Shown here: piece after piece, positions 1 to 64,000 of the stretch
How positions within the stretch are numbered: the first letter of the stretch is position 1
Layout of the letters: the number at the start of each line of letters is the position of its first letter
Source: an uncultured Planctomycetaceae bacterium
Lineage (GTDB): Bacteria > Planctomycetota > Planctomycetia > Planctomycetales > Planctomycetaceae
Length of the DNA: 64,000 nt
Direction: 5' to 3'
NCBI GenBank assembly: GCA_937916515.1
Contig: CALFSX010000064.1
Location: 1 to 64,000, forward strand
Notes under the pieces: model-generated
The model's database searches: none
Told to the model about the DNA's origin: nothing
The model's input: only the letters and a program-made list of their open reading frames with translations
Translations under genes and position numbers: made by a program

Positions 1-667
1 GAGCGCTGCACTTTTCGCCCGCCAAGCGCCACACTTTCCCGCCGCCGTTTACAGCTTGTGGCAGATCAGTAACGTCGATTCCATAGACCGTATCCATCGC
101 TTGCCCCACGGAAAAAAAATGCGTCACTGCACCGAACAGCAGGGAACTCAGGAACGCAGGTGGGTAATCTCTGATTTGCTTCGCTGCGACTGCGGCTTCA
201 ATGACTCGATTGATGTGTTGGTACATCGGCACAAGATGTTTGGAGAGCAGGTATTCAGTCCTTGCTGATCTTGATCCCATTTCCTGTCGCATAATGTCGA
301 TGTGCTCTGGATTTCGCATCGCAAACCGATTGATGGTTCGCAACATGACTTTAAGAACATCAACCGGGGCCATGTCACCTACGGTGTCATGGATCGTCTC
401 AAAGGTGACCGTGAGTTCCGTGAACGCGTAGTCAACGCTGGCTTGCCACAGCTTTTCTTTGGAGCCGAAGTGATAATTCAATGATGGCTGTTTCGTCGCA
501 GCAGCTTTCGCGATCACAAGCGTCGACGCGCCTTCGTAACCAACGCGAGCGAACTCACAAATTGCCGCAAGCAATATGTCTTTGCGCGTATCGCGTTTCA
601 TAGCTGGCTTCGCACCGACGATCGTCGCATTCTCTTGAACAAATATATCTGGCGGTGGTATCGTCAT
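1..667 (-). CDS. TetR/AcrR-family transcriptional regulator (C-terminus beyond left edge)
   Basis: Translating the minus strand from an ATG at 667 gives an uninterrupted frame of 222 codons that runs off the left edge. The N-terminal part has the TetR helix-turn-helix pattern: KDILLAAICEFARVGYEGAS, then IAKAAATKQPSLNYHFGSKE (the YHF-x-SKE signature) at about residues 50-75. The remainder looks like a ligand-binding helical domain. A second in-frame Met at codon 23 (position 601, MKRDTRK) is where TetR proteins usually start, so the first 22 residues may not be translated. Family members act as cytoplasmic ligand-responsive repressors, usually of a neighbouring gene; here the target is not visible, since the next feature is an insertion sequence. 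Fold assignment is firm, ligand unknown. Confidence 0.85.
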   Translation of the reverse strand, partial: MTIPPPDIFVQENATIVGAKPAMKRDTRKDILLAAICEFARVGYEGASTLVIAKAAATKQPSLNYHFGSKEKLWQASVDYAFTELTVTFETIHDTVGDMAPVDVLKVMLRTINRFAMRNPEHIDIMRQEMGSRSARTEYLLSKHLVPMYQHINRVIEAAVAAKQIRDYPPAFLSSLLFGAVTHFFSVGQAMDTVYGIDVTDLPQAVNGGGKVWRLAGEKCSA

Positions 668-1279
668 GTCTGTCACGCGACGCGGAAATTTAATGACTCA
701 ATTAAGATCCTATATCAACCAATCAATTAATTCATCTTCGTCGAAGGTGGTATCGCAACTTCGTCACAGATAAAGCAATCGGCGATCATGCCAACCTCGC
801 CAAAATCGCCATAACACATTCATCACAAACAGGTTGCGGTTTTAAGGTGAATACGTCTCGTTCGGCTGTCGTTGTCGCGAAGTCGAAAAGAATTTCCACG
901 GCGGGGCGAGAAACCGGGACATCCATCCACATTCCATTCTTAAGGCGATTTTCTTGGGGTGGAAAAAGGTGTCAGCGAAGTCTTGAAGTTTGTCAAGAAT
1001 GACGTTGAAGAAAGATTTTTGATCGTGATTTTTCTGGAGTTGAATGTTGTTGGTTTGTGAGGGTGTGTTGGATTTTTTGAGGCATGGGTTCGGTGTTCGA
1101 TGTAGGGAACAGAAGGCCTGTTTTTGGACGGTGTTTCATTGAATCACAGCCGGACCGGCGGTAGACTGTTGTCATCTGACGAAACGGAGCAAAGCTCTGC
1201 GGGGACGCAACTTTGCGAGGGATAGTCAGTGGTTCGGTGCCTCGATGTTTTTGGTCGAGTTGTTCATGAACTCTTTTGT
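668..1279. other. Non-coding stretch between TetR gene and IS110 transposase
   Basis: No convincing gene is seen. The part nearest the TetR start is AT-rich and carries two direct copies of TCAATTA (698-704 and 723-729) that could belong to its promoter or operator. The part from about 1180 to 1279 may be the downstream end of the IS110 element, but no terminal repeat was identified that fixes the boundary. Confidence 0.4.
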
Positions 1280-2248
<969 letters not shown>

Positions 2249-2380
2249 TTGATCCCCTCCTAATATTCGAGCTCGACATTTCGACGGCTCATGCTGCGGT
2301 TCGGGTTTGAAATGAAACGGCTTACGATCACGCTGACACTCGGTCTCTAAGACCCAGGAACGATCGATCTGCAAGCCGCC

Positions 2381-2411
2381 GTCGCGTCGGGGATGGCCAT
2401 CCCGACGCGAC
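2381..2411. repeat. Near-perfect palindrome upstream of IS110 transposase
   Basis: GTCGCGTCGGG (2381-2391) pairs perfectly with CCCGACGCGAC (2401-2411). Allowing one bulged G, the centre GGGATGGCCATCCC also pairs, giving about 15 bp per arm. It lies about 130 bp upstream of the transposase start. It could be the first stem-loop of the element's RNA or a palindromic insertion target. Confidence 0.6.
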
Positions 2412-2525
2412 TCTCTTCAGCTAAGATGATTCAATGGTTCGTCGCTCGTCAAGAACCTCACGATCAAGACATTAGGAACCGTTGTGTTCGAATCTTGTCA
2501 GCTTCCGAATCTAAGGGGGTGACGA

Positions 2526-2565
2526 GCGTCTGGACCGACATCGGATTCGTGGCATGACCAGACGC
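2526..2565. terminator. Inverted repeat just after the Sel1 gene
   Basis: GCGTCTGG (2526-2533) and CCAGACGC (2558-2565) form an 8-bp stem with a 24-nt loop, immediately downstream of the minus-strand Sel1 gene. No U-tract follows, so it is a weak terminator candidate. Confidence 0.3.
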
Positions 2566-2572
2566 CGTTGAT

Positions 2573-3514
2573 CTATTTGCCCGGGATGTCATCCCACAAT
2601 TCCAGCACACGCACAGATGCTTTGTTGCCTTTTTCCGCAGCTATCTGAAACAGGTGCCGGGCCTTCGCGAGATCCTTCGGAACTCCATCACCTTTCAAAT
2701 ACAGGCACGCGTACCGGTGCATTGCCTCAGCATTTCCAGCTTCAACCGCAAGTGATAGATAGTGCGCGGCACTTGTATAGTTTCGTGAAACATAGAGGTC
2801 GCAAAGATAAGCCTCCCCCACCCATCGCTGAGCCTCGTCCAGCCCGCCATCTGCCGCTCTTTTCATGTATTCAAACGCACAGAATGCCGTTCCATCAGGT
2901 GGCGACTGCCCTCCCAGCAGCAACATACCTGCTTCAAACGCTGCCTCTGGGCGATTACGCCGAACAAAACAATCCAGGCAGTGGAATACCCATGCCAAAT
3001 CCACTGAGGACAAATTCCCCTGACGACAAAGCGAAGAGAGTCGAAGCATACCGTGAAATTCACCTAGTAATGCCGCACTTCGGTAACAAGAGAACGCTGC
3101 CTGAACATCGGCGATAACACCGTTACCATGCTCATAGCACATGCCTAAATACACAAATGATGTGGCGTCCCCCAATGAAACAGCAATCAGAAACTTTTCG
3201 ACGGCCGCCTCATATTTTGCATGATCATAATAATAACGAGCCAGGTTGTAGTATCCGCGTGGATGTCCGTGAGTAGCCGCCTTTTCAAACAACCGATTTG
3301 CCGCACCATATTGCTCGCATAACTGTGGATACTCTTCCAGTAGCACCCCCAATCGAACCATCGCGTTCGGTTCATTTGCAGCCACCAGAACGGAGTATCC
3401 CTCTGCGCACTGAAGCAAGCTGGCTTTTTCATGAATGCCGGACTCTGCGGCAATCGCGTCGCAATGTGTTTGTAAACTGTGGTCGATCAACTCACTTGCT
3501 TCTTCAAGCCCCAA
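2573..3514 (-). CDS. Sel1-repeat (TPR-like) protein, possible N-terminal nonsense codon
   Basis: The 313-residue product is built of Sel1-like repeats (for example YYNLARYYYDHAKYEAAVEK, YLGMCYEHGNGV-ADVQAAF, YACLYLKGDGVPKDLAKARH), alpha-helical solenoids that act as protein-protein scaffolds. The frame given begins at a TTG codon because a TGA interrupts the same frame at 3533-3535. Upstream of that TGA an ATG at 3598, preceded by a GAGGAA ribosome-binding site, opens 21 further codons (MPDRIESPIIASNPGWPVGF...). The gene may therefore originally have started at 3598 and now carry a nonsense mutation, or use a later start. No signal peptide is seen. It lies downstream of the sulfatase gene on the same strand. 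Binding partner unknown. Confidence 0.75.
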   Translation of the reverse strand: MGLEEASELIDHSLQTHCDAIAAESGIHEKASLLQCAEGYSVLVAANEPNAMVRLGVLLEEYPQLCEQYGAANRLFEKAATHGHPRGYYNLARYYYDHAKYEAAVEKFLIAVSLGDATSFVYLGMCYEHGNGVIADVQAAFSCYRSAALLGEFHGMLRLSSLCRQGNLSSVDLAWVFHCLDCFVRRNRPEAAFEAGMLLLGGQSPPDGTAFCAFEYMKRAADGGLDEAQRWVGEAYLCDLYVSRNYTSAAHYLSLAVEAGNAEAMHRYACLYLKGDGVPKDLAKARHLFQIAAEKGNKASVRVLELWDDIPGK

Positions 3515-3677
3515 TGCGGGCCATCCATGGCATCACAGAAAACCAACCGGCCAGCCGGGGTTGCTGGCAATGATTGGAGATTCAATTCGGTCAGGCATTT
3601 ACGACGTTCCTCGTCAATTCAGAAATGGACTTTTGTTCCCGCATCCACAATGCGACCAGTGGCGAAACGACAAGTGG

Positions 3678-5162
3678 CTATTTGCCTTCCGCCGCCCATT
3701 TTTTCATCAGCGCGATGTTGTCATCGATTTCCTTCACGTGATCAGGATCGAATTTGGGGCCGCGAAGGCGAGCTGTGTAGACTGTCATGTCGCTGTCGTA
3801 CATTGCGGCTGTTTCCGGTTGCTGGCCCTGGTCACCCGTTCTTTCCATCCAGTCATTCAGTTGTTGACGCATTTTTGCAAGAACTTCAGCGTGATCTGGA
3901 TCATCAGCAAGGTTGTGAATTTCGTACGGATCGGCGATCGTGTCGTAAAGTTCTTCTGGTGGGCGAACTTCACGCAGGTGCAGTTTTTGAACATCGTTCA
4001 GCTTGCCGGCGTCATGCCATTCTCGCAACGCAATCAGAATCTGCTTGGCATCTTTATAAGCACATGGCTGCAGATACGGCCTGTTTGGCAGGAAGTTGCG
4101 AATGTACTTGAACTGCTGCGTTCTTACCGATCGCATGTGATCGACGGTTTCGTCACAACGGTCTCGCGCTGCAAAAACGGCATCACGAGCTCTATAGTTG
4201 GGGGCGAGAATATTCTGAGCCTGCATGTATTCCGGAATCGCTATTCCGGCGGCCGCCAACGACAATGCGGCAATGTCGATGTGTTCAACCAGGTCAGCTC
4301 TAACGGTACCGGCAGCAATTCCAGGGCCGGCAATCACCAATGGCACGTGCAGGCCTTCGTCGTACATAAACTGCTTACCTCGAGCATGACTGATTCCGTG
4401 GTCTGTCATAAACAGAATCAACGTGTTATCGCGAACTCCTTCGGCTTCCAGCTGAGCAACAACTTCACCCACCATGGCATCTGTGACTCGCACTGAATCC
4501 AGGTAAGCGGCCCAATCCTGAATGACATCCGGATGATTCGGATAATAGGGTGGAAGCTTAACGACAGATGTTGAAGTGCTGTCACCGAATGCCTTCCTGG
4601 CGTTCGCCGCCATTTTGCTCCAGCCAGCCTGATTGCTGCCTCGCAGCTTGCCGCCTGGTGTTTGAATCTGAGCAAAAAACGGCTGGCCCTCTTTACGATC
4701 GGCCCAGTTGCTGCCGTTGTAGACAGACTTGTCCCATTCGAAGTTGTAGTCTGTTTTGCCGAGCTTTCCTTTTCTGATGGGCCAGTCGGAAATGGTGGTG
4801 TAATAGCCCGTCTCCTGAAACAACTTCGGCACCAGTTTGATTGCTTCAGGCAATTCAATCTTCAATTCGCCTCGCCCGCTGCGATGATGATGAGCTCCGA
4901 TACTGGTTTGATACATGCCGGTGATAAACGCAGAACGGCACGTTGAGCAAACAGGAGCCGTCACATAGGCATTTGTGAACTTCACGCCCTGACTCGCCAG
5001 CTTGTCCAGATGCGGAGTTTCTATCGCCGTTTCGCCATAGCAGGAAAAATTGGCGGACATGTCATCGGGAATAATCCACACGATGTTCGGACGCTCAGCG
5101 TTTGCTCTGGCCGCCAGACAAACAGCCACAGCACCAATCAGAAGTGAAAAAAAACGATTCAT
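3678..5162 (-). CDS. Secreted sulfatase (heparan N-sulfatase/arylsulfatase-like)
   Basis: The 494-residue protein starts with a signal peptide (MNRFFSLLIGAVAVCLAARANA) and the alkaline-phosphatase-superfamily sulfatase core: NIVWIIPDDM at 26-35 with the metal-binding Asp pair, and PVCSTCRSAFITG with Cys72 as the predicted formylglycine nucleophile. Further conserved stretches are TDHGISHARGKQFMYDEG and the C-terminal ELYDTIADPYEIHNLADDP, typical of planctomycete sulfatases. The nucleophile motif is C-S-T-C-R rather than the usual C-x-P-x-R, so the proline is replaced by threonine. Such enzymes cleave sulfate esters or sulfamates from sulfated polysaccharides in the periplasm or outside the cell after maturation by a formylglycine-generating enzyme, which is not in the window. 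The start has an AGGAAAA ribosome-binding site. Substrate unknown. Confidence 0.92.
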   Translation of the reverse strand: MNRFFSLLIGAVAVCLAARANAERPNIVWIIPDDMSANFSCYGETAIETPHLDKLASQGVKFTNAYVTAPVCSTCRSAFITGMYQTSIGAHHHRSGRGELKIELPEAIKLVPKLFQETGYYTTISDWPIRKGKLGKTDYNFEWDKSVYNGSNWADRKEGQPFFAQIQTPGGKLRGSNQAGWSKMAANARKAFGDSTSTSVVKLPPYYPNHPDVIQDWAAYLDSVRVTDAMVGEVVAQLEAEGVRDNTLILFMTDHGISHARGKQFMYDEGLHVPLVIAGPGIAAGTVRADLVEHIDIAALSLAAAGIAIPEYMQAQNILAPNYRARDAVFAARDRCDETVDHMRSVRTQQFKYIRNFLPNRPYLQPCAYKDAKQILIALREWHDAGKLNDVQKLHLREVRPPEELYDTIADPYEIHNLADDPDHAEVLAKMRQQLNDWMERTGDQGQQPETAAMYDSDMTVYTARLRGPKFDPDHVKEIDDNIALMKKWAAEGK

Positions 5163-5487
5163 GAATTTTCCTGTTGAATAATTTCTGAAACACGAACATC
5201 GTTGGCGTTTCGCAATTGAGTCTTTTGCTATTGCCGTAAGTCAACGTTTGCAGTGCCGATTACGCCTGGCGGCAGCGATCACGATAACGTCGCCAGCCGT
5301 TTCCTGCCACCAGCAGCAGCACCAGCAAGTTCATCGGCAACGTTGCAGCGATGACGTCGCCGACGTTTATTGGTAGACTATAGCCGTCGGAACGCCTTCA
5401 CTGAAGCGAAGGCTTACACTGGCGAAACGCAGCACAGCATCAGCAAGCCGTTCAATACATCGTTACTTAGATTATACGATTGATCTT
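5163..5487. other. Divergent intergenic region between sulfatase and RNase HII-like gene
   Basis: The stretch must contain both divergent promoters, though no clear -35/-10 pair stands out. A short inverted repeat GCCTTC/GAAGGC (5394-5413, 8-nt loop) is present. No gene is seen. Confidence 0.4.
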
Positions 5488-6456
5488 ATGCCCATCGTAG
5501 TTGGCACCGACGAAGCTGGATACGGCCCAAATCTGGGACCGTTGGTCATCACGGCCACAACCTGGGAAGTGCCAGACGGCATTACTCCCGAAACTATGTG
5601 GCAGCCATTGGAACCCGCGCTTACAGATTCACCATCTCGCAACGATAAGCGGCTGCATGTTTCTGACAGCAAAAAAGTCTATTCGGCAGGCAAGTCGATT
5701 GGATCTTTGGAACGCGGTATTCTGGCTTTTCTGACGCACCTGAAGCAACCGCATGCAACGTGCGTTGAACTGGGCACCACTGTTTCCGGTTCAGCCTTTA
5801 CCAAAGATTACCATAAAGCGTGCGGCAAGAAACTGGAAGACCTGAAGCTGCCTTTGTCTGCCAACGCAGACGCAATCAGCAGCAGTGCTGCCTTGTTGTC
5901 TGCAACGATGAGCGAGCAGAACTTCCGGCTGCTGAGTATCAAAAGCTGCGTCATGTTTCCGCCCGAATTCAATCAACAGGTGGAACAGACGAATTCCAAG
6001 GGCAAGGTTCTTTCGTCAGCGACTCTGCAACTTGTGAAGGCATCTGTCGACGAAGCGGAAGTTCAATCGGAAAACGGTCCGGTCACAGGCTGGGTGGTGT
6101 GCGACAAGCACGGTGGTCGCAATCGGTACGACGACGTCATCTCCGAAGCGTTTGATGATCAGTTTGTGTTTCGCATTGAAGAAGGTGGACCGAGATCTGT
6201 GTATCGGGTTGGCGAACTGGAATTTTGCTTTCGCACCAAGGCAGAAGCCATTCTTCCGGTTGCACTGGCGTCTATGGTTTCAAAGTACGTGCGTGAAGTA
6301 GTGATGACGCAGTTCAACCGCTTCTGGCAACAGCACGTTCCGGACTTGAAACCCACCAAAGGCTATCCCGTTGATGCAGCTCGATTCTGGACAGACATCG
6401 AACCAACGGTAAAGAAGCTGAAAATTGCCAAGTCAGATGTTTGGCGTTGTCGCTGA
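5488..6456 (+). CDS. RNase HII-like protein
   Basis: The 322-residue protein opens with GTDEAGYGPNLGPLVITAT, matching the RNase HII/HIII active-site motif (G-x-D-E-A-G-x-G-P-x-x-G-P-L-V). It is followed by SDSKKVY, a third acidic segment in VVCDKHGGRNRYDD, and ALASMVSKYVREVVM near the C-terminus, corresponding to the remaining catalytic positions. Type 2 RNases H cut RNA in RNA-DNA hybrids and excise ribonucleotides from DNA, using two metal ions bound by D-E-D-D residues. The protein is about 100 residues longer than a typical RNase HII, with a long insertion between motif 2 and the third Asp, so it is a divergent branch and may have another substrate. It is monocistronic, with a divergent sulfatase gene upstream. 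Confidence 0.7.
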   Translation: MPIVVGTDEAGYGPNLGPLVITATTWEVPDGITPETMWQPLEPALTDSPSRNDKRLHVSDSKKVYSAGKSIGSLERGILAFLTHLKQPHATCVELGTTVSGSAFTKDYHKACGKKLEDLKLPLSANADAISSSAALLSATMSEQNFRLLSIKSCVMFPPEFNQQVEQTNSKGKVLSSATLQLVKASVDEAEVQSENGPVTGWVVCDKHGGRNRYDDVISEAFDDQFVFRIEEGGPRSVYRVGELEFCFRTKAEAILPVALASMVSKYVREVVMTQFNRFWQQHVPDLKPTKGYPVDAARFWTDIEPTVKKLKIAKSDVWRCR

Positions 6457-6602
6457 CTGTTTTGACAGCAGTGTTGTCACCTGTAAAAACTAAGTTCGCT
6501 TAATAACCATACTGCGGAATCTGTTCACGGCTGATTCCGTGGTGTAACCTTCATCCATAAAGTTAAATCAACGCTAAACTCGTGAATCAAGGATCAGATT
6601 GA

Positions 6603-7652
6603 ATGCCAGACCAGTTTCTTAAAGACCTGCTTTCGACACCTGGCACCTCCGGCTTTGAACAGAACGTCCAGCAAGTTGTTCGAGACTTTACTTCAACGTT
6701 TGCAGATTCCACAGAAACCGACGTTCACGGCAACGTCATTGCAGCCGTAAATCCCGGTGGAGCGTGTCGAATTCTGCTGGATGCACACTGCGACCAGATC
6801 GGGCTGATTGTCCGCCACATTGACGATTCCGGTTTTCTTCGAGTCAGCGCGGTTGGCGGGTGGGACATGCAGATCCTGCTCGGCCAGCGAATGCTGGTGC
6901 ACACCGCAAGCGGCTCAATCCCCGGTATCATTGCTCGCAAGCCCATTCATTTGTTGAATGAAGCAGAACGCAAGACCGTGCCGAAAATTCAGGAACTGTG
7001 GATCGATATTGGATCTGCGTCCGCCGCAGAAACGAAGGAGATTGTTCAGATCGGCGATTCGATTACTCCCGAACCATGTCTGCGAGAACTTCGCAACGGA
7101 CGACTATCGGGCGTCGCCATGGACGACCGCACCGGCGTTTGGGTCATCATGAATGCTCTGAAGCTGATCGCCGCCGCCAAACCCAAAGCTGCGGTCTTCG
7201 GTGTGTCATCCGTGCAGGAAGAAATCGGCCTGCGTGGTGCTCAAACAAGTGCTTATAACGTGAACCCACACGTCGCCATCGCCGTAGATGTGACTCATGC
7301 GACAGACTGTCCCGGCATCGATCTGAACGAATTTGGCAACATCGCAATCGGTGGCGGCCCGGTTGTGGTAAGAGGTGCCAACGCGAATCCACGAGTGTTT
7401 GACCTGCTGCTGGAAACAGCGCAGAAGAACGACATCAAGGTGCAGATCAACGCGTTGGCCCGTCCGGCCAGCAACGATGGCGCGGCGATTCAGGTTAGCA
7501 GAGGTGGATGTGCGACCGGCTTGGTTACCTTGCCGAATCGTTACATGCACAGCCCGGTTGAAGTTGTCGCAGAATCCGATCTGGAACAGGCAGCAAAGTT
7601 GATCGCCGAATTTTGTCTGGCGATCGACGAAAAGACTTCGTTCATTCCTTAA
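6603..7652 (+). CDS. M42-family metallo-aminopeptidase
   Basis: The 349-residue protein has the full set of M42 (TET aminopeptidase / YsdC / glutamyl aminopeptidase-like) motifs: TPGTSGFEQNV at 12-22, DVHGNVIA at 40-47, LLDAHCDQIGLIV with metal ligand His62, GVAMDDRTG with the bridging Asp at 174/175, VQEEIGLRGAQ with Glu206/207, and YMHSPVEVV with the last histidine ligand. These cobalt- or zinc-dependent cytosolic enzymes form large tetrahedral complexes that trim peptides. There is no signal peptide. The amidase gene follows 11 bp later on the same strand, so the two are probably co-transcribed. Substrate preference cannot be read from the sequence. Confidence 0.92.
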   Translation: MPDQFLKDLLSTPGTSGFEQNVQQVVRDFTSTFADSTETDVHGNVIAAVNPGGACRILLDAHCDQIGLIVRHIDDSGFLRVSAVGGWDMQILLGQRMLVHTASGSIPGIIARKPIHLLNEAERKTVPKIQELWIDIGSASAAETKEIVQIGDSITPEPCLRELRNGRLSGVAMDDRTGVWVIMNALKLIAAAKPKAAVFGVSSVQEEIGLRGAQTSAYNVNPHVAIAVDVTHATDCPGIDLNEFGNIAIGGGPVVVRGANANPRVFDLLLETAQKNDIKVQINALARPASNDGAAIQVSRGGCATGLVTLPNRYMHSPVEVVAESDLEQAAKLIAEFCLAIDEKTSFIP

Positions 7653-7663
7653 AGCAGAATTTC

Positions 7664-9352
7664 ATGTCGGCAGAATCACAGCAGTCGTCGGGCGAATCCG
7701 CCACCACTCGCCGCCGGGTACTAAGTACTCTGGCCGCGGTGGGAATCGGTTCGGTCGCATTTCAACGGGCGGCTGCCGTGCAGGCGGAAACGAGTTCCGC
7801 CGCCACAGTTGAATCCATCAAAAATGCCGAATGGATCAGCGGCATCACGCTATCCGACGAACAACGTGAAACGGCCGTCAATGCGATCAATGGAGTCTTC
7901 AGTAAACGCGACCAGATGCGTGCGGTCAAGGTTCGGTATGACACGCTTCCCGCAATTCGATTTGATCCGGAAATTGGAGTTCCCGGAATTCAGCAAAGTT
8001 CATTGGATCACCCTGACTATCTGTCTTCAGCAGGTGCCCCCGCAGCCATTGCGGAGAACGCAGACGACGTTTCTTTCCTTACGATTCGACAGCTGGGCAA
8101 ACTTCTGCGTGATGGCAAGCTAACCGCAGTTGAACTTGCCAAACAGACAATCGATCGCTTGCGCGTCGCCAATGAATCACTGAATTGCGTCGTTAACTTT
8201 ACGGAAGAACTGGCACTTAAGCAGGCTGCAGTTGCGGATCGAGAACTTTCTGAAGGCAAAGATCGCGGACCGTTGCATGGAATTCCCTGGGGCGCGAAAG
8301 ACCTGATTGCCGTTAAAGGCTACCCGACAACCTGGGGAGCTCCACAATTTCAAAACCAGGTGCTGCCACGCACGGCAACGGTTGCGAAAAAGCTGGAACA
8401 GGCAGGAACCGTACTGGTTGCAAAAATGTCGTTGGGAGCACTCGCGATGGGCGACAAGTGGTTCGGCGGACAGACTCGCAACCCGTGGAACCCACAGCAG
8501 GGGTCGAGTGGATCTTCCGCGGGTTCCGCATCTGCCGTCGCTGCCGGACTTCTTCCGTTTGCGCTGGGAAGTGAAACGCTGGGCAGCATTGTTTCGCCTT
8601 GCAAACGCTGTGGAGTAACAGGACTGCGGCCCACGTTTGGTCGAGTCAGTCGAAAAGACTGCATGGCACTTTCGTGGACGATGGACAAGATCGGCCCGAT
8701 CGCTCGAAGTGTTGATGACTGCGGAATTGTCTTCAACGCGATTCATGGTGCCGACGATGGAGACCCAACCAGCGTTAGCCGATGGTTTAACTGGCCGATG
8801 AAGCTGGACTTGAGTCAGGTGAAAATTGGACGTATCGAAGGCAGACGCACTTCAACTGCTGATGAAGCCACGCTGGCCTTTCTGGAAGAACTGGGGGCCG
8901 ATATTGTGCCCATCGCGTTGCCGAGCGAATTTCCTGAATGGGCGATCAGTATTATGCTGGACGTTGAGGCAGCGACCGTATTTCACGACATAACCGCAGC
9001 CAACAACACGGAAGGACTGAACCAATGGCCAGACATCTTTCGCAAGTCTCACTTTCTGCCCGCCATCGATTATCTGCATGCATCCAGATTACGAACCCGC
9101 CTGATCGAACACATGGCAGACGTGTTTCAACAGGTCGATCTGTATGTTGGCGGTGATGATCTGGGTACTTGCAATTTAACGGGCCATCCAACAATCGTAT
9201 TGCCGACCGTCATGTCCGATTCCAAATCGCACGCTCAACCGATATGCAGCACTTTAACAAGCCAGCTTTACAACGAAGCTACACTACTTGCAGTCGCAAA
9301 TCTGTTGGAATCTCGCGCGGGAATTTCAGAAATCAGACCGTCGCCCGAATAG
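7664..9352 (+). CDS. Tat-exported amidase of the amidase-signature family
   Basis: From the ATG at 7664 the product is 562 residues. An upstream in-frame start at 7613 would overlap the peptidase gene and push the Tat signal inward, so 7664 is preferred. The N-terminus TTRRRVLSTLAAVGIGSVAF is a twin-arginine signal. The amidase-signature triad is visible: Lys212 in IPWGAKDLIAV, the cis-serine in QGSSGSSAGSA (about 280-288) and nucleophile Ser308 in GSETLGSIVSPC. The last differs from the usual G-T-D-T-G-G-S. The family includes GatA, but this protein is exported and long at both ends, so it hydrolyses an amide outside the cytoplasm rather than amidating tRNA. It follows the M42 peptidase by 11 bp, suggesting co-expression in peptide or amide degradation. 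Confidence 0.88.
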   Translation: MSAESQQSSGESATTRRRVLSTLAAVGIGSVAFQRAAAVQAETSSAATVESIKNAEWISGITLSDEQRETAVNAINGVFSKRDQMRAVKVRYDTLPAIRFDPEIGVPGIQQSSLDHPDYLSSAGAPAAIAENADDVSFLTIRQLGKLLRDGKLTAVELAKQTIDRLRVANESLNCVVNFTEELALKQAAVADRELSEGKDRGPLHGIPWGAKDLIAVKGYPTTWGAPQFQNQVLPRTATVAKKLEQAGTVLVAKMSLGALAMGDKWFGGQTRNPWNPQQGSSGSSAGSASAVAAGLLPFALGSETLGSIVSPCKRCGVTGLRPTFGRVSRKDCMALSWTMDKIGPIARSVDDCGIVFNAIHGADDGDPTSVSRWFNWPMKLDLSQVKIGRIEGRRTSTADEATLAFLEELGADIVPIALPSEFPEWAISIMLDVEAATVFHDITAANNTEGLNQWPDIFRKSHFLPAIDYLHASRLRTRLIEHMADVFQQVDLYVGGDDLGTCNLTGHPTIVLPTVMSDSKSHAQPICSTLTSQLYNEATLLAVANLLESRAGISEIRPSPE

Positions 9353-9719
9353 CGGCCGGGGTGTACAGCCCAATGCATCCCCATGGGTTAGTCAGCATTC
9401 TGTTGGCGTCTTCAATCAAAGCATTCACCAACCTCGAGATTCGTGCGGCCGAATGAATCAATACAGCTTGTCAAAAACAGTGGCCAGACGAACAGTATGT
9501 CAGCTCACTATATTGTAACGGCATATTCAGAAAGTGCGGAAGACTCACACTCACGACCGATTCAAAGTTACCCCAGGGCACTGAAGGTGGTCCCTATTTG
9601 GCAATCTATACATTAGTTTTTTACAATCGTACAAATTCTGGAATACCAAGGTCCGGATCCAGTACTGTGATGCGATACCAACAGCACATAAACCATGCCA
9701 ATGGACACGGAGACTCAGA
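9353..9719. other. Intergenic region before the response-regulator gene
   Basis: No gene or strong hairpin was recognised. The last 100 bp are AT-rich and probably hold the promoter of the following gene, which has a GGAG ribosome-binding site just before its ATG. Confidence 0.35.
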
Positions 9720-10622
9720 ATGCCGCAAATCCTGATCGTGGACGACAGTGAAGCCGACATCCTATTTGCGCGTCATGCTTTAGCGTCACGAACAGAGTGG
9801 ACCGTTGCTTCCGCGCAAGACGGGGAACAGGCACTGGAGATGCTGACGACCGATTCGTTTGATGTGGTAGTCAGCGACATCCGCATGCCCAGAATTGACG
9901 GATTGCAGTTGCTACGGCAAATCCGTCAACGGTTCATTGAAATCCCAGTCATCATCACAACATCTCATGGCAGCGAAGAAATTGCGATGCAGGCAATACA
10001 GGCGGGTGCGGCCAGCTATGTGCCAAAATCGAACGTCGTTCGCGAACTGCTGGAAGTTGTTGAATCGGTAATTTCGTCATCGATACTCCGAAAAAATCAG
10101 AGCAGATTCTTAGCGTGCGTGGCACAGCAGGCCATGAAGATTGTGTTACCGAATAACGACCGCAAATTCCTTCCCACAGTTGTCTCAGAATTACAAAGTC
10201 TGGCGACAGCCATTGGCCTGACGAACTCGTCCGACAATACTCAACTGGGAGTCGCACTGGAGGAGTCGCTTGTTAACGCGGTCGTGCATGGCAATCTGGA
10301 AGTCAGTTCTGACCTTCGCCAGCGCAACGACGATTCCTATGCGGAGCTCATTGAAGAACGCCGGAACATGGAACCCTACAAAGATCGCGTTGTAACCGTC
10401 ACCGTTTCCCTGACACCTGAAGAAGGTCAATTTACGATTCGTGACGACGGCCCGGGCTTCGATGTTAACAACCTGCCCGACCCAACCGATCCAGAAAACC
10501 TGTTAAAACCCAGTGGGCGAGGGATCATGCTGATCAACGCCTTCATGGACGAGGTTTCCTTCAATGCAAAAGGAAACGAAATTCGCCTGACTAAACGGCG
10601 TCTGCCAGACGATTTGATTTAG
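9720..10622 (+). CDS. Response regulator fused to a serine-kinase/anti-sigma type ATPase domain
   Basis: Residues 1-120 form a receiver domain: acidic DDS at 8-10, phospho-acceptor Asp53 in VVVSDIRMP, Thr/Ser at 80-82 and Lys103 in YVPKSN. Residues about 150-295 form a GHKL ATPase of the RsbW/SpoIIAB (HATPase_c_2) kind: N-box EESLVNAVVHGN at 181-192, G1 box RDDGPGFD at 241-248, G2 box GRGIMLIN at 266-273. There is no dimerisation/phospho-histidine domain, so it is not an ordinary hybrid histidine kinase. The order suggests a phosphorylation-controlled anti-sigma or anti-anti-sigma kinase (partner-switching), an inference from domain content. The protein is cytosolic and no cognate histidine kinase or STAS partner is adjacent. 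Confidence 0.85.
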   Translation: MPQILIVDDSEADILFARHALASRTEWTVASAQDGEQALEMLTTDSFDVVVSDIRMPRIDGLQLLRQIRQRFIEIPVIITTSHGSEEIAMQAIQAGAASYVPKSNVVRELLEVVESVISSSILRKNQSRFLACVAQQAMKIVLPNNDRKFLPTVVSELQSLATAIGLTNSSDNTQLGVALEESLVNAVVHGNLEVSSDLRQRNDDSYAELIEERRNMEPYKDRVVTVTVSLTPEEGQFTIRDDGPGFDVNNLPDPTDPENLLKPSGRGIMLINAFMDEVSFNAKGNEIRLTKRRLPDDLI

Positions 10623-10647
10623 TAAGAACTCAGATCTCTTCGCCGCA

Positions 10648-13600
10648 TCAATCGGTCTCGGGCACTTCTAATTGACGTTCGGGGGAGACCGCTAATTCCT
10701 GACCGGTATACAATCCGGCAACCGGAAGATTACTGGGAAGCGTTCTTACATGAAGATCGCGCTGCGGGAACGAAATTTCAATCTTCGCCGTCTTAAACGC
10801 TGCATCAACGGCCTCGTGCAGTGCCGTAATTGTGGCCAGTCGATTCTCCAGATTCGGCAGGTAACATCGCAGCCCAAGATCCAGAGTGCTGTCACCAAAA
10901 CCCTCGAACGTTGAAACCGGTAAAGGATCTTCCAGAACATCAGGGTGGTCCTGTGCAACCTTCAGCAACAGCGATCTGGCCAGGATAGTGTCAGTTCCGT
11001 AGGCCACACCAACGCGAATAACAACGCGGTTGACCTTGTCCGTTAAAGTCCAGTTCAGCAGTCGTCCAGTTACAAATTCCTTGTTGGGGACGATGTATTC
11101 CTTACGATCCCAGTCCAGAATTGTGGTCGCTCTAATTTGAATCCTGTTAACGATTCCGGACACTTCCCCAATGGTCACGACGTCGCCAATTCTCACGGGA
11201 CGTTCAAATAAAATGATCAGGCCTGAAACAAAGTTGGCAAAAATTTCCTGCAGACCGAAACCCAGCCCCAAAGTCAACGCCGCAGCCAGCCACTGTACCT
11301 GAGCCCAGCCAATTCCGATGGCAGCGCTGGCAAACACAAACCCAATCACAACAATCAGATAGCGAGCCACCATACGACAGGCATACCGACTGGCAGGTTC
11401 CAGCGGCAACCGCTGCAGTACGGTCAGTTCCAGCAGCCCTGGTATATTTCTGGCAGCTGTATACGTCAGCAAAACCAGAAAGCATGAAATCAAAGTATCA
11501 GCGACTGTCACGGACTGAATCTGCGGTTCAGAGCGAAATGTTTTCTGACCGTCTTCAGTAACTTCAACCATCACATCAACGGTGGTAGTCCACAGCTCCC
11601 AGCGGTCCAGAATTCCCAGAGCAGGCAACACGTCAACCCATATAAACCAGGTCACAATCAAGCAAACCAGTGCCAGGCCTGAACGAATGAAACGCTGAGT
11701 CTGCTCGCTGACTTCCTGCAGATCCACGGCCGCATCCTGTGGGTTTGGCTTCGGCACGTTGGATGGCGACGCCTCAGCTTCGTTAAGCATGGCTTGCCGA
11801 CGTTGCCTTGCCTGTTCAATTCGCAAACGGCGATGACCGACAACAAACCACCGAATCAAAAAGCATCGCAAAACAAACAGTCCGACCATCAGCCAGATCG
11901 TCAGGTGCATTCGCCAGTGCAGTTCGTAGGCCGTGTAATAGAATCCGACGATGGACAGCACCGCCAGCGCCAGTGGGACCAGTAATGCCGCCGCATAAGA
12001 GATCCAGCGCAAACGATGAAACCAACCATTGTTGTTGATAATCAGGAAGTCTCTAAAAACGCCGGTTGCCGGGTGCAGCACTGTTCTTAGAAACGAAACA
12101 AACACAATCATTGAAAGCACAAAGGCAACCCGTTCCAGTGCATCGCGTCCCTGAGGATTTTCGTGAGCGTGCAGAGTCGTTTCCACAAACAACAAGGGTA
12201 GGGAAAGCACGGTCAGCGTGCGCAATTTGGCTCGAAGCAGGCGAACGGAGTTCTTCGGCCACTCAAAATGAGCCAGCCCCAGTCCGCACGGTCGGCATAG
12301 ATGCCGCAGCAGATTCAGAACCAATGCCCCGATGGCCACGGCCAGCAGTCCGTTACCAACCGCAACGACAAAAGGCGCAGCAGATCCATCAGACAATAGT
12401 CTCCACGCCAAAAAGCCAGCCAATGCTGGCCACGGAATGGCCAGCACAAAACTTATGACGGCAGCCCGCCAGGTTGGCAGAAATTCGCGACAGGTGGAAC
12501 GTGAAGTCACTTCAGCGATGCTGGCCAGAATCAACCGAAAGCGCGGATGTACGATAAACAAAATACTGATCAGCAGTGTAATAAGAGCGTACAGCCAAAG
12601 TCGTTGTGTGGTATCGGCAATCAGCGCGTCGCGAACTTCTCGCCAGTTGTTTGGCGACACAAACCAACGAACGGTAGTGACAATTTCAGCAGCATCGGCG
12701 CTGTCAGGCAGACGATTACTGCGAATCCACAGTACTCGTTCCTGTATGAATCCCGAAAACTCAACAATCTCCCGTATGTACTCCTGCTGAGTCGCGTCGA
12801 GCTCACCCAGCCGATTGAAATATTCGCCGTAGTTCTGCCCCAGAGTCGAAAGGGTCACTGAGCGATCCACGGCAAGTCGCAACTGAATTCGACTTTCCTG
12901 AGACAGGCCTTCAACGTGCTGCAACGCGTCGACTTTGTCGGTAAACACCTCTTTCTGGTCTTCCACGTCCAACCGCGAAAACTCCAGATCTCGCATTTCT
13001 TCCTGACGAATCTGACATTTCTGCCTGATCTTTGCCGGGTCTTCCAGCGTCCTCAACAGACGCCGAAGCTCCAGCCCGATGGCCCCCGTCAAGCCGACAC
13101 GCGAAATCTTCTCGTTTGTTTTCGCCTTCAGACTTCTTAGCGATTCCAGATCTTTCCTGGCGGTCCCAACTTCGTTCGTCGCCTTCGTAATTGAGGCCGT
13201 CAAATCAAGATTCTTTTTTGCCATGCTGGCAGTTTCGGCAGCGATGCTGATGTCTGTGGCCAGAACCAGTTCGCCAAAAAACAACTCCTTGTCAATCATC
13301 GTTTGACTGTAGGGCGTCGGCGTAGGTTGACCATTGGCAAAGAATTCCAGCTGGTCTGCGATATAGCGAGCATCCTGGCTACGTTTCGTTGTGATTCGCT
13401 TACTTAAAGCGTCAACTTCCTGCTGCAACCGAGCAACTTCGCGGCGACCGCGTTGTATTCGCAGGTTGGTCAGATCCAAAGCTTTGGCTGCGTCATATTT
13501 TGATAGCTCGGCCTGGTTCGCAGGCCCTTCGGCTATCACTTCACGAAGGCGCCCCAGCAATAAAGCTCGGCGGGCGGCCGTCGCATAGGCAGATTCGTCC

Positions 13601-14316
13601 GCTGGAGCCGGCAATGCCAGTTCAGCCTGAATTTCAGCTTTGCGAGTCGCTTGAGTTGCCTGATCACCGACGATCGCTGTTCTTCGCTCAGCGCGACGAT
13701 TAGGCTCGGCCTCCAAAGTCGCAAGTTTCAGCTTCTCTTCCTGAAGCAGCGGTTGCCGTGTGGCAAGGTTCGATGTCAGATCAGCCAGTGAAGCTTCATC
13801 GGAAATTCCAGGTAGCAATGGTGCTGGTGGTAGAGCAAGCTCAGCCTGCAGTTGATTCGCTGTAGCGGCTAAACCTTTAATAGACGCCTGATCCAGTGGA
13901 GTTTGCGTCTCAAGCTTCACAGCACGAGCTAAGGCATCGACGGCCTTCTGATGAGTCTCAAGAACCTTCTTCTTTGCCTCTTCATCGATTTCCGTTGCCG
14001 CCTCAATCTTCTTTTTCAGTTGATCAAGAGTCTCAGTCGTAATTGTTTCCAGCTTGGGAGGAACCTGCTCTTCGGCCCGCTGATCTTCAGCAGCAGCGGG
14101 AGGAGCGACTGGCGGAGCAGCAGCAGCAGCAGCCGGAACAACGGAAGGAAGCGTCGTGGTCTGAGCAACAGCACATGGCGGCTTAGCCAACAGCAGAGCG
14201 CACACAGCCGCCGTCAAACACAACGATCGCAATGGGCGGCGAAAACGAGATCGCAAAAGTACGCTGGCGAAAAATGAGCGGGACAACAGCAGACTGGAAT
14301 GGCAGAAAGAATTCAC
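10648..14316 (-). CDS. Large MscS-superfamily mechanosensitive channel (MscK/YjeP type)
   Basis: The 1222-residue protein has an N-terminal signal region (LCLTAAVCALLLAKPPCAVAQ), then a roughly 500-residue periplasmic part rich in predicted coiled coil. About eleven hydrophobic segments follow, then the canonical C-terminal MscS module: AAALTLGLGFGLQEIFANF (pore-lining TM3), ILFERPVRIGDVVTIG, IVPNKEFVTGRLLNWT and a C-terminal alpha/beta domain. Length and order match the giant MscK/MscM class, inner-membrane channels that open under membrane tension during hypo-osmotic shock and release solutes. An Ala/Pro-rich linker follows the signal peptide. It is transcribed convergently with the receiver-ATPase gene and appears monocistronic. 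Confidence 0.9.
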   Translation of the reverse strand: MNSFCHSSLLLSRSFFASVLLRSRFRRPLRSLCLTAAVCALLLAKPPCAVAQTTTLPSVVPAAAAAAPPVAPPAAAEDQRAEEQVPPKLETITTETLDQLKKKIEAATEIDEEAKKKVLETHQKAVDALARAVKLETQTPLDQASIKGLAATANQLQAELALPPAPLLPGISDEASLADLTSNLATRQPLLQEEKLKLATLEAEPNRRAERRTAIVGDQATQATRKAEIQAELALPAPADESAYATAARRALLLGRLREVIAEGPANQAELSKYDAAKALDLTNLRIQRGRREVARLQQEVDALSKRITTKRSQDARYIADQLEFFANGQPTPTPYSQTMIDKELFFGELVLATDISIAAETASMAKKNLDLTASITKATNEVGTARKDLESLRSLKAKTNEKISRVGLTGAIGLELRRLLRTLEDPAKIRQKCQIRQEEMRDLEFSRLDVEDQKEVFTDKVDALQHVEGLSQESRIQLRLAVDRSVTLSTLGQNYGEYFNRLGELDATQQEYIREIVEFSGFIQERVLWIRSNRLPDSADAAEIVTTVRWFVSPNNWREVRDALIADTTQRLWLYALITLLISILFIVHPRFRLILASIAEVTSRSTCREFLPTWRAAVISFVLAIPWPALAGFLAWRLLSDGSAAPFVVAVGNGLLAVAIGALVLNLLRHLCRPCGLGLAHFEWPKNSVRLLRAKLRTLTVLSLPLLFVETTLHAHENPQGRDALERVAFVLSMIVFVSFLRTVLHPATGVFRDFLIINNNGWFHRLRWISYAAALLVPLALAVLSIVGFYYTAYELHWRMHLTIWLMVGLFVLRCFLIRWFVVGHRRLRIEQARQRRQAMLNEAEASPSNVPKPNPQDAAVDLQEVSEQTQRFIRSGLALVCLIVTWFIWVDVLPALGILDRWELWTTTVDVMVEVTEDGQKTFRSEPQIQSVTVADTLISCFLVLLTYTAARNIPGLLELTVLQRLPLEPASRYACRMVARYLIVVIGFVFASAAIGIGWAQVQWLAAALTLGLGFGLQEIFANFVSGLIILFERPVRIGDVVTIGEVSGIVNRIQIRATTILDWDRKEYIVPNKEFVTGRLLNWTLTDKVNRVVIRVGVAYGTDTILARSLLLKVAQDHPDVLEDPLPVSTFEGFGDSTLDLGLRCYLPNLENRLATITALHEAVDAAFKTAKIEISFPQRDLHVRTLPSNLPVAGLYTGQELAVSPERQLEVPETD

Positions 14317-14863
14317 GATCGACGTCTTCTAATTTCGTTTCCGTTTGGCGGAAAATTGTTGCCGGATTGACAACGAGTTAATTCAATACGCAACAGGGCG
14401 CGGAACCGCTCAAACCCGCTTTCACGGCCAACCAATTGCAGACGTGGCAAGAAAGAAGATCTGGCGTCCGAAGTTTCGCATACTTCAGCACCAGCGAGAA
14501 TGCCGACTTCGCGGTGAATACAGTTTCACGCATGGAATCTCAAGAAAGGGCGACAGAAGACGCTTCGCTCAGGACCAGGTGTCGTTGCCGTCTTCCGTTC
14601 CACTACCGAGGTGTTGCCGGCACATGCTTTCCATTAATAGCGACATGATGATGTGCCCCTGTACACACGAAAACTCGATACCGGAATATTAAAGCGACAG
14701 ACCGCAGCAAGAACGTCCACATCTGCCCGTCTTCACGGCAGACTCCGAAATGAAGCACCAACTTTTGCGTAAAAATGACAGATCCGTTTGGGACCGTTTT
14801 TTTGCCGGAACAATTATTCGCAGTTGTGCTGTCAACTCGGCAGCAATCGGCTAAAACGTCTGC
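14317..14863. other. Intergenic region between the channel gene and lhr
   Basis: About 550 bp with divergent genes on either side. Short open frames exist but none resembles a protein or has a convincing ribosome-binding site. It must hold the lhr promoter; no clear LexA-type palindrome was spotted. Confidence 0.35.
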
Positions 14864-17800
14864 ATGTCAACAGACTCGTCAAAAACAGAACTGCCTTATT
14901 TTCATTCGTGTACGGGCGATTGGTTTCGGCAGGCGTTCGTCCAACCAACGAAAGTGCAACTGGACGCGTGGCCCGCAATCGCCAGCGGTAAAAGCACATT
15001 GCTGCTGGCCCCTACCGGCTCCGGAAAAACACTGGCCGCGTTTATGGCCGCCATCGACCGCCTGTTCTTCGGAACTGCGAACAGCATAGCTGAACAACAA
15101 GCAGCACGGATCGCTGCAAGCATCAGCAACCAACTTGCAGATGTCGTCAGCCGCCAGCGCGGAATCAAAGTCCTGTACATCTCGCCGCTGAAGGCGTTGG
15201 GCGTCGATGTTGACCGCAACCTGCGCGGGCCAATCGCGGGCTTGCGAGCATTCGCAGAACGCAATTCTGTCCCCCATCGCGTGCCCACGGTCGCCGTCCG
15301 ATCTGGCGACACTCCGCAGCGCGAACGCGCTTTAATTGTGAAAGAACCACCGGACATCCTGATCACAACTCCTGAATCGCTGTACCTGATGCTGACATCA
15401 AAGGCCGAGTCGATTCTGGCTTCTGTGGAAACAATTATCGTCGATGAAATTCATGCGTTGGCCGGAACCAAACGCGGCTCGCATCTGTTTTCAACAATCG
15501 AACGACTCGAACGTTTGCGAAAAAAGGCGGCACATTCAGACAGCAGCGAACTGAATGCCAGCGTTCCACTTCAAAGAATCGGCCTGTCCGCCACCCAGCG
15601 TCCCCTGGAAGAAATTGCTCGACTGCTTGGCGGCGGCGATGCGACGGCGGATCCCGACGTGCCCGTAACACCGCGTCCCGTGCAAATCATCGACGCATCA
15701 GAAAAGCGGCGATTCGCTGTCACGATTGAAACCCCCGCAGAAGTCGTCGCTCAAAACGGCATCGCTGCCACCAGCAGCACCGTTTCCACTTCCGGCGAAT
15801 CACACTCATACAGCGCCGGCGAAATTCCAATTGGCGACGCGTCGTCGATGCCCACAATTCCTTCTGTGTGGCCTTCCATCCATCCCAGACTTGTCGAACT
15901 GATTCGTCAAAACCGTTCGACGATGATCTTCGTCAACAGTCGGCGTTTGGCTGAACGCCTTGCATCCGCCATTAACGAACTGGCCGAAGAAGAAATCGCA
16001 TTGGCACATCACGGTTCGATTGCGAAAGATATTCGAGCTCACATTGAAGACCGCCTGAAACGCGGCGACCTGCCCGCCATGGTCGCCACTTCATCAATGG
16101 AACTTGGTCTGGACATGGGAGCCGTCGATCTGGTGATCCAAATCGAAGCACCGCCTTCCATTGCTTCAGGCACTCAACGCATCGGCAGAGCAGGGCATCA
16201 GGTTGGGGCGATTTCAACAGGCATCATTTTCCCGAAATATCGCGGAGACCTTGTTGCCTGCAGCGCGGCCACTGGTGCCATGCTGGAAGGCTGGGTGGAA
16301 GAAACTCACTATCCACGAAATCCACTGGATGTGCTGGCTCAGCAAATGGTAGCGATGACATCACGTGAAGCCATTCATGTGGACGAACTGTATTCAACGC
16401 TGCGCAGTGCCGCTCCGTTTTTTGAGTTGCCGTATTCATCGTACATCAGTGTGCTGGATCTGCTGTCCGGGCGTTATCCTTCCGACGAATTTTCGGAACT
16501 GAAACCGCGAGTTAACTGGGACCGCATCACGGGCGTCGTGTCGCCACGCAAAGGCGCTCAACGACTGGCGATCCTAAATGGCGGCACTATTCCGGATCGA
16601 GGTTTGTTCGGCGTGTTTCTGGTTGGAGAAGACGGAGAATCCGGCGGACGAGTTGGCGAACTGGACGAAGAAATGGTCTTCGAATGCCAGCCCGGCGACG
16701 TCTTCCTGTTGGGCGCATCGTCGTGGCGTGTTGTTGATATTACGCGAGATCGAGTCACCGTTGTGCCGGCTCCCGGCGAACCCGGCCGCATGCCGTTTTG
16801 GCGAGGCGATGGGCTGGGGCGACCGTTTGAATTCGGTCAGGCGATCGGAAAGCTTTCGCGAGAACTTGTCGCAGCGCCTGCGAAAACAGCGATCAAAAGA
16901 TTACGTTCACAACACGGCCTGGAAGAATCAGCGGCAGTTTCGTTATTGGAATATTTGAACGAACAAATTGAGGCCTGCGGAGAATTGCCGTCTGACAGGA
17001 CAATCGTCATCGAAAGCTTTCTGGACGAAGTCGGAGATTGGCGGATTGTGATTCTGTCTCCGTTTGGTTCGCGAGTTCACGCTCCGTGGGCACTGCTGGT
17101 CGCCGCCAGATTGCGAGCAGAAACGGACGACGAAATTGACTTAATGTGGACCGACGATGGCATTGTCTTTCGTATTCCTGAAGCGTACGACGTGCCCGCA
17201 GAAGAGCTGTTCTTTCCCGATCCTGACGAAGTGGAAGAGTCACTAGTGCGCGAAATTGGTGGCACCGCGATGTTCGCCGCAAAGTTTCGTGAGAACGCGG
17301 CGCGATCACTGTTATTGCCGAGACGCAGCCCTCAAAAACGCACACCACTGTGGCTGCAGCGCAAACGATCCGCTGATCTGCTGAAAGTTGCCTCGCGTTT
17401 TCGCAGCTTCCCCATGCTGATGGAAACCTATCGTGAATGCCTTCGCGACGTGTTTGACATGCCCAGCTTTGTATCAATGCTTACGCAGGTCAGAAACCGT
17501 GTGATTCGAGTAAAATCGGTTCGCAGCGAACATCCTTCGCCGTTCGCTGGAGCCGTGCTGTTCAGCTACGTCGGCAACTTCATCTACAACGGCGACGCGC
17601 CGCTGGCCGAACGGCGCGCACAAACATTATCGCTCGATCACGCACAGCTTCGCGAATTGCTGGGAACACTGGATTTTCGAGAACTCTTTGATGCCGATGT
17701 CGTTCGCGAAGTGGTCATGGAACTTCAGCGGCTAAACGGATGGCCCCTGCGGCACGCCGATGACCTGCACGGCTTACTGCTGAAAATTGGGGCCTTAACC

Positions 17801-19585
17801 TTTGACGAGATCGCTCAACGATGTTCGACTAAGGACGTTGAATCTGGCAGATGTCGTGAATGGCTGGATGAACTGCTGCATCGCCGTAGAGCTTTCGCCT
17901 TCCAGCTTACAGGCGGCGACTCACATAGTTCACTGCTGCAACACAAGGAACGCTTCGCGACTGCTGAAGACGCCGGACGCTTGCGAGATGCCCTGGGAGT
18001 AATGCCGCCATCCGGACTGGCGGACGCATTCCTTGAACCAGTGCAGGATGCGTTAACCGACCTTGTTTCACAGTTCGCCAGAACCCACGGCCCGTTTACA
18101 GCTCACGAAGTTGCCGCCCGATTGGGCCTGGGCGTCGCTCCAGTCCTGTCGACGCTAACATTATTGCAAGGGCAGGAACGAGTCATCGAAGGTGAGTTTC
18201 TGCCCGGGCGGCGCGGTCGGGAATGGTGTGATGTCAACGTGTTAAGGCTGATCAAACGCCGCTGCCTGGCCGCGTTACGAAAGGAGGTCGAACCGGTTGA
18301 AGCTGACGCCCTGGCTCGTTTTCTACCCGAATGGCATGGCATCACTCGGCCTCGCAAAGGACTCGACGGACTGCTGGACGCCATTGAACAACTGCAAGGC
18401 GCACCTCTGCCAGCATCAACACTGGAAAACGAAATTATTCCGGCCCGCGTACAAGGCTTCCGAACGGCGGACCTTGACGAACTCTGCATTCAGGGAGAAG
18501 TCATTTGGCGAGGCTTCGACAGCACGGGCAGTTCCGACGGACGTATCGGACTGTTTCTGACCGACAACTATCACAAACTGGCACCGGCGGTTGTTCCGAT
18601 GGAAGACTCAGCCGCCGCAGAAATCCGAACGCTGTTGCAACAGCAGGGAGCCTTGTTGTTCGATCAAATCACAGCGACACTGCGACAGTTTCCCAATGAC
18701 CTGCTGAACGTCTTGTGGGACATGGTTTGGCGCGGTGAATTGACCAACGACACATTGACACCCCTGCGTTCATTGCGAGCAGCAGCGGCCAATAGAAACA
18801 AATCCGATTCACGCCGACAACAACGCGGGTTCCGTTCGCGACGCCAGAACCGGCTGCCTGGTTCCGAAGGACGATGGAGCTTGCTGCCGGACCTGGCGGC
18901 CAACACGACTTCAATCACGGAACGCCAGATGGCGATTGCCGCCCAACTGGTTCTGCGGCACGGAGTTCTGACGAAAGAAATGCTGGCACGCGAAGAAGTG
19001 GCGGGAGGCTTTGCGGGGCTGTATCCTGTTCTGAAAGCGATGGAGGAAGCTGGCAAGGTCAGGAGAGGCTATTTTGTTTCCGGACTGGGAGCCGCTCAGT
19101 TTGCAGCTCCCGGAGCAGAAGACCTGCTGCGTTCGCATCGAGAGTCACGGCAGGTGACAACCAGCAGCAACACCCAAAACGAAACATCATCAAAGCCGGA
19201 TGCAGCCGTGGTCCTTGCGGCGACCGATCCAGCAAATCCCTGGGGCAACGCATTGCAATGGCCAGACACGGCGGTCTCTTCGAGACCTCAACGCGTCGCT
19301 GGTGCCAAGGTGATTTCACTGGCCGGAAATTTGCTGGGCTATGTCAGCAGAACTCGCCAGCATTTAACAACCTTCCGCCCCATAAACTCAGAGACAGCCG
19401 ACGTTGATTATTTCGCTTTGGCAGCAACACTGGCCCGCCTGGCTCGCCCCGGCAATTCTTTGCAGCTGACAAAGATCGACGGCAAGCCGACGGCAGCTTC
19501 CGCCCTGGCACCGTTCTTACTGAAGGTCGGCTTTACAGCAACATCGACGGGCTACCTGCACAAGGGAACGCACTTCGATGCCTGA
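14864..19585 (+). CDS. lhr: Lhr-type ATP-dependent DNA helicase, full length
   Basis: The 1573-residue protein is an SF2 helicase with Walker A APTGSGKT at 49-56, DEIH at 194-197, a SATQRP motif III and RIGRAGHQVGAIS as motif VI. The Lhr winged-helix and beta-barrel core follows (about residues 500-870), then a long C-terminal extension to the end. This matches the length of bacterial full-length Lhr (about 1500 residues) rather than the short Lhr-core form. Lhr is a 3'-5' single-strand DNA translocase that unwinds RNA:DNA hybrids and is linked to DNA-damage responses. The downstream nei gene starts 8 bp before the lhr stop, a translationally coupled pair. The same lhr-nei neighbourhood is known in mycobacteria, supporting joint action on damaged bases. 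Confidence 0.95.
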   Translation: MSTDSSKTELPYFHSCTGDWFRQAFVQPTKVQLDAWPAIASGKSTLLLAPTGSGKTLAAFMAAIDRLFFGTANSIAEQQAARIAASISNQLADVVSRQRGIKVLYISPLKALGVDVDRNLRGPIAGLRAFAERNSVPHRVPTVAVRSGDTPQRERALIVKEPPDILITTPESLYLMLTSKAESILASVETIIVDEIHALAGTKRGSHLFSTIERLERLRKKAAHSDSSELNASVPLQRIGLSATQRPLEEIARLLGGGDATADPDVPVTPRPVQIIDASEKRRFAVTIETPAEVVAQNGIAATSSTVSTSGESHSYSAGEIPIGDASSMPTIPSVWPSIHPRLVELIRQNRSTMIFVNSRRLAERLASAINELAEEEIALAHHGSIAKDIRAHIEDRLKRGDLPAMVATSSMELGLDMGAVDLVIQIEAPPSIASGTQRIGRAGHQVGAISTGIIFPKYRGDLVACSAATGAMLEGWVEETHYPRNPLDVLAQQMVAMTSREAIHVDELYSTLRSAAPFFELPYSSYISVLDLLSGRYPSDEFSELKPRVNWDRITGVVSPRKGAQRLAILNGGTIPDRGLFGVFLVGEDGESGGRVGELDEEMVFECQPGDVFLLGASSWRVVDITRDRVTVVPAPGEPGRMPFWRGDGLGRPFEFGQAIGKLSRELVAAPAKTAIKRLRSQHGLEESAAVSLLEYLNEQIEACGELPSDRTIVIESFLDEVGDWRIVILSPFGSRVHAPWALLVAARLRAETDDEIDLMWTDDGIVFRIPEAYDVPAEELFFPDPDEVEESLVREIGGTAMFAAKFRENAARSLLLPRRSPQKRTPLWLQRKRSADLLKVASRFRSFPMLMETYRECLRDVFDMPSFVSMLTQVRNRVIRVKSVRSEHPSPFAGAVLFSYVGNFIYNGDAPLAERRAQTLSLDHAQLRELLGTLDFRELFDADVVREVVMELQRLNGWPLRHADDLHGLLLKIGALTFDEIAQRCSTKDVESGRCREWLDELLHRRRAFAFQLTGGDSHSSLLQHKERFATAEDAGRLRDALGVMPPSGLADAFLEPVQDALTDLVSQFARTHGPFTAHEVAARLGLGVAPVLSTLTLLQGQERVIEGEFLPGRRGREWCDVNVLRLIKRRCLAALRKEVEPVEADALARFLPEWHGITRPRKGLDGLLDAIEQLQGAPLPASTLENEIIPARVQGFRTADLDELCIQGEVIWRGFDSTGSSDGRIGLFLTDNYHKLAPAVVPMEDSAAAEIRTLLQQQGALLFDQITATLRQFPNDLLNVLWDMVWRGELTNDTLTPLRSLRAAAANRNKSDSRRQQRGFRSRRQNRLPGSEGRWSLLPDLAANTTSITERQMAIAAQLVLRHGVLTKEMLAREEVAGGFAGLYPVLKAMEEAGKVRRGYFVSGLGAAQFAAPGAEDLLRSHRESRQVTTSSNTQNETSSKPDAAVVLAATDPANPWGNALQWPDTAVSSRPQRVAGAKVISLAGNLLGYVSRTRQHLTTFRPINSETADVDYFALAATLARLARPGNSLQLTKIDGKPTAASALAPFLLKVGFTATSTGYLHKGTHFDA

Positions 19586-20375
19586 AGGAGACACAATATT
19601 TCGAGCCGCCATGAGTCTGCGAAAAGTGCTTCAGGGGCAAATCATCCAGCAGGCGTCCGGCCACTTTGAACTGAAAAATCTGGAATCCATTGTGGGCTGC
19701 AAGGTACTGGGAATTGAAAGCCGCGGCAAACACCTGATTGTCCACTTTTCCGATCAACGGGCCCTGCATTCACATTTGGGCATGACCGGATCGTGGCACA
19801 TCTATCGCAAACAGGACGTCTGGCAAAAGCCGAAAATACAGGCGACCGCCATCCTGCAAACGGCTGACTGGGTGGTCGTGTGTTTTTCGCCAACGACGAT
19901 TCGCCTGCTGACTGAACGGCAACTGTTAAGGGATCCGTATCTGCAGAAACTTGGCCCCGATCTTCTGGGGCCGCCGATTACTGATGATGTTTTTCTGAAA
20001 CGTATTCGTTCACAGAATGAGGTCGCGATTGGCGAAGCGATGATGAATCAAACGGTCGTGGCTGGCATCGGCAACGTCTACAAGTCTGAGATCCTGTTTT
20101 TGCAGCAGATACACCCGCTCATCAAAGTCGGGGAATTGAATGACAGACAACTATTGGACGTTCGAGACCTTGCCGTCAAATTTATGAAGCTGAACCTGAC
20201 TAACGGATCTCGCCAAACTCGATTCCGAAGTGACAGCCAGAAGCTTTGGGTGTACGGAAGAAAAGGCGACGCTTGTCTGAAGTGCTCAGAAGCAATCCTG
20301 ATGCTTCGGCAGGGCGACCTGGCCCGTTCAACCTACTTCTGCCCGGCCTGCCAGGCTGGCACGCTGCACTCATGA
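19578..20375 (+). CDS. nei: Endonuclease VIII-like DNA glycosylase (Nei2/Fpg family)
   Basis: The 265-residue protein begins MPEGDTIFRAA. After Met removal Pro2 is the Schiff-base nucleophile and Glu3 the catalytic acid; the PEGDT form is typical of Nei rather than Fpg (PELPE). LHSHLGMTGSW carries the conserved loop, NQTVVAGIGNVYKSEIL is the helix-two-turn-helix, and the C-terminal CLKC...CPAC pattern is the zinc finger holding the lesion-binding arginine region. The enzyme excises oxidised pyrimidines and nicks the backbone by beta,delta-elimination. It overlaps the end of lhr by 8 bp, so the helicase and glycosylase are made together. Confidence 0.92.
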   Translation: MPEGDTIFRAAMSLRKVLQGQIIQQASGHFELKNLESIVGCKVLGIESRGKHLIVHFSDQRALHSHLGMTGSWHIYRKQDVWQKPKIQATAILQTADWVVVCFSPTTIRLLTERQLLRDPYLQKLGPDLLGPPITDDVFLKRIRSQNEVAIGEAMMNQTVVAGIGNVYKSEILFLQQIHPLIKVGELNDRQLLDVRDLAVKFMKLNLTNGSRQTRFRSDSQKLWVYGRKGDACLKCSEAILMLRQGDLARSTYFCPACQAGTLHS

Positions 20376-20446
20376 ACGCGATGCAGGCCTTTCCGGCTAA
20401 TAGATCAGACCTCGCCAGGAACAGTTGCTTCGACGTCAAAACCAAT

Positions 20447-20466
20447 AAGCAGGGCCGGTTCCTACC
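20447..20466 (+). repeat. Dispersed repeat, copy 1
   Basis: AAGCAGGGCCGGTTCCTACC at 20447-20466 matches AAGTAGGGCCGGTTCCTACC at 21051-21070 at 19 of 20 positions. The copies bracket the small lipoprotein gene and each also takes part in an inverted repeat. Confidence 0.7.
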
Positions 20467-20502
20467 AGCCACCCACGGCGGGCAGCAAGCAGGAACCGGC
20501 CC
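20452..20502. terminator. Stem-loop between nei and the convergent lipoprotein gene
   Basis: GGGCCGGTTCCT (20452-20463) pairs perfectly with AGGAACCGGCCC (20491-20502), a 12-bp stem with a 27-nt loop. It sits between two converging genes and could stop transcription in both directions. There is no poly-U tract, so it may instead be a repeat-derived hairpin. Confidence 0.5.
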
Positions 20503-20529
20503 CACAGAATTCAACGGTTGACCCAAAGC

Positions 20530-21024
20530 TTACTCAAGAGCAAAGTCAAAGACGTTGGCGCCGTCAACAGCCACTGGAGCAATCAAACCAGACAGCATGG
20601 GATCGCCATACTTATCAGGGATGTCACTCTTGGATTTTTTAGGCGGAGCCTCGCGAACCCCAACAGTCGGTGGCACATAGTCTTCTGAATCAATGTCGGC
20701 TACTGGTGCTTCAGGTTCCACTGGTTGATATTTCTTGATGGTAACAACTGACTTACCCTCAACCGATCCGTCATTCTGAGTAAATGTGGTCAGCTGGTAC
20801 TTGCCCTGGGCATCGGTTTTCCCAAAGGCCGACCGATTTTTTTCGGCGTTCATAAACGTAACGTCCGCCCCAACAACAGGTTGCCCCTTGAAAGTGATTG
20901 TTCCACTAACTGGATAAACCGGTACGGGTGGCGCCACGCTTGCTCCACCACAACCTGAAATAATCAGGCATAGCAAAGCTGGAGAAACACGAACAAGCGA
21001 ATTCAACAACATTTTAAGACTCAA
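20530..21024 (-). CDS. Carboxypeptidase-regulatory-like lipoprotein
   Basis: The 164-residue protein has a lipoprotein signal with lipobox LIISGC. A transthyretin-like fold follows: VYPVSGTITFKGQPVVGADV, NRSAFGKTDAQGKYQLTTF and a proline-rich C-terminal tail. This small family typically lies beside DUF1559 prepilin-like genes in planctomycetes, as here: the DUF1559 gene is 214 bp upstream on the same strand. The function of these lipoproteins is not established. The domain resembles peptide-binding or structural CarboxypepD_reg modules, and the protein is probably anchored to a membrane. Confidence 0.85.
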   Translation of the reverse strand: MSLKMLLNSLVRVSPALLCLIISGCGGASVAPPVPVYPVSGTITFKGQPVVGADVTFMNAEKNRSAFGKTDAQGKYQLTTFTQNDGSVEGKSVVTIKKYQPVEPEAPVADIDSEDYVPPTVGVREAPPKKSKSDIPDKYGDPMLSGLIAPVAVDGANVFDFALE

Positions 21025-21050
21025 CCTTTTCTTGACGTTTAAGAAACAGC

Positions 21051-21070
21051 AAGTAGGGCCGGTTCCTACC
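21051..21070 (+). repeat. Dispersed repeat, copy 2
   Basis: This is the partner of the copy at 20447-20466. It lies inside a larger inverted repeat (AGTAGG at 21052-21057 with CCTACT at 21104-21109) and itself contains GGCCGG-TTCCTA-CCGGCC, a 6-bp hairpin. Confidence 0.7.
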
Positions 21071-21182
21071 GGCCATTGAAAGTCAGCGACCGGATAGACC
21101 GGACCTACTCAACTGATAAACTGATTCCCGGTGCGAACCTGAGCAATTTCAAATGGCAAAAATCAACTGCCGTAAATGCATC

Positions 21183-21211
21183 CGGCTCTTCACGAAATCC
21201 GTGAAGAGCCG
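21183..21211 (-). terminator. Strong hairpin downstream of DUF1559 gene
   Basis: CGGCTCTTCACG (21183-21194) and CGTGAAGAGCCG (21200-21211) form a perfect 12-bp stem with a 5-nt loop, 28 bp after the DUF1559 stop and before the lipoprotein start. On the minus strand only a loose T-rich stretch follows. It probably reduces read-through from the DUF1559 gene into the lipoprotein gene. Confidence 0.7.
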
Positions 21212-21238
21212 AACTGCTGTTCTCAATTCTTCTGACGA

Positions 21239-22336
21239 TTAGAATTCGCCAACAACTTCACCACCGGATCGTGTTCCAAGAGCACCCCAAACACCGTAAG
21301 GGCTACTTGCCCCCAGTGATGTTGCAACGCCCAGGTTACCAGTGTCGATGTTTTCTGAGATGAATCGCACAGAACCGTCACACAGCAGAACCTGTACACC
21401 GCCAGTGTGTTCGCTGCTCGCAGCCAGCAAAGAAACAGCACCGTCAGAGTTACCGTTACCGTCATTGATGCAAGAAGCACCGTTTGGAGGAGTTACTGTG
21501 TTGAATGCCACGTTTTCAGGCTGGCCGTCGCAGTAAGTTGAACTGAACTTGCCTTTGACAGCACTCCATGTTGTGAAACGGCCACCGCTGCTGATGGCGT
21601 TGACTGCTGCAACGCAAGCACCAGGATTGGTTGTGATGCCGGAAACGCCGGTCAGCTGACCCTCTTTGATTTTTGGTGAGCCTTTTCCGCCGATGCCGAA
21701 GGCTGCAATCACTCGTTCGCCCATACAAACTGTATTGCTGGTGCCGTCAATGATGTCGCGAATTGCATATGTCTTTCGGAACGCAAATACGCCGTTTCCA
21801 TCCTGCTGATCTCGGCCATTCCCTGAACCGTTGCCGATATAGTCTCCGCGACAGAATGCGTAGCTATTAACTCCACGAGGACGATCCACACCTGGATCGG
21901 TTGGGCAGCGAAGGCTCGACATACGTTGATTCCAACCAGCCCAGCCGTTCCAGCCAGCAGGTCCGCCCGGTGGAATTGGTGGGCTTGTTGTTGGATCGCC
22001 CGCTTCGATGATCGCGTATTGAGCAGACTGCTCGAAGTATGGGAACAACGAAATGATGCCCGATCGGCGTTCGTAGTTTCCGTCAAGTCGTGTGGTGCTT
22101 CCGTATCCCCTTGTACCGCCTTTAAGGTAGGTGAATTTACTGAATACGTCGTGATAGTTGTGCAGTGCCAAGCCCAATTGCTTGAGGTTGTTTTTACACT
22201 GAGTTCGACGAGCCGCTTCGCGAGCCTGCTGCACGGCAGGAAGCAGAAGAGCGATAAGAATCGCAATAATGGCAATAACAACGAGCAGTTCGATTAGCGT
22301 AAAACCACGCGAGCGAACACCAAGGCCTTTTTTCAT
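21239..22336 (-). CDS. DUF1559 prepilin-like protein
   Basis: The 365-residue protein starts with a type IV prepilin N-terminus: a short basic leader, then [20 protein letters not shown] with the Gly/Phe cleavage site and Glu5, followed by [20 protein letters not shown]. The rest is the DUF1559 (SBP_bac_10-like) domain, ending with the family's [17 protein letters not shown] motif near residues 325-345. Planctomycetes encode dozens of these; they are presumed to be processed by a prepilin peptidase and assembled into, or exported by, a pseudopilus-like machine, but their role is not established. A clear GGAG ribosome-binding site (TTAGGAGACTTGG) precedes the ATG. Confidence 0.95.
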
Positions 22337-23036
22337 CCAAGTCTCCTAAGAAAAACAAACTGAGAACATGACAACAACGCACAGACGCGTAGTGACGGAC
22401 TTATAACCACAGAACTAACCTCTGGATTCGGTAATAATTCAAAATAAATTAAGAATTGGTGAAATATCCACCGCCTTACTCCACTGTTCAAATAGTTCAC
22501 ATCACGAACCCTGTTCGCGTTCTTCGCCACGCTATTATGCAATTGCAGTCCAGCAAAAAACTGACCGCCCATCTCGTTTGGCAGTGGCGAGGCAATTTGC
22601 TGGCAGTTTTCAATATGACCGTTTTGAAAACGCACGCACGCTCGGGCTAAAAAAAACCTGCCGGTCGCTGCCATTTGAGAAACTTAGCCAAATACCAGTT
22701 TCCAGCAGACGTCATCAAATCCAGCAGCCCTTCTAAACCAAACCCGACTTTGACGGGTGCATGACTCGCTCTTGACGATAGCAACCAACACGGCGGCGTC
22801 ATTTGAGATTGCCTGTGGGCGTCTGATAAACAGCTCTCTGTCCCATCAGACCGATTGTTTCAATTGCCCGTCGAATTGAAGACCGAGCAGATGTCGCCGG
22901 GAACCTGCGTTGGACGTACCGGCACGCGTAGAAAGTCAAATACTGGTAAGCTTAGATTGGTCCTGCCGCAAAGACCTCCGAAAGTATGACTTCCCCTGCG
23001 TGGCCGATTCGCCAACACTGCCGCCGACGCAGAAAA
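22337..23036. other. 700-bp intergenic region upstream of DUF1559
   Basis: No gene with a credible product was found. The half nearest 22337-22480 is AT-rich and likely holds the DUF1559 promoter. The other half lies downstream of the minus-strand TPR-like gene and shows no clear terminator. Confidence 0.35.
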
Positions 23037-24305
23037 TCACGGAGAACGGACTTTCTTTGTCAGTTGGGCAACCGTATTTGTTGCCTGGCTGACAGGATCA
23101 AACGTTCCAGCGTCCAGCATTGCTGCTATCTGAGGCACCTGACGCAGGCAATACAATGCTCTTTCACTCATGACCGGATGGTACAACTGCAACAACGAAT
23201 TCGCGACATCAAGAGCGGCCTGCCATTCTTTCATGTCGCTCAACAGTTCGATCATTCGCATGTAATTCCCGGGATCCTCAGGGTCTGATCGAATCCCTTC
23301 TTTAGCGAACTCAAGCAGTCTTTCCGGCGGTGCCTTGTGCTTCTTCAGGTTCAATATGTAATTGTTAATTGCAAACGGATTACCCGCCAGAAGCCGGTAA
23401 CCAAGCTCTGAATGGTTCAGCATATTTACCGACCTCGGTGCACGATGGGGCGCACACATGTGCGACTTGCCATGCCCGGGACTTAGCTCAATCGCTTTGC
23501 GACAAAACTGCACACCGGCCGGATCCAGGCAGGTAATGTGAGACAACGCGCAAAACAACTCAAAGCAGATCTGAGCATTTAAAGGATCTCTCCGCAGTCC
23601 TTCCAAATTCCACTTCAGGGCAGCCTTTGCTTCATTGTCAATCAACCATGCCGGCAGAGCAAAATCGGCATACTTCTGCATCATTTGAATCGCGGCATTG
23701 GTTCGCAGCATCGTTTCCTTCTGGGAAAATGCCATTGCCAAGGCGCCATACTGTTCCAGAACCATATCTGTTTCAGCCTGACCAGAATCCCATCCACCGT
23801 TAACAGAGATTGCTCCCCGTGAACCAATCGATCGCGCGATCGATTCAGAGGTCTGTTTAAGAAACTGAGGCCACGAACGACTGTCGATAGCGTCTCCGCC
23901 AATGGATGCTCCGCGGTGTTGAACATCGAAATCCAGCTGGTATCGGTTCTGGCTGCGAGTCGCCGTGCCGGTCACAAAAACAGCTTCTCTCTGAATCGAC
24001 AATTCGACAACATTGTCTCGCAGAATCTTCGGTGTGTCTTCCGGCCCGCGAATACTGAGGTCCGTCAGCAGCATGAGATTGCGAATCATCAAATGCGACA
24101 AGCCCAGACCGAACGCCAGATCCTGCCCGCTGGAATCGGAATCGGCAAACGGCAGTATGTAAACGCAATCGAAACTTCTGATCCTCAGAAACTCCTGCTC
24201 CGTCATAAATGCGGCCAGGGTTCGGGCGTCAAGACCGGGATAAAGGTGAGGCACGCCGGACGGCCATCGATTAAACAATCTGCCCAGAATACGATTCAGC
24301 ATCAT
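23037..24305 (-). CDS. TPR-like protein with TolB-like N-terminal segment
   Basis: This 422-residue protein is not firmly recognised. Residues about 45-170 (VYILPFADSDSSGQDLAFGL, LLTDLSIRGPED) resemble the TolB-like/FlgO-type segment found before TPR regions in bacterial adenylate-cyclase-like and regulatory proteins. The C-terminal half is helical with TPR character (ALKWNLEGLRRDPLNAQICF, FCRKAIELSPGHGKSHMC, AKEGIRSDPEDPGNYMRM). There is no signal peptide or membrane segment, so it is probably a cytosolic scaffold or sensor. It lies between hemA and the DUF1559 gene on the same strand with sizeable gaps on both sides, so an operon link is uncertain. Confidence 0.6.
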   Translation of the reverse strand: MMLNRILGRLFNRWPSGVPHLYPGLDARTLAAFMTEQEFLRIRSFDCVYILPFADSDSSGQDLAFGLGLSHLMIRNLMLLTDLSIRGPEDTPKILRDNVVELSIQREAVFVTGTATRSQNRYQLDFDVQHRGASIGGDAIDSRSWPQFLKQTSESIARSIGSRGAISVNGGWDSGQAETDMVLEQYGALAMAFSQKETMLRTNAAIQMMQKYADFALPAWLIDNEAKAALKWNLEGLRRDPLNAQICFELFCALSHITCLDPAGVQFCRKAIELSPGHGKSHMCAPHRAPRSVNMLNHSELGYRLLAGNPFAINNYILNLKKHKAPPERLLEFAKEGIRSDPEDPGNYMRMIELLSDMKEWQAALDVANSLLQLYHPVMSERALYCLRQVPQIAAMLDAGTFDPVSQATNTVAQLTKKVRSP

Positions 24306-24542
24306 CCAGCCAATCGTTAATTGCCAGCGAAAAGAAAGACGTCAACAGGGACGAGCAACGTCGAAGCCCCGGGTTCGTCATACGCATGCAGGCATGATGA
24401 TAATTGAAATCAACACGGCATCAACGCCCCAACTCCCGCCCGAATAAAGGCACAAGATGCGAAAGCGGTTGTCACTGCTGCGAAATGAAAGAGCACCCGA
24501 GCCATCAAAATGCCGCTGTCAAAACGAACGCATTCTCACCAG

Positions 24543-25826
24543 CTATTCGCCAAGATTAAACAGGCGTTTAACGGCGTCAAGCAAGCCATGGGGTGTTCCG
24601 GAACGAGCTTCATCCTTCAGCGTTTCCAGCGGCGGATGCAGAAGCTTATTGACGATTCGATGCACCGTTTTTTCAATCGCGGCCTGCTGAACTTCGTTGA
24701 AGTCCGCATTTTTCCTGAACAGAATTTCAAGTTCGCTTTTGCTGATGTCGCCCAACTGAGCTCGCAGCCGCTGAATCACCGGACCGGTTGCTCGATGGTA
24801 GACTTCCTGCATGAAGCGTTCCGTCTGCCCTTGAATGATCTTTCTGGCTGTTTTTATCTCCGACCGTCGCAGCTTGCGATTTTCTTCGCAAGTCGCCTCA
24901 AGGTCATCAATATCAAACAGGAACACGTTGTCATCGATATCGCGAATGGAATGAGCAAAGTCGCGCGGAGCTGCCAGGTCCAGAATGAACACCGGCTTGC
25001 GATCGGACGCGTTACGAATTCGTTCAAAGCGTTCGTGTGTGACCAGAGTTTCCGTAGCTCCCGTGGTGCTGACAATCACGTCGGCCTTGCCAAGCCATTC
25101 GTCCAGGTTTTCGAAGCTGTCTGTCGTTCCACCAAACTGGCTGGCCAGCGCGTCTGCACGCTGCCGGTTTCTATTAATGACGACAATGCGTTCGACGCCT
25201 TCGTCCTTCAGGTATCGCAGAGTTTCCTCCGCCATTTCTCCAGCTCCCACAACAAGCACCGTCTTATTGTCGAAGCGGTTAAAAATGTTGCGGCCAAAAT
25301 CGCCCACGGCGACGCTGGCAATGGAAACTCGCCCTTCTGCCAATCGTGTTTCCGTGCGAACTCTGGCAGAGACAGACAACGCATGCTGGAACAAAACGTT
25401 GGTCAGCGGTCCGCAGGAATCATTTTCGCGAGCAATGCGATAGGCGTCTTTTACCTGAGTGACGATCTGAGGTTCACCAAGCACCATACTGTCAAGGCTG
25501 CAGACAACATCAAACAGGTGCTCAACGGCCTTAGCTCCATGATGTGACAGAACTGATCCGATAAATTCGTCCGAAGGAACGTTGTGAAACTGAGAAACAA
25601 AATCCGTTATGTGTTGAGAGGACAGTTCGTGGTTTCCTTCGTCCGTGGCCGCATAGATTTCTACACGGTTACAGGTCGAAAGAACGACAAGTTCAGATTC
25701 CGGATGCTTCAGATGCCAATCGGCATAAGCGCGTGAAAGCTGCTCTTCTGAAGCGAAGGCCAGCTTTTCACGGACTTCCAGTCCGGCGTGATGGTGATTG
25801 CAGCTAAGTACGAATACGTTCATCAC
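24543..25826 (-). CDS. hemA: Glutamyl-tRNA reductase
   Basis: The 427-residue protein has all GluTR landmarks. CNHHHAGLEVREKLAF is the N-terminal substrate loop. VVLSTCNRVEIYAA contains the catalytic Cys52, which forms the thioester with the tRNA-bound glutamate. VVCSLDSMVLGEPQIVTQVK follows, then an NADPH-binding Rossmann segment (VLVVGAGEMAEETL) and a C-terminal dimerisation helix region. It catalyses the first committed step of tetrapyrrole synthesis by the C5 pathway. The start codon overlaps the stop of the upstream hemX gene by 4 bp, a translationally coupled arrangement known from Bacillus and relatives, where HemX modulates GluTR level. Confidence 0.97.
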   Translation of the reverse strand: MMNVFVLSCNHHHAGLEVREKLAFASEEQLSRAYADWHLKHPESELVVLSTCNRVEIYAATDEGNHELSSQHITDFVSQFHNVPSDEFIGSVLSHHGAKAVEHLFDVVCSLDSMVLGEPQIVTQVKDAYRIARENDSCGPLTNVLFQHALSVSARVRTETRLAEGRVSIASVAVGDFGRNIFNRFDNKTVLVVGAGEMAEETLRYLKDEGVERIVVINRNRQRADALASQFGGTTDSFENLDEWLGKADVIVSTTGATETLVTHERFERIRNASDRKPVFILDLAAPRDFAHSIRDIDDNVFLFDIDDLEATCEENRKLRRSEIKTARKIIQGQTERFMQEVYHRATGPVIQRLRAQLGDISKSELEILFRKNADFNEVQQAAIEKTVHRIVNKLLHPPLETLKDEARSGTPHGLLDAVKRLFNLGE

Positions 25827-26833
25827 GATTCGGCGTTTCCGCCGTCTCCTTTCGTGATGAAGAATGACACTTGCTCAGCTGCCGTCGCGGAAGAACCATG
25901 AACTCCGCCCGCCAGCAGCATCAGGCCGAAGATGGTGAACAACAGAAAAGCTCCCGCCATCAAAGTCAGCCGAGCAACCTGACGCCCTGATTGTTCTTTC
26001 TGAGTTAGCAGCCACAGCAAATACCCCACCATAAACAACCACACAACGCTGGTTCCAATAACCACAGGGTCCAGCCATTGAAAACTGCTGCCAGCCGCTT
26101 TCTTTGACGCACCAAGAATGACACCTGTAAGCAAGCCCACGGTCAGCATCACCACCGTACTGATAACCAGCCATCTGTTTAACGATGTCAATCGTTCCAG
26201 ACTTGGAAGCTGCAGTCGATGCAGCTTCGATTTGCTGCCTCTGAGCTTTTGATATTGCAGCAGATACATGGCTCCACAAAGCGTTGCGGCGGCAACGGAC
26301 ACCATTCCCACAACCAACGTTCCGGCGTGCAGCATTCCCCAACGTTGAGTCGCAACTTCACGGACCTGACTGGTCGCGAGGTCTTCAACGTACATGGCCA
26401 TCACAACAAGCCCAATCAGCGGTGGCAGTACAAATACACCGATCGCAACTCGTTCCTGCATGAATAAAACCACCAGGTAAATCACGGCCATCAACCAGGC
26501 TAACACCAACAACCAGTCGTGACTGCTGCCAACAAGCGGCGGCAATCCAGACTTCGCACTGCGACTGAAAAGGTACGCAGTGTGTGCCACCAGGCCAGCC
26601 CCCACAGCCAGGATTAAAATACCGCGAGCAATCCCCGTTCGACCGCGCGCGATCTGATACAGCTCGACGCCGAACGCGACAAGATAGCTTAGCAGGAAGC
26701 AGGAAAGATGAACGTTAGAGAGAAGTTCCACCAGGATACTTTGCCAATGAAGCGATCGAATTTGGCCATCAAGGATGAAAAAAGATTGTACGGTTGAATT
26801 TGACGCCGGAAAGTCTCGTTCTGAAAACAGCAT
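25823..26833 (-). CDS. hemX: HemX/CcsA-like integral membrane protein
   Basis: The 336-residue protein has about eight hydrophobic segments and matches the CcsA/ResC/HemX cytochrome c assembly family: WGMLHAGTLVVGMVSVAAAT, LCGAMYLLQYQKLRG and the C-terminal segment VWLFMVGYLLWLL. The conserved tryptophan-rich haem-handling segment of true CcsA is not evident. Together with the 4-bp overlap with hemA, this favours the HemX role: in Bacillus, HemX is a membrane protein that lowers GluTR abundance. The first 20 residues before the first membrane segment have no strong ribosome-binding site, so the true start may lie downstream. ribBA is 218 bp upstream on the same strand. Confidence 0.8.
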   Translation of the reverse strand: MLFSERDFPASNSTVQSFFILDGQIRSLHWQSILVELLSNVHLSCFLLSYLVAFGVELYQIARGRTGIARGILILAVGAGLVAHTAYLFSRSAKSGLPPLVGSSHDWLLVLAWLMAVIYLVVLFMQERVAIGVFVLPPLIGLVVMAMYVEDLATSQVREVATQRWGMLHAGTLVVGMVSVAAATLCGAMYLLQYQKLRGSKSKLHRLQLPSLERLTSLNRWLVISTVVMLTVGLLTGVILGASKKAAGSSFQWLDPVVIGTSVVWLFMVGYLLWLLTQKEQSGRQVARLTLMAGAFLLFTIFGLMLLAGGVHGSSATAAEQVSFFITKGDGGNAES

Positions 26834-26965
26834 TCAGCAAAGGACAGCCTGGTCAGCAACCAGCGGAATTACTCGCAAATTCCCCGTCGATTGTGCTTTA
26901 GACACGATGTAACGCAGCTTCAGCAAGCAGGTTTAGCCGTCACAACCGTCATTTCCGGAAATATC

Positions 26966-26999
26966 CCGGGGTTTCGCTCGTACGTCGCTCCAACCCCGG
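26966..26999. repeat. Inverted repeat in the ribBA-hemX gap
   Basis: CCGGGGTT (26966-26973) and AACCCCGG (26992-26999) flank an 18-nt loop, TCGCTCGTACGTCGCTCC. A loosely similar GGGAGTTTCGCTCCAACATCG stretch occurs near 55128, so this may belong to a dispersed family. It may also attenuate transcription from ribBA into hemX. Confidence 0.45.
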
Positions 27000-27051
27000 C
27001 CACCCATCGCACTCCTATTGCAGCAAGCAATTATTGAGTCCGGCATCAGGT

Positions 27052-28290
27052 TTAGTCCGGAAGCAGGTGCCCCATCTTTTTCTTTTTGGTTTCCATATAA
27101 CTGTTCCGACATTCGTGCGGCTCAGCAACGATTGGAACCTGTTCAACAACTTGAAGATTGACTCCGGAGTATACAAAGGACTCCGTCTTTTTAGGATTGT
27201 TGGTCAGGAGTCTCACCTGGCTGAGCCCCAGATCTTTCAGAATCTGCAACCCAACCATGTAGTCTCGCATGTCTGCTTTGAAGCCCAGCTTGTGATTGGC
27301 CTCAACGGTGTCGAGTCCTTCATCCTGCAGCTTATAGGCTTTTAGCTTCGCCAGCAGCCCAATGCCGCGGCCTTCCTGAGGAAGATAGACCACAGCTCCT
27401 GCGCCTTCCTGGCTGATCATCTTCATCGCAAGTCGCAGCTGGTCGCCGCAATCGCAACGCAGCGAATCCAACACGTCTCCGGTAAAGCATGACGAATGCA
27501 TGCGAACCAGTGGAGCTTCCACCGACGACAGATCTCCCCAAACAATCGCCATTGGCTGTTGATCTTCGTGCATCACCTGGTAGCCAATCATTTTAGGCTT
27601 GCCGAATTCTCCTGTTGGGATTTCCACTTCGACAACACGCACAACAAGCTTTTCACGCATTCTTCGGTACTTGATTAGTTCTTCGATACTAATCATTGGG
27701 ATATCGTACTGCCGCGAAATTTCTTCCAGCTCCGCCATGTCCGCCATACCGTGACCGTGCTGGCTGCAGATTTCAATCAGCGCGCCAACAGGAGTCAGAC
27801 CAGCCAGACGCAGCAGATCGCTGGTGGCTTCTGTATGTCCGGCCCGCCGCAAAACTCCGCCGTCCATGCTAAGCAGCGGGCACATGTGCCCCGGACGAAC
27901 AAAGTCGTCGGCAGTGGCATTTGGGTTTGCAAGTTCTCGAATTGTGCGAGCACGATTGTCGGCACTTACACCGGTTCCTGCTGCGATATGATCGACGCTT
28001 GTCAGAAACGCAGTTTTGTGCGGAGCGGTGTTGTAGTTGTCATCGATCATCGGTCGCAGCTTCAGGCGTTCGGCGTCTTCTGAAGACAAAGGAACGCACA
28101 TGGTGCCTCGGCCGATCTTCAGCATGAAGTCAACCTGCTCCGAGGTGATCGTTTCGGCGGCGCAAATGAAGTCGCCTTCATTTTCGCGATCTTCGTCGTC
28201 AACGACGATGATCATTTTCCCCTGGCTTAAAGCTTTGACGGCGTTTTCAATGTCTGCGAATGGCACAGTTCGTCCTGTCGTATTTTGCAA
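27052..28290 (-). CDS. ribBA: Bifunctional 3,4-dihydroxy-2-butanone-4-phosphate synthase / GTP cyclohydrolase II
   Basis: Residues 1-205 form the RibB domain: VVDDEDRENEGDFICAAE acidic loop, TAPHKTAFLTSVD, and RPGHMCPL followed by GGVLRRAGHTEATSDLLRLA. Residues 206-412 form the RibA domain with zinc ligands in SSCFTGDVLDSLRCDCGDQL, LPQEGRGIGLLAKLKAY and LLTNNPKKTESF. The two activities supply both riboflavin precursors, from ribulose 5-phosphate and from GTP. The frame opens at a TTG (28290) with no good ribosome-binding site. A GTG at 28266 preceded by AGGA is an attractive alternative that removes only 8 residues. No FMN riboswitch was recognised upstream. The C-terminus is lysine-rich. Confidence 0.96.
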   Translation of the reverse strand: MQNTTGRTVPFADIENAVKALSQGKMIIVVDDEDRENEGDFICAAETITSEQVDFMLKIGRGTMCVPLSSEDAERLKLRPMIDDNYNTAPHKTAFLTSVDHIAAGTGVSADNRARTIRELANPNATADDFVRPGHMCPLLSMDGGVLRRAGHTEATSDLLRLAGLTPVGALIEICSQHGHGMADMAELEEISRQYDIPMISIEELIKYRRMREKLVVRVVEVEIPTGEFGKPKMIGYQVMHEDQQPMAIVWGDLSSVEAPLVRMHSSCFTGDVLDSLRCDCGDQLRLAMKMISQEGAGAVVYLPQEGRGIGLLAKLKAYKLQDEGLDTVEANHKLGFKADMRDYMVGLQILKDLGLSQVRLLTNNPKKTESFVYSGVNLQVVEQVPIVAEPHECRNSYMETKKKKMGHLLPD

Positions 28291-28712
28291 TGCTGGTGAA
28301 AACCGGCATCATGAATTCTCCCGCGATTCCTGTCGAATCGCTCACCGACGCGTTCAGGTTGAAGGTGTCGTAGGGTACCCGCCATTCTACGCGAGTCCGC
28401 TCAATCAACAACAAGTTCGGGCAATTGCGTCAGAAACCAGGCAGATTCTTCGGGAAAGTCAATACGAAAAGACTTCCCAAACTCGCACTTTGTTCACCAG
28501 AGCAAGATGGGCAACCGAGTGTCTTGACTCCCATTGCTGGTCAAATAGGCTATAGTTGCGGCACCAGCAACCGCGGTACCCACCTGTGACGGATTTCGAT
28601 AGCGGCCTTTTCCAGCCACTTCCACTCAAAATCCGCTCACAAACTTTCCCTCAAATAACCTACCTGTTTCCTGAAGACGGCACGACGCCGTCGCCCCCAT
28701 GGAATCGCTATC
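28291..28712. other. Divergent intergenic region between ribBA and the PSCyt/PSD1 gene
   Basis: About 420 bp that should carry promoters for both directions. The conserved elements of the FMN (RFN) riboswitch were looked for upstream of ribBA and not found. A short inverted pair CGTAG/CTACG lies near 28370-28393. No gene is seen. Confidence 0.4.
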
Positions 28713-31175
28713 ATGAAGATGCTTATCCAGCTCGCCGTTTTTGGCTGCGCAGTACTGTTGGCTGCGTGTACGTCCGTTTCGTCGGCCGCAGACGTCGCGA
28801 TGTCAATTGGCCCGGTTGATGAATCGGGCATCGTGCAGATTCGCAGCAAAGACATCCGCCAACAATTGTTTGTTAGCTACATAACTGGTGATTCCGCCGC
28901 TGATGTAACTCGCACAGCAAAGTATGCGATTCAGCCGGAAGGCATTCTTCAAATTGACGAAACTGGCCTGGTCACTCCACTCGCTGACGGAGAAGCTGTG
29001 ATCACGGCCCAGCAAGGCGACCATTCTGCCAATATTAAAGTCCTCGTCAGCGGATTCGCATCACCGCTGCCGCTTAGTTTTCGCAATCAGGTTGTTCCAA
29101 TTTTCACAAAGCTGGGCTGCAACGGTGGTGGTTGCCACGGAAAATCAGGCGGCCAGAACGGCTTCAAACTCTCATTGCTGGGCTTCTATCCGGAAGACGA
29201 TTACGAGTTTCTTCGCAAAGAATCACGCGGACGCCGTATCTTCCCCGGTGCACCTGCGGAAAGCCTGTTGTTGACAAAAGCCACAGGCCGCACGCCTCAC
29301 GGGGGCGGCAAACGCATGGATTTGAACAGCTACGAATACCGCATGCTGGTCAGCTGGATTCAACAGGGCATGCCTTACGGTCAAGGCGAAGACCCCTCGG
29401 TTGTTGCCATCAAATGCTATCCAGAAGCACGCGTGATGCCGCAAAGTACAGAGCAGCAAATCAGCGTGATTGCCACTTACAGCGATGGCACCACCGAAGA
29501 CGTCACTCGTATGGCATTGTACGAAGCCAACGATTCCGAAATGGCTGAGTGCAGCGAAACGGGTCTCGTAACAACGCTCGACCTGGCAGGAGAAGTCGCC
29601 ATCATGGCTCGCTATCAAGGGCAGGTCAGCACGTTTAGAGCCACCATCCCATTGGGGGCCGACACGTCCGGAATGCCGCCTGCCGTCAACACTGTCGATA
29701 CGGCTGTGTTCAACAAACTACGATTGCTGGGGATTCCACCATCAGAAATCAGCGACGATTCCACCTTTCTTCGTCGAGTATCTCTGGATGTAACCGGAGC
29801 GTTGCCAACGGATGAGAAAGTACGTTCGTTTCTCGCCGATACCTCAGCCACCAAACGCGACCAGCTTATTGATGAACTTTTGGACAGCACCGCCTACGCA
29901 GACCATTTCGCCAACAAATGGAACTTCATTCTGCGCAACAAAAAATCGAAAGGCGAAGACACCGCCGGAACTCACCTGTTTCATCAATGGATTTGGGACA
30001 GCGTCTACGAAAATAAACCATACGACAGATTCGTTCGCGAAATCATCACCGCGTCCGGCGAACCTTTGGTCAATCCCGCCGTAACGTGGTTTCGAGAAGT
30101 CGATCAAGTGGAAGAGCAGGTTGAAGACACGGCGCAGCTGTTCCTTGGCATTCGAATTCAATGCGCTCGCTGCCACCATCACCCGTTCGAAAAATGGAGC
30201 CAGAACGACTACTACAGCATGGCCGCGTTTTTTAATCGAGTCGGGAAAAAGGCGATCCCGGGAGTTCCTGGCGGATTTCGCGATCGACAGATTTTCCACA
30301 ACGAAGGTGTTGCGACTGCTAACAACCCACGATCGGGGGCTTCGCTTCGCCCTGCAGGATTGGGCACCCCCGCATTGGACATTGCCGCAGAAAGTGATCC
30401 TCGAGTTGAACTGGCTAACTGGATGAGCGACCCGGCGAATCCTTTTTTCGCGAAGTCATTGGTCAATCGTTACTGGAAGCACTTCTTCAATCGAGGAATT
30501 GTTGAACCAGAAGACGATATGCGTGCCACCAATCCTCCTACAAATCCAGAACTGCTGGATTCGCTGGCCCAGCAGTTTATTGAATCAGGCTTTGACACCA
30601 AACAGTTAATTCGCACCATCTGCAGGTCAAACACGTATCAGCTAAGTTCACTGCCCAATGAATACAACGCCAACGACAAACAGAACTTCAGCCGCTACTA
30701 CCCACGTCGACTAAGTGCGGAAGCATTGTACGACGGCTTTCATCAGGTCACGATGACTTCTGAAAACTTCGGCGGCATGCCTGCCGGAACACGTGCCATC
30801 CAACTGGCCGATTCGTCCAACGGTCCGTACTTTCTGAAAGTCTTCGGCATGCCGGAAGGCGACACCGCCTGCGAATGTGAACGCAGCCAGGATGCCAACC
30901 TTGCTCAAAGTCTGCACCTGCTTAACAGCAAGGAAATTCAGGACAAGATTTCGAAAAACGAAGCGCGAGCCGCAAAATTAGCCGCTGAAACAGAACGCAG
31001 CCACGAAGAACGCATCACCGAACTTTATCAGATCGTGTTCGCCCGCAATCCACGAGCTGACGAAATGAAAGTTGCGACGGAGTACATCGGACGACACGTA
31101 GAGGCCCCCAAAATCGCCTATGAAGATATTCTTTGGGCATTGATCAACACCAAAGAATTCCTGTTCAATCACTAA
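28713..31175 (+). CDS. Planctomycete PSCyt/PSD1 protein (DUF1549-DUF1553) with Ig-like domain
   Basis: The 820-residue exported protein begins with a lipoprotein-like signal (lipobox LLAAC). An Ig-like segment follows (TYILQ-type repeats, LVTPLADGEAVITAQQGDHS), then a cytochrome-like PSCyt1 segment with C136-N-G-G-G-C141-H142. A second Ig-like part (VTRMALYEANDSEMAECSET) precedes DUF1549 (RRVSLDVTGALPT), the C484-x-x-C487-H488 motif in CARCHHHPFEKWSQNDYYS, and DUF1553 (PFFAKSLVNRYWKHFFNRGI through TKEFLFNH). These domains are planctomycete hallmarks whose activity is unproven; the CxxCH-type motifs suggest haem c. It is the first of three large plus-strand genes encoding exported proteins, with gaps of 162 and 72 bp, probably an operon. 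Confidence 0.92.
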   Translation: MKMLIQLAVFGCAVLLAACTSVSSAADVAMSIGPVDESGIVQIRSKDIRQQLFVSYITGDSAADVTRTAKYAIQPEGILQIDETGLVTPLADGEAVITAQQGDHSANIKVLVSGFASPLPLSFRNQVVPIFTKLGCNGGGCHGKSGGQNGFKLSLLGFYPEDDYEFLRKESRGRRIFPGAPAESLLLTKATGRTPHGGGKRMDLNSYEYRMLVSWIQQGMPYGQGEDPSVVAIKCYPEARVMPQSTEQQISVIATYSDGTTEDVTRMALYEANDSEMAECSETGLVTTLDLAGEVAIMARYQGQVSTFRATIPLGADTSGMPPAVNTVDTAVFNKLRLLGIPPSEISDDSTFLRRVSLDVTGALPTDEKVRSFLADTSATKRDQLIDELLDSTAYADHFANKWNFILRNKKSKGEDTAGTHLFHQWIWDSVYENKPYDRFVREIITASGEPLVNPAVTWFREVDQVEEQVEDTAQLFLGIRIQCARCHHHPFEKWSQNDYYSMAAFFNRVGKKAIPGVPGGFRDRQIFHNEGVATANNPRSGASLRPAGLGTPALDIAAESDPRVELANWMSDPANPFFAKSLVNRYWKHFFNRGIVEPEDDMRATNPPTNPELLDSLAQQFIESGFDTKQLIRTICRSNTYQLSSLPNEYNANDKQNFSRYYPRRLSAEALYDGFHQVTMTSENFGGMPAGTRAIQLADSSNGPYFLKVFGMPEGDTACECERSQDANLAQSLHLLNSKEIQDKISKNEARAAKLAAETERSHEERITELYQIVFARNPRADEMKVATEYIGRHVEAPKIAYEDILWALINTKEFLFNH

Positions 31176-31337
31176 CAGGAACGCGGTCATTTCTGGCCAC
31201 GTTTCAATATCAATCTTCCACTGGTTCGCCAGAGCTGCATCAGTTTCGCCTAAGAGTGATGCAGCTTTAAAACGTGCAATACGCCGCTTCAACATTCGCC
31301 CTCCGCCCAATCCCGCCTTTCCGATTTTTAGTGTGCC

Positions 31338-34300
31338 ATGAAACGAATTTTATTTTTCGGACTGTTGCTGTTCGCCTGCTCCAATGCCAACGCTCAGTTG
31401 CCGCAGATACAAATCACAGCCGTGTTTCCTGCGGGAGCACAACAGGGATCAAGCGTTGATGTCGCGATCACAGCCGGCAGCAACATGGACGAAGCTGCCG
31501 AACTTGTTTTCTCGCACCCCGGACTCTCTGCCACCGCAAAGCTGGACGCCAAAGGCGAACCGATCGCCAATCAGTTTGTGGTCAGTGTTTCTGCTGATAC
31601 TCAACCGGGACTTTACGACGTGCGACTGAAAGGATTGTTCGGCATCAGCAATCCTCGCATTTTTCGAGTCGACACGTTGCCCGAAATACAGGAAGCCGAA
31701 CCGAACAATACACCAGCTCAGGCGCAAACAGTTGCCATCAATTCCATCGTTAATGCTCGGTCTAATGGAGCCGCCGACGTCGATGTTTTTCACATTAACG
31801 TGGCCGCTAACCAATCCATCGCAATTCGTTCTGAAGCGGCAATTCTTGATTCCGTAATGCAGCCCACCCTGGAACTGTTCGACGCTGCTGGTCGACGAGT
31901 CGCACAGGCTCGCAGAATCACTCAGCACGACGCGGTGATCGTTTATGAGAACCCGATTGACCAAACGCTAAGCCTGAAGGTACATGACGTTGTCTACGCA
32001 GGAAGCAGCGATTACACATACAGACTAAGCATCGACACTCGGCCCGTGGTTGACTTTGTTGTCCCGCCGGTTGTGCAGTCAGCGGTTGACTCTCAGGTCA
32101 CTGTCTTCGGCCGCAACATGGCCGATGCGGTTCCAACGGACCTGACCATCGACGGGGTTCCGTTGCAAAAGAAGCAGATTACGCTGAAGGTGGCAGACAC
32201 AAACCACGGCAGTGTCGGAACCGATTCAGCGTCCACATCGATCAACGCCGTCACCTATTCCGGCATTGACGGAAACCTGCTTTCACTCAGCGTGCAAAAC
32301 CTGCCCGTCTCTTTCGTCACAGAATCTTCGGAGCAGTCCGCCTTTCAAACAATTGAAGTCCCAACCACTGTTTCAGGCACGTTTGCCAAAGAACTGGATG
32401 AAGACACTTACCGCTTTACGGCGAAAAAAGGAGAACAATGGCAAATCGAAGTGCTCGCGCAACGCCTGAACAGCAGCGCTGATCCCATTCTTGTTGTGGA
32501 GCAGGTGCTGACGGCCGCAGATGGAACCGAAACGCTTAAACGGCTCGCACGCGAAGATGACAATAAGCAGAATCCCGGTGGAGCGATCCTTCCTACGCTC
32601 ACCAGTGACCCGTCGTTTGTTCTGAACGTGCCTGAAGACGGGCAATACCAGGTTCGCATCAAGGATAAGTTTTCAGCGTCTCGTGGTGCGGCCAATTTGA
32701 CGTATTCTATCGCGATTGAACCAGCTGCTGCTGACTTCCAACTGGTTGTCTTCGATTCGCAGTCTTCCATCGATGGAAAGGCTCCGCCAACAGCGGGAGC
32801 AATCAGCCTGCGAAAAGGTGGAACGTACGAGCTTCCTGTCTATGCTTACCGCATCAGTGGCCACAACGACAACATCAAGCTGCACGTTGAAGGATTGCCC
32901 GAAGGAATCACCGTTTCTGAAACCAGCATTCGACCGGGAAGTTCCTCTGCGGTGATGGTTTTCCACGCCACAAACACCGCCAACGAAGTGGCGGTGCCAG
33001 TTCGAATTTTCGGTACTGTGGAAACCGACGGATCGCCCACCAAACGTGCGGCAGCCGTGGCAACTCTGACACACACAGGAGTTAACGGCTTGCCACGCAC
33101 CGCCCGAGTCTGCAGTTCGATGTTGTTGTGCGTGATGAAAGACGCTGAGCCGTTCTACGTCGAACCGGAATTCGTCAACGCAGAAATCACTCAGGACCAG
33201 CAGCTGCTGGTGCCCATCAGCATCACTCGCAGTGCCGGATTTGACGGCAAGGTCGATATCGCATTTTCCGGGCAGCCGGGAAATGTGGACGTCCCCAAAG
33301 TCGCGTTCGAAAAAGATCAGACATCCGCGATTGCTCGTTTCTATTTCAAGGACAACGCTCCGCCAGGACCGGCAACCCTGCTGTTGCACGCAACCGCAAC
33401 GGTGCCTTACATCCGCAACCCGTGGCAGGTTGAACGAGCCAAACTTGCCGTTGCTAAGGCCGTCGAAAAGCTGGCCGCAGAACAGAACGTGTTGGCCACG
33501 GCAAAGGCAGCAGGTGAAGCTGGCGAAAAGAAAGTCACCGAACTGGCGACTGCCTTTACAGCGTATGAACAGGAACTTGTCGCCGCCAAGTCAGAACACG
33601 CTAAAGTGAAGGAAGAACTGAAGCTGGCGATTGGTGACAAGACGAAAGCCGCCTCACAACTGGCGTCGCTGCAGGCCCAACTGACGGCTGCGTCTGCGGC
33701 TCAAACCACTGATAACGCCGATCTGGATGCCGCCATAAAATCTGTACGTGAAGCCACAGACTCCGTCAACGAAGCTTCAAAGCCCGTTGCGGCTTTGATT
33801 GAAAAGATCAACGCGTTCAATCACCAGATTGAAACAAAAGAGACACTGGTTACTGAAAAGACGGCTCAGATCGCCCGTGCGAAAACTGAAATGACGGCTC
33901 AACAGCAGGCGGTCGAAAAAGCCAAGGCTGCCGTTATCGCTGCGGAAGCCGCCCTCAAAGCAGCAGAAGCGGCAAAGCTGGCAGCAGAAGAGTCCACAAA
34001 GAAAGCGGAAGAAGCGGCCAAACCGAAAAACATCAATGTCCGCTCGGTTACTCGGCCTATTCAACTAAGTGTTCATACAACGCCCGGAAAAATAGCCGCC
34101 GCTGTCCCCAATGCCGGTGCCATCAAGAAAGGTGCATCAGCCGATGTGAAGGTGACTCTGACACGAAAAAACAACTTCGCCGGCCCGGTCTCCGTCAGAC
34201 TGCAGCTACCCGAATCTGAAAAGCGTATCAGTTCCACCACAGTCGAAATCGCCGCTGATCAAACGGAAGCGACATTAACGCTGACGGCAGATGCCAACGC

Positions 34301-34403
34301 TGCTCCGGCCGACATTGCCAACGCCGTCATTCAAGCCACCGCTGAATTTGGTGGACGGAAAGCAAGCTTTGACGTTCCTGTTTCGCTAAAAGTGGTTGAC
34401 TAG
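31338..34403 (+). CDS. Exported PPC-domain protein with long coiled coil
   Basis: The 1021-residue protein has a signal peptide (MKRILFFGLLLFACSNANA) and an N-terminal Ig-like part. At least two pre-peptidase C-terminal (PPC) type beta domains follow: EAEPNNTPAQAQTVAINSIV at about 115-235, and FAKELDEDTYRFTAKKGEQW at about 355-460. Further Ig-like segments follow. Residues about 699-897 are an Ala/Lys/Glu-rich coiled coil (AKLAVAKAVEKLAAEQNVLA, KAAVIAAEAALKAAEAAKLA), and a last beta domain closes the protein. PPC domains are accessory folding or binding modules of secreted proteins; no protease domain is present. Both neighbours in the same direction are exported cytochrome-like proteins, and the downstream one carries a similar coiled coil, which hints at a complex. 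Confidence 0.8.
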   Translation: MKRILFFGLLLFACSNANAQLPQIQITAVFPAGAQQGSSVDVAITAGSNMDEAAELVFSHPGLSATAKLDAKGEPIANQFVVSVSADTQPGLYDVRLKGLFGISNPRIFRVDTLPEIQEAEPNNTPAQAQTVAINSIVNARSNGAADVDVFHINVAANQSIAIRSEAAILDSVMQPTLELFDAAGRRVAQARRITQHDAVIVYENPIDQTLSLKVHDVVYAGSSDYTYRLSIDTRPVVDFVVPPVVQSAVDSQVTVFGRNMADAVPTDLTIDGVPLQKKQITLKVADTNHGSVGTDSASTSINAVTYSGIDGNLLSLSVQNLPVSFVTESSEQSAFQTIEVPTTVSGTFAKELDEDTYRFTAKKGEQWQIEVLAQRLNSSADPILVVEQVLTAADGTETLKRLAREDDNKQNPGGAILPTLTSDPSFVLNVPEDGQYQVRIKDKFSASRGAANLTYSIAIEPAAADFQLVVFDSQSSIDGKAPPTAGAISLRKGGTYELPVYAYRISGHNDNIKLHVEGLPEGITVSETSIRPGSSSAVMVFHATNTANEVAVPVRIFGTVETDGSPTKRAAAVATLTHTGVNGLPRTARVCSSMLLCVMKDAEPFYVEPEFVNAEITQDQQLLVPISITRSAGFDGKVDIAFSGQPGNVDVPKVAFEKDQTSAIARFYFKDNAPPGPATLLLHATATVPYIRNPWQVERAKLAVAKAVEKLAAEQNVLATAKAAGEAGEKKVTELATAFTAYEQELVAAKSEHAKVKEELKLAIGDKTKAASQLASLQAQLTAASAAQTTDNADLDAAIKSVREATDSVNEASKPVAALIEKINAFNHQIETKETLVTEKTAQIARAKTEMTAQQQAVEKAKAAVIAAEAALKAAEAAKLAAEESTKKAEEAAKPKNINVRSVTRPIQLSVHTTPGKIAAAVPNAGAIKKGASADVKVTLTRKNNFAGPVSVRLQLPESEKRISSTTVEIAADQTEATLTLTADANAAPADIANAVIQATAEFGGRKASFDVPVSLKVVD

Positions 34404-34475
34404 CAACCGCACGCCCCACGCCATTTCACGCGTCTCATCCACATTCGCCCACCGTCATCAGACAAGTTCGCCACC

Positions 34476-37292
34476 ATGTTCAGAACAGCCTCACGACAAA
34501 TCCAAACCGGCGCAATCATCGTCCTGCTCTGGTCAGCAACGTCGCAAGTGAACGCGATTGCCGATGAAGAACAAGCGATTGTACCAGCGGACGTACAACT
34601 GGGCCGCCCAATAGATTTTCAAGCCGACGTCTATCCGATCCTGCAGGCCAATTGCATTGCCTGTCATAACAAGACAAAGTCCGAAGGCGATTTGAACCTT
34701 GAAGATGGCCAGACAATCATGAAGGGCGGCAGCTCTGGACAGGTTGTTACTGCAGGCAAACCCGATGAAAGTTATCTCTACAATGTTGTGGCTCGAAAAG
34801 AAGAATCCTTCATGCCGCCGTGGCCCAACGAAGTTCAGGCTAAAAAACTGACTCCGCAGGAACTTGGAATTCTGCGCCAGTGGATTGTGGAAGGTGCCAA
34901 AACAGATTCGTCTGGATCAGGTGCGGCAATGCAATGGCAGAAGATCGATTCCGGCCTGCACGCGATCTATTCTCTTGACGCTGATCCCTACGGTCGATTT
35001 GTGGCCGCTGGTCGAGCTGGCACAGTTGCTGTGTACGACCTGCAAACTCAAGACCAGCCTCAAGCACTGGTGGACCCGGCTTTGGTGGGGGACAATTCCG
35101 TTTCTCAAACCGCACACCGTGACTATGTTCACGCCATTGCGTTTCACCCCAGCGGCGAGATGCTGGCAACCGCTGGCTTTCAGGTCGTCAAACTATGGCA
35201 GCGTGATAAAGCAAATGCCGCAACTGCCGTCAGCATGCCTGCGATCGCCAAAACAATGGTATCCAGTGCTGACACTTCCGTAATTGCGATTCACAACGCT
35301 GACGGATACATCCGAAGCATTGACGCCGCAAGCGGAAAAATCCTAAGCGAGATTCCCGGATACGATCCTTCAGCTACAACACTGCTGGGAATTCATGGCC
35401 CTGAGAATCAGTGGGTTTCCATCGCAACCGCGGAAGCCGTTGTCAGTCTCGTTAACCGAACGAACGGCAACATTGACGCCAGCAGCGAAGCATTAGCATC
35501 AAAAGCCACCAGCGCAGCGTTCATTTCCGACGCCAACAAGCTGGTCGTCCTGCTGGCGGACGGGACATTGCAGCCGATGAGCCTTGACGCAGCTGCGAAA
35601 ACACTTGTCGCCACTGACGCCGTAAAACCCAACAAAGGTGCCATCCAACAAATCGCAATTTCCGGCGTCACGTTGATGTGCCGCACAGAGGCTCAAACGA
35701 TCGAGCTTCGTAAAACGGATTCGCTGCAAATCACGGCAACCATTCAAACCAGTGCACCTGTCAACAGTTCAACAATCTCTGCGGATGCTCAGCGAGTCGT
35801 CACCGTCAATACTGATGGGAAGGCAGAACTTTGGAATGCCGCCGACGGAAAGCTCCTGGCAACTCTGAACACCGATATTCTTTCAGCCCGATCACTCCAA
35901 TCTGCAGCCACCAACAAGGCTGTTCGCGACGCTCGAGTTGCGGTCGTTAAGGGGCAGATTACAGAAGACGAAAAGCGAGTCACGGAACAGCAGGAATCGT
36001 TAAAGAAGGCCGACGAAGAAGTCAAGAAGACCACCGATGCATTAACGGAAGCGAAAAAGAAGCTGGAAGAAGCCGTAACCAAGGCAACCGAAGCCAAGAC
36101 TGGCAGCGAAGCAAAACCTGAAGACGATGGACTAAAGAAAGCTCTGGAAGCTGCGGAAAAGGCTAAGCAAACAGCAGCCGATGCTGTTACCGCAGCAGAA
36201 GGCTCACTGAAGTCAGCAGAAAAAAGTAAAGTACTTTCGCAGCAGGCCATCGAACGAGCCGAGGCTCGTGTTGCTGAACGCAAATCAAAACTTGCAGAAG
36301 CCGAATCAGAAGCAAAGCTGGCAGCGGATGCTCACACAACTGCGGACGCTGCTGCCAAACAAACGATCACTGCTGTACTCGCCTCATTCGCCGGAAACAC
36401 GTTTGTCGCAACTGTTGACGCAGGCGGCACCACTCGACTTTGGAACTTCAATGACGGAACTCCAATCGACGTGCTCCCCGGCAACCTGCCCGAAAACGAA
36501 AAGCCAATCGCCGTTGCGAATGGCACTCGAAACTTCCTGCTACAAAACTCCAGCGGAAACCTTTCAAGGATTTCCGCCTTTCCAGCATGGAAGTTAAGCC
36601 GTGTTATCGGCCCGGATTCTGACGGCCAGAATTCTGCGTTTGTTGATCGAGTTCTATCACTGGCTTTTTCACCAGACGGCACCATTTTGGCAGCTGGTGG
36701 TGGCGAAGCATCTCGAACGGGCGAACTAACACTTTGGAACGTAGCTGATGGAACGCTGCTTCGAACATTCAAAGACGCTCACAGCGATACAGTTTACGGA
36801 ATCGACTTTTCAGCAGACGGAAAACTGATCGCTTCAGCGTCTGCCGACAAGTTCGTCAAAGTGTTCAATGTCGCAACGGGAGATTTTGTACGTGCGTATG
36901 AAGGACACACTCACCACGTGATGGACGTCAGCTGGAAAGGCGATGGAACCACATTGGCAAGTGCCGGTGCCGACAACGCCATCAAAGTCTGGAACGCAGA
37001 AACTGGCGAACAGTCTCGCACGATTTCCACGTACACCAAGCAGGTGACATCTCTGTCTTTCATTGGCCTGGAAGATGACTTCATCAGCTGCAGCGGCGAT
37101 AAGCGAGTCTTCCGCCACAAAGCCGCCAACGGAGGCACAGTGCGAGAGTTCAAAGGTTGCCCGGATTACGTGTATTGCTCGGCCACAACGGCAGACGGAA
37201 AGATCGTCGCCGCTGGTTGCGAAGACGGAATTCTGAGAATCTGGAACGGGGCAGACGGCAAAGAAATCGCTGCGTTCACGCCTGCCAAGTAG
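34476..37292 (+). CDS. Exported cytochrome c - WD40 protein with inserted coiled coil
   Basis: The 938-residue protein has a signal peptide and then a PSCyt1-type cytochrome c domain with C60-I-A-C63-H64 and a distal EESFMPPWPNE segment that may supply the methionine ligand. WD40 repeats run from about 150 to 475 (LYSLDADPYGRFVAAGRAG, AIAFHPSGEMLATAGFQVVK). A coiled coil at about 477-631 (EQQESLKKADEEVKKTTDAL, AIERAEARVAERKSKLAEAE) is followed by further WD40 repeats (ALAFSPDGTILAAGGG, GIDFSADGKLIASASADKF, VSWKGDGTTLASAGADNAIK). The propeller is thus split by the coiled coil. The combination fits a periplasmic haem protein with a beta-propeller docking surface. It is the last gene of the three-gene group and is followed by strong hairpins. 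Confidence 0.88.
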   Translation: MFRTASRQIQTGAIIVLLWSATSQVNAIADEEQAIVPADVQLGRPIDFQADVYPILQANCIACHNKTKSEGDLNLEDGQTIMKGGSSGQVVTAGKPDESYLYNVVARKEESFMPPWPNEVQAKKLTPQELGILRQWIVEGAKTDSSGSGAAMQWQKIDSGLHAIYSLDADPYGRFVAAGRAGTVAVYDLQTQDQPQALVDPALVGDNSVSQTAHRDYVHAIAFHPSGEMLATAGFQVVKLWQRDKANAATAVSMPAIAKTMVSSADTSVIAIHNADGYIRSIDAASGKILSEIPGYDPSATTLLGIHGPENQWVSIATAEAVVSLVNRTNGNIDASSEALASKATSAAFISDANKLVVLLADGTLQPMSLDAAAKTLVATDAVKPNKGAIQQIAISGVTLMCRTEAQTIELRKTDSLQITATIQTSAPVNSSTISADAQRVVTVNTDGKAELWNAADGKLLATLNTDILSARSLQSAATNKAVRDARVAVVKGQITEDEKRVTEQQESLKKADEEVKKTTDALTEAKKKLEEAVTKATEAKTGSEAKPEDDGLKKALEAAEKAKQTAADAVTAAEGSLKSAEKSKVLSQQAIERAEARVAERKSKLAEAESEAKLAADAHTTADAAAKQTITAVLASFAGNTFVATVDAGGTTRLWNFNDGTPIDVLPGNLPENEKPIAVANGTRNFLLQNSSGNLSRISAFPAWKLSRVIGPDSDGQNSAFVDRVLSLAFSPDGTILAAGGGEASRTGELTLWNVADGTLLRTFKDAHSDTVYGIDFSADGKLIASASADKFVKVFNVATGDFVRAYEGHTHHVMDVSWKGDGTTLASAGADNAIKVWNAETGEQSRTISTYTKQVTSLSFIGLEDDFISCSGDKRVFRHKAANGGTVREFKGCPDYVYCSATTADGKIVAAGCEDGILRIWNGADGKEIAAFTPAK

Positions 37293-37310
37293 CCAGTTAA
37301 TTGCAGCAGA

Positions 37311-37341
37311 CGTTGGTCGCAGCAGTCTGCTGCGACCAACG
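37311..37341 (+). terminator. Strong hairpin after the cytochrome-WD40 gene
   Basis: CGTTGGTCGCAGCA (37311-37324) and TGCTGCGACCAACG (37328-37341) form a perfect 14-bp stem with a 3-nt loop, 18 bp after the stop codon. No T-tract follows. It probably ends the three-gene unit or protects the transcript end. Confidence 0.7.
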
Positions 37342-37360
37342 CACCGAAGCATCACTGCTG

Positions 37361-37396
37361 GCCACCTAACAAGGGCTTCGCCCTTGACCCAGTGGC
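37361..37396. repeat. Nested stem-loop, likely dispersed repeat
   Basis: GCCAC (37361-37365) and GTGGC (37392-37396) enclose AAGGGC-TTC-GCCCTT (37371-37385). It follows directly after the previous hairpin. No second copy was spotted in the window. Confidence 0.5.
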
Positions 37397-37674
37397 GTGG
37401 TACGCAGAAAGACGTGGAACGCTCGAATCGCCGAGCCGCTCCGTTGTCGCTACGGCCAACATGCGCGGATCATTTTCAGTAAGACTCTAACGAGGCCAAA
37501 AATTCGACTTTGTGTCTAAATGCACGAAATCCAGTTGGGGCGAGATATGAATTGCCCCGGGCCGTGAAAGCCACTCAAACCTGCGTTATGCTGACAGACG
37601 TGCTGCGGTATGCGTTAATACGTTCTCTACAGCAATGATGGCTAACCGACGTATTCTTCTGCCTGAGTTTTCCC
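37397..37674. other. Region upstream of mqnB
   Basis: Together with the two hairpins before it, this makes a gene-free stretch of about 380 bp. No coding frame or clear promoter was recognised. Confidence 0.35.
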
Positions 37675-38319
37675 ATGCCCGGAACTCTTATCCTTATTCC
37701 AACAGTCGGAGAACTGAACGTTCTTAAGCCGCGACTAAGCGGACTTACCGACGTAGACATTCAACTTGTTGGCTTCGGCCCGGTAGCATCCGCTGCCAGA
37801 ACATCGTTTCTGATTGCCGCGAAGCAGCCAGAACGGATTGTGCTGGCCGGAATCGCCGGTGCGTTCACAAGAGAACTGGCACCGGGACACGCCACCATCT
37901 TCGAACATGTGGCGATGTACGGAATCGGCGCTGGTACAGGCGACGCATTTCGAAACGCGGGAGAACTGGGTTGGGCTCACTGGACTGAAACCGTTGCAGA
38001 TCAGGCCCCCATTCGAATCGGCGATGCGATCTCACTTTGCCAGTCGGAAGATGATTCTTTACCCGCCCCACAACTGCTCACCGTGTGCGCCGCAGCGGCC
38101 ACTCAAAAGGACGTTCGAGATCGAATTGCTCGGTTCCCAAACGCGATTGCTGAAGACATGGAGGGCTTTTCTGTGGCAATTGCGGCCGCGATGGCGGGAG
38201 TTCCACTGATGATTGTCCGAGGTATCTCCAACATTGCGGGCGATCGTGATAAGTCACGATGGAGAATCGTAGACGCACTTAACGCAGCAGCAGATGTCGT
38301 TCTGGAAAAACTGAAATGA
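37675..38319 (+). CDS. mqnB: Futalosine hydrolase
   Basis: The 214-residue protein belongs to the nucleoside phosphorylase/MTA-SAH nucleosidase fold: VGFGPVASAART, RIVLAGIAGAFTRELAPGH, AIAEDMEGFSVAIAAAM (the Glu that binds ribose) and LMIVRGISNIAGDRDKSRW with the catalytic Asp. Family membership alone would also allow MTA/SAH nucleosidase, but the gene overlaps mqnD by 4 bp, which makes futalosine hydrolase the clear choice. The enzyme releases hypoxanthine from futalosine to give dehypoxanthine futalosine in the alternative menaquinone pathway. The rest of the pathway (mqnA, mqnC, mqnE) is not in the window. Confidence 0.92.
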   Translation: MPGTLILIPTVGELNVLKPRLSGLTDVDIQLVGFGPVASAARTSFLIAAKQPERIVLAGIAGAFTRELAPGHATIFEHVAMYGIGAGTGDAFRNAGELGWAHWTETVADQAPIRIGDAISLCQSEDDSLPAPQLLTVCAAAATQKDVRDRIARFPNAIAEDMEGFSVAIAAAMAGVPLMIVRGISNIAGDRDKSRWRIVDALNAAADVVLEKLK

Positions 38320-39158
38320 CCACAAAAATCCGCCTGGGAATTTCCACCTGCCCCAACGACACATTCGCCTTCAGCGCTCTGATTAACCGGCAGGTTGATT
38401 GGCGAGGTCTGGAATTTGTGGTCGAGCTTCTGGATATTCAACAACTGAATCTGCGACTGTTCAATAACGATTTCGACGTCGCGAAGGCCAGTTTCCATGC
38501 AGCCTTACTGCTTGCCGATTCCACCGTTGTGCTGCCCAGTGGTTCCGCTTTGGGATTTGGCGTCGGCCCACTTTTACTTGCAGCCAGAAACAACGCCCCC
38601 CCCAGCAACGCTTCTCAAACAACATTGTGCCCCGGCCGGCACACAACCGCTGCACTGCTGTTTCAACTGTTCTATCCGCACACAACAAACATCAGACACG
38701 TGGTGTTTTCGGACATAATGCCCGAATTAAAAATGCAGAAGGCAGACTTCGGTGTTTGCATTCACGAAGGCAGATTCACGTGGCAAAACGAAGGGCTGGG
38801 ACTTGTTGAAGACCTGGGAACTCGCTGGGAGAAAGAAACGAATTCTCCACTGCCGCTGGGCGGAATTGTTGCCAGCAAATTACTGACCGACGAAGTCATC
38901 AGCAAAGTTCAGACTGTCATACACGAGTCGCTGATGTTTGCGGTTGCCGATCGAAATTCAGCTTTGCCAACAATGCGGCATTATGCTCAGGAATTCGACG
39001 ACGAAGTGCTGATGAAGCACGTTGATCTTTACGTTAACCAATGGACGGAAGATCTCGGCACTGTCGGACAGCAAGCCCTGCAGACGCTGTCTGATAAAGC
39101 TCGCAGCATTGGCCTGATATCAAATGACAAATCCGCACTGCAGGTCTTCGGGCAGTAA
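38316..39158 (+). CDS. mqnD: 1,4-dihydroxy-6-naphthoate synthase
   Basis: The 280-residue protein has the MqnD/MqnA periplasmic-binding-protein-like fold with the family's opening LGISTCPNDTFAFSAL and DVAKASFHAALLLADSTVVL. HEGRFTWQNEGLGLVEDLG and SPLPLGGIVASKLL follow in the second half. The STCPNDTF and HEGRFTW motifs distinguish MqnD from MqnA. It converts cyclic dehypoxanthine futalosine to 1,4-dihydroxy-6-naphthoate. Translation starts inside the mqnB stop (ATGA), so the two enzymes are coupled. Confidence 0.95.
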   Translation: MTTKIRLGISTCPNDTFAFSALINRQVDWRGLEFVVELLDIQQLNLRLFNNDFDVAKASFHAALLLADSTVVLPSGSALGFGVGPLLLAARNNAPPSNASQTTLCPGRHTTAALLFQLFYPHTTNIRHVVFSDIMPELKMQKADFGVCIHEGRFTWQNEGLGLVEDLGTRWEKETNSPLPLGGIVASKLLTDEVISKVQTVIHESLMFAVADRNSALPTMRHYAQEFDDEVLMKHVDLYVNQWTEDLGTVGQQALQTLSDKARSIGLISNDKSALQVFGQ

Positions 39159-39219
39159 CGACGGTCGTGCTGTTACAGCCTTTTGTGTCATTCAATGATG
39201 GAACGGGAGTATCACGGAG

Positions 39220-40200
39220 ATGGCCGGCAAACGACTTACTCCGGAACAGCACCTGCAAAAGCTTCAGGCAGCAGCCCTGGACCTCCATGGACAGGAACTG
39301 GTCGACGTTCTTGAATCCGCGATGGGCAGCAAGTCGTGCATTGTTGTGGAACGGGCGGCCAAAATGGTTGTGGAACTGGAATCGCGGGTGTCCGAAGATT
39401 GCCTTCGCAGCGCCTACGATCGATTTCTGATTGAACCGACAGAAAACGACCGAGGCTGCCGGGCAAAGCTGCCGCTGGTCGAAGCACTGGTTTACAGAGA
39501 ACACGACGATCCCGACTTCTATAAAGACGGCATGAAGTACGTGCAACCGGATCCCGTGTGGGGCCAGGTGACAGACAGCGCCGGAAACCTTCGCGGCGCA
39601 TGTGCGTTTGGGCTTGTGCATAGCCGAATCGCCTCACCCGCTGAAACGATGAATTCATTGATCGACCTGCTGGCAGACGCTGACCGGCTTGCTCGAATGC
39701 ACGCCGCCCGAGCGATCACAATGACTGGTTCGCAATGCGTCGTGCCCGTCCTTCGACTTAAAGCATCCATCGGTGACGACGCGTGCGAAGTGTTGGGTGA
39801 ATGCTTCCGCGGTTTGCTAAGTCACTCGCCCAACAACAACGCAGACTTCGTTGCCGGCTTTCTGTTTCAACGCGAAGATGCGGCAATCGAAGCGGCCACC
39901 GCAATTGGAGAATCGCGCAACGAACGCGGTGTGGAGAAACTACTGCAAGCCTGCATCAATTGCCGGGACAGCGTTCGCGAAGCGTTTTACGTAAGTGCCG
40001 CACTTTCGCGAATACCAGCGGCGATTGAGTTTCTGCTGCAGCTTGTTCGAGATGACAGCCAACACGCCGCGATCGCGTTAAAGTCGCTGTCACCCGTTCG
40101 GTTCTATCCGGGAATCGCCGAACAGGTTGAAGCCGCCGTGATTGCGGCAGGCAACCCCAAACTAAAATCGTTGTTTACGGATGCCTTTGAATCCGGCTGA
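39220..40200 (+). CDS. HEAT-repeat-like protein
   Basis: The 326-residue protein consists of short helical pairs with HEAT/PBS-lyase-like character (CIVVERAAKMVVELESRV, RLARMHAARAITMTGSQC, AAIEAATAIGESRNERGVEK, REAFYVSAALSRIPAAIEFL). No signal peptide or enzyme motif is seen. HEAT repeats form curved scaffolds for protein binding. It starts 61 bp after mqnD on the same strand, so it is probably in the same transcript, but a role in quinone synthesis is not implied. Specific function unknown. Confidence 0.7.
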   Translation: MAGKRLTPEQHLQKLQAAALDLHGQELVDVLESAMGSKSCIVVERAAKMVVELESRVSEDCLRSAYDRFLIEPTENDRGCRAKLPLVEALVYREHDDPDFYKDGMKYVQPDPVWGQVTDSAGNLRGACAFGLVHSRIASPAETMNSLIDLLADADRLARMHAARAITMTGSQCVVPVLRLKASIGDDACEVLGECFRGLLSHSPNNNADFVAGFLFQREDAAIEAATAIGESRNERGVEKLLQACINCRDSVREAFYVSAALSRIPAAIEFLLQLVRDDSQHAAIALKSLSPVRFYPGIAEQVEAAVIAAGNPKLKSLFTDAFESG

Positions 40201-40277
40201 AATCTGTTGCTGGTAGTAAGCGCGAGCAAAAAACCTCGGCGAGATTCAACAGCATTTGTTGCGGCAGAAGCGGTGAA

Positions 40278-41276
40278 TCACAACGCATCCGACGACGTGG
40301 AAGCATTGGCCGGATGAGTGACCGCCCAGCAGGCAATCTGGTGTTCGTCACCGAGTTGAACCAAAGGAGGACGCTCTGACTTACAACGTTCTTCAGCAAT
40401 GTCGCAGCGTGTCACAAACGGACAACCAGGCGGTGGGTTGCTGGGGCTGGGCACTTCGCCTTCCAGAATGTACAGCGTTTCGCGGTCATCCGGGTCGTTA
40501 ATCGGATTCGACTTCAACAAAGCTTTGGTGTACGGATGTTGGGCCTGATTGTAAATATCATCGCAAGACAGGCGTTCAACGATCGTGCCCAGATACATCA
40601 CAACCATACGGTCGCAGAAGTGCTCAACCACTTTCAGGTCGTGAGAAATAAACATAATGGTCAGGCCGAATTTTTCGCGTAGATCCATCAACAGATTCAG
40701 AATCTGAGCCTGCACGGATACGTCCAACGCAGAAACGGGTTCATCTGCGATAATGAAATCCGGCTTCACCGCCAAAGCGCGAGCGATATTCAGGCGTTGT
40801 CGCTGGCCGCCGGAAAATTCGTGTGGATATCGATTCTTCGAATCCTTCCGCAGCTGCACGGTTTCCAACAGTTCTTCGATGTATTTATCGGTTTCCTTCG
40901 CAGGCACGACATCATGAAACCGTATCACTTCAGCCAGCATCTGCTGTGCTGTCATTCTTGGGTTTAACGAAGAATACGGGTCTTGAAAGATGAACTGCAT
41001 CCGCTGTCGGATGGGCATCAGTTCGGCATGGCTTAGGCCGGTAATTTCGACCCCATCGAATCGCACATCGCCGGATGTCGGTTCGATAAGCCGAATCATG
41101 GTCTTACCCAAAGTCGATTTTCCACAACCGGATTCCCCGATCACTCCCAGAGTTTCGCCTTTTTCAATGCGCAGGCTCACATCGCTGACGGCCTGTACCT
41201 GAGCAATGACTCGGTTCAGAATGCCTCCGCGAATCGGGAAGTGTTTTACCAGGTTGTTGACTTCAACAAACGACAC
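40278..41276 (-). CDS. oppF: Oligopeptide ABC transporter ATP-binding protein (OppF type)
   Basis: The 332-residue ATPase has Walker A GESGCGKST, Q-loop FQDPYSSLNPR, signature FSGGQRQRLNIARAL and Walker B FIIADEPVSALD. A C-terminal oligo_HPY extension contains cysteines (GCPFVTRCDIAEERC and IACWAVTHP) like those that bind an iron-sulfur cluster in some OppD/OppF proteins. It is the last gene of the opp operon, 12 bp after oppD, and together with OppD powers import. DppF is an equally good name by sequence. Confidence 0.93.
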   Translation of the reverse strand: MSFVEVNNLVKHFPIRGGILNRVIAQVQAVSDVSLRIEKGETLGVIGESGCGKSTLGKTMIRLIEPTSGDVRFDGVEITGLSHAELMPIRQRMQFIFQDPYSSLNPRMTAQQMLAEVIRFHDVVPAKETDKYIEELLETVQLRKDSKNRYPHEFSGGQRQRLNIARALAVKPDFIIADEPVSALDVSVQAQILNLLMDLREKFGLTIMFISHDLKVVEHFCDRMVVMYLGTIVERLSCDDIYNQAQHPYTKALLKSNPINDPDDRETLYILEGEVPSPSNPPPGCPFVTRCDIAEERCKSERPPLVQLGDEHQIACWAVTHPANASTSSDAL

Positions 41277-41287
41277 AATTCAATTTT

Positions 41288-42313
41288 CTATTTGTGCACA
41301 GGAAAATGACATCGAACACTTCGGTCGCCGGAAAAGTTCACCAGCTCGGGCATTTCTACGTCGCACTGCGGCTGGCGACAATCACAACGTTCCGCAAAAC
41401 GACACGCCTTGGGCATGTCCAACAGACTTGGAACAATACCATCAATCGTCGCCAGTCGCTTGCCTTTTTCTTTCTTGCCGCTGCGAGGTATCGATTGCAA
41501 CAAAGCTCGCGTGTATGGGTGCGATGGGTTGTGAAACAGATCGCCAACCGACGCCTGTTCAACAACCTGACCGGCATACATCACCACAACTCGATCACAC
41601 GTTTGAGCGACAACACCAAGGTCGTGAGTGATTAACAAAATCGCAGTTCCCGTGCGTTCGCGAAGATCGTTCATCAGTCGCAGAATCTGAGCCTGAATCG
41701 TAACGTCAAGCGCAGTTGTCGGCTCATCGGCAATCAGAATTTCAGGTTCGCAAGCCAATGCCATTGCAATAACAACTCGCTGACGCATGCCTCCCGACAA
41801 TTGATGAGGGTACTCGCCGTAGCGTTTGTCTGGATTCGGTATTTCAACCATGTCCAGAAGTTCGACAACACGTTTTCGCCGATCAGCTCGATTTAGCTTG
41901 GTGTGGTGCCGCAGAGCTTCATCCAACTGCCAGCCAATTGTGAACACAGGATTTAACGCTGTCATGGGTTCCTGAAAGATCATCGCGATGCGGTTGCCGC
42001 GAATCTTCCGCATTTCACGATTGCTGTACTTCATCACGTTGTCGCTGCCCAGCATCACTTTGCTGTCGCTGCCATAACGCGTGACATGTTCGGGCAAAAG
42101 ACGCATCAACGATTTGCTGGTCACGGACTTGCCGCAACCACTTTCACCCACAAGCCCCAGAGCTTCTCCCTTGAACAGGTCAAATGACACATTACTGACG
42201 GCTGTCACCAATCCACGATCCGAACGGAAGCTGGTTGTCAGGTTCTGCACCGACAACGCAAGTTCGCGTGTGGTTGTCTTGGCTTCACTGGATTGTGTTG
42301 TGGTCGTAGACAT
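41288..42313 (-). CDS. oppD: Oligopeptide ABC transporter ATP-binding protein (OppD type)
   Basis: The 341-residue ATPase has Walker A GESGCGKSVTSKSL, Q-loop FQEPMTALNP, signature LSGGMRQRVVIAMAL, Walker B ILIADEPTTALD and the switch histidine in LLITHDLG. The C-terminal oligo_HPY region is cysteine-rich (CRFAERCDCRQPQCDVE, VRCHFPVHK), a pattern tied to a [4Fe-4S] cluster in characterised OppD/DppD proteins. A DppD-type MPFRVP-like region cannot be separated from OppD by eye. It lies between oppC and oppF in the operon. Confidence 0.93.
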   Translation of the reverse strand: MSTTTTQSSEAKTTTRELALSVQNLTTSFRSDRGLVTAVSNVSFDLFKGEALGLVGESGCGKSVTSKSLMRLLPEHVTRYGSDSKVMLGSDNVMKYSNREMRKIRGNRIAMIFQEPMTALNPVFTIGWQLDEALRHHTKLNRADRRKRVVELLDMVEIPNPDKRYGEYPHQLSGGMRQRVVIAMALACEPEILIADEPTTALDVTIQAQILRLMNDLRERTGTAILLITHDLGVVAQTCDRVVVMYAGQVVEQASVGDLFHNPSHPYTRALLQSIPRSGKKEKGKRLATIDGIVPSLLDMPKACRFAERCDCRQPQCDVEMPELVNFSGDRSVRCHFPVHK

Positions 42314-42390
42314 AAGACTTAACAGGTCGCTGGTCTATCTGGGCGCCCGAATGTGGCCGAGAAAATTACATTTGGACAACAGCATGGCGG

Positions 42391-43671
42391 CTAGACATGT
42401 TTAGGATCAAGAACGTCCTGAAGAGCATCAGACAGAACATTGAACGCAAGAACCAAAAAGAACATTAGTACAGTGGCAGTTCCAATCTGCCAAAAGAATC
42501 CATTGATGACTTCCACTTTCGATTGACTGATCATAATTCCCCAGCTGGGTCCCTTCTTTACTCCGAGTCCCAGAAAGCTAAGAATCACTTCAGACTTGAT
42601 CGCTCCGATAAACAGCAACGAAAAGTTAATCAACATCAGGTATGTAACATTTGGCAGAATGTGTCGCAGCAAAATTCGAGTCCGACCGAACCCCATAACG
42701 GTTGCCGCCTGAACATATTCCAACTCGCGAATTTTCAAGGTTTCCCCTCGAATAACTCGACAAGGGCCAATCCAAAACGTGGCCGTAAATGCGATATAAA
42801 CGGGGATCAGAGTTTCATCCAGGCGTCCTCCAATCAGCCACTTCAGCAGCCCGCCGGTCCATCGATTCAATGGTTCGTCAATGTGACCTCCGTCAAACAT
42901 AAACGCCAGCAGGATCAACAGTACGATGTTGGGAATTGAAGCGAAAGTTGAGTAAAGCCACGTAATTAGATTATCGACCCAGCCTCCAAAATATCCGGAA
43001 AGCAGCCCCGCAATGGTGCCAATCGTCACCGACAGCAAACCGGTAATGAGGCCAACCAAAACGGCAACTCGAATGGAATAAACGGAGCGATAAAAGATCG
43101 AGCGTCCCTGGCGATCAGTTCCAAACAGCATTTCGAACCAACGAGTGGACTTTTCTTTGGCTGTCATCGGCGCCAGCAATTCATCAAGCTTAAGTTCCAG
43201 TTGCTGCAGATCAGCCAGCACAACTTCACCGGTGGGAGCATCAGGCGAATTCAAAGTTCCATTGACGGCTGCTGTCAGGTCTTCCACTTCTGCAAGCCGG
43301 TCATAAATCTCCCAGCCTTCTTCAACTCGCTGCTGCAAGTCTTCAATGGGAATTTCCGCGACATGGCGAACACCTAAGTCTCGAAACGAATCCAGGGCCG
43401 CTCGCGGATCTTCTCGCCCGGCCAATGTATCGATTCGATCCAACAGCCATTCCGCATCTTCCAGACGCTTTTCTGGATTCTGCACCGAACTGAATCCCGG
43501 AATTGTCTCCGGGCCAACACGCTGCAAGGTGTCATCCATGGTGATCATATTGGTAAACAGCAGCAGCATGGCCACCACTGCGTACGCGGCAATGATAAAC
43601 GAAGCCACAACGGCAGGCTTGTGCCGCAGAAACTTTCGCAGTGCTCGTGAGTCGGAAGACGAATTTGTCAT
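42391..43671 (-). CDS. oppC: Oligopeptide ABC transporter permease (OppC type) with extra periplasmic insert
   Basis: The 426-residue permease has an N-terminal membrane segment and a DppC-type transmembrane domain: FGTDRQGRSIFYRSVYSIR, LVGLITGLLSVTIGTIAG and the EAA-loop segment YVQAATVMGFGRTRILLRHI. Between the first membrane segment (ending about residue 40) and the FGTDRQGRS motif (about 187) lies a helical, charged insert of roughly 140 residues. Ordinary OppC/DppC proteins are near 300 residues, and in them this loop is short. The insert faces the periplasm and may contact the binding protein. The start overlaps oppB's stop by 4 bp. Confidence 0.92.
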   Translation of the reverse strand: MTNSSSDSRALRKFLRHKPAVVASFIIAAYAVVAMLLLFTNMITMDDTLQRVGPETIPGFSSVQNPEKRLEDAEWLLDRIDTLAGREDPRAALDSFRDLGVRHVAEIPIEDLQQRVEEGWEIYDRLAEVEDLTAAVNGTLNSPDAPTGEVVLADLQQLELKLDELLAPMTAKEKSTRWFEMLFGTDRQGRSIFYRSVYSIRVAVLVGLITGLLSVTIGTIAGLLSGYFGGWVDNLITWLYSTFASIPNIVLLILLAFMFDGGHIDEPLNRWTGGLLKWLIGGRLDETLIPVYIAFTATFWIGPCRVIRGETLKIRELEYVQAATVMGFGRTRILLRHILPNVTYLMLINFSLLFIGAIKSEVILSFLGLGVKKGPSWGIMISQSKVEVINGFFWQIGTATVLMFFLVLAFNVLSDALQDVLDPKHV

Positions 43672-44648
43672 GACAGTCGGACTCGCGGATCAACCAATGC
43701 GTACAGCACGTCGGTTAAAAGATTTGATGCGATATAAACTGCCGCAAAGACAGCGGTAAATGACTGCACAATTGGAAAGTCACCGCTTTCAACCGCCACA
43801 ATCAACTGGTTGCCCATACCGGGAATTCCGAAATAGCTTTCCAGTAAGAACGAACCGGTAATCAAAAAGGGAATCGTAATTACGACACGAGTGATGATGG
43901 GAATCATCGCGTTCTTCAACATGTGAATAAACATGATCCGCGATTGAGACGCACCTTTCGCGGTCGCAGTAACGATGTAATCGCGAGCCGATTCTTCCAC
44001 CATGACTGCTCGGTAAAAGCGGGTGTCATAACCCATCGCGACGACGACACTGATCAATACGGGCAACAGGTAATAGCGAGGCCAGACGGACGTAAAGAAC
44101 TCACCCCACCCTGCATTGCTGACTTCCGGATTGTAATAGATGGCAAACACATCATATCCCAGCCATTCATTCAATTTGTACGCACCGTAGTACTGACCGA
44201 AGATGATGTACACCAGGAAACTGACGCTCATCCCCAGCACAGCCACAAACACAAGCCCCTTATCCAGTGCTCGACCTCGAAACCAGGCCGAAATCAGCGC
44301 GACTGTAATTGAAAACAGCGTCGTTAAAACCAATGAGGGCAGGGTGATGGAAAGGCTCGGCCCAATACACCGTGACATCACTTCGCCGACAGTCTGTCCA
44401 GGATAGTCCCAGCTGATTTCGTCGAATGTAGCCGTTGCCACCTGTTTCAGCTGAGAACCAAATTGCTGATGGAACGGTCGATCAATCCCAAGTTCAACTC
44501 GCTTCTGAGCAATATCCGCTGTGGTCGCATTCTTCGGCAGCCGACCAAAAACGGGATCTCGAACCCGAAGTGCCAGCATCACCAGCAGCAGGATGGACAG
44601 GTAGACAGGAACGTTGTACGCCAGTCTACGAAGAATGTACGCCCACAT
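43668..44648 (-). CDS. oppB: Oligopeptide ABC transporter permease (OppB type)
   Basis: The 326-residue protein has six membrane segments of the binding-protein-dependent transport family: YILRRLAYNVPVYLSILLLV at the N-terminus, the EAA loop YIVTATAKGASQSRIMFIHM, and the C-terminal GSFLLESYFGIPGMGNQLI. It pairs with OppC to form the membrane channel. The long hydrophilic stretch around residues 40-95 precedes the second membrane segment, as usual for OppB. It is separated from oppA by 106 bp containing a terminator hairpin. Confidence 0.93.
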   Translation of the reverse strand: MWAYILRRLAYNVPVYLSILLLVMLALRVRDPVFGRLPKNATTADIAQKRVELGIDRPFHQQFGSQLKQVATATFDEISWDYPGQTVGEVMSRCIGPSLSITLPSLVLTTLFSITVALISAWFRGRALDKGLVFVAVLGMSVSFLVYIIFGQYYGAYKLNEWLGYDVFAIYYNPEVSNAGWGEFFTSVWPRYYLLPVLISVVVAMGYDTRFYRAVMVEESARDYIVTATAKGASQSRIMFIHMLKNAMIPIITRVVITIPFLITGSFLLESYFGIPGMGNQLIVAVESGDFPIVQSFTAVFAAVYIASNLLTDVLYALVDPRVRLS

Positions 44649-44701
44649 GAGAACTCTTGGGATCTAATCCCTGCGATGCAAACCAACAAAACAAAAACCA
44701 A

Positions 44702-44733
44702 GAAGCCCGGCGCTGATACAAGCCGGGCTTCTG
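44702..44733 (-). terminator. Intercistronic terminator/attenuator between oppA and oppB
   Basis: AGAAGCCCGGC (44702-44712) and GCCGGGCTTCT (44723-44733) make a perfect 11-bp stem with a 10-nt loop. On the minus strand it is followed by TTGGTTTTTGTTTTG, a U-rich tail. It stands in the gap between oppA and oppB, so it probably stops most transcripts after oppA and keeps the binding protein in excess over the permease. Confidence 0.8.
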
Positions 44734-44754
44734 CGATTCGTATTACATGCGAAT

Positions 44755-46761
44755 TCAGTCAGTCAAGTCAATATACTTGTACCACGTTTCAAATGTCTCA
44801 GTCGGCTTGAAGTTCGTCATACGCGGCGTCACCACATAGAAGCGAGTGCGAGCCATAGAACCTGCGTATGGACAGTCTTCAAAAAGCATCGCCTGCATCT
44901 GCTCATAAATGGCGACACGCTCTGGAGACTGCGGCATTGCCACAACTTTTTCGTACAGCCTGTCGTATTCAGCATTCTTATAGTTGAAGTGATTGGCGCC
45001 GGGTGCTTCATTCGGCCCGTAAAACAAAGCCAGGTTATTTTCGCCATCCGGGTAATCAGAACTCCAGGCGAAGCTGAAGAACTGAGCACTCTTTTCATCC
45101 ACCTTTTGAATCAACTGCGAAAAGTCCAACAAATGAACCTGCACGTTAATGCCAATTCGTTTCAGCTGCTTCGACAGCATTTCTGATTGTTCCTGACCGT
45201 TCTGCTGACGACCGGTGTAGTAGTCAATCGTGGGCAGCCCTTCGCCGTTTGGGTAACCAGCTTTGGCCAGCAGCTGCCTTGCACGTTCAATATCGGGACC
45301 TCGATAACTTTTGTCAGACTTACCCTGTGCCGGATAGCCTTCAAGGCCTGGCGGAATCACTCCATCATAAACCGTGTTGATTCCGTTATAGAACGCTTCG
45401 TTTTGCTCGTCCCAGTCCAGAGCCGCACAGATGGCCTGTCGCACAAGGCGGTTCTTCTCTGTGTAGCCACCGATCACGGAATCTTCCATGTTGAAGCCAC
45501 GGAAGATGAAGTCCAGCATGTCGACCGGAAAGCCCTTCATGCCTTCCTTCTGCATGTCACGATTCAGCTTCTTGGTACGTTTACTAAACGCTTCCTTGAA
45601 GTTTTCTGCGGGCACCTGAGCATAGTGCAGGTCACCGGCTTTAAACTGCAACCACATGGGTTGGTCGGTCTTGTAAAAGATGACCTGAACTTCATCAACC
45701 TGCGGAACACGTTTGCCCGCTGCTGTGTGCAGGTCGTCAGCTTCGTCCGACTTCATATGTTCGTCAGGGAAATAACATTCGTGGTAGTTGACGTTGCGAG
45801 TAAACTTGATGCCCTGTCCCTGTTGCCAGTCGCCTTCTTTAAGAACGAATGGACCGGTTCCGATAGGACGCAGACCGAACCGCTCGCCATACATTTCAAC
45901 GGCCTCACGAGCAACAATCGCAGTCTGAAACATGCAAAGCTTCCATAGAAAACTCTGCATGGGAGCGACCAAAGTTACGGTAAATTCTTTATCGCTAACA
46001 ACCTGCATACCTTCCACAGGCGCGTCGTAGTCGAATTTTTCAGCGGCTTCCTGAGTCGCCTTGAATTCATCGAAGCCCTTGATCGTGTCTTTGATCAACC
46101 ACCAGACTTTGGAATTCGCTCCTTTGGTGTCAGCAATGCGTTTCCAGCTGTAGAAGACGTCTTCAGACTTCAGCTGACGACCTTTGCCACCTGGAAAACA
46201 AGCGTCGTCATGAAAAAAGACGCCATCTTTCAGCTTGAAGTGCCACGTGATACCGTCTTCGCTTTTCGGCATTTCAGCCAGCAATAGCGGTTCCGCTTCA
46301 AAGGGGCGTTTCAAATATTTGTACTGCAGCAACGTTTCGACTAGTTGACTGGCACACTGATTTTCGTAGACAGTCGACCCTCGAACAGGATCCATCGACT
46401 TCGGGCCATCTGATCGCATTGGGATCTTAGCGAGCTTCAGTTTTCCACTGGCAAGACGCTTTTTGTAAGCATCCCGGAATTCGGCATCTGTTTCCTTTGT
46501 CGACTTGGAAAACACAACAGGATCGACATCCGGACTCGCCGTTTCTCGCTCGCTGGTAGACGGCCCGCCAGCTTCGGCTGCACTGGAATCCGACACGGTG
46601 CCCGTTGATTCAGCATTGCCAGCAGTTTCTGTGGCAACGGTTGCCGTATTCGAATCGCCCGTTTGAGTTCCAGCATCGTCTCCGCATCCGGCAAACGACA
46701 CAATCAGCAGAAAAAACAGGCCATAACTGAGTCTGGGTGACATCATGAAGCTGTTATCCAT
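44755..46761 (-). CDS. oppA: Oligopeptide-binding lipoprotein (SBP family 5)
   Basis: The 668-residue protein has a lipoprotein signal (lipobox SFAGC). A Ser/Thr/Glu-rich linker of about 70 residues leads to the SBP_bac_5 fold: KSMDPVRGSTVYENQCASQL, LAEMPKSEDGITWHFKLKDG, YGERFGLRPIGTGPFVLKEG, RLVRQAICAALDWDEQNEAF and the C-terminal half to YKYIDLTD. It captures peptides in the periplasm for OppBCDF. Its length exceeds E. coli OppA (543), mostly because of the linker and inserts near residues 320-350. A second possible start, MMSPRL, lies 5 residues in. Confidence 0.93.
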   Translation of the reverse strand: MDNSFMMSPRLSYGLFFLLIVSFAGCGDDAGTQTGDSNTATVATETAGNAESTGTVSDSSAAEAGGPSTSERETASPDVDPVVFSKSTKETDAEFRDAYKKRLASGKLKLAKIPMRSDGPKSMDPVRGSTVYENQCASQLVETLLQYKYLKRPFEAEPLLLAEMPKSEDGITWHFKLKDGVFFHDDACFPGGKGRQLKSEDVFYSWKRIADTKGANSKVWWLIKDTIKGFDEFKATQEAAEKFDYDAPVEGMQVVSDKEFTVTLVAPMQSFLWKLCMFQTAIVAREAVEMYGERFGLRPIGTGPFVLKEGDWQQGQGIKFTRNVNYHECYFPDEHMKSDEADDLHTAAGKRVPQVDEVQVIFYKTDQPMWLQFKAGDLHYAQVPAENFKEAFSKRTKKLNRDMQKEGMKGFPVDMLDFIFRGFNMEDSVIGGYTEKNRLVRQAICAALDWDEQNEAFYNGINTVYDGVIPPGLEGYPAQGKSDKSYRGPDIERARQLLAKAGYPNGEGLPTIDYYTGRQQNGQEQSEMLSKQLKRIGINVQVHLLDFSQLIQKVDEKSAQFFSFAWSSDYPDGENNLALFYGPNEAPGANHFNYKNAEYDRLYEKVVAMPQSPERVAIYEQMQAMLFEDCPYAGSMARTRFYVVTPRMTNFKPTETFETWYKYIDLTD

Positions 46762-47007
46762 CGTGTAAACTAAAAGCCAACGGATCAGAGGTGCACAAAT
46801 CGTGCCCGTTGTTTATACAGGTTATGCCCTCACCCCCCAATCATGCAAGCCCACCGCGAAAACGGTCAGGCCGGAAATGGCAAGCCGAACTGGACGTCGC
46901 CTGCCACAGAACGTCGACGCCAGGTGATCGCTGAACTTTCGTAAAGCCGCAGAAAACATCGGTCACAGCAAATCCCCGGAATGCCAATACCACGTTGATG
47001 AATAAAA
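46762..47007. other. Intergenic region upstream of oppA
   Basis: It lies between the terminator of the DEAD-box gene and oppA, both on the minus strand, and should hold the oppA promoter. No gene is seen. Confidence 0.35.
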
Positions 47008-47035
47008 AAAGGGCGATGATTACCCATCGCCCTTT
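47008..47035 (-). terminator. Rho-independent terminator of the DEAD-box gene
   Basis: AAAGGGCGATG (47008-47018) and CATCGCCCTTT (47025-47035) form an 11-bp stem with a 6-nt loop. On the minus strand the stem runs into seven T residues, so this is a textbook intrinsic terminator 34 bp after the helicase stop codon. Confidence 0.92.
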
Positions 47036-47069
47036 CGCAACTGTCTTTATTCAAATTCAGCGTTCAGGA

Positions 47070-49814
47070 TTAACGCCCCGGTGGACGACGCTGCTTGCTG
47101 AATGATTTTGACTTACCGCCGAACGAACCGGAACCGGACGAACTTTTGCGAAAGTCACGTCGACCATCGGCTGATGGGCCGGAATTGCGTCGTGGTCGAG
47201 AATGATCCGCGTCTTCTGTTGCCAAACGCAGATTCAGTTCTTTACCAGCAACTCGAGTTCGTTGCAGTGTCAGGAACACTTCGCGAGGCATGCCGGTTGG
47301 CAGGTCAATAGTGCTGTAATTGTCGTGAATCCGAATTGGGCCGATGTATTCGCCATCAATCCCACCTTCGTTGGCCACGGCACCCACAATATTGCTGGGC
47401 CGAACGCCGTCTTCGCTACCGACTTCAATGCGGTACCGATCCATGCCTGATTCTGGAGGCCCACCGTGACGACTGCGTTCGCCGCCTGGTCGTCCGCCTC
47501 GTTCACGATCGTTGCCGCCGAATTCACGAGAGCTGCGGGTATCCTGACGTTCGAATCGATCGTTGCCACGTCGATCATCACGTTCAAACGACTGACGGCG
47601 CGGACGATCCTGCATCAGGAACGAACGGCCCTGCTGACCAAGATGAGCCAATGCAGCAGCGATGACTTCCGGAGATTGCTTTGAAACGGTCGCGTAATCA
47701 GCCACCATCTGTTGGAACAACGAAAGGTCTTCACCCGCAATCACATCGCTGATCTGCTGCTTAAAGCGTTCGATGCGAATCGCGTTGATTTCCGTCGCTG
47801 TTGGAGGCTCAACAACCTGAATCGGCTGCTTGGTGGCACGTTCAATCATTCTCAGCTTGCCGCGCTGAGTGTTGGTTAAAAAGATAATCGCCTGGCCACT
47901 GCGTCCGGCTCGACCAGTTCGGCCAATGCGGTGAATGTACGATTCGCTGTCCTGAGGCATGTCGTAGTTGAATACATGGCTAACGCGAGTCACGTCCAGA
48001 CCGCGTGCCGCCACGTCTGTTGCAACCAGAATGTCCAGCTTGCCATTCTTCAGCTGTTCAATCGTGCGTTCGCGAACGTTTTGAGCCATGTCGCCGTTCA
48101 GTGCGACGGCCTTTCGACCTTCGCGGCAAAGTTGTTCGGCAACCGTTACGGTGGCTTCACGAGTTTTCGTGAACACAATCACGCCGTCCGATTCTTCCGC
48201 TTCCAAAAAGCGAACAAGTGCGTCAACGCGATCACGAGGTGGTACAAACACAGCTCGCTGACGGATAGATTCCGCGGTCATCGTTTTCTGTTTGATCGTG
48301 ACACGAACCGGATCGTTCAGATAACGCTTCGCAATTTCGCGAATCGGGCCCGGCATCGTGGCTGAAAACAGAGCCACCTGGCGAGTTTCCGGAGTCTGTT
48401 CCAGAACAAACTGAACATCTTCCAGAAAGCCCATGTTCAGCATTTCATCGGCTTCGTCCAGAACCAGACATTCCAGCTGGCTAAGATCCAACGTCTTACG
48501 ATTGATGTGGTCGATCACTCGTCCGGGCGTACCCACAACAATCTGCACACCACGACGAAGTGCTCGCAGTTGAGTGTCGTAAGACTGACCTCCATAGATC
48601 GCCAGCACACCCAGATCTCGGATGTGACTGCCGTACTTCGAAAACGAATCACAAACCTGCATAGCAAGTTCGCGAGTTGGAGCCAGTACCAGCACCTGCG
48701 GAGTTCGTCGGTTAACGTCGATTTTTGACAGAATCGGAAGTGCAAAGGCAGCCGTCTTGCCGGTGCCGGTTTGCGACTGAGCCAACACGTCACGTCCTTC
48801 CAGAACGTGAGGAATGATCTCCGCCTGAATTTCTGTAGGCGAAGTGTATCCCGTGGCTTCAACGGCCTTCTGTACATCTTCGCTTAACGGCAGGTCGCGA
48901 AACAAAGGCCCGGTAGCCGCGTCAAAGTTGTCGCCTTCTTTCAGTTCGATTTCGACTTCGCGTTTTGAAACAACGGGAACTGGCTTTGTCGTCATCACAG
49001 CTGGAGCTACAGGAGCAGAAGCCGCCACAACTGGTGCGCTGGCAAGAGCCGGGGCTGGCGAAACAGGAACAGCAGCCACGGTCTTTGCCATCACTGTTTT
49101 TGCAGCAGCAACAGCGGCAGTAATGGAAGCCGCCGGAACTTCGTGAGCCATTTCTTTGGCGGCAACGATTGGTCCCTGGGGAGTGAATTTAATTTTAACC
49201 GTGTGTGCCTCTGTTTTCGTGACCTGCACTCGCTGATCTGCCGCAGGAGAAAACTGATCGACCATTGCAGCAACGTCAACCTGCACCGCTTCAACTTCAG
49301 CAGCAGCAACCTGTGGAGCAACAACTTCGACGTTTACGGCTTCTGCAGCAACAGGTTTCACTGCCGACTCAACGGCAGGCTCAGCAACCTTCGCTTCTTC
49401 AACTTCAGACGAAGTCTCAGGTGCAGGCTGAACAGCAACTTCAGCAGCTGGCGGAACCATAACGAATGCATCGTCGGCGTCGTCTTCGAACGCTTCACCA
49501 ACGTATTCGACAGGAGCAGTAGTCACCGCATCATCGTCGATTTCATCGACTTCCGATTCGAAGCCTGATTCCACATCAGCCACAGAGCTTTCAACTTCAG
49601 CGGCAACAGGAACGCTGACTGGCTCACTAACGTTTTCCACATCAGCAACCTGAGCAGTTTCCATAGCCTCCACAGTTGGCGACACTTCAACAGCCGGCGA
49701 CGCTTCAGAAGAAAGCGATTCCAGCACAACGTCAGACACTGGCACTTCAAAAGTGTCGAATGGCGATGGCGTAGAAGAAAAATAGAACGGATCGTTTGAA
49801 CTGTTTTGCGACAT
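47070..49814 (-). CDS. DEAD-box RNA helicase with long acidic N-terminal extension
   Basis: From ATG 49814 the product is 914 residues (a GTG at 49853 would add 13). Residues 1 to about 290 are low-complexity and rich in Val, Ala, Glu and Pro (SPAVEVSPTVEAMETAQVAD, VESGFESEVDEIDDDAV). The helicase core follows: Q-motif PLFRDLPLSEDVQKAV, AQSQTGTGKTAAF, APTREL, DEADEML, SATMPG and HRIGRTGRAGRSG. A DbpA-type RNA-binding domain (PSNIVGAVANEGGIDGEYIG, IDLPTGMPREVFLTL) and an Arg/Gly/Ser-rich basic tail close it. This is the CsdA/DeaD/DbpA group, which remodels structured RNA in ribosome assembly and cold adaptation. The acidic extension is unusual. It is monocistronic with its own terminator. Confidence 0.93.
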   Translation of the reverse strand: MSQNSSNDPFYFSSTPSPFDTFEVPVSDVVLESLSSEASPAVEVSPTVEAMETAQVADVENVSEPVSVPVAAEVESSVADVESGFESEVDEIDDDAVTTAPVEYVGEAFEDDADDAFVMVPPAAEVAVQPAPETSSEVEEAKVAEPAVESAVKPVAAEAVNVEVVAPQVAAAEVEAVQVDVAAMVDQFSPAADQRVQVTKTEAHTVKIKFTPQGPIVAAKEMAHEVPAASITAAVAAAKTVMAKTVAAVPVSPAPALASAPVVAASAPVAPAVMTTKPVPVVSKREVEIELKEGDNFDAATGPLFRDLPLSEDVQKAVEATGYTSPTEIQAEIIPHVLEGRDVLAQSQTGTGKTAAFALPILSKIDVNRRTPQVLVLAPTRELAMQVCDSFSKYGSHIRDLGVLAIYGGQSYDTQLRALRRGVQIVVGTPGRVIDHINRKTLDLSQLECLVLDEADEMLNMGFLEDVQFVLEQTPETRQVALFSATMPGPIREIAKRYLNDPVRVTIKQKTMTAESIRQRAVFVPPRDRVDALVRFLEAEESDGVIVFTKTREATVTVAEQLCREGRKAVALNGDMAQNVRERTIEQLKNGKLDILVATDVAARGLDVTRVSHVFNYDMPQDSESYIHRIGRTGRAGRSGQAIIFLTNTQRGKLRMIERATKQPIQVVEPPTATEINAIRIERFKQQISDVIAGEDLSLFQQMVADYATVSKQSPEVIAAALAHLGQQGRSFLMQDRPRRQSFERDDRRGNDRFERQDTRSSREFGGNDRERGGRPGGERSRHGGPPESGMDRYRIEVGSEDGVRPSNIVGAVANEGGIDGEYIGPIRIHDNYSTIDLPTGMPREVFLTLQRTRVAGKELNLRLATEDADHSRPRRNSGPSADGRRDFRKSSSGSGSFGGKSKSFSKQRRPPGR

Positions 49815-50374
49815 CTTAACTAAGGATTTCCGGATAAGGGTGCGTACCGTCACCGGACAACACGGGCACTAACTGCCAATGTCTTGATTCCGAAACGGGA
49901 AACCGGGCGTACGCATTAATCAATACACGTATTGCGACGCCGCTTCTTGCACTCTGGCACTGACGTTCAAAGACGCCTCGTTCGTCTAGAACGAGAACCC
50001 AGTTAGAACGCCGGGGAAGACCTGTCGCATTGAGCCTGTGTGGAAAATCCTGCGGCGAATTTAGTCGCAGTTTCCGGGGTTACGGCCAACGGGGCCGAGT
50101 AAATTCGAAGATGTGTCTGCTTCGAAAGGCTCTCAACTGGGCAAACTACCCAAAAAATCGCCAGATCGATAGAGGTAACTTCAGAAAAAGACGGCATTCG
50201 GAGAATCCCCGGCTGTGAGACAAACCACCGCCCGCAAATTCTACGGAATTACCCTGCTGAAACCGTCCTTTTAACATCCCGCCAGCTCGCAACTGCTAAA
50301 CCGTTCAACTTCAATCGCAGCTGGCTATCGAAAATCGGTGGGTGCCGTCATAGATGGTTGTGGACCACGACCGG
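49815..50374. other. Leader/promoter region of the DEAD-box gene
   Basis: About 560 bp without a credible gene. It contains a perfect 7-bp hairpin CTCGTTC/GAACGAG with 5-nt loop (49977-49995), 163 bp upstream of the helicase ATG, that could lie in a structured 5' leader of the kind seen in cold-shock helicase mRNAs. The end near 50374 is downstream of the DUF1501 gene. Confidence 0.4.
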
Positions 50375-51784
50375 TCAAGCCAGAATCTCCTCAACAACCT
50401 TGCCATGAACATCCGTCAGCCGGAACTCTCGCCCCTGATACTTATAAGTCAGCCGTTCGTGGTCCAGCCCAAGCAAATGCAGAATCGTGGCATTCAGGTC
50501 ATGCACGTGTACCGGATTTTCGACAATGTCCATGCCAAAATCGTCCGTCCTGCCAAAGCTGACTCCCCCCTTCACACCGCCACCAGCCAGCCACATCGTG
50601 TAGGCGTCCTTGTGATGGTCACGGCCCGTCAGCCCCTTGCCATTGGTTGCCCCCTGATTAAGCGGCGTGCGTCCAAATTCGCTGCCGAACACAACCAGAG
50701 TATCCTGCAACAAACCGCGCTGCTTCAAATCGCGAATCAAAGCCGCAATCGGACGATCGGTTTCCCCGCACTTGGCAGAAAGTCGTTTTTCCAGGTTGTT
50801 GTGGTGGTCCCAGTCGGCGTCGTAAAGTTCCACCAGGCGAACTCCACGTTCGACAAGTCGCCGGGCCAGCAGGCAACTGTTCGCAAATGACGCTTTCCCC
50901 GGTTCTGCACCATAGTCTTCCAGAGTCTGCTTTGTCTCACCAGTGATGTCCATCAGCTCAGGCACCGACGCCTGCATCCGATAAGACATCTCATACTGGC
51001 TGATGCGAGTTTCAATTTCCGGATCTCCCGTTGCTTCCAGGCGTTCCTGGTTCAGCTTTGAAATCGCATCCAGCACTCGCCGACGATCGTTGCGAGAATG
51101 TCCTTCCGGGCTGGAAAGAAACAGCACCGGATCGCCCTCAGAACGAAACTGAATTCCCTGATAGACACTGGGCAGAAAACCGGTCGACCACAAACTGGTT
51201 CCCGCTCCACCTTTGGGGCCGCTGACCAGCACAACATAGCCGGGCAGATCCGCGTTCTCTGAACCAAGCCCATACGTCACCCACGAACCAAGACTCGGCC
51301 TGCCGCCGCGACCGAATCCGGAGTGCAAAAACATCTGAGCGGGAGCGTGATTAATTTCGTCGTTGTGAATCGAGCGAATAACGGCAAGCTCATCGGCAAC
51401 AGTTCCCAGTTCCGGCAGAAGTTCCGACAACGACTGTCCGCTTTGACCACAGCGACGAAACTTCCACGGCGAACCAGCCAAAGTCGACGTTTTACCAATG
51501 AAGGCAAAGTCCCGCCCTTTGGTGACCTCCGGCGGGCAGGGCTGGTTGTGATACTGCCGCAGCATCGGCTTATCGTCAAACAAATCCAACTGCGACGGTG
51601 CCCCCACCATGTGCAGGTAAATCACGCTCTTCGCCTTCGCCGGAAAGTGCGGCTGGCGAGCTGCTGACGCACTTTCCTCAGCACTGGATTCACTGCAAAG
51701 CAAATCTGCCATCGCAATCCCGCCCAGACTTATTCCGGAAGCGTTCAGGAATGTTCGGCGCGAATTTTTCAAATACGATTCCAT
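50375..51784 (-). CDS. DUF1501 protein, Tat-exported
   Basis: The 469-residue protein begins with a twin-arginine-like signal ([20 protein letters not shown]). It has the DUF1501 alkaline-phosphatase-like fold: [100 protein letters not shown], and the C-terminal [23 protein letters not shown]1501 proteins are abundant in planctomycetes and are nearly always encoded next to PSD1 proteins, as here: the PSD1 gene ends 3 bp upstream. The fold suggests a hydrolase related to sulfatases, but no activity is proven and the sulfatase formylglycine motif is absent. Confidence 0.95.
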
Positions 51785-51787
51785 GAG

Positions 51788-54700
51788 TTAGTTCTTGGTT
51801 ATGGTTTCGTGCAAATTAAGTAACGTCGTGGCCACGGCTTTCCACGCACTAAATTCGGCCGCCGAAACGCCCGCCGGAAACTTGCTTTTCGCTTTATCGG
51901 ACTTCTTGTCATCAACCTGCTTCAAGCTTGTTGCCACGCTAACGCTATGCTGCGTTTCCCACAGATCCAGTAAGACGCCGATCTCGTTCTTCGTCGGGTT
52001 CCGGCCGGTACATAATTGGAAAGCGTATTCAATTTGCTGCTTTATTGTCGCCGTCTGCTTTTCCTGCAGCACTCGGCGAGCCAGCGCTTCAGCGGCCGCA
52101 ACATAAACGGGGTCGTTCAATAAAGTCAGCGCCTGCAAGGGCGTGTTTGTTCTGGATCGCTGAACGGTACAAGCCAGTCGAGCCGACGCATCGAAGTTCA
52201 TAAAACTTGGATACGGAGCTCCCCGCTTAAGAACGACATACAGACCTCGACGATATTGTTCCGAACCTGGGCTCACTTCGTATTTGTAATTCTGCCCACC
52301 AACCTTAGACCAGATCCCGTCCGGCTGATAAGGTCGAATTGACGGACCGAACTGTTTCAAATCCAGCAACCCGGATACCGCCAGCAAGTTATCCCGAATC
52401 ATCTCCGCACTCATGCGAAACCGAGGTCCGCGAGCCAGCAGTTGGTTTGCGTCGTCGCGTGCGTACAGTTCCGGCGACGCAAACGAAGACTGTCGATACG
52501 TGGAAGACAACACAATCTTCCGCAGCAGTTTCTTGCGGGACCAACCGTTTTCCATAAATTCAACCGCCAGCCAATCCAGCAATTCCGGGTGAGACGGCGC
52601 GTCACCTTTGATGCCGAAGTCTTCGGCGGTCGGCACGATACCTCGCCCAAAGATTTCCGACCACCAGCGATTTACGGTCACTCGAGCAACCAGCGGATTG
52701 GCAGGATCGACCAGCCACTTTGCCAAAGTTAATCGATTCGGTGGACCATCTGGCATGGCGTGCAGAGCTTTCGGAGTCGCCGCCTGCAGCACTTCGCCTT
52801 TGTTCCGATAATCGCCTCGTTCAAACAAGTAAGACATCCGAGGTTCAGGCAGTTCCACCATGACCAACGTCGTGTCGGATTCAAGCTTGCTTAACTGATC
52901 ATCCAGCTGACTAAGTTCAGCAGCGATTTTCTTAAGTTCGGGATCCTGCTGAACGCGATACTTCAGCAAGCTGGCTTCGTCTTTCTTCGACCACTGCAGC
53001 GGCGATTTCACCATCGCAGCCGCCACGTTTTTAGGCAACGCTTCGAATTCCGGATTGCCAGTCACCGCAGCCAGCTTCAAACGGCCAATCGAACGCGCAC
53101 TTCCGAAATCATGTACCAGCTTGAAGGTGATCAGTTGCCCGGCAGAGGCATCCAAAGCTTCAGCCAGCCGAAACTGAGCCCAGTGCGGCTTCTTGAACTG
53201 TGGAGCGATCGCCCAGCCACTTCGCTTCACGTCGCTTAACGCGTCCGCAACGTCGTAGCCCTTTTGAGAAAAATCGGCCGTCGCTCCGCTGAACGTCAAC
53301 TCAACTGATTGCTGCTGTGTCGAACGGTTGGCATCACCGCTTTGATCCGCTGGTTCCGAAACTGTGGCCGAAAAGTGATTCAACACAAAGTTCGTCCGCT
53401 CTGGATCGCCACGCCCGGGGCCACCGCCTGGCAGTGATTCGTGTGTTAACGCATCCAGCCGGAAGGCAGTTATGTTCTTCACGTCCGTTCGCACCGTCAC
53501 TTCATAAATATCGGTTTCCGGAGGCTCCGTACCGACCAGCAAAACTGAGCCATCATCCAGCACCTGATAACTATCGACCGTTCCCGTCGAACGAAACTCA
53601 ACAACTTCCAAATCGTGAACCTGCGGGGCCTTTCCAGCTGTTTCCGCAATGCCCGCCACCCAGTCTGCCAGATCCGCGGCAAGCGACTCCGTCCGCGCCG
53701 ACTGCTTTGCTTTGAACTGCATCTGTTTTGTCTTGATCTCTGCTCGCTGAGCGTCGGCGGCCACGTTGCTGATGGCCATCGTGGGGCCCTTAAACTGAAT
53801 CGAACTTGGTGAATCGGGATTTGTTCGATCCGCTTCCATTTCTGTATTGTTAAAAAAGGCCAGCAGACCATAGTAATCCTTCTGCGAAAACGGATCGTAC
53901 TTATGATCATGGCACTGGCAACATTCCATCGTCGTACCCAACCACACCGCGCCGGTTGTGTTGACTCGGTCAATCACTTGCTCAATGCGAGTTTCCTCGG
54001 GCAACGATCCCGCCTCGACATTGGTTGGCGTGCATCGGTGAAAGCCGGTCGCAATTTTCTGAGCTTCCGTTGCGTCAGGCAGCAGATCGCCGGCAACCTG
54101 TTCAATCGTAAAACGATCAAATGGCATGTCGTCGTTTAGAGCACGAATCACCCAATCTCGGTAAGCCCAAACGTCTCGCAGATCGTCTCGTTGAAAACCG
54201 TGAGAATCCGCATAGCGAGCAAGGTCCAGCCACTGCCGCGCCCAGCGTTCGCCGAATTGCGGACGACTGAATAGTTCATCAACAAGCCGTTCATACGCTT
54301 CATCAGTTGGGTTCGCAGCGAAGGCATTAACTTCAGCAGGTGTCGGAGGAAGGCCAATGATGTCGAAGTGCGCTCGGCGAACAAGCGTTGTCGGATCGGC
54401 TTCCGCGGATGGCTGCAAACCTTCTGCCAGCAAACGTTGTGCAACAAATCCATCGATCTCGTTTCGCCCCCAACCGGGCTTCAACTGCTGCAAGTCGCTG
54501 TCGGCCACAGCAGTCGGTCGCACTGGCGGAATATAGCTCCAATGCTGCTTCGCCTTAAATTCCGCAGGCCACACAGCACCAGACGCAACCCAACGTTGCA
54601 GCCCCTCAACTTCTTTTGGCGACAATGGATCACCAATGGCCGGCATCACTTCATCGTGGCCTTTCGGTAACAGAACTCGCCTTATCAGCTCGCTGTCCTT

Positions 54701-54997
54701 AACTGCTTTCGGAATCACCGTACCAGAATCCAGCAAAGCCTCCGCACTATCAAGGCGCAGATCACCTTCCTGCTTCGCCGCTCCATGACATTCAAAACAA
54801 GACCGCTGTAACACCGAATAGACGTCACGTTCGAAATCGACAGCCACGACAGGGCCTTGCTGATCAACGGCGGCTGCAGCACCATGTACAGCAGCGGCCG
54901 CGTTATCTTCAGCACCTGCCGACATTCCCATTCCATCGACCAATGCGATCAACAGAATTGCTGCAGCGCTAATCTGAATTTTGAGATGCTTCTGCAT
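51788..54997 (-). CDS. Planctomycete PSCyt1-DUF1549-DUF1553 (PSD1) protein
   Basis: The open frame extends to 55171, but the ATG at 54997 is preferred: a GGAAAG site sits 9 bp upstream and a signal peptide (KHLKIQISAAAILLIALVDG) follows at once. The product is 1069 residues. A PSCyt1 domain with C67-F-E-C70-H71 and GHDEVMPAIGDPLSPKEVE comes first. DUF1549 follows (RRAHFDIIGLPPTPAEVNAF, RWLDLARYADSHGF, TTMECCQCHDHKYDPFSQKD with a second CxxCH). An insert with a galactose-binding-like beta region comes next, then DUF1553 (NPLVARVTVNRWWSEIFGRG through the C-terminus). Together with DUF1501 it forms the standard planctomycete pair, thought to act in extracytoplasmic breakdown of complex compounds. 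Confidence 0.95.
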   Translation of the reverse strand: MQKHLKIQISAAAILLIALVDGMGMSAGAEDNAAAAVHGAAAAVDQQGPVVAVDFERDVYSVLQRSCFECHGAAKQEGDLRLDSAEALLDSGTVIPKAVKDSELIRRVLLPKGHDEVMPAIGDPLSPKEVEGLQRWVASGAVWPAEFKAKQHWSYIPPVRPTAVADSDLQQLKPGWGRNEIDGFVAQRLLAEGLQPSAEADPTTLVRRAHFDIIGLPPTPAEVNAFAANPTDEAYERLVDELFSRPQFGERWARQWLDLARYADSHGFQRDDLRDVWAYRDWVIRALNDDMPFDRFTIEQVAGDLLPDATEAQKIATGFHRCTPTNVEAGSLPEETRIEQVIDRVNTTGAVWLGTTMECCQCHDHKYDPFSQKDYYGLLAFFNNTEMEADRTNPDSPSSIQFKGPTMAISNVAADAQRAEIKTKQMQFKAKQSARTESLAADLADWVAGIAETAGKAPQVHDLEVVEFRSTGTVDSYQVLDDGSVLLVGTEPPETDIYEVTVRTDVKNITAFRLDALTHESLPGGGPGRGDPERTNFVLNHFSATVSEPADQSGDANRSTQQQSVELTFSGATADFSQKGYDVADALSDVKRSGWAIAPQFKKPHWAQFRLAEALDASAGQLITFKLVHDFGSARSIGRLKLAAVTGNPEFEALPKNVAAAMVKSPLQWSKKDEASLLKYRVQQDPELKKIAAELSQLDDQLSKLESDTTLVMVELPEPRMSYLFERGDYRNKGEVLQAATPKALHAMPDGPPNRLTLAKWLVDPANPLVARVTVNRWWSEIFGRGIVPTAEDFGIKGDAPSHPELLDWLAVEFMENGWSRKKLLRKIVLSSTYRQSSFASPELYARDDANQLLARGPRFRMSAEMIRDNLLAVSGLLDLKQFGPSIRPYQPDGIWSKVGGQNYKYEVSPGSEQYRRGLYVVLKRGAPYPSFMNFDASARLACTVQRSRTNTPLQALTLLNDPVYVAAAEALARRVLQEKQTATIKQQIEYAFQLCTGRNPTKNEIGVLLDLWETQHSVSVATSLKQVDDKKSDKAKSKFPAGVSAAEFSAWKAVATTLLNLHETITKN

Positions 54998-55303
54998 CAA
55001 AATCATCTTTCCAAAGACTTCTACTGTTCGCATTTCAACCACAAGCTGCTTGCTGCCAGTTCTGTTAAAACAAGAATCGCAACGGCGTCGGGTAGCCGGA
55101 GTCGGCTTGAGCCTGCAAAGGAAACCCGGGAGTTTCGCTCCAACATCGCTACCAATTCCGCGAGGATCCATTTAAACACGACAACAGTAGAACGGTAATC
55201 TGAAAATTTATCGCACACTTTTGACGTCGCCGACAAATTATCCTTAGACTTCACGCGTCTATCACACAGCACAGAATCCAGGTTTGCAAGAGTAGAACAC
55301 GCA

Positions 55304-55687
55304 ATGAAGATTGAACATACCGCATTCAACGTCGAAGAACCGGTCCTGATGGCCAAATGGTACGTTGAACACCTTGGCCTGAAGATTAAACGCCGAACAG
55401 TCGACGCACCTTACGCTCACTTTCTGGCGGACGATGGAGACGCCGTGATGATGGAAATCTACGGCAACAAAAATGCACCACTGCCCGATTACCGTAATAT
55501 GAATCCCGCCGAACTTCACGTCGCCTTCACGTCCACCAATGTGGCAGCCGACGTAAAGCGACTTCACAACGCGGGAGCCACCATTGTTGCCGACGTACAT
55601 CAACTGGGCGATGATATCTTCGCCATGCTGCGAGACCCCTGGGGATTGCCGTTGCAACTGGTGACTCGCGGAACTCGCATGATCTGA
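55304..55687 (+). CDS. VOC-superfamily (glyoxalase-like) protein
   Basis: The 127-residue protein is a single vicinal-oxygen-chelate fold: KIEHTAFNVEEPVLMAKWYV, LGLKIKRRTVDAPYAHFLAD, MMEIYGNKNAPLPDYRNMNP, ELHVAFTSTNVAADVKRLHN and a C-terminal FAMLRDPWGLPLQLVTR. His5, the His in ELHVAF and Glu/Gln at the end of strand 8 are candidate metal ligands. The family includes glyoxalase I, dioxygenases and antibiotic-resistance binding proteins, and the substrate cannot be told. It is divergent from the PSD1 gene, with DUF2306 following 38 bp downstream. Confidence 0.85.
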   Translation: MKIEHTAFNVEEPVLMAKWYVEHLGLKIKRRTVDAPYAHFLADDGDAVMMEIYGNKNAPLPDYRNMNPAELHVAFTSTNVAADVKRLHNAGATIVADVHQLGDDIFAMLRDPWGLPLQLVTRGTRMI

Positions 55688-55725
55688 AAACATGAACGAA
55701 TGCCCGGCACAGAAATTACATTCAC

Positions 55726-56373
55726 ATGCGGATACAAAGGTCATCGCTGTTCAGAATTGTCCCGATAGCGCTGACTTGCCTGTTGATCTGTAAAACCGTT
55801 CTGAGTGTCTTCGCCAGTTATCCGAATTATCTTCCGCCAGATTTCAGTTCCGACTTTTTGATTGGCAGAGAACGCACATTCTTTGGAATCTACCAGTGGA
55901 ACTTCAACGTACACATTTTGTCAGGACCGTGTACGCTGATTTTCGGAATGCTGTTGCTAAGCCGGAAATTCCTGCATCGATTCCCGAAGTGGCATCGATA
56001 TCTTGGCCGAACACAGGTCCTGCTGATTGTCACCATGGTGGCACCGACCGGCCTTTGGATGGCACTTTACGCAGAATCCGGACCAATCGCCGGTATCGCG
56101 TTTGCCGGGCTGGCCATCAGCACAGCTTACTGCGCGGTGTGTGGCTGGCGAAGTGCCGTCAATCGACGCTTCGCCAAACACCAAATCTGGATGCAACGCT
56201 GCTTCGCTCTGCTATGTGCCGCGGTTGTTCAACGAGTGCTCGGCGGATTGGGAACCTTCGCCGAAGTCGAGGCTCAGTCATTCAACACATTCTCACCATG
56301 GCTCAGCTGGCTGCTGCCCGTTGCTGGCCTGGAGATTGCTCGTGCAGTCTGGGCGAAGAAAAGAATCAAATAG
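55726..56373 (+). CDS. DUF2306 membrane protein
   Basis: The 215-residue protein has about five hydrophobic segments and the DUF2306 features: NFNVHILSGPCTLIFGMLLL, KFLHRFPKWHRYLGRTQVLL and FAKHQIWMQRCFALLCAAVV with conserved histidines that resemble haem or metal ligands. Function is not established. Its 3' end is remarkable: bases 56280-56338 recur exactly at 60696-60754, where they belong to a remnant of a second DUF2306-like gene end. The C-terminal residues after the repeat (ARAVWAKKRIK) differ from the remnant's (VRRICTTTRIKK) but align with it. Confidence 0.85.
   Translation: MRIQRSSLFRIVPIALTCLLICKTVLSVFASYPNYLPPDFSSDFLIGRERTFFGIYQWNFNVHILSGPCTLIFGMLLLSRKFLHRFPKWHRYLGRTQVLLIVTMVAPTGLWMALYAESGPIAGIAFAGLAISTAYCAVCGWRSAVNRRFAKHQIWMQRCFALLCAAVVQRVLGGLGTFAEVEAQSFNTFSPWLSWLLPVAGLEIARAVWAKKRIK
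56280..56338 (+). repeat. 59-bp perfect direct repeat, left copy
   Basis: This segment in the 3' end of the DUF2306 gene is identical to 60696-60754. The two copies bracket about 4.4 kb containing only the dockerin giant gene. Confidence 0.95.
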
Positions 56374-56904
56374 CAAACCGCCAGAAGTAGCAACAGGCAG
56401 CATCACCAGCCGGATCAAAAAATGGCAGATTGCAACAGCCCGTCATTGAACTGCAGGCGAACGAATGACGGTGCCGTCGTTCGCAAAGTGAGCGACGCTG
56501 GAGAAGCCCACGCAATTTGCAATGCAAGAAAACCCAAAGAAGACTGATTCTTCGAAAATCCTCGCAAAACCAACTACAAATGTATATTGGATAGAATGTG
56601 ACTCATAGCCCACCGTGCCTCACTTGCGTTTCATTCTGAGTCAGCAAAATCGAGTCCAACAAAAGAACTGCGAACTCGGACTCGAACAGGATAGATCACC
56701 GCCTTGTGTCTTACCTCGTCCACCGCCCCCACCTAATTCGGTTTTGGGTGACGCCTTGATTGCAACTTTGTCCTCTGATGATCATATTCTGACCTTGGCG
56801 TAATATTTTGGTCCAGCCTCCTTCGTTTCATTCTTCTTCCGTCGTGGATAGGTGAACGAACGCTTCTAAATATCCATTGGTATCTAAAATTCGTAAGGTA
56901 AGGA
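56374..56904. other. 530-bp gap between DUF2306 and dockerin gene
   Basis: A stem-loop lies near the start (GCGAAC at 56457-56462 with GTTCGC at 56479-56484, and inner GACGG/CCGTC), a possible terminator for DUF2306. The rest is AT-richer than the neighbourhood. No protein-like frame was found. The region ends with an AAGGTAAGGA ribosome-binding site for the next gene. Confidence 0.45.
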
Positions 56905-59900
56905 ATGTCTGGGCTCATTCGACGTTATTTTCATGGTCTCCAAAATCAATTGCGGGGACAACAAAAACGTCGTCGAGGTCGGGCCAGCAATGCGTCTGCT
57001 TCTAATGATTCGTCGTCGTTTTTGGCCCGTCGCGCCGATGCTTTCGAAGACCGTGTCCTTCTTGCCGGCAATGCACCAAACCTGTTGCCGATTGCCCCGG
57101 TGAGTATATTTCAGCACGCTGAATCCCAAACCGTCGCGATTTCAGGGATTGACGCTGGTGGATCCGAATCGCAGCCATTGCGTGTGACTGCCTCAAGTGA
57201 CAACACAAGTGTTATCCCCCATCCGACAGTCGTTTACTCATCTCCAGCGAGCAGCGGGACGCTCGAATTCACGGCGCTTCCCGGAGCAAGTGGGGCGGTA
57301 ACGATCACTGTAACAGTTGAAGATGGTGGGCCAGACTTGAACTTCAACACAATTGATGACAACGAATTATTTACTCGCGAATTCGGGGTTACGGTAACTC
57401 CATTTAAGTCATTCGCAGTCAACAATTTGTTCGTAGACGCGCGTTCAAATCTATCACAGGCAGGTCGCTCGACGTGGCTAACCGACGGTCTGTTGCCGGT
57501 CATGATTGACCTCCCAACAGGTCAGGGGCGCTGGATTGAAATGTCCAACGTCAGCGGTTCACTGAAAGCGGGGCCCCAGTGGCCAACTCATGGTGCTGAC
57601 GGGGGTTCGAGTGGTCCAGGCAATACGAAGGGAACCAACATATTCTCGACTGATGGCATTTCGGGAATTCTGGCATCGCGGTTTCTGTTTTTATCGGGCG
57701 TCTTCCTTGCTGACACAACGTCAACTGCAGCCCCAAGCCGTTTGGATTACCGTAACATTGGAATGAACTTTCACAGCCAGTCTCCACTCCTGCAGCAGAC
57801 TTTCTTCATTGGGGATGGTCGGGACGCGAGCCAAGCGAGCCAGAGGTTCTTCATTCCAGACGGCGCAACGCGACTATTTTTAGGTTTTATGGATGCAGTT
57901 AAGTTCGGTTGGCCAACGGGACTTGCTCCAGGGGCGTATTCGGACAACACAGGCTTCCTGGCCGCGTCGCTGTCGATTAGCGTTCCAAATCGATTGCCCA
58001 CACTGAACCATATTGTTGACGTCAAACTGCCGATCGACGCCCCGGAGCAAACCATTGAACTGCACGGGATAACTGCGGGCGCCGGGGAATTGCAACCACT
58101 TCAGATAACCGTCGTGAGTGACAACACGCAATTAGTCGGACAACTGCTTTTGAACTACATTGCGCCACAATCGAGCGGAAACTTGGTTTTTAGGCCCGAG
58201 CCCGGCCACAGCGGTTCCGCAACTATTACGGTAAAAATTGAAGATGGCGGGCCAGATGGTGATTTGCTAACGCCCCTCGACAACGCTTTCTTCCAACGGA
58301 CATTTAATGTAACAGTTGGAAGTTTTCATTCATTCCCCGTAACAGACCTCACAGTTGATGCTCGCGCCGACCTTTCACACGCGTCTCGGGATACAACACC
58401 CGATCCAGAAAACCGCTTGCTTCCAGTGCTAGTAAACCTTCCAGTGGGCACTGGTCGTTGCCTCGTCGTAACTTCCGTAAATGGCGACGTCAAAGCTGGA
58501 CCGGAATGGCCAATCCACAATGCGGACGGCGGAATGTTCGGCCCCGCTGGCGAAATGGGAGCCAACATCTTTGCAGAGCGTGGAATTTCTGGCGTACTCG
58601 CACCACGATTCCTCTTTCTAGCTGGGACGTTTCTTGATGATGAAACACCAACGGTTTCACCGAGTCGATACGACTATCGCTACACTGGGACCGAATTTGC
58701 AAACCAAAGTCCAATTCCTCAACAGGTTTTCTATATTGGCGATGGACAGAATTCGGACGGCGCCCGTCCAATGATTAAAATCCCGGACAACGCCACACGC
58801 CTGTTTCTGGGCTTTATGGACGCCGATACTTTTGGTTGGCCGTCGGGGCTTTTGCCCGGCGCATACCACGACAACACCGGTCAGCTGTCGGTATCCCTGT
58901 CAATCATTGTGCCGAACGCGGCTCCAACCCTCGACAAACCTGCCGACTTAACGCTGACGAATGTCGAAAGCGAACACACTGTCGTCTTGAGTGGAATTTC
59001 CTCAGGGCTTGGCGAATCGCAGCATTTGCGAATCACGGCGGCCAGCAACAACACCGAACTCCTTGCTGATCCAGTTGTCGTGTACACATCTGGAGACACG
59101 TTTGGCCGCCTGATACTGATGCCTCGAACAGGATTCAGTGGCAGCACCTCGGTCGAGGTCCAGATTGAAGACAGTGGTCCTGATCAAAATTTCGACACCA
59201 CCGAAGACAACGGCACTTCGATTCAAACGTTCAAAGTTACTGTAACAAGTCAAAACGCCCCCCCAACTCTCAACACAATTGAAGACCTAAACTTCGATGA
59301 AGACGCAGAAGAAAGCCACATTGAACTCACCGGCATCACAGCGGGAGGTGGCGAGTCACAACATCTTGTAGTCACCGCTCTAAGCTCTAACAAACGCATC
59401 GTTGCAAATCCGTTAATAACATACTCGTCCCCCGACAGAACCGCACTATTATCAATACAGCCTCAGGCCGATCAAAGTGGCCCAGTGAGCATCACAGTCA
59501 CAGTCGAAGACGCCGGATTCGACCAAATTTTGGGGACCACTGACGACAACGCCACCTTCAGCCGCACATTTGAGATCGTGATAAATTCAGTCAACGATCC
59601 TCCGACGATGATGGCACTTTCGAATAGAACGCTGCCTACTGATTCCGGGGAGCAATCGATCCCGGTAACGAATCTCACAGCTGGAGGTGGAGAGTCTCAA
59701 CCGCTTCGATTAAACGCCATCAGCAGCAATCCAGATCTCATTGCCGAATTTGAGTTTGACTATACGTCCCCAAGCGACAGCGGCAGCTTGCGATTCACCC
59801 CAACAGCAGGACTATCTGGAACATCAATAATTACGGTCACGATTGAAGACGGAGGATTGGATGGTGACCTTGAAACGTCAAATGATAATGCTACGTTCGG

Positions 59901-60462
59901 TCATCAGTTTGAAGTCGCAGTGCATTCACCGATAGCCGGTAACGTTGATGGCGATATTGACTTCGATGCAAATGATTCGTTCCTCATTCAACTCGTCCAC
60001 CTTTCCGGAACGGACAGTCAGATTGATCAATCCAAAGGGGCAGCCAATGTGGCGGCATCGCAAATTAGACATCGCGTGGCTGATATTACTGACGTGGGAG
60101 ATGTGGATGGCGACGGAGACTTCGATGCCAACGATGCATTCTTGATTCACTTGGTCAAATTGTCTGGTACGAATCCCCAGATTGACCAATCGAAAGGTAG
60201 CAGTCCACTTACCGCTACCCTGATCCGCGCGAACGTCCATCGTCTCGGGCAACCCAAAATTGGACTTAACGCGCGACGTGTGTCAAAGACGTCTCAAGCA
60301 CTAATGCCATACCCGAAAATGTCCCCATGGGAAGGCCCATCCGATCAATGGAACTTTGACACCGGTCTAGGATTTATTACAGAAGAGTCCGATCATGACG
60401 AAGCCATACTGATTGCGTCTGTATTCGGCAAAAGCCATAGGTGGTGGCTGGACGCAATCTGA
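56905..60462 (+). CDS. Giant surface-type protein: Ig-like repeats, duplicated lectin-like modules, dockerin
   Basis: The 1185-residue protein begins with a basic, Ser-rich segment and AFEDRVLLAG, resembling the planctomycete LEPR-x-LL-type export N-terminus. About five similar Ig-like repeats follow, each with E..I.L.GI.AGGGESQ.L and ITVTVEDGG.D (about 52-166, 364-472, 672-785, 787-900, 900-1010). Two copies of a roughly 195-residue module at about 167-362 and 473-670 (TRLFLGFMDA..FGWP, L.PGAY.DNTG) resemble galactose-binding PA-IL-like domains. Residues about 1011-1105 form a type I dockerin-like pair (GNVDGDIDFDANDSFLIQLV, GDVDGDGDFDANDAFLIHLV) with Ca-binding loops. A further 80-residue tail follows. 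It is probably a secreted or surface adhesion or polymer-binding protein. It lies between the two copies of the 59-bp repeat. Confidence 0.82.
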   Translation: MSGLIRRYFHGLQNQLRGQQKRRRGRASNASASNDSSSFLARRADAFEDRVLLAGNAPNLLPIAPVSIFQHAESQTVAISGIDAGGSESQPLRVTASSDNTSVIPHPTVVYSSPASSGTLEFTALPGASGAVTITVTVEDGGPDLNFNTIDDNELFTREFGVTVTPFKSFAVNNLFVDARSNLSQAGRSTWLTDGLLPVMIDLPTGQGRWIEMSNVSGSLKAGPQWPTHGADGGSSGPGNTKGTNIFSTDGISGILASRFLFLSGVFLADTTSTAAPSRLDYRNIGMNFHSQSPLLQQTFFIGDGRDASQASQRFFIPDGATRLFLGFMDAVKFGWPTGLAPGAYSDNTGFLAASLSISVPNRLPTLNHIVDVKLPIDAPEQTIELHGITAGAGELQPLQITVVSDNTQLVGQLLLNYIAPQSSGNLVFRPEPGHSGSATITVKIEDGGPDGDLLTPLDNAFFQRTFNVTVGSFHSFPVTDLTVDARADLSHASRDTTPDPENRLLPVLVNLPVGTGRCLVVTSVNGDVKAGPEWPIHNADGGMFGPAGEMGANIFAERGISGVLAPRFLFLAGTFLDDETPTVSPSRYDYRYTGTEFANQSPIPQQVFYIGDGQNSDGARPMIKIPDNATRLFLGFMDADTFGWPSGLLPGAYHDNTGQLSVSLSIIVPNAAPTLDKPADLTLTNVESEHTVVLSGISSGLGESQHLRITAASNNTELLADPVVVYTSGDTFGRLILMPRTGFSGSTSVEVQIEDSGPDQNFDTTEDNGTSIQTFKVTVTSQNAPPTLNTIEDLNFDEDAEESHIELTGITAGGGESQHLVVTALSSNKRIVANPLITYSSPDRTALLSIQPQADQSGPVSITVTVEDAGFDQILGTTDDNATFSRTFEIVINSVNDPPTMMALSNRTLPTDSGEQSIPVTNLTAGGGESQPLRLNAISSNPDLIAEFEFDYTSPSDSGSLRFTPTAGLSGTSIITVTIEDGGLDGDLETSNDNATFGHQFEVAVHSPIAGNVDGDIDFDANDSFLIQLVHLSGTDSQIDQSKGAANVAASQIRHRVADITDVGDVDGDGDFDANDAFLIHLVKLSGTNPQIDQSKGSSPLTATLIRANVHRLGQPKIGLNARRVSKTSQALMPYPKMSPWEGPSDQWNFDTGLGFITEESDHDEAILIASVFGKSHRWWLDAI

Positions 60463-60695
60463 GAAAGAATCACGACACGAGACGTGGGCTATCCTTTCGA
60501 AGAACAGCAAACAGGATGTGCTGGAAGCCAAGGGGTTCCGGCAAATTGCGGAAATCAGCCAAGCGTCAGTCCGCCGGCATTTTTTTTTGGTGCCTGCCAT
60601 CGGCTCCTGAGAGTGATCCTGCCTGTTCGGAAATCCTACGTCACGTCCCCACACTGCGACGGACCACGAGCTATGTGGATAGCCCCCGTTTCATG
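60463..60695. other. Short non-coding stretch before the DUF2306 remnant
   Basis: A run of nine T (near 60580) and no recognised gene or hairpin. A 65-codon frame crossing the region is not similar to any family I know. Confidence 0.35.
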
Positions 60696-60754
60696 ATTCA
60701 ACACATTCTCACCATGGCTCAGCTGGCTGCTGCCCGTTGCTGGCCTGGAGATTG
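60696..60754 (+). repeat. 59-bp perfect direct repeat, right copy
   Basis: Identical to 56280-56338 in the DUF2306 gene; here it opens a gene-end remnant. Confidence 0.95.
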
Positions 60755-60792
60755 TTCGAAGAATCTGCACAACCACCAGAATTAAGAAGTAA
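60697..60792 (+). pseudogene. Remnant of a DUF2306 gene 3' end
   Basis: The frame reads FNTFSPWLSWLLPVAGLEIV then RRICTTTRIKK and a TAA stop at 60790-60792. It matches the last 31 residues of the intact DUF2306 protein: the first 59 bp are identical, and the rest is diverged but still alignable and of similar length. A TGA stop (60694-60696) lies directly before it, so nothing is translated from upstream. It is either a leftover of a tandem duplicate or the displaced original 3' end after an insertion. Confidence 0.8.
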
Positions 60793-60826
60793 ACCGCAAC
60801 ACAACAATGAATCGGAGTTCCGCGAC

Positions 60827-62542
60827 ATGACTCACTTGTTTCCCATTTCCTTGCTCACGATTTTCTGCTGCGTGTTGCTCGGCTGCTCTGACAGCACATC
60901 GACACTTCCAGATACGAATCAGGCCGTTTCCCCAAGTGTTCCAGCGGCCGAGGATTCTCGATCATCAATTGCTGCACCGGAAGCAAATACCAACCTTCAA
61001 GCAGATCCGTCGCCTACTCTACTGAATGCCCTGGAACAGATTTCAAAATCATCGCCACTTCCCTCATTGGCTGACGAAAACCCCGAGAATCCACTTAACA
61101 CAATCCTTGCAGATTCCAGCCTTGGCGAGATTGAGGATTCGACAGTCGATCCCAGTCAACGAATGGCTCTGAGTTTTGCCGCGTTGCGGGGCCTGGACAA
61201 GGCAATCGGTTCATACAGAAAAGCGCTGAGTTCCGAGCAACCGGTGGGAATGGAATTGGCCAGCCTGCTGAGACAACGTTGCCTGCTGGCCGCAGCGGCG
61301 GGGCGAATGGCGAAAGCAGACGGCCAACTGCCAACCGGGTTCGTCACTAATGAAGACACCGATGAACGAGAGATAGAAACAGAACGTCTGGCGTGGCTGT
61401 TGACGCTGTCGTGGAATGAGATCGCAAGGACTTTGCAGGCACCAAACTGGAGTAAGCTGAGTGCGGCAGAACAATCTCACGTGCTGCAAACTCTACAGAA
61501 CGCAACAATCGACCTTTCGCCGGTAACCTATGAAGCGTATCGCAGCAGCATTAAGACCAGCCTGCCGAAATCCGCTGATAGCGGTGACCTGAACGAACAA
61601 CTTTCGAAAGCCGAGATAGCACTTTCCACTGCCGATTTTGCTCCGCATTTGTTGGGCGCCTGTCGCAGCCTTTTTGACCTGACTTCCGTGCCAGTGCCGG
61701 AATTTCCCGAATTGGGCGAATACGACTATAGCGTCGAAGATGAAACAGTGCTGGTTTGGGAATTCGCCCTGACAAACGACGCCTCAAAGCAAACGCCTGG
61801 TTGCAAAATGGAATTCCGACTGCTGCTGCCTGCTGGCGATCATCAGCCGAAAAGCCTGCCATGCATCCTGATGGCCCCTGCGGGAACGGGGCTGGAGTCA
61901 GGCCTGGATCTGGACCTTGATTCCGATGAAGTTTATCTTGCCGCAGTCATACCGTTCGTTAAAGCTGGCTATGCCGTCCTTCAGTATTCGCTGGACGGCG
62001 AAGAAGCTGAATCCAAAGGATTCGATCTTGCCGCATCAAGACGTGCCTACCTTCAATTCCGATCAGCGTTTGGTGGAGTAGTCAATGGTCGCAACGCCGC
62101 TGAATTCGCCAGAACGCAAGTTCCCGCAATCAACCCCGATGCACTTTATGCAGCCGGACACAGTTCGGCAGGAACGGTCGCACTTCTGGTGGCAGCTCAC
62201 GACATTCCCATCAAAGGCGTGATGTCCTTCGCAGGCGTTTCGGACGTCGCCAAAGAAAACTATTCCCTCACAGGCAACGATGCTTCGTTCAAACCGGGAA
62301 TCCATTCATTTCGAGTGAAGTCGTCGCCCATCACCCATGCGGACCAGGTGAACATACCAGTATTCCTGTATCACGGACGACAGGATGACACGGTGAATTA
62401 TGCTCAATCACAAACCTTCGAAGGTGAACTCAAGGGTGCCGGCAAGCAGGTAACTCTGGTTTCCGTGGACAGCGCCGATCACTACGACGCCATGATTGAA
62501 GACGGCATCCCGCAAGCCATTGAATGGCTAAATTCGCTTTGA
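60827..62542 (+). CDS. Lipoprotein alpha/beta hydrolase
   Basis: The ATG at 60827 follows a GGAG site and opens a lipoprotein signal (lipobox VLLGCS), so the longer frame from 60737, which runs through the DUF2306 remnant, is rejected. The product is 571 residues. An N-terminal Ser/Pro-rich spacer and a helical part of about 250 residues precede an alpha/beta-hydrolase domain of the dienelactone hydrolase/prolyl oligopeptidase type. It contains PAGTGLESGLDLDLDSDE, Ser446 in AAGHSSAGTVALL, the Asp in HGRQDDTVNYAQS and the His in SADHYDAM, a complete triad. Substrate unknown; an exported esterase or peptidase is likely. Confidence 0.82.
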   Translation: MTHLFPISLLTIFCCVLLGCSDSTSTLPDTNQAVSPSVPAAEDSRSSIAAPEANTNLQADPSPTLLNALEQISKSSPLPSLADENPENPLNTILADSSLGEIEDSTVDPSQRMALSFAALRGLDKAIGSYRKALSSEQPVGMELASLLRQRCLLAAAAGRMAKADGQLPTGFVTNEDTDEREIETERLAWLLTLSWNEIARTLQAPNWSKLSAAEQSHVLQTLQNATIDLSPVTYEAYRSSIKTSLPKSADSGDLNEQLSKAEIALSTADFAPHLLGACRSLFDLTSVPVPEFPELGEYDYSVEDETVLVWEFALTNDASKQTPGCKMEFRLLLPAGDHQPKSLPCILMAPAGTGLESGLDLDLDSDEVYLAAVIPFVKAGYAVLQYSLDGEEAESKGFDLAASRRAYLQFRSAFGGVVNGRNAAEFARTQVPAINPDALYAAGHSSAGTVALLVAAHDIPIKGVMSFAGVSDVAKENYSLTGNDASFKPGIHSFRVKSSPITHADQVNIPVFLYHGRQDDTVNYAQSQTFEGELKGAGKQVTLVSVDSADHYDAMIEDGIPQAIEWLNSL

Positions 62543-62734
62543 CACACCCGCAGGCTTGATATGGAAACTTCCCTGTCGTTGCATGTAGCCGGAAAGCTTG
62601 CAAGCAAAATCAACCGAGGGCAAATCACCCGGGCGTGCAGTAAAGCCACGAGGCCGGTAGATAGCCCATTTTAATTCGGCAAGTTTCCACGCCCAATTCC
62701 CCCTAATCGGCGTATCGGGACGATGTTCCCAAAT

Positions 62735-64000
62735 CTATTTCAGAGCGGCTTCGCCAAATTTCTGTTTCAGTCGTTCCATGCCATTTTCTGTAATCTGGGT
62801 ACGAAAGACAGTGAGTCTCGTCAAAGGCAAGAGGCACAGGTCTTCGATGGATTGGTCGGTGATCGGTGTATCATCTAATTTAAGATGCCGTAGCGACTCC
62901 ATTTTGGTAAGCTGGCTAATGCCTTTGTCGTTAATGCGCGTGCCGCTTAGGTCCAGAAATTCCAGCGAGGCAAACGTGGCGACTTCAGTCAGTCCTTGAT
63001 CAGTCACCATTGTGCCAGCCAGTGACAAGACACTCAGATTCCGGAACACCTGCAACTCGCGTAGACCATCGTCAGTGATGGCGGTGTCGTGCAAATATAG
63101 GCTGGTCAAGCCTTCCAGCTGTCGCAGATATTGCAGGCCAGAGTTCGTTATTGAATCACCACTCAATTCCAGAAAGTTTAGTTTTTCCAATCGCCCAATC
63201 GACTTCATGCTATGGTCGGTTACCTGGCAGTTCATTACGGTAAGATGAGTCAGATTGCTCAAGACGCCAAAATATTCCAGTCCGTCATCGGTAATATGGC
63301 TGGCCCCTGCAACATACGTAAAACGCGAATCGGCCCTGGCTTTTTTTGTTGGGCAGTTGCCGAAGAGGTCAATCGCCGTGAGTTGTGGATGGCTGCGAAG
63401 GCTTTTCAGCCCATCGTTGGTGACGCCACATTTATCGAAGCCAATGCGAGTGACGCTTTGAGCATGTTTTCGAGTTGCCGCCAGCAAGGCGTCGATCGCC
63501 AACGGCCCCGTAAACGACAGGATTTCCAGGTTTCGGACTGCCTTGAACGCAGGAAGGTGAACCCCGGGAGACAGTTCCACACCCAATTCAGGATTTGCTT
63601 CCTGAAGTGTGATTATCAAATCTATGGTGACAAGAGGGCAATCATTCAGAGCCAAAGAGCGAAGTCCCGACAGTTGTGTTAACGTCTCCGCAGTGACGAG
63701 TTTGCAGCTATGAAGTTTAAGAGAGCGAAGGCTTGGTAATTGAGCTAATAATGCAAGCCCTTCATCGGTGACCAACGTGTCAACTAACCACAATTCGCTG
63801 ATTTGCCCGAGACCAACAAGCTTTCCAAGGGCGGCGTCCGTCACTTTCGCTCCTCGAAGCCTTAGCTTAGACAGTCCGGGAAACGCATGCAGCTGGTCAA
63901 GATCCTCAACCGAATGCGGATCCCACATCACGCTTTCGACGTCGCCGGAGTCGGCATACCAAGCGGGCATCAATCCAGAACCACCAAGATATCTGGTTAC
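62735..64000 (-). CDS. Leucine-rich-repeat protein (N-terminus beyond right edge)
   Basis: The minus-strand frame is open to the right edge (VTRYLGGSGLMPAWYADSGD), so the true start is outside the window. The visible 421 residues are about 14 leucine-rich repeats of the cysteine-containing/RNI type (LRLRGAKVTDAALGKLVGLG, LWLVDTLVTDEGLALLAQLP, LYLHDTAITDDGLRELQVFR, LDLSGTRINDKGISQLTKM). These form a curved binding surface. Similar T-D-x-G-L repeats are common in planctomycetes, usually in secreted or cytosolic proteins of unknown partner. It converges on the hydrolase gene across a 192-bp gap that shows no clear terminator. Confidence 0.88.
   Translation of the reverse strand, partial: VTRYLGGSGLMPAWYADSGDVESVMWDPHSVEDLDQLHAFPGLSKLRLRGAKVTDAALGKLVGLGQISELWLVDTLVTDEGLALLAQLPSLRSLKLHSCKLVTAETLTQLSGLRSLALNDCPLVTIDLIITLQEANPELGVELSPGVHLPAFKAVRNLEILSFTGPLAIDALLAATRKHAQSVTRIGFDKCGVTNDGLKSLRSHPQLTAIDLFGNCPTKKARADSRFTYVAGASHITDDGLEYFGVLSNLTHLTVMNCQVTDHSMKSIGRLEKLNFLELSGDSITNSGLQYLRQLEGLTSLYLHDTAITDDGLRELQVFRNLSVLSLAGTMVTDQGLTEVATFASLEFLDLSGTRINDKGISQLTKMESLRHLKLDDTPITDQSIEDLCLLPLTRLTVFRTQITENGMERLKQKFGEAALK

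Follow-up and report, generated by a model that had tools for sequence, protein, structure and literature searches.

Two identical 59-bp sequences bracket a 4.4-kb segment in the window analyzed here (the whole stretch of 64,000 nucleotides), and the left one lies within the 3′ end of an intact DUF2306 membrane-protein gene, as the initial annotation had proposed. The explanation we prefer, at a probability of roughly 45%, is that a 4.4-kb segment was inserted through recombination inside the 59 bp; we rank it ahead of a truncated tandem paralogue modified by gene conversion. The features of the locus are as follows.

55304-55687, + strand: VOC/glyoxalase-family gene, 127 aa (open reading frame; PF00903, E 5.2e-11)
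55726-56373, + strand: intact DUF2306 membrane-protein gene, 215 aa, ending in ARAVWAKKRIK (open reading frame; PF10067, E 2.4e-21)
56280-56338, + strand: left copy of the 59-bp repeat, within the DUF2306 3′ end
56339-56382, + strand: left tail, comprising the present gene end with its stop codon (56371-56373) and 9 further bases
56905-60462, + strand: surface-type protein of 1185 aa with Ig/cadherin-like repeats; the segment has no other long gene
60484-60688, + strand: copy of a dispersed ~205-bp repeat with terminal inverted repeats GGGCTATCC/GGATAGCCC
60696-60754, + strand: right copy of the 59-bp repeat, 10 bases past the terminal inverted repeat of the dispersed repeat (end 60685)
60755-60792, + strand: diverged DUF2306 gene end, VRRICTTTRIKK plus stop codon, with the 5′ part absent
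60827-62542, + strand: lipoprotein-type alpha/beta hydrolase gene, 571 aa from the given start (open reading frame; Pfam)

The repeat reported in the initial annotation is confirmed: its two copies are identical, extension by a single base fails on both sides, and they form the sole exact direct repeat of at least 18 bp within the window. A simple base-composition estimate puts the chance expectation for such pairs in the 128-kb contig at about 3.5e-26. A BLAST check for further genomic copies placed the left copy with its tail at two sites only in the draft genome. The right copy reads on in the same frame to VRRICTTTRIKK, with a stop codon at 60790-60792, and the tails that follow the two copies are identical at 27 of 44 positions, ungapped and in register. 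The best other matches of the 44-base tail on the 127,979-base contig reach 24 positions (+ strand) and 25 positions (- strand). The in-register match indicates that the right copy belongs to a real, diverged gene end, and the earlier description of it as the start of a gene-end remnant, alignable yet diverged, stands. The homology of the two gene ends stops a few bases beyond the stop codons.

When the flanks of the segment are joined, an intact DUF2306 reading frame of 216 codons results. The gene row then becomes VOC-DUF2306-lipoprotein with operon-like spacing, the VOC gene ending 38 bp upstream of the DUF2306 gene and the stop of the gene-end stump lying 34 bp upstream of the lipoprotein gene. 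The joined frame and these spacings, like the repeat and the homologous second tail, are seen directly in the DNA. From them we infer insertion as an event. A unit of 4416 bp would have been joined to the DUF2306 3′ end via recombination inside the 59-bp identical stretch. Besides the surface-protein gene and the dispersed repeat, this unit would have contained a single copy of the 59 bp and the tail of a DUF2306 gene; this in-frame tail would have left the host gene whole. The right-hand tail would be the old one, displaced 4.4 kb downstream to become the stump upstream of the lipoprotein gene. A recombinase may have catalysed the event in trans, or a circular intermediate may have entered through a single crossover of the RecA type. 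The abrupt left edge of homology, the preserved frame and stop, and the reading frame that is intact once the flanks are joined all fit an insertion.

The integrity of the joined reading frame and the 34-bp gap are also expected if two DUF2306 genes once stood in tandem, the first ahead of the surface-protein gene and the second ahead of the lipoprotein gene. In that case a conversion tract would have equalized the two ends up to 60754, after which the second gene would have lost its 5′ part to a deletion with one end near the dispersed repeat, with no need for a mobile unit. The exact stretch starts with the stump and stops within homologous sequence, which is the pattern expected when a deletion cuts a conversion tract. 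Lone gene ends also occur in this genome; one example, on another contig, is an end of 81 bp with 81% identity that belongs to a relative of the lipoprotein gene. This history requires two events, however, and besides the intact gene and its stump the genome gave no DUF2306 match, so a second full paralogue was not found. We consider a truncated paralogue, the other option of the initial annotation, possible, though doubtful.

Relatives were compared on the same question, none of them a close strain. None of those examined carried the locus, an empty site, a stump-like DUF2306 end, or a tandem DUF2306 pair in this order and arrangement, and the last of these counts against the truncated paralogue, while the lack of the locus and of an empty site counts against the insertion. 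In favour of the paralogue, two DUF2306 matches do occur in some relatives: G009 has two within 7 kb on opposite strands, and those of G005 lie on separate contigs, one of the two having internal stops. The gene-end test in relatives excluded G012 and G031, G001 and G007 (in both of which a contig end cuts the gene), and G015 (no sequence past the gene). A family-wide DNA search, in which 4 candidates per genome were scored, gave matches in 7 of 169 other genomes, all of ~20-35 bases. A virus collection searched with a 28-mer of the repeat gave no match, and paper searches in one open library gave nothing on the locus.

The segment contains one long gene and six small open reading frames, none of which matched a recombinase family in Pfam, in agreement with the earlier statement that it holds one gene and no integrase. 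If the event was site-specific, the unit would therefore be passive and possibly decayed; in favour of an insertion, 15 tyrosine-recombinase matches lie elsewhere in the genome. Remnants of ICE or IME genes had no Pfam match in the segment, and recombination and transfer genes were not found there. The single long gene had been called a dockerin giant, and neither part of that label is supported. The protein measures 1185 aa and is no giant. In Pfam it matches Big_9 and Cadherin_5. Its C-terminal 180 aa, which include two DGDxDFDANDxFLI-like motifs, gave no dockerin match with E values of up to 5 allowed, in a search whose filters discard most weak matches. Proteins similar to its C-terminal region are encoded on 4 other contigs of the genome. 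The left part of the segment has no further copy in the draft. Segment composition is ordinary, with a deviation as large in 10% of 315 windows and a GC content at the 14th percentile, and does not mark the segment as foreign. The earlier proposal of an insertion bringing a replacement 3′ end is supported in part: the geometry fits, but a foreign integrative element is not borne out, given that no recombinase matched, that the composition is ordinary and that the right end is an own-genome repeat.

The right end of the segment is formed by the ~205-bp dispersed repeat, which has matches at 21 places in the genome, some of them partial, and none in 7 congeners. This distribution suggests a local origin of the segment. 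Together with the C-terminal relatives of the surface protein elsewhere in the genome, it points to probably local DNA, which counts against the insertion, and the local appearance of the segment (ordinary composition, own-genome repeat) speaks for the truncated paralogue. A repeat following a gene made an integron gene cassette (attC with paired R/L boxes, array with an integron integrase) a candidate; on the contig of the window, copies of the repeat lie between open reading frames of both strands. A structured RNA was considered for the repeat and rejected: no Rfam match was found in 55200-64000 at E up to 1, nor at the gathering score for 10 other loci, and the consensus fold of 11 copies is weak (-8.45 kcal/mol, covariation term +0.53).

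The position of the right copy, which begins 10 bases past the terminal inverted repeat, raises the prospect of a replication slip or template switch, in which the nascent strand left its template near the end of the dispersed repeat, copied 59 bp from the end of the DUF2306 gene, 4.4 kb distant, and returned. On contig C32, the end of an aldehyde-dehydrogenase-like gene plus a palindromic repeat is present three times in tandem with a period of 149 bp, so gene ends beside palindromes do get copied in this genome. The window copy of the dispersed repeat also folds better than shuffled sequences as RNA (z -2.38; 4 of 200 shuffles equal it), but as single-stranded DNA it folds no better than shuffles (z -0.53). 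Moreover, the 59 bp are followed by a homologous gene end, and a slip would not make one. We therefore regard template switching as unlikely.

Assembly ambiguity must also be weighed, since the genome is a draft of 343 contigs. With an assembler word below 60 bp, sequence alone would probably not fix how the four arms at the repeat are paired, and the true state could be a chromosome with joined flanks plus a 4.4-kb circle, or a mixture of strain variants. No repeated sequence likely to cause a false join was found across the junction 60695/60696, and even a circle would have to carry the gene tail and hence be a recombining unit. An artifact of this kind appears improbable.

Searches around the genome's own recombinases linked none of them to the 59-bp site. 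A shared attachment sequence near the integrases was rejected: the 103-bp gene end, searched against the stretches examined on other contigs, gave only a 14-base and an 18-base match (E 0.26). In 16 stretches with or near integrase matches, many on short contigs, the only att-like repeats were pairs of 19-24 bases spaced by more than 800 bases, several of them from dispersed repeats. Contigs C258 and C295 share a gene tail adjoining integrase matches. At first sight a second case, they were set aside, as both copies adjoin recombinase genes and the other border is on neither contig; small open reading frames of this type accompany planctomycete integrases. A diversity-generating retroelement was likewise rejected, the mismatches not being adenine-specific (of 17 in the tail, A accounts for 4 in the left copy and 7 in the right). 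It is conceivable, but a long shot, that units of this genome made of a gene followed by the ~205-bp repeat are recombinase-less cassettes, moved in trans and docking at coding gene ends via a spare tail, each move swapping the C-terminus of the target.

If the insertion is real, this would be a planctomycete case of gene-end-restoring integration into a target unnamed in the literature passages at hand, with a surface protein as cargo and no recombinase found inside, and both the joined site and the 4.4-kb circle could easily be sought. If the truncated paralogue is correct instead, the locus warns that attachment sites can be imitated by direct repeats at the ends of genes.

Among known systems, the closest yardstick that we aligned is prophage e14 in icd of E. 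coli K-12, a case of gene-end-restoring integration (PMC6379469, PMC11148124). Read as an insertion, the segment shares with e14 a site in a coding 3′ end with target-gene-end direct repeats at both borders, a whole reading frame, an in-frame replacement tail, and the old tail as a far-end stump that keeps its frame and stop. Both also have an abrupt left edge of homology and a drop beyond the stop. Unlike the 15-kb e14 with its intE and xisE, the 4.4-kb segment has one long gene, and no integrase was found in that gene or the six small reading frames searched. The e14 tails differ at scattered positions over 165 bp and are nowhere identical for more than 29 bases in a row; at the present locus 59 identical positions of 59 are followed by 27 of 44, a difference that counts against the insertion. 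The segment also resembles a CIME, described in the available passages of PMC5704250 as lying between att-like direct repeats and lacking recombination genes, although its repeats are only putative att sites and it shows no sign of descent from an ICE or IME. Those passages do not name DUF2306 as an IME target, and the IMEs they describe mostly carry a gene for a site-specific recombinase, in contrast to the segment. They give repeats of 8-60 bp for tyrosine recombinases and list gene 3′ ends among the targets; in both respects, with 59 bp at the 3′ end of a gene, the locus is IME-like.

The initial annotation had described a 59-bp perfect direct repeat around a 4.4-kb segment, and the match was confirmed: the sequence at 56280-56338 recurs without change at 60696-60754, 4416 bp further on, and identity stops exactly at both ends of each copy. 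It is the only pair of exact repeats of at least 18 bases in the window. The further copies elsewhere in the genome that had been envisaged were not found, the sequence being located at two places only in the draft genome (8.33 Mb in 343 contigs, the window's contig having 127,979 bases), both at this locus. A scan of 550,754 bases in 40 other stretches for exact pairs of at least 30 bases, with copies more than 500 bases apart, turned up just one 32-bp pair, plus a repeat array within a single stretch. Most pairs of at least 24 bases in a first set of stretches were due to tandem or dispersed repeats; an 83-bp pair between adjoining copies of the ~205-bp dispersed repeat on contig C213 was the longest. 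We consider it very improbable that the arrangement reflects assembly ambiguity. The features of the locus are as follows.

56280-56338: left 59-bp copy, within the DUF2306 gene that follows the VOC gene
56905-60462: sole long gene of the segment, encoding an 1185-aa surface-type protein that matches Big_9 and Cadherin_5
60484-60688: ~205-bp dispersed repeat with terminal inverted repeats, between the surface-protein gene and the right 59-bp copy
60696-60754: right 59-bp copy, opening the stump of a diverged DUF2306 gene end
60827-62542 (+): lipoprotein gene (alpha/beta hydrolase)

An ungapped comparison of the 44 bases that follow each copy (the tails) gives 27 identical positions (binomial probability about 2e-6); elsewhere on the contig the tail reaches at most 24 matches on the + strand and 25 on the - strand. 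The left tail is the end of the intact DUF2306 gene, and the right tail reads VRRICTTTRIKK, with a stop at 60792 that falls one codon later than the left one; the final matched base lies 8 bases beyond the left stop and 5 beyond the right. Immediately upstream of 60696 the alignment collapses. All 17 mismatches among the 103 aligned positions are within the last 44 (chance 6e-8 if divergence were uniform), from which we infer that the 59 bp were recently exchanged or else have been maintained identical. A 24-bp imperfect palindrome (TTCGAA centre, 60746-60769) spans the end of the exact repeat in the right copy and may be due to chance; none was listed where the repeat ends in the left copy.

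Joining 56338 to 60755 gives an intact DUF2306 ORF of 216 codons, and with gaps of 38 bp (VOC to DUF2306) and 34 bp (stump stop to lipoprotein start) the joined row would look like an operon. This is expected from the insertion of a single unit, and equally from a former second DUF2306 gene before the lipoprotein gene. Our tentative reading, at a probability of about 0.45, is insertion via recombination inside the 59 bp, since a single event covers the 59-bp repeat and both tails as well as the intact gene and the operon-like spacing, and since no second full-length DUF2306 was found in this genome. The genome has 15 tyrosine-recombinase matches, so a recombinase acting in trans at the 59-bp site is possible; no link of any of them to the site was found. 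A truncated DUF2306 paralogue with gene conversion, which the intact joined ORF and its spacing also fit, is somewhat unlikely in our judgement.

Explanations other than insertion are kept alive by gene ends that stand alone in this genome, which also arise without sign of an integrative element. Sixty-nine stretches (1,036,601 bases), the window among them and some of them overlapping, contained 701 ORFs of at least 120 aa. Same-stretch matches confined to the C-terminus came from three of these ORFs, the first three below; rows between stretches were mostly the family of the third or long paralogous ORFs, and also gave the last two entries.

Window: DUF2306 gene
5070-5511 of L115 (contig C32): aldehyde-dehydrogenase-like gene, last ~70 bp plus a palindromic GTAGGGCCGGTTCC repeat in three tandem units, period 149 bp
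ORF belonging to a dispersed repeat family
11321-11401 of L041 (contig C160): isolated 81-bp end, 81% identical, from a gene related to the window's lipoprotein gene; the remainder of the gene was not found by the searches made
10827-10959 of L259 (contig C258) and 136-268 of L256 (contig C295): paired small-gene ends, 88% identical, each adjoining a tyrosine-recombinase gene

A second dispersed intergenic family (CGTAGCGACAACGGAGCGGCTCGGCGATT...) occurs at L041 3505 and 9768, at 37415 and 83158 of the window's contig, and on many other fetched contigs.

A slip at the ~205-bp dispersed repeat, whose terminal inverted repeat ends at 60685, with the right 59-bp copy starting 10 bases later, would be another route to this arrangement and is, we think, improbable. 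The family is intergenic with terminal inverted repeats of ~10 bp; the window copy has the pair GGGCTATCC/GGATAGCCC, while other copies carry GGGCCATCC at the left end in most and GGATGGCCC at the right end in several. It had no Rfam match. Further copies on the contig lie at 64593, 68631 and 73562 (model search; same strand as the copy at 60484), and those on this contig sit between ORFs of both strands. On C213 (1422-3350), three copies, one weak, stand head-to-tail with 12-bp gaps. Just beyond the window end, a remnant that resembles the opening part of an IS1380-type (DDE_Tnp_1_4) transposase, under the curated cut-off, lies at 65074-65208 (-), near a copy of the repeat. A model built from 11 copies gave at least 23 rows in this genome, at least 21 distinct places, some partial, among its best 150 candidates. 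The seven congeners (the genus has eight genomes in the collection) gave no match among the best 150 of 1,573-2,769 first-look candidates scored per genome. The right-border repeat being unseen in congeners argues that the segment was formed within this lineage.

DUF2306 matches occurred in 19 of 39 genomes, this one counted. Seventeen stretches from 16 of the 18 DUF2306-bearing relatives entered the gene-end test; no comparable stump was found at 15 gene ends (14 stretches) with 1.0 to 18.9 kb searched beyond the gene (at least 4.4 kb in 12 of 15), and no VOC match in the 17 stretches over their reach. The window, as positive control, gave both, and a second DUF2306 gene in the relative G009 was recovered. 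An 18-residue match in one relative's stretch (E 0.007) and several 20-37-base DNA matches in another (E 6e-4 to 0.008) were regarded as chance. Lipoprotein homologues outside this genome gave 48 rows, and at the 29 loci examined neither DUF2306 nor VOC was found in flanks of up to 1.5 kb. Searched as DNA in 170 family genomes (this one included), the DUF2306 3' end gave nothing but short matches outside its own genome. Neither the empty site expected under insertion nor the surface-protein gene with two intact tandem DUF2306 genes, which would favour duplication, was found in a collection with one genome per species, none close enough.

The 1185-aa protein has an additional tandem-95-repeat match under that family's cut-off. 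Its C-terminal 180 aa matched no dockerin family at E up to 5, under filters that discard most weak hits, so the earlier dockerin label reflects motif resemblance. Its C-terminal region is similar to proteins on four other contigs of the genome (45-65% identity). None of six small ORFs within or across the segment's non-coding stretches matched a Pfam family at E up to 1. The composition is ordinary, an equal deviation occurring in 10% of 315 windows, with GC at the 14th percentile.

Integrative elements are described, in passages of PMC5704250, as having repeats of 8-60 bp and gene 3' ends as targets, and CIMEs as elements that retain attL and attR and have lost integration and transfer genes; as background, a section of PMC5882170 has scattered ICE parts brought together by several integrases. 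Our yardstick was icd and icdC aligned around e14 in E. coli K-12, a case for which part of PMC11148124 gives 165 bp with 12 exchanges and which is also described in part of PMC6379469. Both loci have an abrupt left stump edge, a preserved frame and homology that falls just beyond the stop, although in e14/icd similarity patches continue further past it. In e14 the changes are scattered across the 165 bp and exact runs reach 29 at most, whereas the window has 59 exact positions and then 27 of 44.
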